DNA from: Magnetococcales bacterium HCHbin5
GTDB taxonomy: Bacteria > Pseudomonadota > Magnetococcia > Magnetococcales > Magnetaquicoccaceae
DNA: 39,821 nucleotides
Reading direction: 5' to 3'
Assembly (NCBI GenBank): GCA_002753505.1
Contig: PEAG01000029.1
Coordinates: 1 to 39,821 of the forward strand
Under the pieces are notes generated by a model. That model was not told the DNA's origin, did not search any database, and was given only the letters and a program-made list of their open reading frames with translations. A program made the position numbers and the translations under genes. Positions 1-39,821 of the stretch are shown piece by piece (the stretch's first letter is position 1; each line of letters starts with the position of its first letter).

Positions 1-108
1 TTGTAGTCAGGTCGCCCTTCAACAAGGGGATCAGGCTACCGGGCGAACGGACAATTCCCCGGATTGACACTTCTCGGTCAATATGGATGCAAAAACATCT
101 CGGACACA

Positions 109-233
109 CCCCCTGCACCCCGCCGGGGACCGTGACGGTCCCCAGACCCCTGCAATCATTTGAAAAGATTAACATAATAAAGGGTATCGTCATCATGTTA
201 GCGCATACAGGGCTCTGCCCCTGCAATCGTTCA
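109..233. repeat. Partial copy of the GC-rich hairpin repeat
   Basis: Contains the 19-nt hairpin of the ACC type at 125-143 (GGGGACCGT, G, ACGGTCCCC), followed by the ...CCCCTGCAATC end sequence and the tail module with ATGTTAGCGCATA near 195-207. These modules recur at 4031-4205, 34318-34440 and 37815-38003. It lies beyond the terminator of the minus-strand OmpA-family gene. It holds only part of the full element described at 3580-4037. No credible gene is present in 1-230. Confidence 0.8.
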
Positions 234-320
234 AAAAAAAACCGTGACAGCCTCTGAGACTGTCACGGTTCGCCGAGAACAACGGCCTGTTCCGGTTGGC
301 GTGAACACCAACCGGAACAG
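231..320 (-). terminator. Double-hairpin rho-independent terminator of the OmpA-family gene
   Basis: Reading on the minus strand after the stop at 340, there is first a perfect 13-bp stem (287-299 pairing with 308-320, 8-nt loop). A second perfect 11-bp stem follows (240-250 with 260-270, 9-nt loop), and then a run of eight T on the minus strand (eight A at 233-240 on the plus strand). Stem plus U-tract is the classical intrinsic terminator layout. Confidence 0.85.
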
Positions 321-339
321 AACCAAACTGCCCCGATAG

Positions 340-1056
340 CTACTTGATCACGTTCAACTCCACCCGACGGTTTTCCGCACGACCTTCCGCCGTGTCGTTG
401 GTGGCTACCGGCTTGCTCTCACCATAACCCCGTGCCGTGAGCCGATCTTTCTTGATACCCTGCTGCACCAACCCCTTCATGACCGAATGGGCCCGCCTTT
501 CGGACAATTTCTGGTTGTAAGCATCCGTGCCGACATTGTCCGTATGGCCTTGAATCTCCACCTTCAACGCCGGATTCTGCTTCAAGACGCTCGCGGCACT
601 CTTCAACGTCACCTTGTCCTTGTTCTCAATCTTCGCGCTGTCAAAACGGAAGTTCAGGTTTTTGATGATCCAGCACCCCTGCTTGTTGACCGTCGCCCCT
701 TTGGGGGTTCCAGGGCACTTGTCATCCGGATCCAACACACCGTCGCCATCCTCATCGCCAACAACCGGGCAGCCATCGCTGTCCACTTTGGTTCCCTTGG
801 GGGTGTTGGGACACTTGTCACGGCTGTTGGGCACCCCATCACCATCATCATCCCCATCCACCACCGCATCCGGTTTGCAAAAATAGCACTGGGTGCCCGT
901 AGCCCCCAAACCCGACTTGCCATCCTGGGGATGCCATTGGGTAAAGCCTTTGTGGCTCCAACCGCCAATGGTCGCCGCCTCCACCTGGAACGGTGCCGAC
1001 GCCAACAACAGCGCGGCCCCTGCCAAAACAGCCAGTTTTAAATGTTTCATTGTCAT
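340..1056 (-). CDS. OmpA-family outer-membrane protein with thrombospondin type 3 repeats
   Basis: The start at 1056 is chosen because AGAGGA lies 5 nt upstream; an ATG six bases further in is possible. The 238-residue product begins with a signal peptide (KLAVLAGAALLLASA). A short segment follows with a CYFC pair, then two Asp-rich calcium-binding type 3 repeats (DGDDDGDGVPNSRDKCP and DEDGDGVLDPDDKCP). The C-terminal half is an OmpA/Pal peptidoglycan-binding domain with the signature run IQGHTDNVGTDAYNQKLSER and a closing RRVEL. The family anchors the outer membrane to peptidoglycan. It sits 55 bp downstream of the AsmA-like gene on the same strand and ends in a strong terminator, so the two may be co-transcribed. 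Not a known magnetosome gene. Confidence 0.9.
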   Translation of the reverse strand: MTMKHLKLAVLAGAALLLASAPFQVEAATIGGWSHKGFTQWHPQDGKSGLGATGTQCYFCKPDAVVDGDDDGDGVPNSRDKCPNTPKGTKVDSDGCPVVGDEDGDGVLDPDDKCPGTPKGATVNKQGCWIIKNLNFRFDSAKIENKDKVTLKSAASVLKQNPALKVEIQGHTDNVGTDAYNQKLSERRAHSVMKGLVQQGIKKDRLTARGYGESKPVATNDTAEGRAENRRVELNVIK

Positions 1057-1111
1057 ATTATTCCTCTTTTCTTTGATGCGTTGATAAAGATTTGACCGCG
1101 AAAAAGGGCCA

Positions 1112-3361
1112 TCAGAAGCGCAACCCATTCAGCAACCGTTTTCCCACATCTGCAGGCAACAGGTTTTCCAGGCCCTGTTTTTTCAAGAGCTCCGTTGCCT
1201 TGTCCTGTATCTTGTCGCCCAGCTTTTCCTTGGCCTTTTGGGCCACACCCTGCTCCAGCAGCGTTTTCAGATCCAACCTCCAGGAGAGGTTTTCCAGCGG
1301 CCCGCTCACCTGAATGGGAATGGTCACCCCCGTCAATGTGGTCAGCGTACGTCCGCCCTTGCCCTGCAACGCCTCCGTAACAGAGCACTGCAGTTGATAC
1401 TCCACCCGATCGGCAGGCAGATTGACTGTTCCCGCCCCCTGAATCCGGAACAAGGGGGAGAGCATGGCCAAATCCCGATTATCCAGTACGCCATTTTTAA
1501 CGGTCGCCGAACCATTCAGAGTGGTAAACCGGGTGCCACCCGTCCCCCCACCGGGCTCGACCGCCTGACCCTCCAGAGCCTGAGCCGCCTCTTCCAATAA
1601 CTTGGCGATATCCACCCCCTTGATTGCACCCTCCTGGAAGGAAAATTTCGTAGTTCCATTCAGGTTTTTCTTGATCGACAGCGGAGAGTCACCGACCGCA
1701 TTCAACCGCACCTGCACCGTCGCCAAGCCGTTGACCGGGTCATGTCCATTCCAATCCTGCAGCAGATCCCCCGCCTGCACCTTGTCCAGGCGGCCGTCCA
1801 GGCTCATTTGCGGCACCTCCCCCTGCACATTCAGCAGCAGATCCATCCACAAAGTTCCCTGGTAGAGATGGGCCTGAGCGGGCGTGAGATGCAACAAACC
1901 CTTTTTACTCTCCAGCACCAGCGCAACCTCCTGCAGGGAAAGGTTGGCCGCCCGGAAATTTTTAATCCGCAGTCGGCCTTGCAGATCCAGGGCCCGCAGG
2001 GCGGCCACCGGCAACCCTCCCTGTTTGGCAACCGGCTGTTCGGCGGCGGTTTCACCGGTCGATTGCCGGGCAGGCGGAGCGGACTCCGGCTTGCCATCGA
2101 CCGCAGCCGTTGCGGCACGATAGCGATCCAGATCCAACGAATCCAACAGCAACTCCCCCTGGATCGACGGCTGGCCGACAAAATTCTGGACGGTCAATTG
2201 ACCCGTCAGCAGGCTGCCGTCCATACGCAGTTGCATATTCGCCAGGGCCAGATTTTCCCTGCTGACGGTGAAGGGAATCTCCCCATCCAGGGTCGCAAAC
2301 GCCTTCGGATCCCGGGTTTGCGGCAGTGTGACACCCCACTGTTGCAGCAGATCCCGAACGGGAACCGGCAACAGGGTCAGCGTGCCAGCGAGCCGGGGAG
2401 AGGAAAATATTTTTTGCCCCTCTGCCCGTCCGCTCACTTTCAGCCCCGCACCGGTCAACTGCATGTCGGTCAGCTGCAAAGACTCCGTTTGCCAATTCAG
2501 TGCCAGCTCCAGGGTGGTCTCCAGTGTTGCTTTGCCGGTCGGCAGCTGTTTGCCCTCTGCTGTCAGGCGCAGATGCAGGGGATTAAGCTGCAACGCCTTT
2601 GCTGCCACCTGAAGCTGCAGCGATCCTTGCAGGGACAAATCGATGCCCATCGACTGCTCCCCCCCCTGTTCCAGGCGCAGTTGCAGTGTCAGGGGGACCG
2701 GTTGTTCTTCCTGCAGCGGGCCACTGGTCAGTTCTGGAATAACCAGGTTTTTGATCGTATTGTTTGCCACATCCCGCCAGGAGAGGTGGGCATCCAGCAG
2801 GTGCAGCCCTCCCACCGCTATGGCACCCGCCCAGGAGGAGTTCATGCCCCCCTTGTCACCGGAGGTGGCGACATGAATCAGCTCTGGAGGGGTTTGCGAC
2901 AGCGGGGTTTGTGGCTCCTGGCTTGGCTTTTTCTGGAACAGGCGGGCCAAGTCGGACCAGTTGTTTGCCCCCGCGTTACCCGTTGGCACCCGGCTGTCTG
3001 TCTCCAGGTTCAGGTGCAGCCCTTGAACGGTGATGGTGTCCACCTCCACTTTGTGTTGCAGCAGCGGCAGCAGTTTGACCCGCAGGTTGGCTGAGGCAAT
3101 TTTGGCAAACGGTCCCGGCCCAAACCCGGCTGCATTCCCCAGCTCCAGTGCCCCCAAACGTACTCCAACCCATGGAAAAAAGGAGAGCGCGAAATCATCC
3201 TGCATGACCAGGCGGCGACCGGTTTGGGATTCAACCAGTTGGGCAATTTGGGCCTTGTGGGCATTCGGGTCCACCAAAAACAGCGCGCCGCCGACGCCAA
3301 TCACCAAAAGGGCGAGCAGGGAGAGCAAGGAAATGATGATAAATCTGAGTGGCTTGGCCAT
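1112..3361 (-). CDS. AsmA-family protein
   Basis: The 749-residue product has an N-terminal membrane anchor (about residues 7-29) followed directly by FLVDPNAHKAQIAQLVES, typical of the AsmA N-terminus. A long beta-rich region follows, with alternating LxLxGxL-type strands. The C-terminal AsmA_2-like part carries LNGTTKFSFQEGAIKGVDI and a segment beginning TTLNGSATVKNGVL. AsmA-like proteins span the periplasm and are linked to phospholipid transport to, or homeostasis of, the outer membrane. The ribosome site is weak, but the ATG gives the expected membrane anchor. It precedes the OmpA-family gene by 55 bp. It appears to be a chromosomal flank of the island; a role in magnetosomes is not indicated. 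Confidence 0.85.
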   Translation of the reverse strand: MAKPLRFIIISLLSLLALLVIGVGGALFLVDPNAHKAQIAQLVESQTGRRLVMQDDFALSFFPWVGVRLGALELGNAAGFGPGPFAKIASANLRVKLLPLLQHKVEVDTITVQGLHLNLETDSRVPTGNAGANNWSDLARLFQKKPSQEPQTPLSQTPPELIHVATSGDKGGMNSSWAGAIAVGGLHLLDAHLSWRDVANNTIKNLVIPELTSGPLQEEQPVPLTLQLRLEQGGEQSMGIDLSLQGSLQLQVAAKALQLNPLHLRLTAEGKQLPTGKATLETTLELALNWQTESLQLTDMQLTGAGLKVSGRAEGQKIFSSPRLAGTLTLLPVPVRDLLQQWGVTLPQTRDPKAFATLDGEIPFTVSRENLALANMQLRMDGSLLTGQLTVQNFVGQPSIQGELLLDSLDLDRYRAATAAVDGKPESAPPARQSTGETAAEQPVAKQGGLPVAALRALDLQGRLRIKNFRAANLSLQEVALVLESKKGLLHLTPAQAHLYQGTLWMDLLLNVQGEVPQMSLDGRLDKVQAGDLLQDWNGHDPVNGLATVQVRLNAVGDSPLSIKKNLNGTTKFSFQEGAIKGVDIAKLLEEAAQALEGQAVEPGGGTGGTRFTTLNGSATVKNGVLDNRDLAMLSPLFRIQGAGTVNLPADRVEYQLQCSVTEALQGKGGRTLTTLTGVTIPIQVSGPLENLSWRLDLKTLLEQGVAQKAKEKLGDKIQDKATELLKKQGLENLLPADVGKRLLNGLRF

Positions 3362-3579
3362 TAACAGAGCGGCTCACGTCCATAGGGTTAACAAAAATTG
3401 GATAAATATTTCAAGTTCTTAACATGGTGCATTCTACACAACAGAAACCTTTTTTTCAAGCCTTTTCTGGCAATTTTCGCACCCGGAACAGATAATTATT
3501 TAATTTATCAGTTTTTTGTCTGGTTTTGGCAGCCCCACCCTCCTCTACTGACCAATGCCCGGATGGATTGACAAGTGTG

Positions 3580-4037
3580 TCAAATGATTGCAGGGGTCTG
3601 GGGAGCGTCACGCTCCCCAGTGGGGTGCAGGGGCAAAGCCCCTGCTGAACTGCGCGTTTTCCCAAAGCACATTTTCGCAGAAAATGTGCGCAACGCGCAC
3701 AAAACCGCCCCGCAGGGGCGACCTTGGGAGGGCGGCAGCCCGACGCGCACGGTTATGTCATGGACAACGCTTGGATTAAGAAACCAGAAGCTTCGGATAT
3801 GCAGATTTTTGTTTGATACAAGGCCAGGAACGGTTTTTTTCCAAACCCTCCCCGATTTGGCCAGCTCTCGGTCGGGCTGCCGCCCTCCAGGAGTGCCCCT
3901 GCGGGGCGTTTTGGGCGCGCTGCGCCCATTTGCTGCGCAAATGGGCTTCTGGGAAAGCGCGCCCGTTACATGCAGGGGCTTTGCCCCTGCACCCCACCGG
4001 GGAGCGTGACGCTCCCCGGACCCCTGCAATCGTTTGA
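3580..4037. repeat. Full-length composite inverted-repeat element, copy 1 (forward)
   Basis: An element of about 458 bp bounded by TCAAATGATTGCAGGGG at the left and its near-perfect reverse complement at the right. The terminal inverted repeats run about 60 bp and each contains the hairpin GGGGAGCGT-ACGCTCCCC (3600-3618; 3999-4017) and the stem GCAGGGGC-GCCCCTGC. Further inside are palindromes around CGCAGAAAATGTGCG, CGCCCCGCAGGGGCG and CGGGCTGCCGCCC. The centre is an AT-richer, non-palindromic core of about 125 bp (3750-3875). Short reading frames through it reflect the repeat and recur in every copy, so they are not annotated as genes. It separates the AsmA-like gene from the mam genes. Confidence 0.88.
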
Positions 4038-4205
4038 AAAGATTAGAAAAAGTATGGGTATGGTCATCATGTCAGCGCATATGGGGCTTTGCCCCTGCAC
4101 CCCACCGGGGAGCGTGACGCTCCCCGGACCCCTGCAATCGTTTGAAAAGTGCAATCGTTTGAAAAGATTAGAAAAAGTATGGGCGTAGCCATCCAGTGAG
4201 CGCAT
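4031..4205. repeat. Tail modules of the composite repeat in tandem
   Basis: After copy 1 come CGTTTGAAAAGATTAGAAAA, a module with TCATCATGTCAGCGCATA, another stem-loop (4107-4125, AGC type) with the CCCCTGCAATC end, and then a second GAAAAGATTAGAAAAAGTATG. The array stops four bases before the end of the MamF-like gene, so it lies immediately downstream of the mam transcript and may act as a transcript end or boundary. Confidence 0.8.
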
Positions 4206-4208
4206 TCA

Positions 4209-4538
4209 CTAAAATTTGCCCGCCAACGCACCAATCACCGGGATGCGCCATGTGCGGGACAACATCACCGACAACAACCCCACCAACGTCAACAGGGTGA
4301 TAAAAAACACCGACGAACTGAAAAAGAAGGCCCCCAACACAGGAATATGCAAACTGAAAATGGCCAACACACCCCAAATCCACAACACCAAACCCTGACG
4401 GGAATGAAAATGGACAAAGGGATCGTTGTGACTGAAAATGAGTGGAATCAGACACAATACCCCCAAATAACTCAACATCCCCATCCACCGGGAACGGGGC
4501 TGCACCGGGAACCGCTGGCTGGTCAAACGCTTCGTCAT
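4209..4538 (-). CDS. MamF/MmsF-family magnetosome membrane protein (first paralogue)
   Basis: The start at 4538 (MTKRLTSQ) is preferred because AAGGAG lies 7 nt upstream; an in-frame start at 4565 would overlap mamT. The 109-residue product has the family pattern: a hydrophobic helix MLSYLGVLCLIPLIF, then FVHFHSRQGLVLW (family H-x-RQG motif), two more membrane helices and the ending RTWRIPVIG. MamF/MmsF (DUF4870-like) proteins sit in the magnetosome membrane and influence crystal size and shape. Two sister genes lie at 17880 and 26073. It is the last gene of the mamS-mamT unit. MamF and MmsF cannot be separated by eye. Confidence 0.88.
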   Translation of the reverse strand: MTKRLTSQRFPVQPRSRWMGMLSYLGVLCLIPLIFSHNDPFVHFHSRQGLVLWIWGVLAIFSLHIPVLGAFFFSSSVFFITLLTLVGLLSVMLSRTWRIPVIGALAGKF

Positions 4539-4561
4539 GCCTCTACTCCTTGCCACTTCCA

Positions 4562-5083
4562 TCAATTGATCGGTACCTGAATCACAATATCATGACACTT
4601 GATACAACGCCCGGAAGGCGGATGGGGAATCCGCGAATTGGGCAAAATGGGCGGCCCCACCTTGGTAAAACTCGACACCTTCTCCCAAACCTTGCCAACC
4701 GGCGTAATGGGCTGACTGCCCGGCGGCGGCCCCCCCACAAACAGATGGCACTTCAAACAGGGCCCCCAATAACTGTGCGGCATGCGCTGCCCCGGCTTGA
4801 TCTGCGGAATACGACGCACCACCACCCGCCGCATCTTTGTCTGCGGCTGCAACACACCCCTGACCGTATCACTCATCTGGGGCTGAGTCGGCTTGGGCAT
4901 CGCACCAAAAACCTCACCCTGCAAACGCCGGGTCACGCTATCCATGCCAAACCGCGAAAAAAACTCCCTCAAAACATCCCCACCCTCAAAACCACCAATA
5001 ATCACCCCCATCAAAATAACCGCCCACGCCAGACGCGACCAAGCCTGGCGACCCAAGGTTTTTGATTTTATTTTGCGCTCCAT
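4562..5083 (-). CDS. mamT: MamT, magnetosome c-type cytochrome (two magnetochrome motifs)
   Basis: The start is the ATG at 5083, six bases after the mamS stop; a TTG at 5089 is an alternative. The 173-residue protein has a short cytoplasmic N-terminus and one membrane helix (AWAVILMGVIIGG). A periplasmic or magnetosome-lumen part follows with two CxxCH haem-binding motifs, CLKCH (4745-4759) and CIKCH (4592-4606). Each is preceded by a Gly-Pro/Gly-Arg turn as in magnetochrome domains, the haem modules unique to magnetotactic bacteria. MamT is thought to take part in iron redox balance during magnetite formation. It is tightly coupled to mamS upstream and a MamF-like gene downstream. Confidence 0.9.
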   Translation of the reverse strand: MERKIKSKTLGRQAWSRLAWAVILMGVIIGGFEGGDVLREFFSRFGMDSVTRRLQGEVFGAMPKPTQPQMSDTVRGVLQPQTKMRRVVVRRIPQIKPGQRMPHSYWGPCLKCHLFVGGPPPGSQPITPVGKVWEKVSSFTKVGPPILPNSRIPHPPSGRCIKCHDIVIQVPIN

Positions 5084-5089
5084 GCTCAA

Positions 5090-5689
5090 CTACCGCAGTT
5101 GATTGGACCAAAGAGCGAATCCCTCATCATTGCGCAGATGACACACCTTTTTTCCAATAACCAGTTTTTTAACATAGATGAGTGCCGTCTTGTCGAGTTT
5201 GTCAAACTGAAATCCGGTACCGGAGATGGCCGCATCGTGCTGCAACACACAGCCCATGTACTGCAAAAACCAGGAAGGTGCCACGGAGAGATGCTGCTCC
5301 TGACCCAGGGGACCGTTCAACCAGAGGTGAATTTGGCCATCCTGCTGCTGCAATTCAGAAATTTGTTGGATTGTACCGCTGAAACGCACCTGGGCCGCCT
5401 GTTCAAAAGGCATCATCCCCGGCTGTGGGCGGGTGGTGCGAGGAGGCGCATCCGGCACAACCGGTTGCACGACAGCCGCCGGAACGCTCTGCACAGGGGG
5501 CTGCACCGCCACAACCGGCCCGGCAGCGGTTGCGGACGGCCACCCCGGCTGTCCTGCCTGAACCGTCAGAGCCGTCTGGTCGACATTCGGACCCGCCACC
5601 CACCCCATGCTGCCCGGCAGGATGGCAACCACCACCACCGCCAGCACGGCAAACAGGCCCAACGCCGTCAGCCACTCTTCAAGTTTCAT
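5090..5689 (-). CDS. mamS: MamS, magnetosome protein
   Basis: The 199-residue product has an N-terminal membrane helix (TALGLFAVLAVVVVAIL), a Pro/Ala/Val-rich linker of about 70 residues, and a C-terminal globular domain. That domain contains FSGTIQQISEL and ends HLRNDEGFALWSNQLR, matching the conserved C-terminal RNDxGxALW ending of MamS. MamS affects crystal size in model magnetotactic bacteria; its biochemical activity is not known. The long linker is more extended than I expect for the family. It starts 28 bp after the DtxR-type gene and is followed at once by mamT, so the three are probably co-transcribed. Confidence 0.87.
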   Translation of the reverse strand: MKLEEWLTALGLFAVLAVVVVAILPGSMGWVAGPNVDQTALTVQAGQPGWPSATAAGPVVAVQPPVQSVPAAVVQPVVPDAPPRTTRPQPGMMPFEQAAQVRFSGTIQQISELQQQDGQIHLWLNGPLGQEQHLSVAPSWFLQYMGCVLQHDAAISGTGFQFDKLDKTALIYVKKLVIGKKVCHLRNDEGFALWSNQLR

Positions 5690-5717
5690 CGGGAAACAGC
5701 CTTCAGATCAATGAGGA

Positions 5718-6380
5718 TTAACCTTCGTTACGCCAGACACGAATCACGTTGCCAAACGACTCTTCAAAGGCAATCTGGCTATTGTTCAACTCGACCACAA
5801 TGGCCGGATAAAGCTGGGTCAACCGGATGCGCGCCCCGGGCACCAACCCCATGGCCATCAGTTTGTTCAACCGCCCACTGTCCTGGGTGTTCAGAAAGGC
5901 AATGGTCGTCTCGCGCCCTTTTTCCAGTTGGGTCAGGGGAATCACCACCGAACAGACCGTTGCACGTGCCTCAATGCAGCAACGACCGGCCGGAATGGCA
6001 ATACCATGGGGGCAGGATTGGGGATGCCCCAGCAGCGTGCAAATGGCATCCACCAGTTCCGGTGCCAAAATATGCTCAAATTCACACGCATTCTGCTCCA
6101 CATCCGCCGGAGAGTGGCCCAATACATCCACCAGCAACCGCTCTGCCAGTCGATGCCGGCGCACCACCCCTTCAGCCCGTGCCAAACCCTGGGGAGTCAG
6201 GTGGATGCGTTCCCCCTCCATGCGAATGACGCCATTGCCGGAAAATTCCCGCAGGTAGCCCTCATAGATCCCCTCGGGATCATGTTCGCGCAGGGAGGGC
6301 AGGTCCAGGGTATGGTACTCGCCGAGACGCCAGAGCATCTCCAGCAACTCGTCACGACGGTGTTCCGTTTCCAAAGCCAT
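5718..6380 (-). CDS. DtxR/MntR-type metalloregulator with C-terminal FeoA domain
   Basis: The start at 6380 (MALETEHRRDELLE) is chosen as the first ATG of the conserved part, with a GGGGAG about 12 nt upstream. The 220-residue protein has an N-terminal winged helix (about 1-65; LREFSGNGVIRMEGERIHLT). The DtxR dimerisation/metal domain follows, with ACEFEH (Cys-x-x-Glu-His metal ligands) and CPHG. A FeoA/SH3-like domain ends the protein (FLNTQDSGRLNKLMAMGLVPG to the end). Cys in the ligand set is the iron-type arrangement (DtxR, IdeR) rather than the Glu of MntR. It lies between mamD and mamS on the same strand, so it is a candidate iron-dependent regulator of magnetosome genes; targets are not known. 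Confidence 0.9.
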   Translation of the reverse strand: MALETEHRRDELLEMLWRLGEYHTLDLPSLREHDPEGIYEGYLREFSGNGVIRMEGERIHLTPQGLARAEGVVRRHRLAERLLVDVLGHSPADVEQNACEFEHILAPELVDAICTLLGHPQSCPHGIAIPAGRCCIEARATVCSVVIPLTQLEKGRETTIAFLNTQDSGRLNKLMAMGLVPGARIRLTQLYPAIVVELNNSQIAFEESFGNVIRVWRNEG

Positions 6381-6473
6381 AATCCCACACACTCCCCAAC
6401 CGAGGCCGACATATCCACGCGAACAGGACAATCACATACCTGTATTTTTTCAATCTTCTTGAACAACTGCACT

Positions 6474-6510
6474 GGGGACCGTGACGGTCCCCAAAAACCT
6501 GCAATCGTTC
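6474..6510. repeat. Isolated repeat hairpin between mamD and the DtxR-type gene
   Basis: One ACC-type hairpin (6474-6492) followed by a GCAATCGTTC end. It is 35 nt past the mamD stop on the minus strand. It could slow or stop transcription, but there is no T-run after the stem, so an intrinsic terminator is not assured. It is a single module of the composite repeat family, with no core. Confidence 0.7.
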
Positions 6511-6526
6511 AAGCCACAGCACCGGC

Positions 6527-7621
6527 TCAACCCGCCTCCACCATATCACCTTCCGCATCCATCTCCTGCCGGCTGCGGTAGTAGCGATAGGTACCATAAC
6601 CGGCTGCTGCCAACAGACTGACCAGCAACACGGGGCCCCAGGCTCCCAGTCCCATGCCCAGGCCAAGGCTCAAACCGGTACCGTTCCAGATGGTACCCCC
6701 CTTGGCCGCAGCCGCCGCCACCGCGCTGCCGCCGGTGGAGCCGGTGCTGGCCAGTGCCTTGGTCGCTACCGGCTTGCTGGCCACCGCCGCCGCCACCTGG
6801 GTGGTTCCGGCCGCTTTCGCCGCCGCCACCTTGGTGGTCCCGGCCGCCTTTGCCGCCCCCAGCTCCTCCCAACCATCCAGCGGCGGCAGCACCGCCGCCC
6901 CGCCCCCCTTGGCAGCGGCTGCGGCACCGGCCGTCGCCACCCCCTTGGCCGCCGCACCACCAGCAGGTTTTAGCACAATCCATGTACCCGTCACATTGCC
7001 AGTCGCCAACGGAGCCTTGGTGAGGGTAAAACTTTTGCCCACCAAACCGGACAGATTGGCCTGGGTGGCTCCCTGCACCTGCAAGGCCACCAGATCTTTC
7101 CCGGCAACCCCTGCACCCCCCAGGGGTTTCATGAACAGCCAGCCTTTGGCTGTGCCACCCACCATGGGGGAGGGAATCACGGTAAAGGTTTTGCCGGCAA
7201 TGGTCTGCATCTGTGCCGCCTGTTGCGCACCTTCCAGCTGCATCAGCATCAGCTTGGAGCCGGCTCCCCCTTTGGCCGCCACCCCGGCGGCTCCCGCCGC
7301 ACTGGCGGCTCCCGTGCCAGAGTTCAGGACCAACCAGTTGGACATCCCTCCCACCACGGTCGGGGTCTGGCCCACCGTCACCGTCTTGCCCACCAGGCCC
7401 GCAATCTGGGCCGCCTGGCGACCGCCTTCAATCTTCAGTGCAACCGTGCTGCCGGCAGTTTCACCACTGGGCATCAAAAACAGCCATTTGGCCAACCCAT
7501 TGCCGAGACCGTTGCCGGCACCCGTCACTTTGCCCACAGTGAAGGTTTTACCTGCCAAAGCCGAGACTTCGCTTGCCTGTTGCATCCCTTCCAACTTGAA
7601 CATTAACGTTTCAACGGCCAT
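6527..7621 (-). CDS. mamD: MamD, magnetosome crystal-size protein with Mms6-like C-terminus
   Basis: A strong GGAGG lies 8 nt before the ATG. The 364-residue protein starts with four imperfect repeats of about 50 residues. Each runs (L/V)xLxGxxQAxxxxxLxGKxFTV...WLxxxP, with AGKTFTVGK, VGKTVTVGQ, AGKTFTVIP and VGKSFTLTK at corresponding places. An Ala/Thr/Lys-rich linker (KAAGTTKVAAAKAAGTTQ) follows, then GGTIWNGTGLSLGLGMGLG, a membrane helix and an acidic tail (QEMDAEGDMVEAG). The Gly-Leu repeat plus helix plus acidic tail is the Mms6 signature and is shared by MamD. MamD sits tightly on magnetite crystals and controls their growth. It heads the minus-strand block that continues with the regulator, mamS and mamT. 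Confidence 0.9.
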   Translation of the reverse strand: MAVETLMFKLEGMQQASEVSALAGKTFTVGKVTGAGNGLGNGLAKWLFLMPSGETAGSTVALKIEGGRQAAQIAGLVGKTVTVGQTPTVVGGMSNWLVLNSGTGAASAAGAAGVAAKGGAGSKLMLMQLEGAQQAAQMQTIAGKTFTVIPSPMVGGTAKGWLFMKPLGGAGVAGKDLVALQVQGATQANLSGLVGKSFTLTKAPLATGNVTGTWIVLKPAGGAAAKGVATAGAAAAAKGGGAAVLPPLDGWEELGAAKAAGTTKVAAAKAAGTTQVAAAVASKPVATKALASTGSTGGSAVAAAAAKGGTIWNGTGLSLGLGMGLGAWGPVLLVSLLAAAGYGTYRYYRSRQEMDAEGDMVEAG

Positions 7622-7817
7622 CTGCTATCCTCCATTAAAAAACCAGAAAACTGGACCATCCATCGTGAACGGTGTGCAGCACGGGCGCGGAAAGACCGCC
7701 CGTCACACCACAATCAGACCACTGCCCCCCATTCCACTCCCTTCCCTTGTACAGGGAACAGATAAAAAAATCAACAAACATGGCCGCACACCGGCGGAAT
7801 GCGGGAGCAATTCCCCG

Positions 7818-7935
7818 TGCATCCGTACCCCGTTCATATAAAAAAACAATTGCAGGGGCCTGGGGACCGTCACGGTCCCCAGTGGGGTGCAGGGGCAAAG
7901 CCCCGTGCATCCGTACCCCGTTCAATCTTTTAAAA
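7818..7935. repeat. Tandem partial copy of the composite repeat
   Basis: GTGCATCCGTACCCCGTTCA occurs at about 7818 and again at about 7903, each followed by an A-rich stretch and ATTGCAGGGG. Between them is one hairpin/stem unit (7862-7880, ACC type). This is an approximately 86-bp tandem unit that leads into full copy 2. The 196 bp from the mamD start up to here (7622-7817) hold no recognisable gene. Confidence 0.75.
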
Positions 7936-7940
7936 AAACA

Positions 7941-8385
7941 ATTGCAGGGGCCTGGGGACCGTCACGGTCCCCAGTGGGGTGCAGGGGCAAAGCCCCTGCA
8001 TGTAACGGGCGCGCTTTCACCAAAGCCCATTTGCGCAGCAAATGGGCGCAGCGCGCCCAAAACGCCCCGCAGGGGCACTCCTGGAGGGCGGCAGCCCGAC
8101 CGAGAGCTGGCCAAATTGGGCATGGCTTGGCAAAAAAACCGTTCCTGGCCTTGCGTCAAACAAAAAGCGGAAAAACCGCAAGTTCTGGTCTCTTACTCAA
8201 GCATTTTCCATGACATAACCGTGCGAGTCGGGCTGCCGCCCTCCCAAGGTCGCCCCTGCGGGGCGGTTTTGGGCGCGTTGCGCACATTTTCTGCGAAAAT
8301 GTGCTTTGGGAAAACGCGCAATTCAGCAGGGGCTTTGCCCCTGCACCCCACCGGGGACCGTGACGGTCCCCGGACCCCTGCAATC
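7941..8385. repeat. Full-length composite inverted-repeat element, copy 2 (reverse)
   Basis: Same architecture as copy 1, but the arm with TTTGCGCAGCAAATGGGC comes first and the arm with TTCTGCGAAAATGTGC second, so the element is inverted. Both terminal hairpins are of the ACC type (7954-7972; 8353-8371). The core (about 8105-8225) is recognisably the reverse complement of the copy 1 core (for example CCATGACATAACCGTGCG opposite the CGGTTATGTCATGG of copy 1). It separates mamD from the end of the main mam operon. Confidence 0.88.
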
Positions 8386-8516
8386 CCTTAAAAAAAGTTG
8401 CGCACATTTTCTGCGAAATTGTGCTTTGGGAAAACGCGCAATTCAGCAGGGGCTTTGCCCCTGCACCCCACCGGGGACCGTGACGGTCCCCGGACCCCTG
8501 CAATCCCTTAAAAAAA
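8281..8516. repeat. Nearly perfect 120-bp tandem duplication of a repeat arm
   Basis: 8281-8396 and 8401-8516 are the same sequence with a single A/T difference (8399-8420 region, GAAAAT versus GAAATT), giving a 120-bp period. The unit is the outer arm of copy 2 with its ACC hairpin (8353-8371 and 8473-8491). Such low divergence points to a very recent duplication. Confidence 0.85.
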
Positions 8517-8547
8517 AACACAAAGAAAAAGAGGGCACCGCAAAACC

Positions 8548-9114
8548 CTACGACTCCAGCTCCATATCAATGCTCTCCACCGCATGGGCCAAACCATACG
8601 TGACCAGATAGGGCACCTCATGCAACTGCCGCCCCACCCCAATCTCAAATACCCCCCGCTGGGCCGTCTGCTGCCAAACCACCCGATACAACACCCTCTT
8701 CCCGGGAGCCGCCGTAAACTTTAACCGAATATGCCGGGAAATCTGCGTCCCCCCCTTCACCCCCAACTTGCGCGCCAACCGACCCTGCAAATCCGCCTTC
8801 AACACACCCAACAGATCCGCCCCCACCTGGGCCGCCAAACCCACCGAACAATCGGTCTCAATCGCCACCGTGGCCGAACGGAAAAATTCATGCTCACTCA
8901 CAAACGCCTGGTTGCCAAACCGGTTGTCCAACGGCACCTCCTCCGTCGCCAACACCCGCTCACTCTCCGCAACCAACCGCTGCCCAACCACCCGCAAACC
9001 ACCCCCAACACCCTCCGACCACGACCGCCGCAACCGGGCCGCCCGCCGCTTGGAACGGCTAACCGCCGCCACCGTCAAGGCCCCCACCGCAACCAACGAG
9101 AGCAAAGGCAACAT
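8548..9114 (-). CDS. Unrecognised membrane-anchored protein at the end of the main mam operon
   Basis: The 188-residue product has an N-terminal hydrophobic segment (MLPLLSLVAVGALTVAAV) followed by a very basic stretch (SRSKRRAARLRR). A soluble domain follows with LATEEVPLDNRFGN, VSEHEFFRSATV and, near the C-terminus, YRVVWQQTAQRGVFEIGVGR and PYLVTYGLAHAVES. I do not recognise the family. A clear paralogue lies at 34556-35173, sharing LATE(E/D)VP(L/M)DNRFGN, SEHEF, YRV(V/I)WQQ and the ending PYLV(T/A)YGL(A/S)HAVES. It starts 20 bp after the mamB stop, where many magnetotactic genomes carry mamS; the true mamS here is at 5090. Its position makes a magnetosome role likely; the function is unknown. 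Confidence 0.85.
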   Translation of the reverse strand: MLPLLSLVAVGALTVAAVSRSKRRAARLRRSWSEGVGGGLRVVGQRLVAESERVLATEEVPLDNRFGNQAFVSEHEFFRSATVAIETDCSVGLAAQVGADLLGVLKADLQGRLARKLGVKGGTQISRHIRLKFTAAPGKRVLYRVVWQQTAQRGVFEIGVGRQLHEVPYLVTYGLAHAVESIDMELES

Positions 9115-9134
9115 GGTCTACACCCCCCTCCGAC

Positions 9135-10016
9135 TCATCCCACCCCCAACGGCGTCAAATAGACCGTAATCGTGCTCTTCTTGTCATTCAAGCCCCGGTG
9201 CAGCTTGTCCTTGAGCACATCCACAATCAAATCACCTTCGTATACCTTCAGCTTGCCATCCACCTGCACATGCAAATCCACATGCAACTCCTCCCCCATG
9301 ATCCTGGCCCGCAAATAGGCAATCCCCAATACCCCCGGCGATTTTTTGGCAATACGATAAATCTCCTCCAGATCCTCCCGATCCGGCATGGCATCCATCA
9401 AACCCTGAATGGCCTCCACAATCAACTCAAAACCAATGCGAAACACAATCAACGCCAACGCCATGCTCGCCAACGGATCCGCAATCGGATAGCCAAACGT
9501 CGCAAACAACAACCCAACCAACACCCCAATGGAAGAGATGGCATCCGAACGGTTGTCCCAGGCATTGGCCATGATGGCCGGACTGTTCAACTCCCGCCCC
9601 ACACACCCCTGATAACGAAACATGATCTCATTGCTGATGATGGAAATGATCGCCCCCAACACCGCCAACCGACTGGGTGCCTCATACTCCCCCTTCATCA
9701 CACTGGACAACGAGGTGACCAACAGAGCCGAAGCCCCGGCCGCCAGAATCAACCCCACCGTGGCAGAGGAGATAAACTGAATCTTGCCATGCCCATAGGC
9801 ATGATCCTCGTCCGCCGGTGCCTTGGAAATACGCAAACTCAATACCGTAACACCACTGGCAATCACATCCGCACTGGAATGAAACGCATCCGCCAACAAG
9901 GCCGCACTCCCCGACAACAAAGCCATGGAGCCCTTGAAAATCACCTGCAACACGTTGACCAGGACCGCATACCAAACCACCTGATCACGACATCGGGAAC
10001 AATAGGGAAATTTCAT
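9135..10016 (-). CDS. mamB: MamB, cation diffusion facilitator of the magnetosome membrane
   Basis: The 293-residue product belongs to the cation diffusion facilitator family. It opens with the MamB-type MKFPYCSRCRDQVVW (CxxC pair) and has six predicted membrane helices. The transmembrane metal-site motif is DAFHSSAD, with a partner at ANAWDNRSDA. The cytoplasmic C-terminal domain (from about residue 210) has HVDLHVQVDGKL. MamB imports iron into the magnetosome and is also needed for membrane invagination and MamM partnering in model species. mamQ is 34 bp upstream and the unrecognised gene 20 bp downstream, so the genes are co-transcribed. Confidence 0.95.
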   Translation of the reverse strand: MKFPYCSRCRDQVVWYAVLVNVLQVIFKGSMALLSGSAALLADAFHSSADVIASGVTVLSLRISKAPADEDHAYGHGKIQFISSATVGLILAAGASALLVTSLSSVMKGEYEAPSRLAVLGAIISIISNEIMFRYQGCVGRELNSPAIMANAWDNRSDAISSIGVLVGLLFATFGYPIADPLASMALALIVFRIGFELIVEAIQGLMDAMPDREDLEEIYRIAKKSPGVLGIAYLRARIMGEELHVDLHVQVDGKLKVYEGDLIVDVLKDKLHRGLNDKKSTITVYLTPLGVG

Positions 10017-10050
10017 GGATACCCGTTACATTCAAGCCAGCCAATAGCCA

Positions 10051-10872
10051 CTATGGTTTTTTCTCCGGCTCCGCCGGCACAGGCAACAGACCCTCCTGCG
10101 ACTGCCCACGCTTGGCAGGCGCAGGCAACAACCGATCAAAAATATCTGCCGACAACAGGGTGTCACCCGTGTTGAACTTGAAATATTCATACCGCTGAAA
10201 ACCAACCGCCTTCGAAAGCAAATACCAGGGAAAGGTGGTGATCAGGGTATTGTAAACCCGAATCGCCTCATTGACCTCATTGCGTCGCATGGCAACCCGA
10301 TCCTCCAAAGCCACCAGCTTGTCCATCAACTGCTGATAGGTGGTGGAAGACTTGATGTCAGGATACTGCTCCACAATCGCCAACAGACGAGCCACCACAT
10401 CCGGCACCGCCACCCCACCAACCGCCGCCCCCATACCAACCGGCAACTTGCCCTCCACCGGAGCCTTGCCCACCACCTCTGCCGCACCCCCGCCCTTGAT
10501 GTCCGCACGGGCATTGGCAACATGATGAAACACCTCCCGCTCCACATCCGCCTGATTCAACGCCAGATTGAACAGATTGCCAAACAGGTTGGCCCGATAC
10601 TGCATCGCCGCTTCCACATGACCCTTGGCGGAAAGAATGGTCTCCTCCAAGGTAACAAACCGGTTATAGTTGTACAGAGTGGTCACACCAAACACAACGA
10701 TCGAAATAAAAGAAACAAACAAAATCATGGTCTTGCCCTTGATTGGGGGCACCTTGAACCGCTTGGTCTCAAATTCATCACGGTACAACTGACGCATCAA
10801 CGCCTTCATCCGCCGCAGACGCTCGTCGTTCAGTTGCTCCTGATCCAGTTCGTTCAAATCATCTTCGGTCAT
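10051..10872 (-). CDS. mamQ: MamQ, LemA-family magnetosome membrane protein
   Basis: The 273-residue protein has an acidic/charged N-terminus of about 45 residues and one membrane helix (MILFVSFISIVVFG). A helical LemA-type domain follows, with YRANLFGNLFNLALNQAD, EQYPDIKSSTTYQQLMDKL and the family hallmark NEVNEAIRVYNTLITTFPW. MamQ is required for magnetosome membrane invagination in model species. A Gly/Val-rich insertion (about residues 120-150) interrupts the domain. It is 109 bp from the mamA stop; that gap contains no gene. I see no separate mamR between mamQ and mamB. Confidence 0.93.
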   Translation of the reverse strand: MTEDDLNELDQEQLNDERLRRMKALMRQLYRDEFETKRFKVPPIKGKTMILFVSFISIVVFGVTTLYNYNRFVTLEETILSAKGHVEAAMQYRANLFGNLFNLALNQADVEREVFHHVANARADIKGGGAAEVVGKAPVEGKLPVGMGAAVGGVAVPDVVARLLAIVEQYPDIKSSTTYQQLMDKLVALEDRVAMRRNEVNEAIRVYNTLITTFPWYLLSKAVGFQRYEYFKFNTGDTLLSADIFDRLLPAPAKRGQSQEGLLPVPAEPEKKP

Positions 10873-10981
10873 CTAGCGTCTCTTTGCAGCCACACCACCG
10901 GGGGTTTGATCCTCGCTCGGTCCTGGGTAGGGCCACACACCCACTCCAAGCTCCGCCACCTGCTACGGAACCCTTGCCAAC

Positions 10982-11662
10982 TCAACTCCGACCCTCAGCC
11001 AACTGCATGGCCCGCTTGAAATAATCCACCGCCTCGTCCCGCTTGCCCTGCTGCTCCAGGATAAAACCGATGGACTGGTATACCTTGGGCTCCTTGGGCC
11101 GCAACCGCCCCGCCATCTGAAAAGAGTCCAACGCCTTATCGTAATCCGCCATCTTGTCATACGCCAGACCCAACCGGTAATGGAGATTAAAATTTTCCGG
11201 ATTGCCCACCAACGCCTTCTCCAGCATGGCAACCGCCTCCCCATACCGCTCCGACTGGATATAGGCCATCCCCAACACCGAACTGACACGGGCATCCGTC
11301 GCATCCAACTGCTCAGCCCGGGTCAACAACGCAATCCCCTCCTCCACCCGATCTTCCCGCAACAGACAAAATCCCAGATGAAACAGAGTCTCCACATCCT
11401 GGGGACGCTCCAGCAAAACCCGGTCCAACATCGCAATGGCCTGCCCATAGCGGCCCCGCTCAGTGTAGCGAATCCCCTTGTCCAAAAAATATTGCAACCG
11501 CAAATCACTATCCACCGAAAAAAAGCTCCGGTAGCCATCAATGGCGGCAGTCGACAGTTTTTTCAACACCTGCGCACCCGAGTAAAACAGATAGCCCAAC
11601 TCGTCCAACAGGCTGCTGCTACCGCGCGAAACACCCGTCTTTTCTCTTGGGGAAACTGTCAT
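10982..11662 (-). CDS. mamA: MamA, TPR scaffold protein of the magnetosome surface
   Basis: The start at 11662 (MTVSPREK) is supported by AGAGGA 10 nt upstream; the longer in-frame start at 11713 would overlap mamP. The 226-residue product is built from tandem tetratricopeptide repeats. Examples are RYTERGRYGQAIAMLDRVLL, VETLFHLGFCLLREDRVEEG, LGMAYIQSERYGEAVAMLEK, LHYRLGLAYDKMADYDKALD and IGFILEQQGKRDEAVDYFKR. MamA polymerises on the cytosolic face of the magnetosome and takes part in activation of the vesicles. It lies 16 bp after mamP. Confidence 0.95.
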   Translation of the reverse strand: MTVSPREKTGVSRGSSSLLDELGYLFYSGAQVLKKLSTAAIDGYRSFFSVDSDLRLQYFLDKGIRYTERGRYGQAIAMLDRVLLERPQDVETLFHLGFCLLREDRVEEGIALLTRAEQLDATDARVSSVLGMAYIQSERYGEAVAMLEKALVGNPENFNLHYRLGLAYDKMADYDKALDSFQMAGRLRPKEPKVYQSIGFILEQQGKRDEAVDYFKRAMQLAEGRS

Positions 11663-11678
11663 CGTACTCAAATCCTCT

Positions 11679-12521
11679 TTATGGAACAATAATATGACAC
11701 GCCTCACATGCACCCCGATCCTGATGCGGCCGGGGCGTATCGGCGCGAATAACCGGGGCCGGCAACGTCACCAGATCCGGGTCCGGCACCATATGACCAC
11801 CGGTACCAACGGCGTGGCACTGGGTACAAGGACCACGATAGGGATGAGGCGCAATATCCCCCGACAAAATCATCGGAGCCGTCTCCACCTGGGCAAACCC
11901 CAACTCATCCGGCACCGCAAGCACCACCGTATACAAACGACCCCGACGCCAAACGGTCAACGGGACCGACTTCTGCCGCTTGACCCGCTTGGACTCCCGC
12001 AAGACCCCCTCCAGCGTCGTCACCGTATTGCCGTTGATCGCAACCAGCACATCCCCCGCCCGCAAACCCGACGCCGCCGCCGCCAGGGTGGTCTCATCCA
12101 GCAACACCCCTTGCAAATCCATCGGCAACTTCAGCTTTTTTTTTAACTCCTCAGTCAGCGGTATCCCCTCCATCCCCTGCCAATGGGCCTCCGCCCACTG
12201 CAAGTTGGGGGGAATATAGGCGTCGGGAGGCGCGGCACGGGCCCCGGCCACCCGCTTTCTGCCACTCGGTCGCCCCCCCTGCACCACCGCCTGCGCCGCC
12301 TCAGCCGTCTGCGGTGCTACAGCCATCGCTGCCGGCACCGCCTGTGGCTGCCCGGCCGCCAAACCCACCGGCGCAACCGGCGAGACCGATGGAATCGGTG
12401 GAACGGCAGTCGCCGCCCCCCCCGACTGGCCATGGTAGGGACCAACAAACAAGGCCACCAGAATGATCCCCAGCAGACCAAGCAGTGCCGCCGCCAGGAT
12501 AAACTGCGGCAGCCGACTCAT
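11679..12521 (-). CDS. mamP: MamP, magnetosome PDZ-magnetochrome iron oxidase
   Basis: The ATG at 12521 overlaps the mamO stop (ATGA), a coupling that fixes the start. The 280-residue protein has a membrane anchor ([20 protein letters not shown]), a low-complexity Pro/Ala linker and a PDZ domain. The PDZ part has [30 protein letters not shown] and [10 protein letters not shown]. Two magnetochrome motifs end the protein: CTQCH (11814-11828) after HPYRGP, and CEACH (11694-11708) after HQDRGA. MamP is a c-type cytochrome that oxidises ferrous iron to help make the mixed-valence state needed for magnetite. It ends a few residues after the second haem motif, as usual for the family. Confidence 0.95.
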
Positions 12522-14674
12522 GGCATGAACATCCTGCCCGCGATCACAAACATCAATACCGCATAAAACCAGCGCAACACCCCCAGCGAGACCACTTTGG
12601 TCAGCCAGGCCCCGATCAGACCCCCCACATAGGCCCCCGGCACCAAAATCACCGCCAACTTGACAGGCGCACTCCAATCGAAAGCCCCACTCTGAATACC
12701 ATGGGTCATGGCCACAACAGAGCCCACCAGCGAGGCAAAAAAGACCAACACCGCCGAGTTGGCAATGGCACTGCGCAACGGCACCCCCGCCACATACCGC
12801 TGCAACGGCACCTCAATCACCCCACCGGTAATCCCCAATATACCGCTGATGATACCCATGGGCAGCCCCAGAATGCCATCCCGGGTCAGATGATTGGCCA
12901 CCGGAGCCTGGGCCCCCTCCGGCGGTTGGCCAATCCCCAGATAGTACAGCCAACTGCGCCGCCGGTTCGCCCCCCGCTCCAGCGAAAACGGATCCGGCCG
13001 CTCCTCGACCCGACCAGCCAAAATTTCCACCAGCATCCGCACCCCCACCAGGGCGGCAAACAGTCCCAGCAAATAGCGAATCCATTGATTGCCGATGACA
13101 TTCCCCAGAAAATAGCCCATCACCACGCCCATCATGGCCCAGGGGATCAATCCCCGCACCGACTCCCAGACGATCAAACCATACCGCCGATAACGCAAGA
13201 CGGCCGCACCATACAGAAAAATATTGGTGATATAGGCAACAGGCCGGATCAGCAACAGGCCATAACCGAAAAAGAGCATCAACCCCGTCACCTTGATGAT
13301 CCCCCCGCCCATGGTCATCATGCCGCCGCTGATCCCTGAAATCAGCCCCAGAGCCACCAGTCCCAGCAAGGTCTGCACCGGATAGCCCCAAACCAGCGGC
13401 TCACCCAGATGCACCGCCGCCGGCACCATGGCGGGTTGGGCCATCGCCACATGAACCCCCAGGGCCTGCTCCCTTTCAGCCGGGTTCCAGCCGCTCGCGG
13501 GCGGAACACCCCCCTGGGGCAGCGTACCACCGTCGACTGTCGGCGCGTTCAAACCGTAGACCGCTTGCGCCTGGGCCCACCACTCATCAGCCCGCCGCAG
13601 CTCCCGTCGGCCACCTCCCCCCACTCCGTTTCCCATCCCTGGGCCCATCCCGTTTCCCATCCCGTTTCCCATCCCCATCTGCGCCGCCACCGGCACCATG
13701 CGCGCACTGCCATTGGCTGCCGCCGCCGGAACCGTCGGCCCACCCCCCGGCTGGAGAGCAGGCGGCTGGGGCGTCAGCTGCCCCGCTGGCGGAACAACCT
13801 GAGGAAAGGTGACCACATCCTGAAAATGGGCCCACAACACACTGGTCGGTACCGCATACCCCACCAGACCGCTGGCAGATTGGGCCGCAATGTTGATACC
13901 CACCATCCGCCCCTGGCTGTCCAGCAGCGGCCCGCCACTCTGCGACCAATGGGAGACCGCGTCGGTCTGCAGCAAATGGGTCAACAGCACCCCCCCCACC
14001 GCTGCAGTCGCATCCACCTGCCGCACCTGGCCCCGATTGGCCATCACATCGGTACTGTTGGAGTCCCCCCAGGCCACCACCGCCTCCCCCGCCCGGGTGA
14101 CCACCGTATCCGGTGCCAACGGCAGATAGGGAAACAGATCCCGGGAGGCCAGTTTCAGCATCGCCACATCATGGCTGGGTGCCGTCTTGACCACCTGGGC
14201 CGTATATTGACGCGGCCCGGAGGGGGTCTGCACCCGCACCAAAATTTCTGTCAACCCCTCCACCACATGAGCGGCAGTCACCACATAGCCGCTGGCCGTC
14301 ACCAGCACCCCGGAACCTGCGCTGGTAAAGGGCCCGGGTGCCCCCCCCTTCTGGGCCCGGATGCCGGCAATGTTGACCAACGCCGCCCGCACCCGCATCT
14401 CGGCCGGCACCACCCCCGGCGGCAAGGCATGCTGAAGAGCCGCCGTCACCACCCGCTTGTCCGGGGCGATTTTCCTGGAGTCGCCCACCTTTTTAAGCCC
14501 CAGATACTCCAGGCTTTCGTCCAGATCGTCGTGCAGGAGATGAAAAGACCAAACAAGGGTAAAGATATAACAAACCCCCAACAGCATGGCACCAATGTGC
14601 CACGGCTGCCGACAAAAGGGATAGTCGACCGCCTTGCTCTTGCTTTTGCTCTGGCTCTTCTTGGGTGTCATCAT
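12518..14674 (-). CDS. mamO: MamO, trypsin-like protease domain fused to a TauE/SafE-type membrane domain
   Basis: The 718-residue product has an N-terminal membrane helix (about 30-50) and a trypsin-like domain. Its triad residues can be placed as His in [10 protein letters not shown], Asp in SHDVAMLKL and Ser in [10 protein letters not shown] Met/Gly/Pro-rich linker ([14 protein letters not shown]) follows, then a C-terminal transporter-like domain of about eight helices typical of TauE/SafE ([16 protein letters not shown]). MamO promotes magnetite nucleation, and in a model species it works through metal binding and by activating MamE rather than by its own proteolysis. The Ser is kept here, though the usual GNSGG is SQSGG. 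The ATG follows the mamN stop directly; two ATG codons in a row are possible starts. Confidence 0.95.
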
Positions 14675-14675
14675 G

Positions 14676-15989
14676 TCAGGGCATCACCAGGAGAATATAG
14701 AGTGCAGAAACCGTGATAAAAAGGGCCATGATTGGCAAACCTTGCCGCAAAAAGACCGCTGCATCCAACCCTTGCGCGGGAATCAGGCTGGCGCGCATCG
14801 CCGGAAAACGGACCAGATGTCGCTCCAGATAGCTGACCGCCACCGATCCGGCCGTTGCCCCGGTCAGTGAGGCCGAAGAGCCGGCCAATACCCCCAACGA
14901 GAGGGCCCACCAGACGATGGGACCAGGGATATAACCACTCATGTCCGCCGCCACCGGGATAAAAAAGGCCGTGGAAGGGCCCGCGTTCAGGAAGAGGGTA
15001 ACCAACCCCGCCATTACCAGCAACAACAACAGCTCCAACCGGGAGTTGCCCCCACCCACCGTGCTGATCAGCCAGGTGACGCCATCCAACACCCCGGCGG
15101 CCCGCAGCCCCCCCACCATGACAAACAGCCCCAGAAAAAACAGAATATCACCGCCGTTCATCGCCTCCAGCAGCGACTCTTTGGCAAACCTGCCCGTCAC
15201 CAACAGCAGCAGACCCGCCGACAGGGCAACGGTGGCGGGACGGATACCCAACGCCTTGGCCCCCAAAAAACCGAGCAGGGTCAGCGACAGCACCACCAGA
15301 CCCAGGCGATACAGATAAGGATCGGTAATCTGGGCCGTCAGCAAGGTGCCTGGACGATAGCCCGGGTCCGGTCGCACGGCGATCCCCAGCAGGTGACGGC
15401 GCACTTGAAAAAACAGCAGCATGGCCGCCAGCAACAACAGACAGGGCACCATCATGCCCGCCAAAAAATCCACAAAATGCAGGTGGGCCGCCGAGGCGAT
15501 GATCATGTTGGGAAAGTCGCCAATCATGGTGGAGGCCCCTCCCAGGTTGGAGGCCACCACCTCGGCAATCAAGATCGGCACCGGATTGATCCGCCCCAAC
15601 CGACACTGCTCCAGGGTGACCGGCAACATCACCACCATGGCGGCCAGATTGTTGACCACACTGCTGACCAGGTAGGTCAACAGGGAAAAGAGGACCAGGG
15701 TCAACCAACCACTGCCCATGGCATACAGGGCGGCCCGTTCCGCCAACACCGCAAACAGTCCGGAGCGGGCCAGGGTGTCCGAAATCAGCGACATCCCAAA
15801 CAACAAAATCAGGGTGTCAAAGTAGATGGCATCCAGAGCCATGCGGGGGGTATAAAAGCCGTCCAGCAACCACCCCAGCAGCAAAAACAGCCCCGCCCCC
15901 CCCATCATGGCCAGCCGCCGATCCACCCGACCGCTATAGAACGCGACAAACACCGCTGCGAACAGCAATACGGCCAGCCAACCGCTCAT
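14676..15989 (-). CDS. mamN: MamN, ArsB/NhaD-type ion transporter of the magnetosome
   Basis: The 437-residue protein has about eleven hydrophobic helices and family motifs of the ion transporter (IT) superfamily. These are LFGMSLISDTLARSGLF, YLVSSVVNNLAAMVVMLP (NNLA), EVVASNLGGASTMIGDFPN (NxGGxxTxxGD) and FLNAGPSTAFFIPV. MamN is thought to export protons released during magnetite formation from the vesicle; the substrate is inferred from homology. It lies 16 bp after mamM and 1 bp before mamO, in the conserved mamM-N-O-P order. Confidence 0.94.
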   Translation of the reverse strand: MSGWLAVLLFAAVFVAFYSGRVDRRLAMMGGAGLFLLLGWLLDGFYTPRMALDAIYFDTLILLFGMSLISDTLARSGLFAVLAERAALYAMGSGWLTLVLFSLLTYLVSSVVNNLAAMVVMLPVTLEQCRLGRINPVPILIAEVVASNLGGASTMIGDFPNMIIASAAHLHFVDFLAGMMVPCLLLLAAMLLFFQVRRHLLGIAVRPDPGYRPGTLLTAQITDPYLYRLGLVVLSLTLLGFLGAKALGIRPATVALSAGLLLLVTGRFAKESLLEAMNGGDILFFLGLFVMVGGLRAAGVLDGVTWLISTVGGGNSRLELLLLLVMAGLVTLFLNAGPSTAFFIPVAADMSGYIPGPIVWWALSLGVLAGSSASLTGATAGSVAVSYLERHLVRFPAMRASLIPAQGLDAAVFLRQGLPIMALFITVSALYILLVMP

Positions 15990-16005
15990 GCGGACGACCC
16001 CGCCA

Positions 16006-16980
16006 TCAGAAAAAATCCTCCTCGGCCCGGGAAGACCGCTTGAGCTGCCGCTGCTGTTGAATTTTGGCGATCTCCGCCCGCATCACCTTCAACTCCGGCA
16101 CCGAACCACTCAAGGATTGAAACTGCACGCTGATGTCGCCGATGTGGGGAATGGCATGGGAGAGGACGGACTCCACCTGCTTGGCCACCTGTCTCGCCTC
16201 ATGCACCGACAGATCCGGGTCCACCCCCACCACCAGGTCAACCCAGATCTCCTGGCCAACCCGACGGGTACGCAGTTGATCCACGCTCCGCACCCCCCGC
16301 ACCTCGGCAGCCTGACTCCAGATCTGATCCTGCACCCCCTTGGGAGCAGCACTGTCCATCAACCCCTGGAAAGCCTCCCAAAACACCTCCCCGCCCAGGT
16401 AGAGCAGATGCAGGGTCTCCCCCAAAGCCACCACCGTATCCAGCCAGGGCATCCCCAGATAGTGGGAGCCCACAATACCCACCGCCACCGCTCCCGACGA
16501 CAGCCCATCCCCATGGGTGTGCTTGGCCAGCGTCATGACAATGGAGCTGTTGATCTCCACCGCCACGCAGCGGGTATAGCGGTAGACAAACCAGCAGGCC
16601 ACCATCGAAAACAGAGCCGCCCACAACGCAATCAGATGGGGCGGGCGATGCTCCCCCTCAATCAGATGACCGGCCGCCAGAAAAAAGAGCAGCCCCGTCA
16701 CCCCCATCAACAGCAGACTGACCGCCGCAGAAAGCAAAAATTCCGCCTTGCCGTGACCAAACTGATGCTCCCGGTCCAGCGGCTGTTTGGAATACTTGAG
16801 ACCCACCAGTATCAACAGCGAGGTCACCACATCCTTGGCAGAGTAGAGCGCGTCCACCACCAACGCCTGGGAACCCGCCACAATACCCACAAACAGCTTC
16901 AGTCCGGAGAGTGCCAGATTGGCCATCAGCCCAATCCATCCCACCATCCCATGGCAGGCGACGCAGCGGGAATATCTCAT
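16006..16980 (-). CDS. mamM: MamM, cation diffusion facilitator of the magnetosome membrane
   Basis: The 324-residue product is a cation diffusion facilitator with GGAG 5 nt upstream of the ATG. It opens MRYSRCVACHGMVGW and has six membrane helices. The transmembrane metal site is DALYSAKD (Tyr where MamB has His). A cytosolic C-terminal domain has VDLVVGVDPDLSVHEA. MamM transports iron into magnetosomes and stabilises MamB. The N-terminal CVACH fits the CxxCH haem pattern, but the N-terminus should be cytosolic, so it is more likely a metal-binding pair, as the matching CSRC of MamB has no His. The C-terminal tail (RAEIAKIQQQRQLKRSSR) is basic. Confidence 0.95.
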   Translation of the reverse strand: MRYSRCVACHGMVGWIGLMANLALSGLKLFVGIVAGSQALVVDALYSAKDVVTSLLILVGLKYSKQPLDREHQFGHGKAEFLLSAAVSLLLMGVTGLLFFLAAGHLIEGEHRPPHLIALWAALFSMVACWFVYRYTRCVAVEINSSIVMTLAKHTHGDGLSSGAVAVGIVGSHYLGMPWLDTVVALGETLHLLYLGGEVFWEAFQGLMDSAAPKGVQDQIWSQAAEVRGVRSVDQLRTRRVGQEIWVDLVVGVDPDLSVHEARQVAKQVESVLSHAIPHIGDISVQFQSLSGSVPELKVMRAEIAKIQQQRQLKRSSRAEEDFF

Positions 16981-17044
16981 GTCACTCCGGTTCCGTTCCT
17001 GTGCAACTGATCGTTAAACATTCAAAAAAAGCAGCCAGATACCA

Positions 17045-17551
17045 CTATTTTCTGTTCGCTGCCTGTTCGCTCACCAACTGCCGGGAGTCATAGTACAGAG
17101 CCGCCATCCGGCAGTCCATGCAGGCATACCCCTGCGCCAGACAGGGGCGACAAACCGTGTTGAACCCCTTGCAGACCGGGCACGGCTTCAAAAACTTGTC
17201 GCCACCACAGTTGCGGCAATGGGTGCCCCGCACAATCAACGGGGCGAAAAACTCTCCCGCCCGGGCCTGATTGTAGGCCAGCACAACACGCCCCTCCGGT
17301 CCCACCACCCGCAACACCCGCCCGGTACACTCCACCGACTCCTCTTGAAAGGTGGCACGCAAAATACCCGTGTCACCCCGCAGCAACAGGGCCGGGGCCG
17401 GGGCGATGCAGAGCAGGGCGCGCTCATTCACATCTTCGGAGACGCCGACAAACTCGACCCCCCGCTCTGCCCGGAACAGCACCTGCACCCGCCTGTTGAA
17501 GCGTTCGTCCGCCCGGCGTTTTTTCAAAAAGTCACTGATCGCACCCAGCAT
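17045..17551 (-). CDS. PilZ-like protein with a C-terminal zinc-ribbon (four CxxC)
   Basis: I chose the ATG at 17551 (MLGAISDFLKKRR) because AGGGGA is 9 nt upstream; the ATG at 17560 sits directly against it. The 168-residue product has a basic N-terminus (KKRRADERFNRR) and a beta-rich middle. That middle resembles a PilZ fold by pattern only (RFNRRVQVLFRA, then EDVNERALLCI), and the usual D/NxSxxG is not clear. A C-terminal Cys-rich part holds four pairs (CRNC, CPVC, CRPC, CMDC), like a DnaJ-type or rubredoxin-type zinc ribbon. No standard mam gene matches. It lies between mamL and mamM on the same strand, so it is probably co-transcribed with the magnetosome genes. Function unknown. Confidence 0.82.
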   Translation of the reverse strand: MLGAISDFLKKRRADERFNRRVQVLFRAERGVEFVGVSEDVNERALLCIAPAPALLLRGDTGILRATFQEESVECTGRVLRVVGPEGRVVLAYNQARAGEFFAPLIVRGTHCRNCGGDKFLKPCPVCKGFNTVCRPCLAQGYACMDCRMAALYYDSRQLVSEQAANRK

Positions 17552-17604
17552 ATTGACCATTCCCCTGGATAAGCACTCAACACGACACGAGGGAACACAT
17601 ACTG

Positions 17605-17829
17605 TTAAAAATCGCCGTCCATCTTGTCCCGCGATTTTCTGGATTCACGCACGATGTGACGAAAAGTTGCCAAGGCGAAGCCGACGATGAACGCCCCCAA
17701 CAAACCCAGAATAACCGGCAACTCCACCGGAGGACCAAACACGGTATCCAGCCGCATCGGATGCATATTTTTCGATGTGAAGATCAGCAGCAGCATCGCA
17801 AACAGCAAAGATAGGACAAGCCTGACCAC
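17605..17829 (-). CDS. mamL: MamL, small magnetosome membrane-remodelling protein
   Basis: Short gene with a GTG start at 17829, supported by GGAG 7 nt upstream. The 74-residue product has two membrane helices (LVLSLLFAMLLLIFTS and VILGLLGAFIVGFALATF). The family's link between them is TVFGPPVELP. A strongly basic C-terminal tail (RHIVRESRKSRDK) ends it. The layout VRLxxSLxF...T(R/V)FGP...basic tail matches MamL, which is needed for magnetosome vesicle formation; its basic tail is thought to bend the membrane. Placed between a MamF-like gene and the PilZ-like gene, upstream of mamM as in other magnetotactic species. Confidence 0.88.
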   Translation of the reverse strand: MVRLVLSLLFAMLLLIFTSKNMHPMRLDTVFGPPVELPVILGLLGAFIVGFALATFRHIVRESRKSRDKMDGDF

Positions 17830-17879
17830 AGATCCTCTCCCGTTCAGTCCTCGGTATAACCACACTCTCCAAACCGCTA

Positions 17880-18203
17880 CTACAAGCGGGTGGCCCAATC
17901 CCCGATCACGGGAAATTTCCAGGCCCGCCCCAACAGAACCGACAACACACCGATAACCGACAACACCAGGCAGGCAATCGAGGAGAGCCGGAAAAACAGC
18001 TGTCCCACCGCCGGCACCAGCAGGGTGTAGATGGCCAGCACCTCCCACATCCACAACACCACCCCCTGACGGGCATGGAACTGGACATAGGAGTCATTAC
18101 GATTCATGACCAGAGGCACCAGACACAACACCCCCAGATAACTCATCACCGCCAGGGTGCGGGCAGATATGCCAACCTCCCGTTGCAACACCGTGTTACT
18201 CAT
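17880..18203 (-). CDS. MamF/MmsF-family magnetosome membrane protein (second paralogue)
   Basis: Start ATG with AGGAGAG upstream. The 107-residue protein has three hydrophobic helices, LAVMSYLGVLCLVPLVM, VVLWMWEVLAIYTLLV and SIACLVLSVIGVLSVLL. It carries the family motif YVQFHARQG and the ending RAWKFPVIG. It sits between mamK and mamL, inside the main operon. Its closest relative in the window by eye is the first paralogue (4209), which shares MSYLGVLCL and GVLSVxLxRxW. Expected to act in the magnetosome membrane and influence crystal size. Confidence 0.9.
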   Translation of the reverse strand: MSNTVLQREVGISARTLAVMSYLGVLCLVPLVMNRNDSYVQFHARQGVVLWMWEVLAIYTLLVPAVGQLFFRLSSIACLVLSVIGVLSVLLGRAWKFPVIGDWATRL

Positions 18204-18254
18204 CCAACTCTCCTCTCACCAATTTCAGCAGGGAACGATGACCGACAAAACAGC

Positions 18255-19292
18255 CTAACCACCCACCATCTCACCAATCTGACCCCAATATTCCGGTGGC
18301 AGTTCCATGGCCAGCTTTAACGCCCCATGGGCCCCGCTATAGTCGGGGTCGGCCACCATGGTCACATGGACGTTGCCATACTCTTTCAGATGGTGTTCAA
18401 TCATGGCCCCCAAGCCGCGAATCCGCGAGCCTCCCCCTGCCAGTACAATATTGGCCAACGCTTCGGCCTGACACTCCGGCGAATAGACCAGAATCAGCTT
18501 TTTGATGTTTTCCACAATATCCGGCACAATCGTCTCGCAGGTGACCCGGATGGCCTCGGTGATGTCCAGATCCACCGGCTTGCCATTCACCCGCAGCGGA
18601 ACAACCACCTCCTCCTGGGGCGTCCCGACAAAGGCGTGCCGCTCCTTCAGCATCCGCGCCAAGTGCTGATCAATCTGGACCCCGGAATAGGCATCTCGAA
18701 TGGCCGTCTCCAGCAGTTGATCGATATAGTTGCCCCCCTTCAGAATGCTGAGCTGATTTTCAGGCTTGGGGATGGCTCCCTTCATGGCGCAAATGTCAAT
18801 GGTACCCGCCCCCACATCCACCACCATGGTGTTGATCAACTTGGAAAGGCCATAGGCCACCATGAACGGCTCGGAAACCGCCATGCAAACATCCATCAGC
18901 CCTTCGGTAATCTTTAACAGTTGCCCCTTGTTGGCCACCGAGGCGCGGGCCGGTACGCCGATAATGCCGCAAATCCGATCCCCCGCTTTCGGCTCAGCCA
19001 TGGCAATGACATGCCGCAACAGCTCCCGGGCCGCATCCAGATCCTTTTCGCTGGCCTCCTTGATCACCCCGTCCTCCAGGGGATAATAGAGATCCAGAAA
19101 GGAACGCTTCTCAATGGCTTCATCCCCCACCACCTGGGTGCGGTTAAGCAATTTAACCCCAATAATATCCCTTGGATAACCCACAACCGTGTGCATGATC
19201 CCCTTGGCTTTGCGGTTGCTCATGACCGCCGTCCTGGCTGTGCCAAAATCAATCCCCAACAACAAAGCCCGTTCATTCCTCTGGTTCGTCAT
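18255..19292 (-). CDS. mamK: MamK, actin-like filament of the magnetosome chain
   Basis: The second of two adjacent ATGs (19292) has the better spacing to GGGAGG; 19295 is the alternative. The 345-residue protein has the actin/MreB nucleotide-binding motifs. Phosphate 1 is LLGIDFGTARTAVMS, phosphate 2 is VVDVGAGTIDICA, and the adenosine motif is VLAGGGSRIRGLG. MamK forms dynamic filaments that align and position magnetosomes. Its partner MamJ normally lies next door, which supports the MamJ-like call for the large gene upstream. The length is typical for MamK. Confidence 0.96.
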   Translation of the reverse strand: MTNQRNERALLLGIDFGTARTAVMSNRKAKGIMHTVVGYPRDIIGVKLLNRTQVVGDEAIEKRSFLDLYYPLEDGVIKEASEKDLDAARELLRHVIAMAEPKAGDRICGIIGVPARASVANKGQLLKITEGLMDVCMAVSEPFMVAYGLSKLINTMVVDVGAGTIDICAMKGAIPKPENQLSILKGGNYIDQLLETAIRDAYSGVQIDQHLARMLKERHAFVGTPQEEVVVPLRVNGKPVDLDITEAIRVTCETIVPDIVENIKKLILVYSPECQAEALANIVLAGGGSRIRGLGAMIEHHLKEYGNVHVTMVADPDYSGAHGALKLAMELPPEYWGQIGEMVGG

Positions 19293-19360
19293 CATTGCCT
19301 CCCACTTCGGACCAAAAATTCCGCTTATCGGATTAATAACCTGGTTTTTCTCACATACGA

Positions 19361-22210
19361 TCAGCCGCGCCTGGGCAGTCGACGACCGACCACCGAACCA
19401 ACCGCATCACCCAACGCATTGGAGATGCCACTGAACATTCTTTCCACCGGTACCACCACCCGCTCCGGCCGCACCACCGCAACCGGCGGCGGCAACGTTT
19501 TCACCGATACCGCCGCCGGCACGCTGGCCGCTTCCACACGGGGCGACTGCACCGCCCGGCGCACCGCATTGGCCGACTCTGCCGCCAGAACGGCCGACTC
19601 CCGCACCACATTGGCCGATTCGCTGGCCAGGCGGGCCGACTCACGAATGGCCGCCAACAGTGCCATCTCTGCCGCCGTCACCTCCGACAGCTCCAACCCG
19701 GCCGGCTTGGACGGTGTTGGAATCGCCGGTGCAGCCGCCGGTTCCAGCGACGGTTCACGCGCTGGCACCGTCGCCACCCGGGCTCCACGCACCTCCACCC
19801 GCACCCCCGCCGGTGAAGGAACAGCCGGTCTCGGTGCCCCGGTCGGCCTCGGTGCCGTCACGGGACGCACCTCCTCTGCCTTGGGAGGCAGCTTGCTGGC
19901 TTTGACCTCCACCTTGAGGGCAGGCTTCGCCGGCGGCCGTGCCACCGCGACAGACTCCCGACCGGTATCACCCGGAGGCAGCTGCTCCCGGTTCCAGGGA
20001 TTATCTTCCAGTACATAAGTGACAGGTGCCGTCGAGGCCTGCTCCGCGCGCGCCCTGACTAGGCTGATGAGTTGCCCCAACTCAAAAGGTTCCACCCGCT
20101 CAGCCCGCGGCAACAGCCCCGCATCCACGGTTGTCAAGCTGGCAATCCCCTCCGCCTCCCCGACAAACGGCGGCACCAGCGGCGGTGCAACCGCCACACG
20201 CGGCCGAACCACCTCGCGTTGCACCACCGGCTCTGCCTGCGGCCTCGGGCTCTGTTGGCTCCGTTCCTGGTTGACGACGGATCCCGGTTGTGGCCCAGAC
20301 GCCCAGGGATTCACCCCCCAATCCCGTTGCAACTGCCCGTGGGCGGTGGCCTCTTCCAAACCCTCCCTCTCCGCCGCAACAGTGGTCCGCTGCTCCCGCA
20401 GCACCCGTTTTACACGGTCCATGTCAAAGGGTTCCACACCTTCCAACACGGGCACCTCCTCCACCGCTTCCACTACCGCCTCAGCCACCTCGGCCGCATC
20501 GGTCTGCCATACCGGGATGGTCGACAGCTCCTCTGCCGTTTCAACCGCCACCCAGGGAATGGGTGCATCCGGGGCAATCCCCTGCCCCTGCACAGCTCTC
20601 TTCTCTGCTGCCGCCGTTGCCGCAGCCAGCAGAGCCGCCGACACCATGGCAGGCTCAAGCTGCGCCTCTTCCTGTGCCTCCGGCAACTCCGCAGCAGCAA
20701 CCTCCTCCGCATGTGCCTCCAGCAGCTCAGGAACCGCCTCCTCCCGCGCAGTTGCCGCCTCGACAGCGGTCTCCGACCCCACCGGCAGCTCCTGCAGCTG
20801 CTCAGCCGACTCCTCGCTCTCCTCTTCCGCCTCGGCCGCCGCCTGGGCAAACAGGGAGACCAGCGTCGCCGGGGAAAAGCGGGTTTCCGGTACCACTCCT
20901 GTCACCGACTTGACCGTTTCCGTCACCGGCTTGACAACCTCGGCCTCAACCGCCGGCTTGGGAGGAAAGGTCAGGCGAACAATGATCTCCTCGCCCAGGT
21001 TTTCGCTTTTCCTGAACACATCCCGCCGGGCCTGTCCCTCCGTGATCAGTGCCACATGTTGCAGGTCGAAGGGCTCCACATCATCCACCCTGCCCAGGGG
21101 ACGGCCAAAACCGGCACGGCTGCCACTTTGCTCGACCGTATCGGAATTCCGCAACACCGGATCCACTGCGTCGTCAGCCCTCTCCGGCAACCAGGGATTG
21201 GAGCGGCGACGGGCCTGCGAAGCCGCCCGCAGAGGCACCGCATCCGCCCAGGAGGGAAACGCCATCGAGGCCGGGGAGACCACATCCAACTCGGCAACCG
21301 CCAGCTCCGCTTCCGGCTCCGGCAGCGGCTCCGACAAAACAACCTCGTCACCCTCATCCCACCCGGCAACCGCCGCCAGCACCGGGGTCTCCGGCAGCGG
21401 CTCCGCCGGGGCCGGACCCAGAAACTCGGCTGCAAAACGGGGCAAACCGCTCGGACGCGCAAACAGACCCGGTTGCCGCACCGCCCGCTCCATGGCCCCC
21501 TCCGCCACAGCCCCGACCAGAGCCGGATGCACAACAGGCTGGGCATCCTCCACCGCTTCCAGGCCAGTGGCCTCCTGCTCCAGCCACCCCTGCCCAGGCA
21601 TGGCACGGGAAAATTCGATCACTCTTTCAAAATCAGCTCGCCTGGTCATCTTTTTTCTCGCCCAATCCGGTTGTTTCTCCACCCCAACCCCGCTCCAAAC
21701 TGCACGATGCGCATCCACAACGGCCGCCCCATCTGCAGAATCGTCCGCCGCTGCCGGGGTGAGATCGCCCGGGGGGGCACCCATCCTGTCCGGACCGGTC
21801 TCCACTGCCACCACCGCCGCTTCTGCCACCAGCAGATCGCCGCGCGTGTCCGGCAAAGGAAGCGCAGGCTCAACCGCCACGGACATACCCGGCACAGAGG
21901 CCTCTGTGCGCAGCGAATCCGCCGACTCCTCCAACTTTTCTATCTCTTCCCCTGTCAAGTCAAACATAAGGGCCAGCTCAACGAGACCCGCTTCGCTCTC
22001 GGTCGCCGCGCCTGCCTCGGCCGCCTTACTGTCGCTCTCCTCCAACTTTTCTATCTCTTCCCCTGTCAAGTCAAACATAAGGGCCAGCTCAACGAGACCC
22101 GCTTCGCTCTCGGTCGCCGCGCCTGCCTCGGCCGCCTTACTGTCGCTCTCCTCCAACGTTCTCTCCTCATCATGCGCTTGTGAAGAAATCGGTCGTGACC
22201 TGCAACTCAA
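19361..22210 (-). CDS. Large acidic, repetitive MamJ-like protein (by position and composition)
   Basis: The 949-residue product lies between mamE and mamK, the place of mamJ, and is Ala/Glu/Pro/Val-rich and acidic like MamJ, but about twice its usual length and without sequence identity I can confirm. The first codon is TTG at 22210; a second TTG at 22156 has a better GAGGAG upstream. The N-terminus holds two 37-residue tandem repeats (LEESDSKAAEAGA..., 21931-22152). Three VEPF(D/E) units follow (about 21053-21082, 20416-20439, 20069-20095), each near an Asn-Pro-Trp (about 21191, 20303, 19993). A C-terminal Ala/Ser/Glu amphipathic helix contains RESARLASESANVVRESAV. MamJ tethers magnetosomes to MamK; the same role is inferred. 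Confidence 0.7.
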   Translation of the reverse strand: MSCRSRPISSQAHDEERTLEESDSKAAEAGAATESEAGLVELALMFDLTGEEIEKLEESDSKAAEAGAATESEAGLVELALMFDLTGEEIEKLEESADSLRTEASVPGMSVAVEPALPLPDTRGDLLVAEAAVVAVETGPDRMGAPPGDLTPAAADDSADGAAVVDAHRAVWSGVGVEKQPDWARKKMTRRADFERVIEFSRAMPGQGWLEQEATGLEAVEDAQPVVHPALVGAVAEGAMERAVRQPGLFARPSGLPRFAAEFLGPAPAEPLPETPVLAAVAGWDEGDEVVLSEPLPEPEAELAVAELDVVSPASMAFPSWADAVPLRAASQARRRSNPWLPERADDAVDPVLRNSDTVEQSGSRAGFGRPLGRVDDVEPFDLQHVALITEGQARRDVFRKSENLGEEIIVRLTFPPKPAVEAEVVKPVTETVKSVTGVVPETRFSPATLVSLFAQAAAEAEEESEESAEQLQELPVGSETAVEAATAREEAVPELLEAHAEEVAAAELPEAQEEAQLEPAMVSAALLAAATAAAEKRAVQGQGIAPDAPIPWVAVETAEELSTIPVWQTDAAEVAEAVVEAVEEVPVLEGVEPFDMDRVKRVLREQRTTVAAEREGLEEATAHGQLQRDWGVNPWASGPQPGSVVNQERSQQSPRPQAEPVVQREVVRPRVAVAPPLVPPFVGEAEGIASLTTVDAGLLPRAERVEPFELGQLISLVRARAEQASTAPVTYVLEDNPWNREQLPPGDTGRESVAVARPPAKPALKVEVKASKLPPKAEEVRPVTAPRPTGAPRPAVPSPAGVRVEVRGARVATVPAREPSLEPAAAPAIPTPSKPAGLELSEVTAAEMALLAAIRESARLASESANVVRESAVLAAESANAVRRAVQSPRVEAASVPAAVSVKTLPPPVAVVRPERVVVPVERMFSGISNALGDAVGSVVGRRLPRRG
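21931..22152 (-). repeat. 111-bp exact tandem duplication inside the MamJ-like gene
   Basis: Two copies with period 111 (21931-22041 and 22042-22152) plus the first few bases of a third at 22153. The period is a multiple of three, so the frame is kept and encodes two identical 37-residue blocks with LEESDSK, GLVELALMFDLTG and EEIEK. I see no difference between the copies, so the duplication is recent or kept identical by conversion. Confidence 0.9.
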
Positions 22211-22255
22211 ATGGACAGATACCGCTCGATGTCCAAGCTGTTTTCGCCAGGCTCC

Positions 22256-24433
22256 CTACTGCAAGGTCGCAAACATGCGGCTGTTATTGCGCTCCACTTC
22301 CAGCAGAATGGTTTGTTGCTTGCCCGCAGCGGTAATGGCCTGATCCAATGCCGCTGCCGATGGGACCATCTGGTTGTTGATGGCCACCACGATGTCACCC
22401 ACCTGAATACCCGCCAATTCCGCCGCCGTGCCCGGATCCAGATCCGCGACGACCGCTCCAAACTTGTTCAACAGGCTGGGATCCTTCTGCTTCATCGCCG
22501 CCGTGATGGGATTCAGTTCCAGCCCCATCCACTCAAATTCTGTCTTGACCGGAGGCGCGGCTGCGGCGGGCGCGTTCGCGGTAGCCCCGGCAAACGGCTG
22601 TTGGCCCTTCTCGCCCGGCATGGGCAGGGCCTGGGTCATCATCGGGTCGGTCGCTGTCTGCGGCACCACCATGGCCACCGGCTGGACCCCCGTCGCCCCC
22701 TCCACCCCACCCGCTGCGTTGATGGTCGCCGACAGACTGAGCCGCTCACCCTCCCGTATCACGGCAAAGCGGACCGACTGTCCGGGTCGCAAACCCGCCA
22801 GCATATCGCTGAGATCCTGGGGCGATTTCAGCCAGCGGCCGTTGAGCTTGAAGAGAATATCGTTTGCCCGCAAACCCGCCTGCATGCCAAAGGAGCCTGG
22901 CATGACGCTGCGCACCCATACTCCATCGGGATAAGGGGAACGAAGCTGGCGTGCCATAGTCGGCTCCAGAGCCACCACATCCAACCCCCCATTGGCTGCC
23001 CCGACCGCCCCCGGTGGCTGGGCGGGCATCGCCGCCGGAATGCCGACTGCACCGCCGGGAGAAAAGCTGTAGTTCATGCCACCCCGGCCCTGATAGCCCG
23101 GACGAAAGGCCGCCATCGCACCGTTGGCGGCATTGGCGGCCCCCGGGGTCGGTGTGGCGGGCAAAATTTGATGGCAGGAGGTGCAGGGGCCCCGATCCTC
23201 GTGCGGCATCACCGCATTGGCCGCAATCGGCGGAGCGGTCGGCATCTGGGCCGCCACCGGCGTCATGCCGCTCCCTGCGGCGGCGTTGCCGGCCAGCGGG
23301 GGCTGCAAGATGGTGTGGCAGGAGTCGCACGGACCCCGATCCTCATGGGGCATCACCGCGTTGGCATAGATGGGCGGGGCTCCTCCCTGCGCCACCCCCA
23401 TGGCGGCGGCCGGTACCGCCTTGGCCGCCGGCAACGGCACCACCTCTTCGATAAACTCCCGCGCCCGCTCGATGGGCACTGCAAAACCGATCCCGGCAAA
23501 GGCCCCCGTCGTGGTGTAGATGGCGGTGTTGACACCGATCACCATCCCCTTGCCATCCACCAGCGGCCCGCCGGAGTTGCCCCGATTGATGGCGGCATCG
23601 GTCTGCAACAGATCCTTGTGGACAATCCCTTCGATGGTGATCGCATTGCGCTTGCCGGAGATGATCCCCTGGCTGACGGTTTGATCCAGCCCGAACGGCG
23701 AGCCGATGGCGATCACCGGATCGCCAATCATGGCCTGTTTGCTGTTGCCCAGCGGTGCCGGCTTGAGCGGTCGCATCGGGTCCACCTTCAGCAGGGCCAG
23801 CTCACGCTTGGCGTTCAGACTCACCACCTCCGCATGATAGCGCATGGTCGAGCCATTTTTTTCAAAAACGGTGACATAGACCTCCTGGGACTGCTCCACC
23901 ACATGGTGGTTGGTCAATACATAGCCATCTGCAGTGACCACGATACCGGAGCCGATGCTCTCGAAAGAGGCCCCGGAAAAGGGTTGGGCAAACCGCAGCC
24001 CGTTATCCGCCGTTGCAGGCGGTGGTGGGGTGGCAGCCGCTGCCGCCCCACCCGCCTGAGCGGCCGGAGCAGCCGCCCCTGCCCCCCCCGGGGCACGGGT
24101 GGCACTGACATTGACCACACTGGGCATCAACCGCCGGGTGATCTGGCTGAAGCCCCCTTTGGGCACCGCCGATACCGCCGCAACCGTCTGCACCTGGGGC
24201 TGTGGCGCACCGCCCCACAGGGCGGCCGGAACCCCTTGCGCCGGCGCAGCCGACGCCGCAACGGGCAACAGCGGCGGCGACTCACCGGTGATGGTGGCAT
24301 TCAATCCAACCCCTTTCAGGTAATACTGGGTATACCAGTAGCTGCCGATCAGGATAAACAGCGCGACAATACCCACCAGGTAGAGGTATTTTCGGAGATC
24401 CTTCCCGCAATAGAGCTTATCTTTTGGACTCAT
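22256..24433 (-). CDS. mamE: MamE, magnetosome HtrA-like protease with two magnetochrome and two PDZ domains
   Basis: The start at 24433 (MSPKDKLYCGKDLRKYLYL) is chosen because CGKDL-(R/K)-(K/R)-YL is the conserved MamE N-terminus; a TTG at 24460 gives a longer form. The 725-residue protein has a membrane helix (about 17-36), a Pro/Ala linker, and a trypsin-like domain with His in VLTNHHVVEQ and Ser in NRGNSGGPLVDG. At the usual Asp position the sequence is RELALLK (Glu; 23801-23803). Two magnetochrome motifs follow (CDSCH 23315-23329; CTSCH 23171-23185), each after MPHEDRGPC, and then two PDZ domains (PYPDGVWVRSVMPGSFG; GAVVADLDPGTAAELAG). MamE processes other Mam proteins and helps localise them and mature crystals. 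Confidence 0.95.
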   Translation of the reverse strand: MSPKDKLYCGKDLRKYLYLVGIVALFILIGSYWYTQYYLKGVGLNATITGESPPLLPVAASAAPAQGVPAALWGGAPQPQVQTVAAVSAVPKGGFSQITRRLMPSVVNVSATRAPGGAGAAAPAAQAGGAAAAATPPPPATADNGLRFAQPFSGASFESIGSGIVVTADGYVLTNHHVVEQSQEVYVTVFEKNGSTMRYHAEVVSLNAKRELALLKVDPMRPLKPAPLGNSKQAMIGDPVIAIGSPFGLDQTVSQGIISGKRNAITIEGIVHKDLLQTDAAINRGNSGGPLVDGKGMVIGVNTAIYTTTGAFAGIGFAVPIERAREFIEEVVPLPAAKAVPAAAMGVAQGGAPPIYANAVMPHEDRGPCDSCHTILQPPLAGNAAAGSGMTPVAAQMPTAPPIAANAVMPHEDRGPCTSCHQILPATPTPGAANAANGAMAAFRPGYQGRGGMNYSFSPGGAVGIPAAMPAQPPGAVGAANGGLDVVALEPTMARQLRSPYPDGVWVRSVMPGSFGMQAGLRANDILFKLNGRWLKSPQDLSDMLAGLRPGQSVRFAVIREGERLSLSATINAAGGVEGATGVQPVAMVVPQTATDPMMTQALPMPGEKGQQPFAGATANAPAAAAPPVKTEFEWMGLELNPITAAMKQKDPSLLNKFGAVVADLDPGTAAELAGIQVGDIVVAINNQMVPSAAALDQAITAAGKQQTILLEVERNNSRMFATLQ

Positions 24434-24475
24434 TCTGATCCACTCTTGAGCTTGACCCAACGCAATTGACAGGTA

Positions 24476-24718
24476 TTAAACGGTATCCTGTTTCAAGACA
24501 TCCCCATCGGCATCGTCCAGCTCGGCCGATGCCAGGACCGCCTCCACCTCGCTGTTTTCCCGCATTTTGGTTATTCCTGCCCCCAATGCCACCGGGCCGA
24601 TCAGGATCAACAGCAGCGGTACAACGCCCCGCAACACCTCCACCACAGACCACCACCAGGTAGAGAGCCCCCACAACCCCAGCGCAATGGCCACCAGACC
24701 GAACACAATACTCGCCAT
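24476..24718 (-). CDS. mamI: MamI, small magnetosome membrane protein
   Basis: I chose the ATG at 24718 (MASIVFGLVAIALGLWGLS); an in-frame TTG at 24739 gives a longer form. The 80-residue product has two membrane helices joined by the family motif TWWWSVVEVLRGVVPLLLI, and an acidic tail (RENSEVEAVLASAELDDADG). MamI is required for magnetosome membrane formation and nucleation of magnetite in model species. It is 43 bp ahead of mamE and 50 bp after mamH, the conserved mamH-I-E order. Confidence 0.92.
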   Translation of the reverse strand: MASIVFGLVAIALGLWGLSTWWWSVVEVLRGVVPLLLILIGPVALGAGITKMRENSEVEAVLASAELDDADGDVLKQDTV

Positions 24719-24768
24719 GACATTCTCTCTCCCGCCCAATCAGTCAAACAAAAACAGGCAACCAACAC

Positions 24769-26076
24769 TCACTCCCCATTCAGGGCCAATCGATCGGCAC
24801 CCTGGTCGGGTTTTGACTTGAGAATGAGCAAACCATAGAACATGATAATAAAATTGGCAATCCCGGTAAAAACGAAGGGCGCGCTGGGCCCCAGCCAGTC
24901 AAACAGCAGCCCGCCCACCTGCAGAAAAAAAATGATGCCCAGGCAGCCCACCGTGTTGAAAACACCCAACACGGAGCCCCGCATGGCCAACGGTGCCAGA
25001 TCCATGACCACCACCTGGGGGGCCAGCAGACATCCGGCCTGCCCCACTCCGACCAAAAGGGCGGGCAGAAAGACCCACCCTCCCAGGGGATTGACAATCA
25101 ATCCCATGCCAGCAAAACCTGCGCCAGAGAGAAACATGCCGAGTACCATGACCGGCACCCGACCCAGGCGCACGATCAACTCCCCCCACAGGTTGATGGT
25201 CAACAACACCATCAAGCCGATAAAGCCGATGACCACCCCGGCCCGTCCGGCGGCCTCCGCGTGATCGATCCCCAACACGTCGGCGAAGTAGATGGCCCAG
25301 GTCATCAGGAACAGGCCGATGATGACCATGTCGTTGCGGGAGGAGAAGGCCGAAAAAAAGCTGAGGCGCAAGGCATCTTCCTGCCGGATCAGTTGCAGGA
25401 TGGCTTTGAAGGGGGTTCGGTCCGGTGCAACCCGTGGGGCCACGTCGACCAGAAAATGTTTGGCGATCCAACCGCCGGCGAAGGCGATCCCGGCCATCAG
25501 CAGCATGGCGAGCACCACACCGGCCTGCTGGGGAATCTGCACCAGCACGGTGTAGACCAGCGTCGCCCCGAAGGCCATCATGAAGCCGGCTTTGGCCAAC
25601 AGTCGGGGCCGCAGGTCGTGGGCGGCCTGGCTGTTGTGGGCGGCCGCAGCGGGGCTGCCATCGGCAAAGTCCCCGGCCAGGGCCGCAATTTGCGGCCAGA
25701 CGGCGGTCGTGCCCAGGGACATAGTGGAGCGCAACAGATAGACGAAGGTCAGGCCGCCGATACCTGTCACCAGGCCCAATTCCAGACTGAAGGGGAGCAG
25801 CAGGGCGGAAAAGGCGGCCAACAGGAAGCCATAGTAGACCACCGGGATGCGCCCCATTTTGTCGGACAGATAGCCCAGATAACCCACCGACAGCAGATCC
25901 ACCAACTCGGTGATCACCTGGATGTTGGCGTTGACAAAGCCGGCGTTGTCCCGCGCCAGCCCCAACACCTTGCGCAGATAGAGCGGCTGAAACGCCAGGG
26001 CCATGGTCATGAAGATCATGGAGATGGCTGCCAGCAGATAGAGGGTATTGTGGTGTCGAACTTCTACCTGTTTCAC
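24769..26076 (-). CDS. mamH: MamH, major facilitator superfamily transporter
   Basis: A GTG start overlaps the stop of the preceding MamF-like gene by three bases (GTGA), implying coupled translation. The 435-residue protein has twelve predicted helices in the major facilitator fold, with AFQPLYLRKVLGL near the N-terminus and the loop motif GYLGYLSDKMGRIPV between helices 2 and 3 (family GxLaDrxGRrxxl). MamH is one of the major facilitator transporters of magnetosome islands, linked to iron uptake into the vesicle. It opens the conserved mamH-I-E block. Confidence 0.92.
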   Translation of the reverse strand: MKQVEVRHHNTLYLLAAISMIFMTMALAFQPLYLRKVLGLARDNAGFVNANIQVITELVDLLSVGYLGYLSDKMGRIPVVYYGFLLAAFSALLLPFSLELGLVTGIGGLTFVYLLRSTMSLGTTAVWPQIAALAGDFADGSPAAAAHNSQAAHDLRPRLLAKAGFMMAFGATLVYTVLVQIPQQAGVVLAMLLMAGIAFAGGWIAKHFLVDVAPRVAPDRTPFKAILQLIRQEDALRLSFFSAFSSRNDMVIIGLFLMTWAIYFADVLGIDHAEAAGRAGVVIGFIGLMVLLTINLWGELIVRLGRVPVMVLGMFLSGAGFAGMGLIVNPLGGWVFLPALLVGVGQAGCLLAPQVVVMDLAPLAMRGSVLGVFNTVGCLGIIFFLQVGGLLFDWLGPSAPFVFTGIANFIIMFYGLLILKSKPDQGADRLALNGE

Positions 26077-26396
26077 AGTTTTTCCGCCAACACAGCTATC
26101 ACCGGTAACCGCCAGTTTCGGTTCAGGAACACGGCAACGAGGCCGATCAGGCTGTAGAGTCCGATCACCCCCATGGAAAAGGTCAGGAAAAAGCCGCCGA
26201 TCTCACCCAGGGTAAGGGCAAAGATGGAGAGCAGTGTCCAGGCCCACAAAATCAACCCCTGGCGGGCATGAAAACGGATAAACTCGTTGTTCTCGCCAAA
26301 CACCAGTGGAAACAGACAAAGGATGGCCAGGTAGCTCATCGCGGCCAGCAGGCGCGTTTTGCGCGTCTCCGGCATTTGCAATACATAGTCGGCCAT
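26073..26396 (-). CDS. MamF/MmsF-family magnetosome membrane protein (third paralogue)
   Basis: The 107-residue product has GAGGT 7 nt before the ATG. It carries the family helix AAMSYLAILCLFPLVF, the motif FIRFHARQGLILWAW, a third helix (GLYSLIGLVAVFL) and the ending RNWRLPVI. It is the first gene of the main mam operon and overlaps mamH. It differs from the other two paralogues mainly in the middle (GEIGGFFLTFSMGVIG). Expected to be a crystal-size factor in the magnetosome membrane. Confidence 0.88.
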   Translation of the reverse strand: MADYVLQMPETRKTRLLAAMSYLAILCLFPLVFGENNEFIRFHARQGLILWAWTLLSIFALTLGEIGGFFLTFSMGVIGLYSLIGLVAVFLNRNWRLPVIAVLAEKL

Positions 26397-26459
26397 ATCG
26401 CTACCTCATCGACACCAGGAAATATATTTCATCACCGTTCCCCTGCATCTCTTTTAGAC

Positions 26460-26530
26460 CTTCAGCCAATCCAGGAATCCAGCATTTGGAATACGTCAAT
26501 ATAATTTGTTATACAGTTCAAGCAGAGATT
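26460..26530 (-). promoter_or_regulatory. Possible promoter region of the main mam operon
   Basis: The 217 bp between the Mms6-like gene and the first MamF-like gene (26397-26613) hold no gene. An AT-rich block here reads on the minus strand ...CTGTATAACAAATTATATTG..., with TATAAC and TATATT as possible -10 boxes. No good -35 box at 16-18 bp is evident, so this is only a candidate. Confidence 0.25.
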
Positions 26531-26613
26531 CAGAGCGGGGATGCAGACTCTGCACAGCGAAAAAACGGGGAAGGAGGCGCGTACAACATCCAGACCCGCC
26601 CATGCGGCCGGGG

Positions 26614-27012
26614 TTATTTCCCCGTGGCGTCACTCGCACTGTCACCGGCAAGCTTTTGCAACCCTGCGGCACTGCTGCGGTACAGGTAGTTGCAGACCCC
26701 GACACCCAGGGCGATGGTCATGCCGATCAGGAGTACCTGGCCCCAGGCCCCGATACTCAGGGAGAGGCCCAACCCCTTGGTCATCCCACCACCCACGCTT
26801 TTCATGGCCACGGTGGAGCCACCGGAAGAGCTGCCCATGGCCAGGGAGTTCATCGCCTGACCCATCGAATTGACTGCCTGTCCCATTACCCCTTTGCTGG
26901 TCACGGTGGTGATGGTCATTGCCGGGACGGCACTGCCCTGGGCCACCAGACTCTTGACGATGGCTGGAGCCTCCAACTCACCCACCGACAGCAACCCCTC
27001 GGTTATTTGCAT
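26614..27012 (-). CDS. Mms6-like magnetosome crystal-shape protein
   Basis: I chose the ATG at 27012 (MQITEGLLSVGELEAP), with GGGGAG about 10 nt upstream; an in-frame start at 27060 gives 148 residues. The 132-residue product has a variable N-terminal half and a Gly/Ser/Met-rich stretch, then MTKGLGLSLSIGAWGQVLLIGMTIALG (the Gly-Leu repeat plus membrane helix of Mms6/MamD/MamG proteins). The tail is LQKLAGDSASDATGK. Mms6 binds iron through an acidic C-terminus and shapes cubo-octahedral crystals. The tail here is less acidic than in Mms6, so MamG or another GL-repeat member is possible. It is separate from the mamD gene at 6527. Confidence 0.75.
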   Translation of the reverse strand: MQITEGLLSVGELEAPAIVKSLVAQGSAVPAMTITTVTSKGVMGQAVNSMGQAMNSLAMGSSSGGSTVAMKSVGGGMTKGLGLSLSIGAWGQVLLIGMTIALGVGVCNYLYRSSAAGLQKLAGDSASDATGK

Positions 27013-27146
27013 GGTTGACAATCTCCCCACGATACTCGATTTTATTGCGGGCTCTTTCAAAATTGCATGAGTCTAAAAATCCGTAGTTAGCCTACAATTT
27101 TGTCTCCTGTCAAGCAATCAAATTCATTTTATCCCTCAAACAGGCG

Positions 27147-27160
27147 ACACGGGACCGTGT
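27147..27160. promoter_or_regulatory. Inverted repeat overlapping the ribosome site of the ParA-like gene
   Basis: ACACGG-GA-CCGTGT, a perfect 6-bp inverted repeat that ends one base before the ATG at 27162. It lies in the 149-bp divergent gap between the Mms6-like and ParA-like genes and covers the only GGGA that could serve as a ribosome site. It could be an operator for autoregulation (ParA proteins often do this) or an mRNA hairpin; this is inference. Confidence 0.35.
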
Positions 27161-27161
27161 T

Positions 27162-28043
27162 ATGCACGCAATTGCCCTCTACAACAGCAAGGGTGGGGTC
27201 GGCAAATCGACCTTGACCTTGTTCTTTGCTGATTTTCTTGCCTCGCTGCAGGTGGCGGGTCGGCCGCTGCGTGTTCTGGTGATCGATCTGGACGCCCAGG
27301 GGTCGAGCAGCACCGCGCTGTTGGGAGCGGTGGTGACGCAGCAGGCCAGGCAGGCCAGCCATACCATCGGCCACCTGGCCTTGCAGTTGGCTGAGGGGCA
27401 ACAGCCGACCTTGGAGCCGTTTTTGCTGCTGCGACCCCAGAGTCCCGGGGGGCACCCGCCCTTGCCAACCGTTGCCGTACTGTTGCCGGAACGGGAGAGT
27501 ATCTTCAATTTTGATGCCAATCCGTTACAATCTTTGACACTTCTGCTGCGCACCCTGAAGCCGGCTCTGGCGCGCCGGTTTGATGTGGTATTGCTGGATC
27601 TGCCTGGTGGCCTGGATGAGCGGCACCTGTTGGCGATCAATGCCCTGGTGATGAGCGACTCTGTTGTGGTTCCCATTGAACCGACCCGTCTGGCCATCCA
27701 TGCGCTGCCGGAGACGGTGCGGATGATTCAGTATGTGCAGGGGATCCACGGTCAGGGGGCTCCGCACTTTCTTGGGCTGATTCTGAATCGCACCGACCGG
27801 CGCAGCCGACAGTTCCGTTTGCATGTGTCAGGAATGGTCCAACATTTTCAAAAATCTGGCACGCCCTGCTTTGACAACTTTCTGCCCAACGCCCCGGAGT
27901 TGGCCAATGCAACCGATGATACGTTGGCGGTCCAATCCCTCAGAGAGCGATACGGGGGTTATTATCCCCATGTAAAGCGGGTGGTCAAAGAGCTGTTTGA
28001 CCGCTGGCAGGCGATACCGACCGGGCAACCGACAAACCCTTGA
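27162..28043 (+). CDS. ParA/MinD-family ATPase
   Basis: The 293-residue protein starts MHAIALYNSKGGVGKSTLTL, the deviant Walker A box of ParA/MinD ATPases with the signature Lys. Later are VLVIDLDAQGSSST (Walker A-prime) and DVVLLDLPGGLDE (Walker B), then NRTDRRSRQ. Such ATPases position plasmids, chromosomes or organelles by moving on the nucleoid or membrane. No ParB, MinC or plasmid-type partner is visible. It is divergent from the Mms6-like gene, so it may place magnetosomes or their chain. This is an inference from location, as the McdA proteins do for carboxysomes. The downstream genes 28280-33695 share its strand. Confidence 0.88.
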   Translation: MHAIALYNSKGGVGKSTLTLFFADFLASLQVAGRPLRVLVIDLDAQGSSSTALLGAVVTQQARQASHTIGHLALQLAEGQQPTLEPFLLLRPQSPGGHPPLPTVAVLLPERESIFNFDANPLQSLTLLLRTLKPALARRFDVVLLDLPGGLDERHLLAINALVMSDSVVVPIEPTRLAIHALPETVRMIQYVQGIHGQGAPHFLGLILNRTDRRSRQFRLHVSGMVQHFQKSGTPCFDNFLPNAPELANATDDTLAVQSLRERYGGYYPHVKRVVKELFDRWQAIPTGQPTNP

Positions 28044-28045
28044 AC

Positions 28046-28092
28046 CATTGCGGGGATCTGGAAACCGCCACGCTCCCCGGACCCCGGCGACC
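28046..28092. repeat. Degenerate copy of the repeat hairpin
   Basis: CATTGCGGGGATCTGG...CCACGCTCCCCGGACCCCGGCGA matches the outer arm of the composite repeat with several mismatches; the stem is no longer perfect. It lies directly after the ParA-like stop. The rest of the 236-bp gap to 28280 holds no gene that I can see. Confidence 0.55.
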
Positions 28093-28279
28093 ATTCAACG
28101 GCACAGTGGAACAACACTTTGAAAATTCTTTAAAGTTGGCACGGATTTTGGTAGAATTGGCGCAGGCGGGATTTGGATATGCTCTCTGGCCCCGTACTTG
28201 CATTAACGGCAGCATTTGACAGGCGCGGCAAGCGGCGGCGTGTCCGGTCCCACGTAAAAATCGGTCCAAAACAGATAAA

Positions 28280-31207
28280 ATGAACGCAATACCTAGAAAA
28301 TTTCTGCTCATTCTGATGGACCTGGGGCTCACTCTGCTCTTCCTGGTGATGATTGTGGTCGCCGTACTGGATTTCAACAATCGATTGAAGCGGGAGGAGC
28401 AGCAGGTGCATCAAGGCGGGCAGAGCGCGCCCGGACCCTCCATCTCCACCACCCTGGCCCAGTTGCAAAAGCAGAAAGAGTCCTTGACCTCCCAGGTAGA
28501 CAAAAGCCGTGCCGACATGCAGAAGCTTTGGGAGGAGAACACGGTTCTGACGGCCGAAATCCGCAAAAAGAATGCAGAAGCCCGCAAACTGCTGGAGGAC
28601 AATGTGGCCCTGCTGGGCCAGAATGCGGCCCTGTTGGCGCAACTGAACCAGGAAGAGAGCAAGGCCACCGCCCCGATCAAACCACCCTCCGCAGCCGATA
28701 AATCAGCCGCCGGGGATGCGGCGGTGATCCAGTCGGGGAGTGAAAGCCCCCAGGCCAAGGCACTGCGCCAGGAAAATGCCGCCTTGAACGCACAGCTGGC
28801 ACAAGTGGATAGCACCCTCCAACGGTTGTACCAGCAGAAAGAGGCCCAATCGACCCCCACAGCCAAAACCTTGGCGCATCAGCCCGGTGAAACAGCCACC
28901 GCCGGCCAGGCCAGCTCCCGGACCACCCCCACAGACAAGAGCCCTGACAGCAGCGGCCACTCCACCCTGGTCAAGGGCAGCCTGGATGCGGTACCGACGC
29001 CAGAACCACCGCCGGCGATGGGATTTTGGGATCAGATGGTCGCCACCTTTCAAGACAAACCCAAAACAGCCGCCACCGCTGCCAGTTCCCCCACCACTGC
29101 CCCCCCTGGTGTGGTTGAGCCCCTCCCGCAGACGGCAGAGACAAAGGGCTCTGCGGCGGCCAGAGAGGCTGCGACAGCCTCCACCACCCCCGTGGTAGTG
29201 GGTCGGCTGGCCCCTCATGCCGAGTCGGCTGTCCCGTTGGAAAAGGGGATGGTTCCCCCCAAGGTATTGGATAAGCTGGCCTCCTCCTGGCAGGAGTCCC
29301 CGTCGGCAGCCGCCGCCAGGGTTGACAAAACGGCCCGGGAGGCAGCTGCTCCTGCAGCACCAGCCGCTGAGAACAGAGAGCGGGTTGTCCCCCCTGCCCC
29401 AGCCGGTCAGGCAACGGCGGCGGCAACCGCCGATACCGGCAAAAAAGAGGAGATGGGGTTTTGGGGTAAATTGCTGGACAGTTTCCAGGAACCGACCAAA
29501 ACGACACCCAGCACGGTTACCGTTACACTGCCCACCCCCTCCCTGCCCCAAAAACAGGAGGCGACTGCCGTCACGGCACCCGCCACGGAACCGGATCAGA
29601 CTCCGGTGGTGGTGGCCAAACGGCATGAAAAAACAGCTGCGCCGCCCCCAGCCCATACGGCCAAACCGTCGGACAGAAGGGAATCGCCCGCTACCGTATC
29701 GCCAACGGGTGGGGCGCGTGCAGAGCGGACCGAAGTGGTTGACCTGCCGCCCGCTCCCACCGCAATCAAACCTGCGGCCCCCAGTGCAGTACCCACGGAT
29801 AAACCTGTTGTGGCCATCAACAAACCCGTTGTCAGCGTGGACAAGCCCATTGCCACCGCAGCCAAGCCTCCTGTGGCTGAAGAGAGAGCCGCTGTTACCG
29901 TAAACAAACCGGCGACAGCAGATAAACCGGCAACGATGGATAAACCGGTGACGGTGGATAAACCGGTGACGGTGGATAAACCGGTGACGGTGGATAAACC
30001 AGCAACGGCGGATAAACCAGTGACGGCGGATAAACCAGTGACGGCAGATAAACCGGTGACGGCAGATAAACCGGTGACGGCAGATAAACCGGTGACGGCA
30101 GATAAACCGGTGACGGCAGATAAACCGGTGACGGCAGATAAACCGGTGACGGCAGATAAACCGGCAACGGCGGACGCTGCGCCGCCGGTCGCCAGCCCGG
30201 CCAAAGCAGGAGGTGAGGAGGGTAAGGGGCAGTGGTGGTCCGGCATGATTGAGCTGTTTCAGGGTACAGCTACTGCACCCGGAACGGCCCTGGAAAAGTC
30301 CAAAACCGCGCTGAAATCCCCTTCGGCGGAGGTCGCCCGGTTGACGGAAAAATCACCGACCGCCGCCGTCCCGGCTGCTTTGCCGACGGTTCCGCAACCG
30401 TCGTCGATCTCCCCGTCCCCCGCAGGGGAGAAACAGCATGCCCCGGCGGCAACGGCTCCGGTGGTAACGGCTCCGACGGCGGGCTCGACGGTGGTCGCCA
30501 GCAAATCGGAAGCCGCAAAGACAGCGACGCTGCCTGCGCCTGCCCCCGTAACAGCACCGAGGGGTTTGCCAGCCGAGCAGGCCAAGGTGGTGTTGGAGTC
30601 GGTGGGTGAGGGCCCCCATGTTTTGCCGGTCTCCACGGTGGATATTGTGGCCACCCGCAAGCAGCTCATGACGCGGATTCAGAAGGCGTTGCAGCAGCAA
30701 AAAATTGCCTCCGAAATAGACGAACAGGAGGGGACGCTCTATCTGCCCGGGTTGCTGGACTTTAAAAACGATGCCTTGGAGATCACTGCGGACAAGCAGC
30801 AGGGTATGCGTGTATTGGCCGATGTATTGGCCAAGCAACTGCCCTGTTTTACCCGGCAGACCACACCGGATGCGGGGTGTATTGAAGGGTCTCAGGCGGT
30901 CAAACTGGATGCCCTGGTTGTCGTGGGCAACTCCGGTCCGGCCCCGGTGGGCTCCAGCGCGTTCCGGCACAACTGGAATCTGGCCAATGCCCGCGCATTA
31001 CAGACCTTTTCCGAACTGTTAAAAACCCATCCCCAGTTGAATGATATGCGCAACATGCAGGAGCAGGCTCTGTTTCGATTGGATGGTTTTCTGCCAGCGG
31101 AGCGGCACCACAAAGCGGCCGGACCGGATCGGAAAAAGCCGCTGCGCCGGGTAGAGTTGCGCTTTATCATGGGGCCTTCGCCACTTGCCTCGCGGCCACA
31201 TCCATGA
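28280..31207 (+). CDS. Large membrane-anchored low-complexity protein with OmpA/MotB-like C-terminus
   Basis: The 975-residue product begins with a short cytosolic end and one membrane helix (LTLLFLVMIVVAVLDF), like MotB/OmpA-type proteins. A coiled-coil region follows (about 60-130; LEDNVALLGQNAALLAQL). A long Pro/Ala/Thr/Lys-rich stretch holds fourteen hexapeptides of the DKP type (29912-30163). It has three short aromatic units: GFWDQMVATFQ (29018-29053), GFWGKLLDSFQ (29453-29488) and WWSGMIELFQ (30227-30262). The C-terminal 200 residues end NWNLANARALQTF...RRVELRFI, the OmpA/MotB peptidoglycan-binding pattern. No clear Shine-Dalgarno was seen before the ATG. It overlaps YcjX by 4 bases, so the two are co-translated. 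Function unknown. Confidence 0.8.
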   Translation: MNAIPRKFLLILMDLGLTLLFLVMIVVAVLDFNNRLKREEQQVHQGGQSAPGPSISTTLAQLQKQKESLTSQVDKSRADMQKLWEENTVLTAEIRKKNAEARKLLEDNVALLGQNAALLAQLNQEESKATAPIKPPSAADKSAAGDAAVIQSGSESPQAKALRQENAALNAQLAQVDSTLQRLYQQKEAQSTPTAKTLAHQPGETATAGQASSRTTPTDKSPDSSGHSTLVKGSLDAVPTPEPPPAMGFWDQMVATFQDKPKTAATAASSPTTAPPGVVEPLPQTAETKGSAAAREAATASTTPVVVGRLAPHAESAVPLEKGMVPPKVLDKLASSWQESPSAAAARVDKTAREAAAPAAPAAENRERVVPPAPAGQATAAATADTGKKEEMGFWGKLLDSFQEPTKTTPSTVTVTLPTPSLPQKQEATAVTAPATEPDQTPVVVAKRHEKTAAPPPAHTAKPSDRRESPATVSPTGGARAERTEVVDLPPAPTAIKPAAPSAVPTDKPVVAINKPVVSVDKPIATAAKPPVAEERAAVTVNKPATADKPATMDKPVTVDKPVTVDKPVTVDKPATADKPVTADKPVTADKPVTADKPVTADKPVTADKPVTADKPVTADKPVTADKPATADAAPPVASPAKAGGEEGKGQWWSGMIELFQGTATAPGTALEKSKTALKSPSAEVARLTEKSPTAAVPAALPTVPQPSSISPSPAGEKQHAPAATAPVVTAPTAGSTVVASKSEAAKTATLPAPAPVTAPRGLPAEQAKVVLESVGEGPHVLPVSTVDIVATRKQLMTRIQKALQQQKIASEIDEQEGTLYLPGLLDFKNDALEITADKQQGMRVLADVLAKQLPCFTRQTTPDAGCIEGSQAVKLDALVVVGNSGPAPVGSSAFRHNWNLANARALQTFSELLKTHPQLNDMRNMQEQALFRLDGFLPAERHHKAAGPDRKKPLRRVELRFIMGPSPLASRPHP
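29912..30163 (+). repeat. 18-bp minisatellite coding for DKP hexapeptides
   Basis: Fourteen tandem 18-bp units encode the hexapeptides ATADKP, ATMDKP, three VTVDKP, ATADKP and eight VTADKP. The last units are nearly identical in DNA (GTGACGGCAGATAAACCG), so the array is young and can change length without frameshift. There are no spacers, so it is not a CRISPR array. Confidence 0.92.
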
Positions 31208-32631
31208 CCGACACGACGCCGTTCGCCCCTTTAGGTATGTTGTTGGCCAGCGCGCAGAAAACGTTGACCGAGTGGTTGCATCTGGCCATGGATCAGACGG
31301 TGCGCCTGGCTGTCACCGGTCTGAATCAGAGTGGCAAGACGGTTTTTATTACCGCCCTGGTCCATCAACTGCTGCATGCCCGGCAGGATTCCGGTCTGCC
31401 CTTTTTTGAGTGTGTCAGCAGCAATCGCTTTGCGGGTTCCAGGGTGATGATGCAGCCGGATGTGGATGTTTCCGCCTTTCGTTATGATCAATTTATCCAA
31501 CCGTTGACCCAACAGCGGCCCAGTTGGCCCACCCGCACGGATGAGTTGAGTGAGATTCGGCTGGCCATCCGTTTTCAGCCCACCGGTTTGATTCATCGGC
31601 AGTTGTCTGATGCCAGCACCCTCTATCTGGATATTATCGATTATCCGGGGGAGTGGCTGCTGGATCTGCCCATGCTGGAGCTCTCCTATGCGGAGTGGTC
31701 GGCTCAGATTTTTCAATCCTGCATGGAGGAACCCCGTCGCACACTGTCGACCGAGTGGCGTACTCTGCTGCAATCCATGGAGATGCGCAAGGCGGATGAT
31801 GCCCTGTTGCGGCAGGCCAGCGGGTTGTATACCCAGTTTTTGATGCGCTGCAAGCTGGAGTATGGTCTCAGCCTGTTGCAACCGGGTCGTTTTACCGTGC
31901 CTGGCGAATTGAAAGGGACGCCGTTGCTCACCTTTTGTCCCCTGCCGGACTGCGGGGAGGAGAGTCGAGGCCCGGAGAGCGTCTACAGCATCATGGAAGA
32001 GCGGTTCAACGCCTACAAGGAGCGGGTGGTTTATCGGTTCTATAAAGATCATTTTTCCCGTTTTGACCGGCAGATTGTGCTGATCGATCTGCTCAAGGCT
32101 CTCAGCAAGGGGCCAGAAAATTTTTCCGACATGCGGGTGGCGTTGGAGTCCATTTTGCGGAATTTTCATTATGGAACCTCCGGCCTGCTCAGTCGGCTGT
32201 TGTGGCCCAAGATTGACAAATTGTTGTTTGTTGCCACCAAGGTGGATCATGTGGCGGCCAATCAGCACCATAATCTGGAGCGACTGCTCAACCGTATCGT
32301 CAACAAGCCGGCCAATGATGCCATCTTTCAGGGGGTTGAGGTAAAGACCATGGCTCTCTCCTCGGTCACCTGCACCCGAACGGTGGTGCGTGAGCATGAT
32401 GGGCGGCGTCTTTCGTTTGTGCAGGGGATTCCCAAGGGGCGGAACAAGGAAATTTTGCTGTTTCCGGGCGAGATTCCCGAGTCTTTGCCCCGGGCGGAGG
32501 ATTGGGATGCCAATCGGTTCAACTTTATGGAGTTTGAGCCGCCGCGACTGATTGACCCGGAGGCGGCGACGTTGCCGCATATCCGGCTGGACCAGGCGTT
32601 GCAATTTTTATTGGGAGACAAGTTGAGCTGA
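31204..32631 (+). CDS. ycjX: YcjX-family (DUF463) nucleotide-binding protein
   Basis: The 475-residue product has a phosphate-binding loop (GLNQSGKTV) near residue 40 and the family segments IIDYPGEWLLDLPMLE (DxPG, switch-like), CPLPD and KIDKLLFVATKVDHV (TKxD, guanine specificity). The YcjX family is a conserved GTP-binding-like protein with poorly known function, often paired with YcjF near stress-response genes. It overlaps the upstream large gene by 4 bases and the downstream YcjF-like gene by one base (TGATG), so the three are translationally coupled. Confidence 0.93.
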   Translation: MTDTTPFAPLGMLLASAQKTLTEWLHLAMDQTVRLAVTGLNQSGKTVFITALVHQLLHARQDSGLPFFECVSSNRFAGSRVMMQPDVDVSAFRYDQFIQPLTQQRPSWPTRTDELSEIRLAIRFQPTGLIHRQLSDASTLYLDIIDYPGEWLLDLPMLELSYAEWSAQIFQSCMEEPRRTLSTEWRTLLQSMEMRKADDALLRQASGLYTQFLMRCKLEYGLSLLQPGRFTVPGELKGTPLLTFCPLPDCGEESRGPESVYSIMEERFNAYKERVVYRFYKDHFSRFDRQIVLIDLLKALSKGPENFSDMRVALESILRNFHYGTSGLLSRLLWPKIDKLLFVATKVDHVAANQHHNLERLLNRIVNKPANDAIFQGVEVKTMALSSVTCTRTVVREHDGRRLSFVQGIPKGRNKEILLFPGEIPESLPRAEDWDANRFNFMEFEPPRLIDPEAATLPHIRLDQALQFLLGDKLS

Positions 32632-33695
32632 TGGATGGGGCCCGGACATGGATCCCGCCGGTTGAACTGGCTGTGACTGCCAGCCCAAAGGTTGGCCGGT
32701 CGGCGGCGGCTGCTCCGCGGCCGGTGGTGTTGTCGTTGGAGCAGGATGGGGAGGCGGCCTCCCGGGTCGAGCCGGTTGAGGCTGTCATGGCAGCGGGGGA
32801 GTCGGCCGAATCGGCGTCGGCGACGGCCACGGGTCGGGGGGGGGTGCTGACCGGGTTGTTGCTGGTGGCCATTCTGTTGTGGGTCAGTTTGACGGTGCAG
32901 GATGCGGTGTTGTTTTTGCGTCAGCAGTGGCAGAGTCATCTGTTGCTCGGGCTGTTTTTTACGCTGTTGACGCTTGTTTTGAGTGGTTTGTTGCTCACTC
33001 TGGTTGGGCGGGAGTGGCGTCGGTTCAGGCGGTTGCGGACGCTGACCGTGTTGCGTCAGGAGAGTTATCGTGTGATCAGCCAGCAGACCTTCGGGTTGGG
33101 GCAGCCGTTGTTGCGTCGGGTTGCTTTGCTCTATCAGGAGCGGGAGGAGATGGTTGCCTGTTTGGAGTCGTTTTATCAGCAGAGTGACGACTATTTGGGG
33201 GACCGGGAGTTGTTGCTGCTGTTTTCCGACCAGGTACTTTCCGTAGTGGATGCGCGGGCGTATCAGGTGGTTGTGCGTCATGCCTCGGCGGCGGCGGTGA
33301 TGACGGCCATCAGTCCCATGGCCTGGTTGGATGCGTTGTTTTTTTTGTGGCGCAATCTTTGGATGGTGCGGGAGATTGCTGAGGTGTATGGGGCCCGTCC
33401 CGGGGCGGCGGGCTCTTTGGTGTTGTTGCGGCAGGCGATTCGGGGCATGATGGGGGCGGGGTTGACGGATCTGTTGGCCACGGGTGTTGCGCACTCCATG
33501 GGGGATTCGGTGGCGGCCTTGTTGATGGCCAAGACGGGTCAGGGGCTTTCCAACGGTCTGTTTATTGCCCGCATTGGTTTGCAGACCATGCAGGCGTGTC
33601 GGCCGTTGCCTTTCATGGGTGAGGCTCCCGGGTTGGCGCAGATTCGCAAGGCGTTGCAGAGGGAGCTTGGCAACGGCAAATCGCAGGAGCGTTAG
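32631..33695 (+). CDS. ycjF: YcjF-family (DUF697) membrane protein
   Basis: The 354-residue protein begins with a polar region of about 70 residues, then two hydrophobic helices (GLLLVAILLWVSLTV and LLGLFFTLLTLVLSGLLL). The DUF697-type C-terminal domain carries MTAISPMAWLDALFFLWRNL, REIAEVYGARPG and GLTDLLATGVAHSMGDSVAA. YcjF proteins are inner-membrane partners of YcjX. It is the last gene of the plus-strand run that starts at the ParA-like gene; the 28 bp after its stop lead straight into a repeat array. Confidence 0.92.
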   Translation: MDGARTWIPPVELAVTASPKVGRSAAAAPRPVVLSLEQDGEAASRVEPVEAVMAAGESAESASATATGRGGVLTGLLLVAILLWVSLTVQDAVLFLRQQWQSHLLLGLFFTLLTLVLSGLLLTLVGREWRRFRRLRTLTVLRQESYRVISQQTFGLGQPLLRRVALLYQEREEMVACLESFYQQSDDYLGDRELLLLFSDQVLSVVDARAYQVVVRHASAAAVMTAISPMAWLDALFFLWRNLWMVREIAEVYGARPGAAGSLVLLRQAIRGMMGAGLTDLLATGVAHSMGDSVAALLMAKTGQGLSNGLFIARIGLQTMQACRPLPFMGEAPGLAQIRKALQRELGNGKSQER

Positions 33696-33723
33696 TCGGT
33701 TGGCCCTGTTTATATTTCCGGTT

Positions 33724-33953
33724 ATCAAGCAACGCAAAACGATTGCAGGGGTCCGGGGAGCGTCACGCTCCCCGGTGGGGTGCAGGGGCAAAACCCCTGC
33801 ATGAACGGCGCGTTTTCCCAAAGCAAATTTTCGCAGAAATCAAGCAACGCAAAACGATTGCAGGGGTCCGGGGACCGTCACGGTCCCCGGTGGGGTGCAG
33901 GGGCAAAGCCCCTGCTGAATGGCGCGTTTTCCCAAAGCAAATTTTCGCAGAAA
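33724..33953. repeat. 115-bp tandem duplication of a repeat arm with compensatory hairpin change
   Basis: 33724-33838 and 33839-33953 are near-identical direct copies beginning ATCAAGCAACGCAAAACGA. The first holds GGGGAGCGT-ACGCTCCCC (33755-33773) and the second GGGGACCGT-ACGGTCCCC (33870-33888). Both arms of the stem have changed together. The second copy is the left arm of the full element at 33855. Confidence 0.88.
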
Positions 33954-34317
33954 ATTTGCGCAACGCGCCCAAAACCGCCCCGCAGGGGCGACCTTGGGAG
34001 GGCGGCAGCCCGACGCGCACGGTTATGTTATGGAAAATGTTTGGATAAGAAAGCAGGACGTTCGGATATTAGGCTTTAATTGTATTACGCTTTTTGTTTG
34101 ACACAAGGCCAGGATCGGTTTTTTTTCCAAGCCAAATGATCTTTTGCCCGCTCTCGGTCGGGCTGCCGCCCTCCAGGAGTGCCCCTGCGGGGCGTTTTGG
34201 GCGCGCTGCGCCCATTTGCTGCGCAAATGGGCTTACGAGAAAGCGCGCCCTTGCATGCAGGGGCTTTGCCCCTGCACCCCACCGGGGACCGTGACGGTCC
34301 CCGGACCCCTGCAATCG
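33855..34317. repeat. Full-length composite inverted-repeat element, copy 3 (forward)
   Basis: Same orientation as copy 1. It is bounded by CGATTGCAGGGGTCCGGGGA and its exact reverse complement at the right (34298-34317). Both terminal hairpins are of the ACC type (33870-33888; 34284-34302). The core (34020-34150) shares CGCACGGTTATG and ACAAGGCCAGGA with copy 1, with small indels. It lies between the YcjF-like gene and the second member of the unrecognised gene family. Confidence 0.88.
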
Positions 34318-34440
34318 TTTTAAAAGATTTGCCCCTGCACCCCACCGGGGAGCGTGACGCCCCCCGGACCCCTGCAATCGTTTTAAAAGATTAGAAAAAA
34401 ACATGGGCGTGGTCATCATGTCAGCGCATATTTGTTCATG
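34318..34440. repeat. Tail modules of the composite repeat after copy 3
   Basis: A further stem-loop (34347-34365) with one A-C mismatch in the stem is followed by CCCCTGCAATCG, AAAGATTAGAAAAAAACATG and the TCATCATGTCAGCGCATA module. The same order occurs at 4031-4205. The next 115 bp up to 34556 contain only the ribosome site of the following gene. Confidence 0.78.
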
Positions 34441-34555
34441 CAGGAGCCAGATCGATCCCCTCCGCATTGGATTTGTATTGGTTGTTTGAATCGTGTATGA
34501 TCAAGACGATGGAGGGGGCTCTTTGTCCCCCTCTCCACTGGATCAGGAGGAGATC

Positions 34556-35173
34556 ATGCTCCCATTTATTGCAGCCGGTGCGGTATCCATTCTCGGCGTT
34601 GTCATGGGTAAACGACTGGCGAAAGCGCACAACAGACAGGAAAACGCGCACAGCCTCCGACTGAAACCCGGCCTGAAACTCCAGGTGTTGGCCCACCATG
34701 TCCTGGAAGAGAGCCACCTTGTCCTGGCAACGGAAGATGTCCCCATGGACAACCGGTTTGGCAACAAGACACTGAGCAGCGAACACGAATTCAGCCAAAC
34801 CGCCACCATCGAACTGGAACTGGGCAACAACAAACGGGTCTCGGCAGCGGCCAAGACCGACTTTTGGCACCTGCTGGAAAACAAAGCGGAACTGGAGTTG
34901 GGCAAAAGCCTGGGCATCGAGGTGGGCAGCCAGATCAACCGGCGGGTGCGACTGCGCTTTGCCACCGACCCCGGTCAATTTGTCCGCTATCGGGTCATCT
35001 GGCAGCAACAAAGCCAACGGGGTATCCTGGAGATTCGAGCCGGCAGACAACTGTTTTACCTGCCCTACCTGGTGGCCTACGGGCTGAGCCATGCGGTGGA
35101 AAGCCTGCCCGGAGAGTCCCTCTCTCCCGTACAAAAAATATCCGAATCAACAGACGAAGAGCACGCAGAATAA
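34556..35173 (+). CDS. Unrecognised membrane-anchored protein, paralogue of the mam-operon gene at 8548
   Basis: The start at 34556 is supported by AGGAGG 5-6 nt upstream. The 205-residue product starts with a hydrophobic segment (MLPFIAAGAVSILGVVMG) and a basic stretch. It shares LATEDVPMDNRFGN, SSEHEFSQTA, YRVIWQQQSQRGILEI and PYLVAYGLSHAVES with the gene at the end of the main mam operon. The conserved core runs the whole length, with a longer Glu-rich tail here. I do not recognise the family. The copy in the mam operon suggests this one too is a magnetosome protein outside the main cluster; that is inference. It converges on the next gene with only 7 bp between stops. Confidence 0.85.
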   Translation: MLPFIAAGAVSILGVVMGKRLAKAHNRQENAHSLRLKPGLKLQVLAHHVLEESHLVLATEDVPMDNRFGNKTLSSEHEFSQTATIELELGNNKRVSAAAKTDFWHLLENKAELELGKSLGIEVGSQINRRVRLRFATDPGQFVRYRVIWQQQSQRGILEIRAGRQLFYLPYLVAYGLSHAVESLPGESLSPVQKISESTDEEHAE

Positions 35174-35180
35174 CCGCGGT

Positions 35181-35753
35181 CTATTGCGATTTTCCCGACC
35201 TGTTCACCAACAAAATCCTGAAACTGTCCTCCAGCTTCAAGTTGAATTTGTTCGGGTTGTCATATTCGTACCAGAGGTTGCCCCAACCTTGCGTATGCTG
35301 TTGCCATGACTTTATATAGTGTTCATCGGCAAAACGTTGGGCAAAGGCTTCGATGGATGTCCCCTTTTCCACCTGGAACACCCTTTTGACAAAAGCACCG
35401 CTCAGGATGATCTCCACCACCAGGCGATTCTGGTCTGTTTTCACAATCAGGTCGCTGGGAACGCTGCGACTGCGCAGAGAGCTGGAGCTTCCCAACAGAC
35501 TGCTCCCCTGACGGACAAAATAATAATCTCCCTCCTCTGAGTTGCGCAGGTCCAGGTTGAATTGGTATTTGGCAAGATGTTCCGCCTCTTTGATGGACAT
35601 GCCCAGGTAGAGCCCTTTGATTGTCGGGCCAGGACCGCGATTGCTTGTGACAGGCGTATCGACAGCAGAGCCCAACTCCAGAGCAGGCAACATTCGGGCT
35701 CCTGCGACGAGCAGCAGACAGCCGATCAGGACAGAAAATGTACGCTTCAGCAT
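35181..35753 (-). CDS. Secreted protein of unknown function
   Basis: The 190-residue product begins with a likely signal peptide (MLKRTFSVLIGCLLLVAGARM). Next comes GLYLGMSIKEAEHLAKYQF, then a beta-rich region with an Asp/Glu/Arg mix (NLDLRNSEEGDYYFVRQG, KTDQNRLVVEIILSG). The C-terminus has EKGTSIEAFAQRFADEHY and WQQHTQGWGNLWYEYDNP. The combination of G-x-xLGMS and a calculated-slope-like start is seen in several uncharacterised secreted families, but I cannot assign one. It is convergent with the gene at 34556. Base composition looks like its neighbours. The ribosome site is weak. Confidence 0.7.
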   Translation of the reverse strand: MLKRTFSVLIGCLLLVAGARMLPALELGSAVDTPVTSNRGPGPTIKGLYLGMSIKEAEHLAKYQFNLDLRNSEEGDYYFVRQGSSLLGSSSSLRSRSVPSDLIVKTDQNRLVVEIILSGAFVKRVFQVEKGTSIEAFAQRFADEHYIKSWQQHTQGWGNLWYEYDNPNKFNLKLEDSFRILLVNRSGKSQ

Positions 35754-35911
35754 GGCAAGGTTTCCACAAGCAATAACGAGAAGAAGGGTTCCGTTGCGCG
35801 ATGGATCATGCCAGCAAGTCTACCCTTCCTGACCGGTTTTGCACAACCTGTTTGGAAAATTTTTAGTCGTCGGTCGGGCAAGGCGGTGGACCGAGGGTAG
35901 TTTATATCTTT

Positions 35912-37231
35912 TCAATCGATACGTTGCAAACGGGCGGCATAAAAACCATCCATACCCTGCTCCCCCGGCTCGGCACAAAAATCACCCTGACTGTTCACGG
36001 GCACCCCCTCCATGACAATCGGCAACCGCTGCCAACCGGCATGCTGCTGCAAAAAATGGTCAACCTGACCCTGATTTTCCTCCGGCTCCAGAGAACAGGT
36101 GGCATAAACCAATACCCCTCCAACCACCACCCGTTGTGCCACAGCCGCCAGAATCCGGGCCTGACTCTGCGCCATGCGTCCCACATCCGCCGGTTGTCGC
36201 CGCCATTTGATCTCGGGATGGCGACGGATGACCCCGGTGCCGGTGCAGGGAACATCGACCAACGCCCGCTCAAAACGCCGATCGCCCAACACAGCCGGAT
36301 CCCCCACATCACCCACCACAATCTCGACCCCGTTGACCCGCAAACGGTGCAAGTTTTGCCGCAGCCGCACAACCCGGTCCGGATCTTTTTCGACCGCGGT
36401 CATCTGCACACTGCCGCCCGCTAACGCCACCAGGTGGGTTGTTTTCCCGCCCGGTGCGGCACAGGCATCCAGCAGCCGATCACCCGGCTGGGGAGCCAGA
36501 AAGTGGGAGACCAACTGGGCTGCCTGATCCTGCACGGCAAACCAGCCATTGGTGTAACCGGGAATTTTTTCCACCGGACCGACGGCACCCTCCACCACGA
36601 TCCCTTCCGGTGCCAGGGTACACGGAGTGCCCTGCGCGCCCAACGCTGCCAACAAGGTTGCCGGTTGGGTTGCCAGGGTATTGGCACGAACCGTCAGCGG
36701 TGCCACCTGATTGCCAGCCGCCAGACGGGCCCGCGTCACCGTCTCCCCCACCCCATGCCACCAGCGTCGCACCAGCCACTCGGGATAGGAGCTTTCCACC
36801 GCCAGGCGGCGAATGGGATCGCTGATCCGGGCCAGCAGTTGTTGCGGCTCCAGGCGCAGGACGGCGCGCAGCACTCCGTTGACAAAACCGGCCCGGCTGT
36901 TTTCCCGGCTCTCTTTGATCATGGCGACCGCCTCGAATACGGCTGCCCGTTCCGGCACCCGCATATAGAGGGCCTGATAGAGAGCGGTACGCAGAACGGC
37001 CCACAAAAAGTGGTGATTTTCCTCGGGAGGCCGTTCCATACAGGATTTAAGCAAGTGGTCCAGGGTGGCCAGGTGGCGCACGGTGCCGGCGGCAATTTCC
37101 AGGGCCAGGCCCCGGTCCCGGGGGGCCAGGGTGGCGGCTGCAGGAGGCAGTTCCAGTGGGCCTGTACCCCGCAGAACGCCGATCACGGCTTGGACGGCCA
37201 ACAGGCGTGGGGCGTTTGGTTTTATATTCAT
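35912..37231 (-). CDS. rsmB: RsmB, 16S rRNA cytosine-C5 methyltransferase
   Basis: I set the start at 37231 (MNIKPNAPRLLAVQAV), with AAGGA about 12 nt upstream, because a longer in-frame ORF runs into the repeat array. The 439-residue product has an N-terminal NusB-like RNA-binding domain (LAVQAVIGVLRGTG...), SAM motif I (LLDACAAPGGKTTHL), the catalytic Cys motif (DVPCTGTGVIRRHPEIKW) and the second Cys motif (YATCSLEPEEN). RsmB methylates C967 of 16S rRNA. It is a housekeeping gene and probably belonged to one cluster with htpX and rpe before the repeat array at 37240-38003 came between them. Confidence 0.93.
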   Translation of the reverse strand: MNIKPNAPRLLAVQAVIGVLRGTGPLELPPAAATLAPRDRGLALEIAAGTVRHLATLDHLLKSCMERPPEENHHFLWAVLRTALYQALYMRVPERAAVFEAVAMIKESRENSRAGFVNGVLRAVLRLEPQQLLARISDPIRRLAVESSYPEWLVRRWWHGVGETVTRARLAAGNQVAPLTVRANTLATQPATLLAALGAQGTPCTLAPEGIVVEGAVGPVEKIPGYTNGWFAVQDQAAQLVSHFLAPQPGDRLLDACAAPGGKTTHLVALAGGSVQMTAVEKDPDRVVRLRQNLHRLRVNGVEIVVGDVGDPAVLGDRRFERALVDVPCTGTGVIRRHPEIKWRRQPADVGRMAQSQARILAAVAQRVVVGGVLVYATCSLEPEENQGQVDHFLQQHAGWQRLPIVMEGVPVNSQGDFCAEPGEQGMDGFYAARLQRID

Positions 37232-37239
37232 GCCGGGGA

Positions 37240-37345
37240 CAGATCCTTGGGGTGCAGGGGCACAAGCCCCATCGTATTGACAGAAGTTACCGTTGTTACA
37301 TCTTTTAAACAATTGCAGGGGCCTGGGGAGCGTCACGGTCCCCAA
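37240..37345. repeat. Partial copies of the composite repeat ahead of copy 4
   Basis: GGGGTGCAGGGGCACAAGCCCC at about 37240 and a hairpin unit at 37325-37343 (GGGGAGCGT-ACGGTCCCC, a single G-G mismatch in the stem) with CAATTGCAGGGG before it. The fragments are broken and partly degenerate. They lie immediately upstream of rsmB. Confidence 0.7.
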
Positions 37346-37375
37346 ATAACGCCCCGCAGGGGCACTGCTTTTCAA

Positions 37376-37821
37376 CAATTGCAGGGGTCCGGGGAGCGTC
37401 ACGGTCCCCGGTGGGGTGCAGGGGCAAAGCCCCTGCATGAACGGGCGCGCTTTCACCGAAGCCCATTTGCGCAGCAAATGGGCGCAGCGCGCCCAAAACG
37501 CCCCGCAGGGGCACTCCTGGAGGGCGGCAGCCCGACCGAAAGCTGGCCAAATCGGGCATGGCTTGGAGAAAAAACATTCCTGGCCTTGTATCAGAAAAAA
37601 AACTGAACATCCGAAAGTTCTGGTTTCTTATCAAGATATTTTCAATGACATAACCGTGCGAGTCGGGCTGCCGCCCTCCCAAGGTCGCCCCTGCGGGGCG
37701 GTTTTGGGCGCGTTGCGCAAATTTTCTGCGAAAATTTGCTTTGGGAAAACGCGCCGTTCAGCAGGGGCTTTGCCCCTGCACCCCACCGGGGACCGTGACG
37801 GTCCCCGGACCCCTGCAATCG
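37376..37821. repeat. Full-length composite inverted-repeat element, copy 4 (reverse)
   Basis: Same orientation as copy 2. Left end CAATTGCAGGGG, right end CCCCTGCAATCG. The left hairpin (37391-37409) is the mixed form with one mismatch; the right one (37788-37806) is ACC type. The core (37540-37660) matches the copy 2 core, with GAGTCGGGCTGCCGCCC as the join to the right arm. It lies between rsmB and rpe, with no gene inside. Confidence 0.87.
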
Positions 37822-38003
37822 TTTAGAAGACCACAACCATGTTAGCGCATATGGGGCTCTGCCCCTGCACCCCACCGGGACCGTGACGGTCCCCGGACCC
37901 CTGCAATCGTTTAGAAGACCACAACCATGTTAGCGCATATGGGGCTCTGCCCCTGCACCCCACCGGGGACCGTGACGGTCCCCAGACCCCTGCAATTGTT
38001 TGT
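37815..38003. repeat. 88-bp tandem repeat with the ATGTTAGCGCATA module
   Basis: GCAATCGTTTAGAAGACCAC occurs at 37815 and 37903 (period 88), each followed by CATGTTAGCGCATATGGGGC and a hairpin (37877-37894, one G short; 37965-37983, ACC type). It fills the gap from copy 4 to the rpe stop codon, so rpe ends directly in repeat sequence. Confidence 0.85.
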
Positions 38004-38669
38004 TTATGATCCGGCCGCTTCCGCGTTGCCCCGCAATCGACTGATGACTGCCGCATAATCGGTTTGCGAAAAAACCGCCGACCCGGCTACAAACACATCC
38101 GCCCCCGCCGCCGCCACCTGACCAATATTGTCCACCTTGATGCCGCCATCCACCTCCAACTCAATCGCCAACCCCCGCTCCTGAATCAGACTCCGCATCT
38201 CCCGCACCTTTTGCAACAGATACGGAATAAAGGATTGACCGCCAAAACCGGGATTGACACTCATCAATACCACCATATCCACCAGATGCAACACCGCCGC
38301 CACCTGACTGATGGGCGTGGCCGGGTTGAGTGCCACCCCGACCCGACACCCCTGCTCACGAATCAAATTCAAGGTGCGATCCAGATGATGGGTGGCCTCA
38401 CAATGGACGGTAAGCAGATGCGCCCCCGCCTTGGCAAAGGCCGGAATATAAGGTTCCACCGGCGCAATCATGAGATGGACATCCAACGGCTTGCGGGCCA
38501 CCTTGTGAATCGCCTCCACCACCACCGGCCCAATGGTCAGATTGGGCACAAAATGACCATCCATGACATCCACATGGATATAGTCCGCTCCCGCCGCCTC
38601 CACCGCCCGAATCTCCTCCCCCAAACGGGCAAAATCAGCAGAGAGTATACTGGGAGAAATTTTAATCAT
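38004..38669 (-). CDS. rpe: Ribulose-phosphate 3-epimerase
   Basis: The start at 38669 ([19 protein letters not shown]) overlaps the htpX stop (ATGA), which fixes it. The 221-residue product is a TIM barrel with family motifs [48 protein letters not shown] (phosphate/metal side) and LEVDGGI. It interconverts ribulose-5-phosphate and xylulose-5-phosphate in the pentose phosphate and Calvin cycles. A longer in-frame open frame exists upstream but lies inside htpX. The gene ends next to the repeat array. Confidence 0.95.
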
Positions 38670-39511
38670 CGCATGTTCACCATGGCCTGCAGCCGCTGTA
38701 TCCGCTCCCGCATGGGGGGATGGGTGGAAAAAAGACCCGCCATGAAACCGGCAGAAAGCGGGTTGACAATAAAAATATGGGCAGTGGAAGGATTGGCCTC
38801 GGCCGCATACAACGGCATGGCACGACTGCCCTGTTCCAGCTTGTGCAGGGCAGAGGCCAGCCACAAAGGATTGCCACACAGACGGGCCCCCAACGCATCC
38901 GCCTCATACTCGCGGGAACGGGAGACCGCCATCTGGATCAGCATGGCCGCCACGGGAGCCAAAAAAACCATCAACAAACCCGTCAAACCATTGTTGCCCT
39001 CTTCACGATCCCGACCGCTGCTGAAAAACGAACCAAACTGGGCCAGGGTGGTAATGGCTCCCGCCAGGGTAGCGGTGAGGGTGCCGATCAAAATATCCCG
39101 GTTGCGCACATGGGCCAACTCATGGGCCATCACGCCGGCCAACTCCTGCTGATTCAGAATGCGCAAAATACCGGTTGTCGCCGCCACCGCCGCATGCTCG
39201 GCATCCCGACCGGTGGCAAAGGCGTTGGGAGAGGGATCGTCGATCAGATAGACCCGGGGCATAGGCAGATTGCCCCGCCGCGCCAACTCTTCCACAATGG
39301 CATAATAGTCCGGCATCTGCTCCGGCCCGATCTCCTGGGCATTATACATGCGCAAAACCGCCTGATCCGAGTTCCAATAGGCCCAAAAATTGAGTCCAAC
39401 CGCCAACAACAGAGCCAACAACATGCCATCCTGCCCACCCAACGCCATCCCGACAACCAGAAACAGCGCGGTCAAACCAGCCAACAGCACAAAGGTACGC
39501 AGATCGCTCAT
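38666..39511 (-). CDS. htpX: HtpX, membrane zinc metalloprotease
   Basis: I chose the ATG at 39511 ([13 protein letters not shown]), with GAGGAG 8 nt upstream; a TTG lies two codons further upstream. The 281-residue product has N-terminal helices (about 5-50), the HtpX segment [10 protein letters not shown], the HExxH zinc motif ([11 protein letters not shown]), two more helices and the third-ligand motif EYEADALGA. It degrades misfolded membrane proteins from the cytosolic side. It heads the htpX-rpe unit, coupled to rpe by a 4-bp overlap. Confidence 0.95.
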
Positions 39512-39821
39512 CGTCAATTCTCCTCACAAACACGGGGGAGGGAAACAGGGGGTTCGCGGCCAAAACGAGCCGATGGGTAATAGATAAGCCGTGCCCGGAT
39601 AAATTCCAGATCTTGCCTGCAAAAAAATGCACCATCCCACGGAGGAGGTTAGTCCACGCAGCGAATCAAGTCAAGCACACACCACGACATGAGGTAAAGA
39701 GGCCTTGATCATCGTTTCGTCCACCGACCATGATTATCGCACGCCAGAAAGGGGTGCTGTCAGGGTAGAAAAAGAGTAGGCTCGGTTTGGCAAGTTACCG
39801 ATTGCCACGTCACCAATCACC
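39512..39821. other. Region upstream of htpX without recognisable genes
   Basis: Apart from the htpX ribosome site (39520-39525), I see no gene, RNA or clear repeat in these 310 bp. Short reading frames on both strands run out of htpX and have no family features. A promoter for htpX probably lies here, but I could not place it. Confidence 0.5.

What the first reader, a model, noticed from the sequence alone, without database searches (positions are those of the whole stretch)
8548..9114. Unknown protein family in the mam operon with a second gene outside it
This gene follows mamB by 20 bp and has a strong paralogue at 34556. Shared blocks (LATE(E/D)VP, DNRFGN, SEHEF, YRV(V/I)WQQ, YGL(A/S)HAVES) span the whole length, and each has a short hydrophobic N-terminus with a basic stretch. 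I know no named mam gene with these features. It could be a new magnetosome-associated family.
Basis: partly seen in the sequence, partly recalled or inferred. Interest (0 to 1): 0.66.

Follow-up and report, generated by a model that had tools for sequence, protein, structure and literature searches.

The report
Unnamed membrane-anchored magnetosome-cluster protein family
The gene belongs to an undescribed protein family found in nearly all Magnetococcales genomes searched, usually beside the genes that build magnetic organelles, and its predicted shape resembles pore-forming toxins although it appears to sit on the inner face of the membrane.

Summary
Observation confirmed. ORF 8548-9114(-), 188 aa, starts 20 bp after mamB and has a paralogue at 34556-35173(+): 43% identity over the whole length, E 1e-51. 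Both are under purifying selection (dN/dS about 0.2). No Pfam, NCBIfam, PADLOC or PDB-sequence family matches; MamS and MamT lie elsewhere in the window. The family is in 45 of 48 Magnetococcales genomes, and in about 38 of those 45 a copy lies within about 12 kb of mam genes, including a complete genome that is probably Magnetococcus marinus MC-1. It is also in four MAGs with MamO filed as Gammaproteobacteria or Thiotrichales, in 1 of 291 Cyanobacteriota searched, and in one non-magnetotactic proteobacterium. It is absent from three other proteobacteria with true MamB. Nearly every copy has a 16-17-residue N-terminal anchor followed by lysine/arginine (domain predicted cytoplasmic) and a beta domain. 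Two AlphaFold models (pLDDT 88 and 92) match aerolysin-like pore-forming proteins in Foldseek (best E 2e-5, TM 0.53). The insertion segment is not a clear transmembrane hairpin. I favour an oligomeric scaffold or adaptor on the cytoplasmic face of the magnetosome or inner membrane. That function is inferred; family, linkage and anchor pattern are shown; fold and topology are predictions.

The parts
8548..9114 (-). family gene, copy 1 (188 aa), 20 bp after mamB
9123..9131 (-). ribosome-binding-site-like GGAGGGGGG upstream of the ATG at 9114
   Evidence: read from sequence
9061..9114 (-). N-terminal hydrophobic anchor (residues 1-18), followed by RSKRRAARLRR
8566..8997 (-). aerolysin-like beta domain (residues 40-183)
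8764..8820 (-). inserted helix (residues 99-117) within the beta domain
34556..35173 (+). family gene, copy 2 (205 aa), paralogue outside the mamAB operon
9135..10016 (-). mamB (CDF transporter), directly upstream of copy 1
6527..7621 (-). mamD, downstream of copy 1
5090..5689 (-). mamS (shows that copy 1 is not MamS)
4562..5089 (-). mamT (two magnetochrome motifs)
28280..31207 (+). ZorB/MotB-like protein with a long repeat linker; recurrent neighbour of the family
31204..32631 (+). YcjX-like protein (DUF463), upstream of copy 2
32631..33695 (+). DUF697/YcjF-like membrane protein, upstream of copy 2

Best explanation
Both genes encode members of a Magnetococcales-centred, magnetosome-cluster-linked family. 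A short N-terminal reverse signal-anchor tethers an aerolysin-fold beta domain to the cytoplasmic face of the inner/magnetosome membrane. Most likely the domain does not make a pore. It probably oligomerises there, as aerolysin-fold proteins commonly do, and acts as a scaffold or adaptor that docks lineage-specific partner proteins onto the membrane: MamB-type transporters, coiled-coil and kinase modules, or ZorAB/MotAB-like and YcjXF complexes. Shown here: family, conservation, linkage to the magnetosome cluster, anchor pattern. Predicted: fold and topology. Inferred: oligomerisation, magnetosome localisation, adaptor role.
For: Family in 45/48 Magnetococcales genomes and in none of about 350 other Pseudomonadota sampled. 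Same-contig linkage to mam genes in about 38/45. Recurrent compact gene order mamS-mamT-coiled coil-FAM-hybrid histidine kinase in about 20 genomes, with gaps under 100 bp and frequent start/stop overlaps. Two gammaproteobacterial MAGs with MamO also carry it, one 10 bp upstream of a MamB/MamV-type CDF. Anchor: in 58 of 60 rows no K/R precedes the hydrophobic core, and 3.45 K/R on average follow it, the reverse of a Sec signal peptide. Fold: two models of different members, pLDDT 88.3 and 91.6, whose best PDB matches are almost all aerolysin-like proteins, best E 2e-5 and TM 0.53 to 3kog. Invariant residues lie in the beta strands and turns (E58, N64, S73, W147, Q149, G154, P168, L175), not in the insertion.
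Against: No experiment places the protein on magnetosomes. Immediate neighbours differ between clades, so no single partner is fixed. TM-scores to solved structures are 0.3-0.53, so the fold link is at superfamily level only. One magnetotactic Magnetococcales genome at 99% completeness (G035) lacks it, and some copies sit near no mam genes.
Confidence: 0.45

Rival explanations
1. Hitchhiker: a general membrane or stress protein that works with ZorAB-like, YcjX/YcjF or two-component modules and lies in the magnetosome island because islands collect such genes; it has no direct role in magnetosomes.
For: Copies next to ZorA-like/ZorB-like, YcjX/YcjF and a CDF-NifX/YgaP-TM/sigma54-regulator cluster away from mam genes; members in a cyanobacterial MAG and in UBA5122, both without MamO.
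Against: Linkage to mam genes in about 38/45 genomes across many families; in three congeneric genomes it sits between mamQ/mamB and mamD; found again in gammaproteobacterial MAGs with mam genes.
Confidence: 0.27
2. Accessory subunit of CDF metal transporters (MamB and relatives), for example a cytoplasmic stabiliser or metal-delivery partner.
For: mamB-FAM 20 bp apart in the window; FAM then MamB/MamV-type CDF 10 bp apart in L112; CDF-NifX fusion then FAM, 39 bp apart or overlapping, in L033 and L034.
Against: Most copies are not next to a CDF; in G002 and G005 mamB has left this position while FAM stays; no conserved Cys and few conserved His.
Confidence: 0.13
3. A true pore: the inserted segment converts to a beta hairpin and the oligomer opens a channel in the magnetosome membrane.
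For: Closest solved folds are pore-forming proteins, including one whose insertion segment is helical in the soluble form (the latter point from general knowledge).
Against: The insertion segment is poorly conserved, of near-zero mean hydrophobicity, and shows no dominant strand periodicity (0.28 versus 0.25 for helix); the predicted topology puts it in the cytoplasm, tethered by its own anchor.
Confidence: 0.1

Closest known systems
Aerolysin-like / ETX-MTX2 beta-pore-forming protein superfamily (for example PDB 3kog)
   Same: Long-stranded beta sheet with an inserted segment; Foldseek E 2e-5, probability 1.0, TM 0.53
   Different: No sequence match, no signal peptide, N-terminal membrane anchor, predicted cytoplasmic side, no receptor-binding domain, no clear transmembrane hairpin
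MamS and other named Mam/Mms proteins
   Same: Small single-anchor protein coded next to mamB, where MamS stands in Magnetospirillum
   Different: No NCBIfam Mam/Mms model matches; the real MamS is at 5090-5689
Unnamed 'hypothetical' genes downstream of mamT in Ca. Magnetaquicoccus inordinatus UR-1 (PMC6783814)
   Same: UR-1 carries a family member (L099, contig RXIU01000008) in the region where that paper reports 11 hypothetical and chemotaxis genes
   Different: In the main text the paper names maq1 only and does not recognise this family, its order-wide spread, its paralogues or its fold

Membership tests
Named Mam/Mms families (NCBIfam) | match to a curated Mam/Mms model | tested here: not met
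   0 families at E<=1 for both copies
MamS | MamS model match at the mamB-adjacent gene | tested here: not met
   MamS model hits 5090-5689, not 8548-9114
Magnetosome-associated proteins | gene located in magnetosome gene clusters across species | tested here: met
   about 38/45 Magnetococcales genomes
Magnetosome-associated proteins | protein present on purified magnetosomes | not testable with these tools
   no proteome data for these strains was found or searched in detail
Aerolysin-like / ETX-MTX2 superfamily | aerolysin-type beta fold | tested here: met
   two predicted models, almost all top PDB matches of this class, at moderate TM-score
Aerolysin-like / ETX-MTX2 superfamily | sequence family match (Pfam, PDB profile search) | tested here: not met
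Aerolysin-like / ETX-MTX2 superfamily | amphipathic membrane-insertion hairpin | tested here: inconclusive
   periodicity 0.28 (strand) against 0.25 (helix) in residues 99-117, 0.37 against 0.16 in residues 84-98; low hydrophobicity
Aerolysin-like / ETX-MTX2 superfamily | pore formation | not testable with these tools
   needs purified protein and a bilayer assay
Zorya / other anti-phage systems | match to a PADLOC model | tested here: not met
   0 families for both copies; only neighbouring genes are ZorA/B-like

The most novel reading that the evidence does not exclude
An aerolysin-type fold has been taken into the cell as an organelle protein: a membrane-tethered oligomer on the cytoplasmic side of the magnetosome membrane that organises magnetosome partners in magnetotactic cocci, possibly doing there what MamJ/MamY-type linkers do in Magnetospirillum.
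Probability: 0.2. Interest if true: 0.82.

Novelty: new variant of a known kind. Interest (0 to 1): 0.6.

Why it matters
Magnetotactic cocci arrange and build magnetosomes without several of the accessory proteins known from Magnetospirillum, and how they do so is an open question (PMC6783814 discusses which protein links MamK filaments to magnetosomes in this group). A cluster-linked family conserved across almost the whole order is a concrete candidate and can be tested in cultured Magnetococcales. An aerolysin-type fold tethered to the cytoplasmic side of a membrane would also extend what that fold is known to do.

Tried and rejected
MamS-type identity rejected. Sequence homologues in Pfam, NCBIfam, PADLOC and PDB sequences: none. 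Plasmid and phage collections: none (using the two non-magnetotactic members as queries, one per collection). Viral structure library: nothing at E<=0.001. A co-occurrence test inside Magnetococcales has little power, because nearly every genome has both mamB and the family (44 both, 1 family only, 2 mamB only, 1 neither; mamB counted generously), so genomic linkage was used instead. The cyanobacterial member first suggested a broad cyanobacterial family; 290 further cyanobacterial genomes had none. No paper in the library links aerolysin folds to magnetosomes (one search found one unrelated paper).

Full report
OBSERVATION. The ORF at 8548-9114(-) is real: 188 aa, a ribosome-binding-site-like GGAGG before its ATG, 20 bp after mamB. 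The paralogue at 34556-35173(+) aligns over the whole length (80/187 identical, E 1e-51). The own genome has exactly these two copies. Comparison with congeneric orthologues gives dN/dS of about 0.2 for both copies with most changes at codon position 3, so both are selected proteins. The second copy is outside the mamAB operon but inside the same island, after mamF-mamH and a ParA/ZorB-like/YcjX/YcjF run.

WHAT IT IS NOT. Pfam, NCBIfam and PADLOC give nothing for either copy, and neither phmmer (copy 1) nor a 35-sequence profile finds a solved relative. MamS, MamT, MamD, MamQ, MamP, MamO and MamN are accounted for elsewhere in the window.

DISTRIBUTION. A search of 61 genomes and a profile search of 398 Pseudomonadota find it in 45 of 48 Magnetococcales and in none of about 350 others. 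The exceptions in the order are G001 (75% complete), G032 (no true mamB either) and G035 (true mamB and a strong MamO match, family absent). Three non-Magnetococcales genomes with MamB over the curated cut-off (G122, G152, G290) lack it, so it is not a core gene of all magnetotactic bacteria. A scan of 84,980 species genomes returned 41 loci: Magnetococcales plus six others. Four of those six genomes carry MamO (G400, G401 filed as Gammaproteobacteria; G402, G403 filed as Thiotrichales), and two do not (Desmonostoc, UBA5122). That scan used a single peptide pattern (E[ED][VI][PA][LM]DNRxG), so the outside count is a lower bound. Only 1 of 291 Cyanobacteriota, 1 of 56 relatives of UBA5122 and 1 of 56 relatives of nTSbin2 have it; in each case the one is the genome already known. 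The Desmonostoc member has a zinc-ribbon-like N-terminus in place of the membrane anchor.

GENOMIC CONTEXT. In about 38 of 45 Magnetococcales genomes a copy lies within roughly 12 kb of mam genes (35 of 43 scored, plus the window, plus G011 and G034 by the coordinates). Several arrangements recur. (a) mamB-FAM-mamD-FeoA/DtxR-mamS-mamT in the window; in two congeners mamB has moved and FAM follows mamQ by 22-33 bp. (b) mamS-mamT-coiled coil-FAM-hybrid histidine kinase-response regulator-STAS-Hpt-CZB in about 20 genomes, FAM often overlapping the kinase gene (PAS-GAF-HisKA-REC-Hpt). (c) ZorA-like-ZorB-like-FAM, followed by a 1420-aa PilZ protein, in the G027 genome and relatives. G027 is a single 4,719,581-bp contig, which by my recollection of its size is Magnetococcus marinus MC-1; its copy lies between mamT and a mamH homologue. 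(d) ZorB-like-YcjX-YcjF-FAM for the second window copy and relatives. (e) outside the island, a CDF-NifX fusion-FAM-YgaP-like TM protein cluster. (f) in nTSbin2, FAM followed 10 bp on by a MamB/MamV-type CDF. The tree places the two window copies in separate, well-supported three-member clades, so the duplication predates the congeners compared. The order of deep branches is not resolved.

ANATOMY. In 58 of 60 rows no lysine or arginine precedes the hydrophobic N-terminal core and on average 3.45 follow within 15 residues (of the other two rows one, L107, lacks the anchor and the other, L100, was read from too early a start codon; L048 and L052 carry one arginine inside the stretch). By the positive-inside rule this predicts N-out, C-in: the domain is cytoplasmic. 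This is the reverse of a Sec signal peptide. AlphaFold models of the window copy (pLDDT 88.3, pTM 0.72) and of the G027 copy's domain alone (pLDDT 91.6, pTM 0.80) agree on the same order of long strands with one inserted helix. The two alignments overlap, so the models are not fully independent. Foldseek against the PDB returns aerolysin-like beta-pore-forming proteins at the top for both: best E 2e-5, probability 1.00, TM 0.53 (3kog, labelled putative pore-forming toxin). TM-scores are moderate, so I claim superfamily-level resemblance only. Conservation sits mainly in the strands and turns from residue 54 on (mean 0.60-0.82) and is lowest in the linker and the arms before the insertion (0.28-0.34), low in the insertion helix (0.43). 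The insertion shows no strong strand or helix periodicity and near-zero hydrophobicity, which does not favour a membrane hairpin.

MECHANISM. Shown: conserved family, purifying selection, cluster linkage, anchor pattern. Predicted: fold and topology. Inferred: that the anchored domain oligomerises on the cytoplasmic face of the magnetosome/inner membrane and docks partners that differ between lineages. I put this at 0.45, a hitchhiker in the island at 0.27, a CDF accessory at 0.13, a pore at 0.10.

LITERATURE. Koziaeva et al. 2019 (PMC6783814) report 11 genes, 'hypothetical and chemotaxis', downstream of mamT in UR-1 and name only maq1; the UR-1 family member (L099) lies in that region. Morillo et al. 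2014 (PMC3934378) list hypothetical genes shared by M. marinus and M. australis without describing this family in the passages read. PMC12791574 discusses maq1 only. I found no description of the family; subscription journals and supplementary tables were not searched.

CAVEATS. Genomes are mostly MAGs; two hits are filed as Thiotrichales, and one of these (L096) shows a Magnetococcales-type gene order. Gene neighbours were called from ORFs with cross-genome BLAST support, not from a gene finder. Other magnetotactic phyla could not be reached by handle.

Noticed in passing
window 7849-7976, 8349-8504, 33742-34378 and others: A palindromic repeat (GGGGACCGTGACGGTCCCC core): 15 copies in the window, 1493 in the genome against 1 for the control pattern. 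Clusters sit just 3' of copy 1 and just 5' of copy 2. REP/MITE-like.
   Followed up: partly
G000:C1:26882-27733 (L142:9868-10749): A second MamB over the family cut-off, 67% identical to the window's, away from other mam genes and next to SecF-like and MCP-like genes.
   Followed up: partly
window 28280-33695; L049, L050, L082, L091: ZorA-like/ZorB-like (MotAB-type) genes and a YcjX/YcjF pair recur in Magnetococcales magnetosome islands beside this family. Whether they serve defence, motility or magnetosomes is unknown.
   Followed up: partly
L099:10413-17908 and equivalents in about 20 genomes: A signalling module (hybrid kinase, response regulator, STAS, Hpt, CZB) follows the family gene in the magnetosome island.
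   Followed up: no
window 19361-22210: A 949-aa acidic protein with a tandem duplication near its N-terminus lies between mamE and mamK, where mamJ or maq1 stand in other species.
   Followed up: no
window 28280-31207: The ZorB-like protein is 975 aa here with a long KPVTAD repeat linker, against about 286 aa in G027.
   Followed up: no
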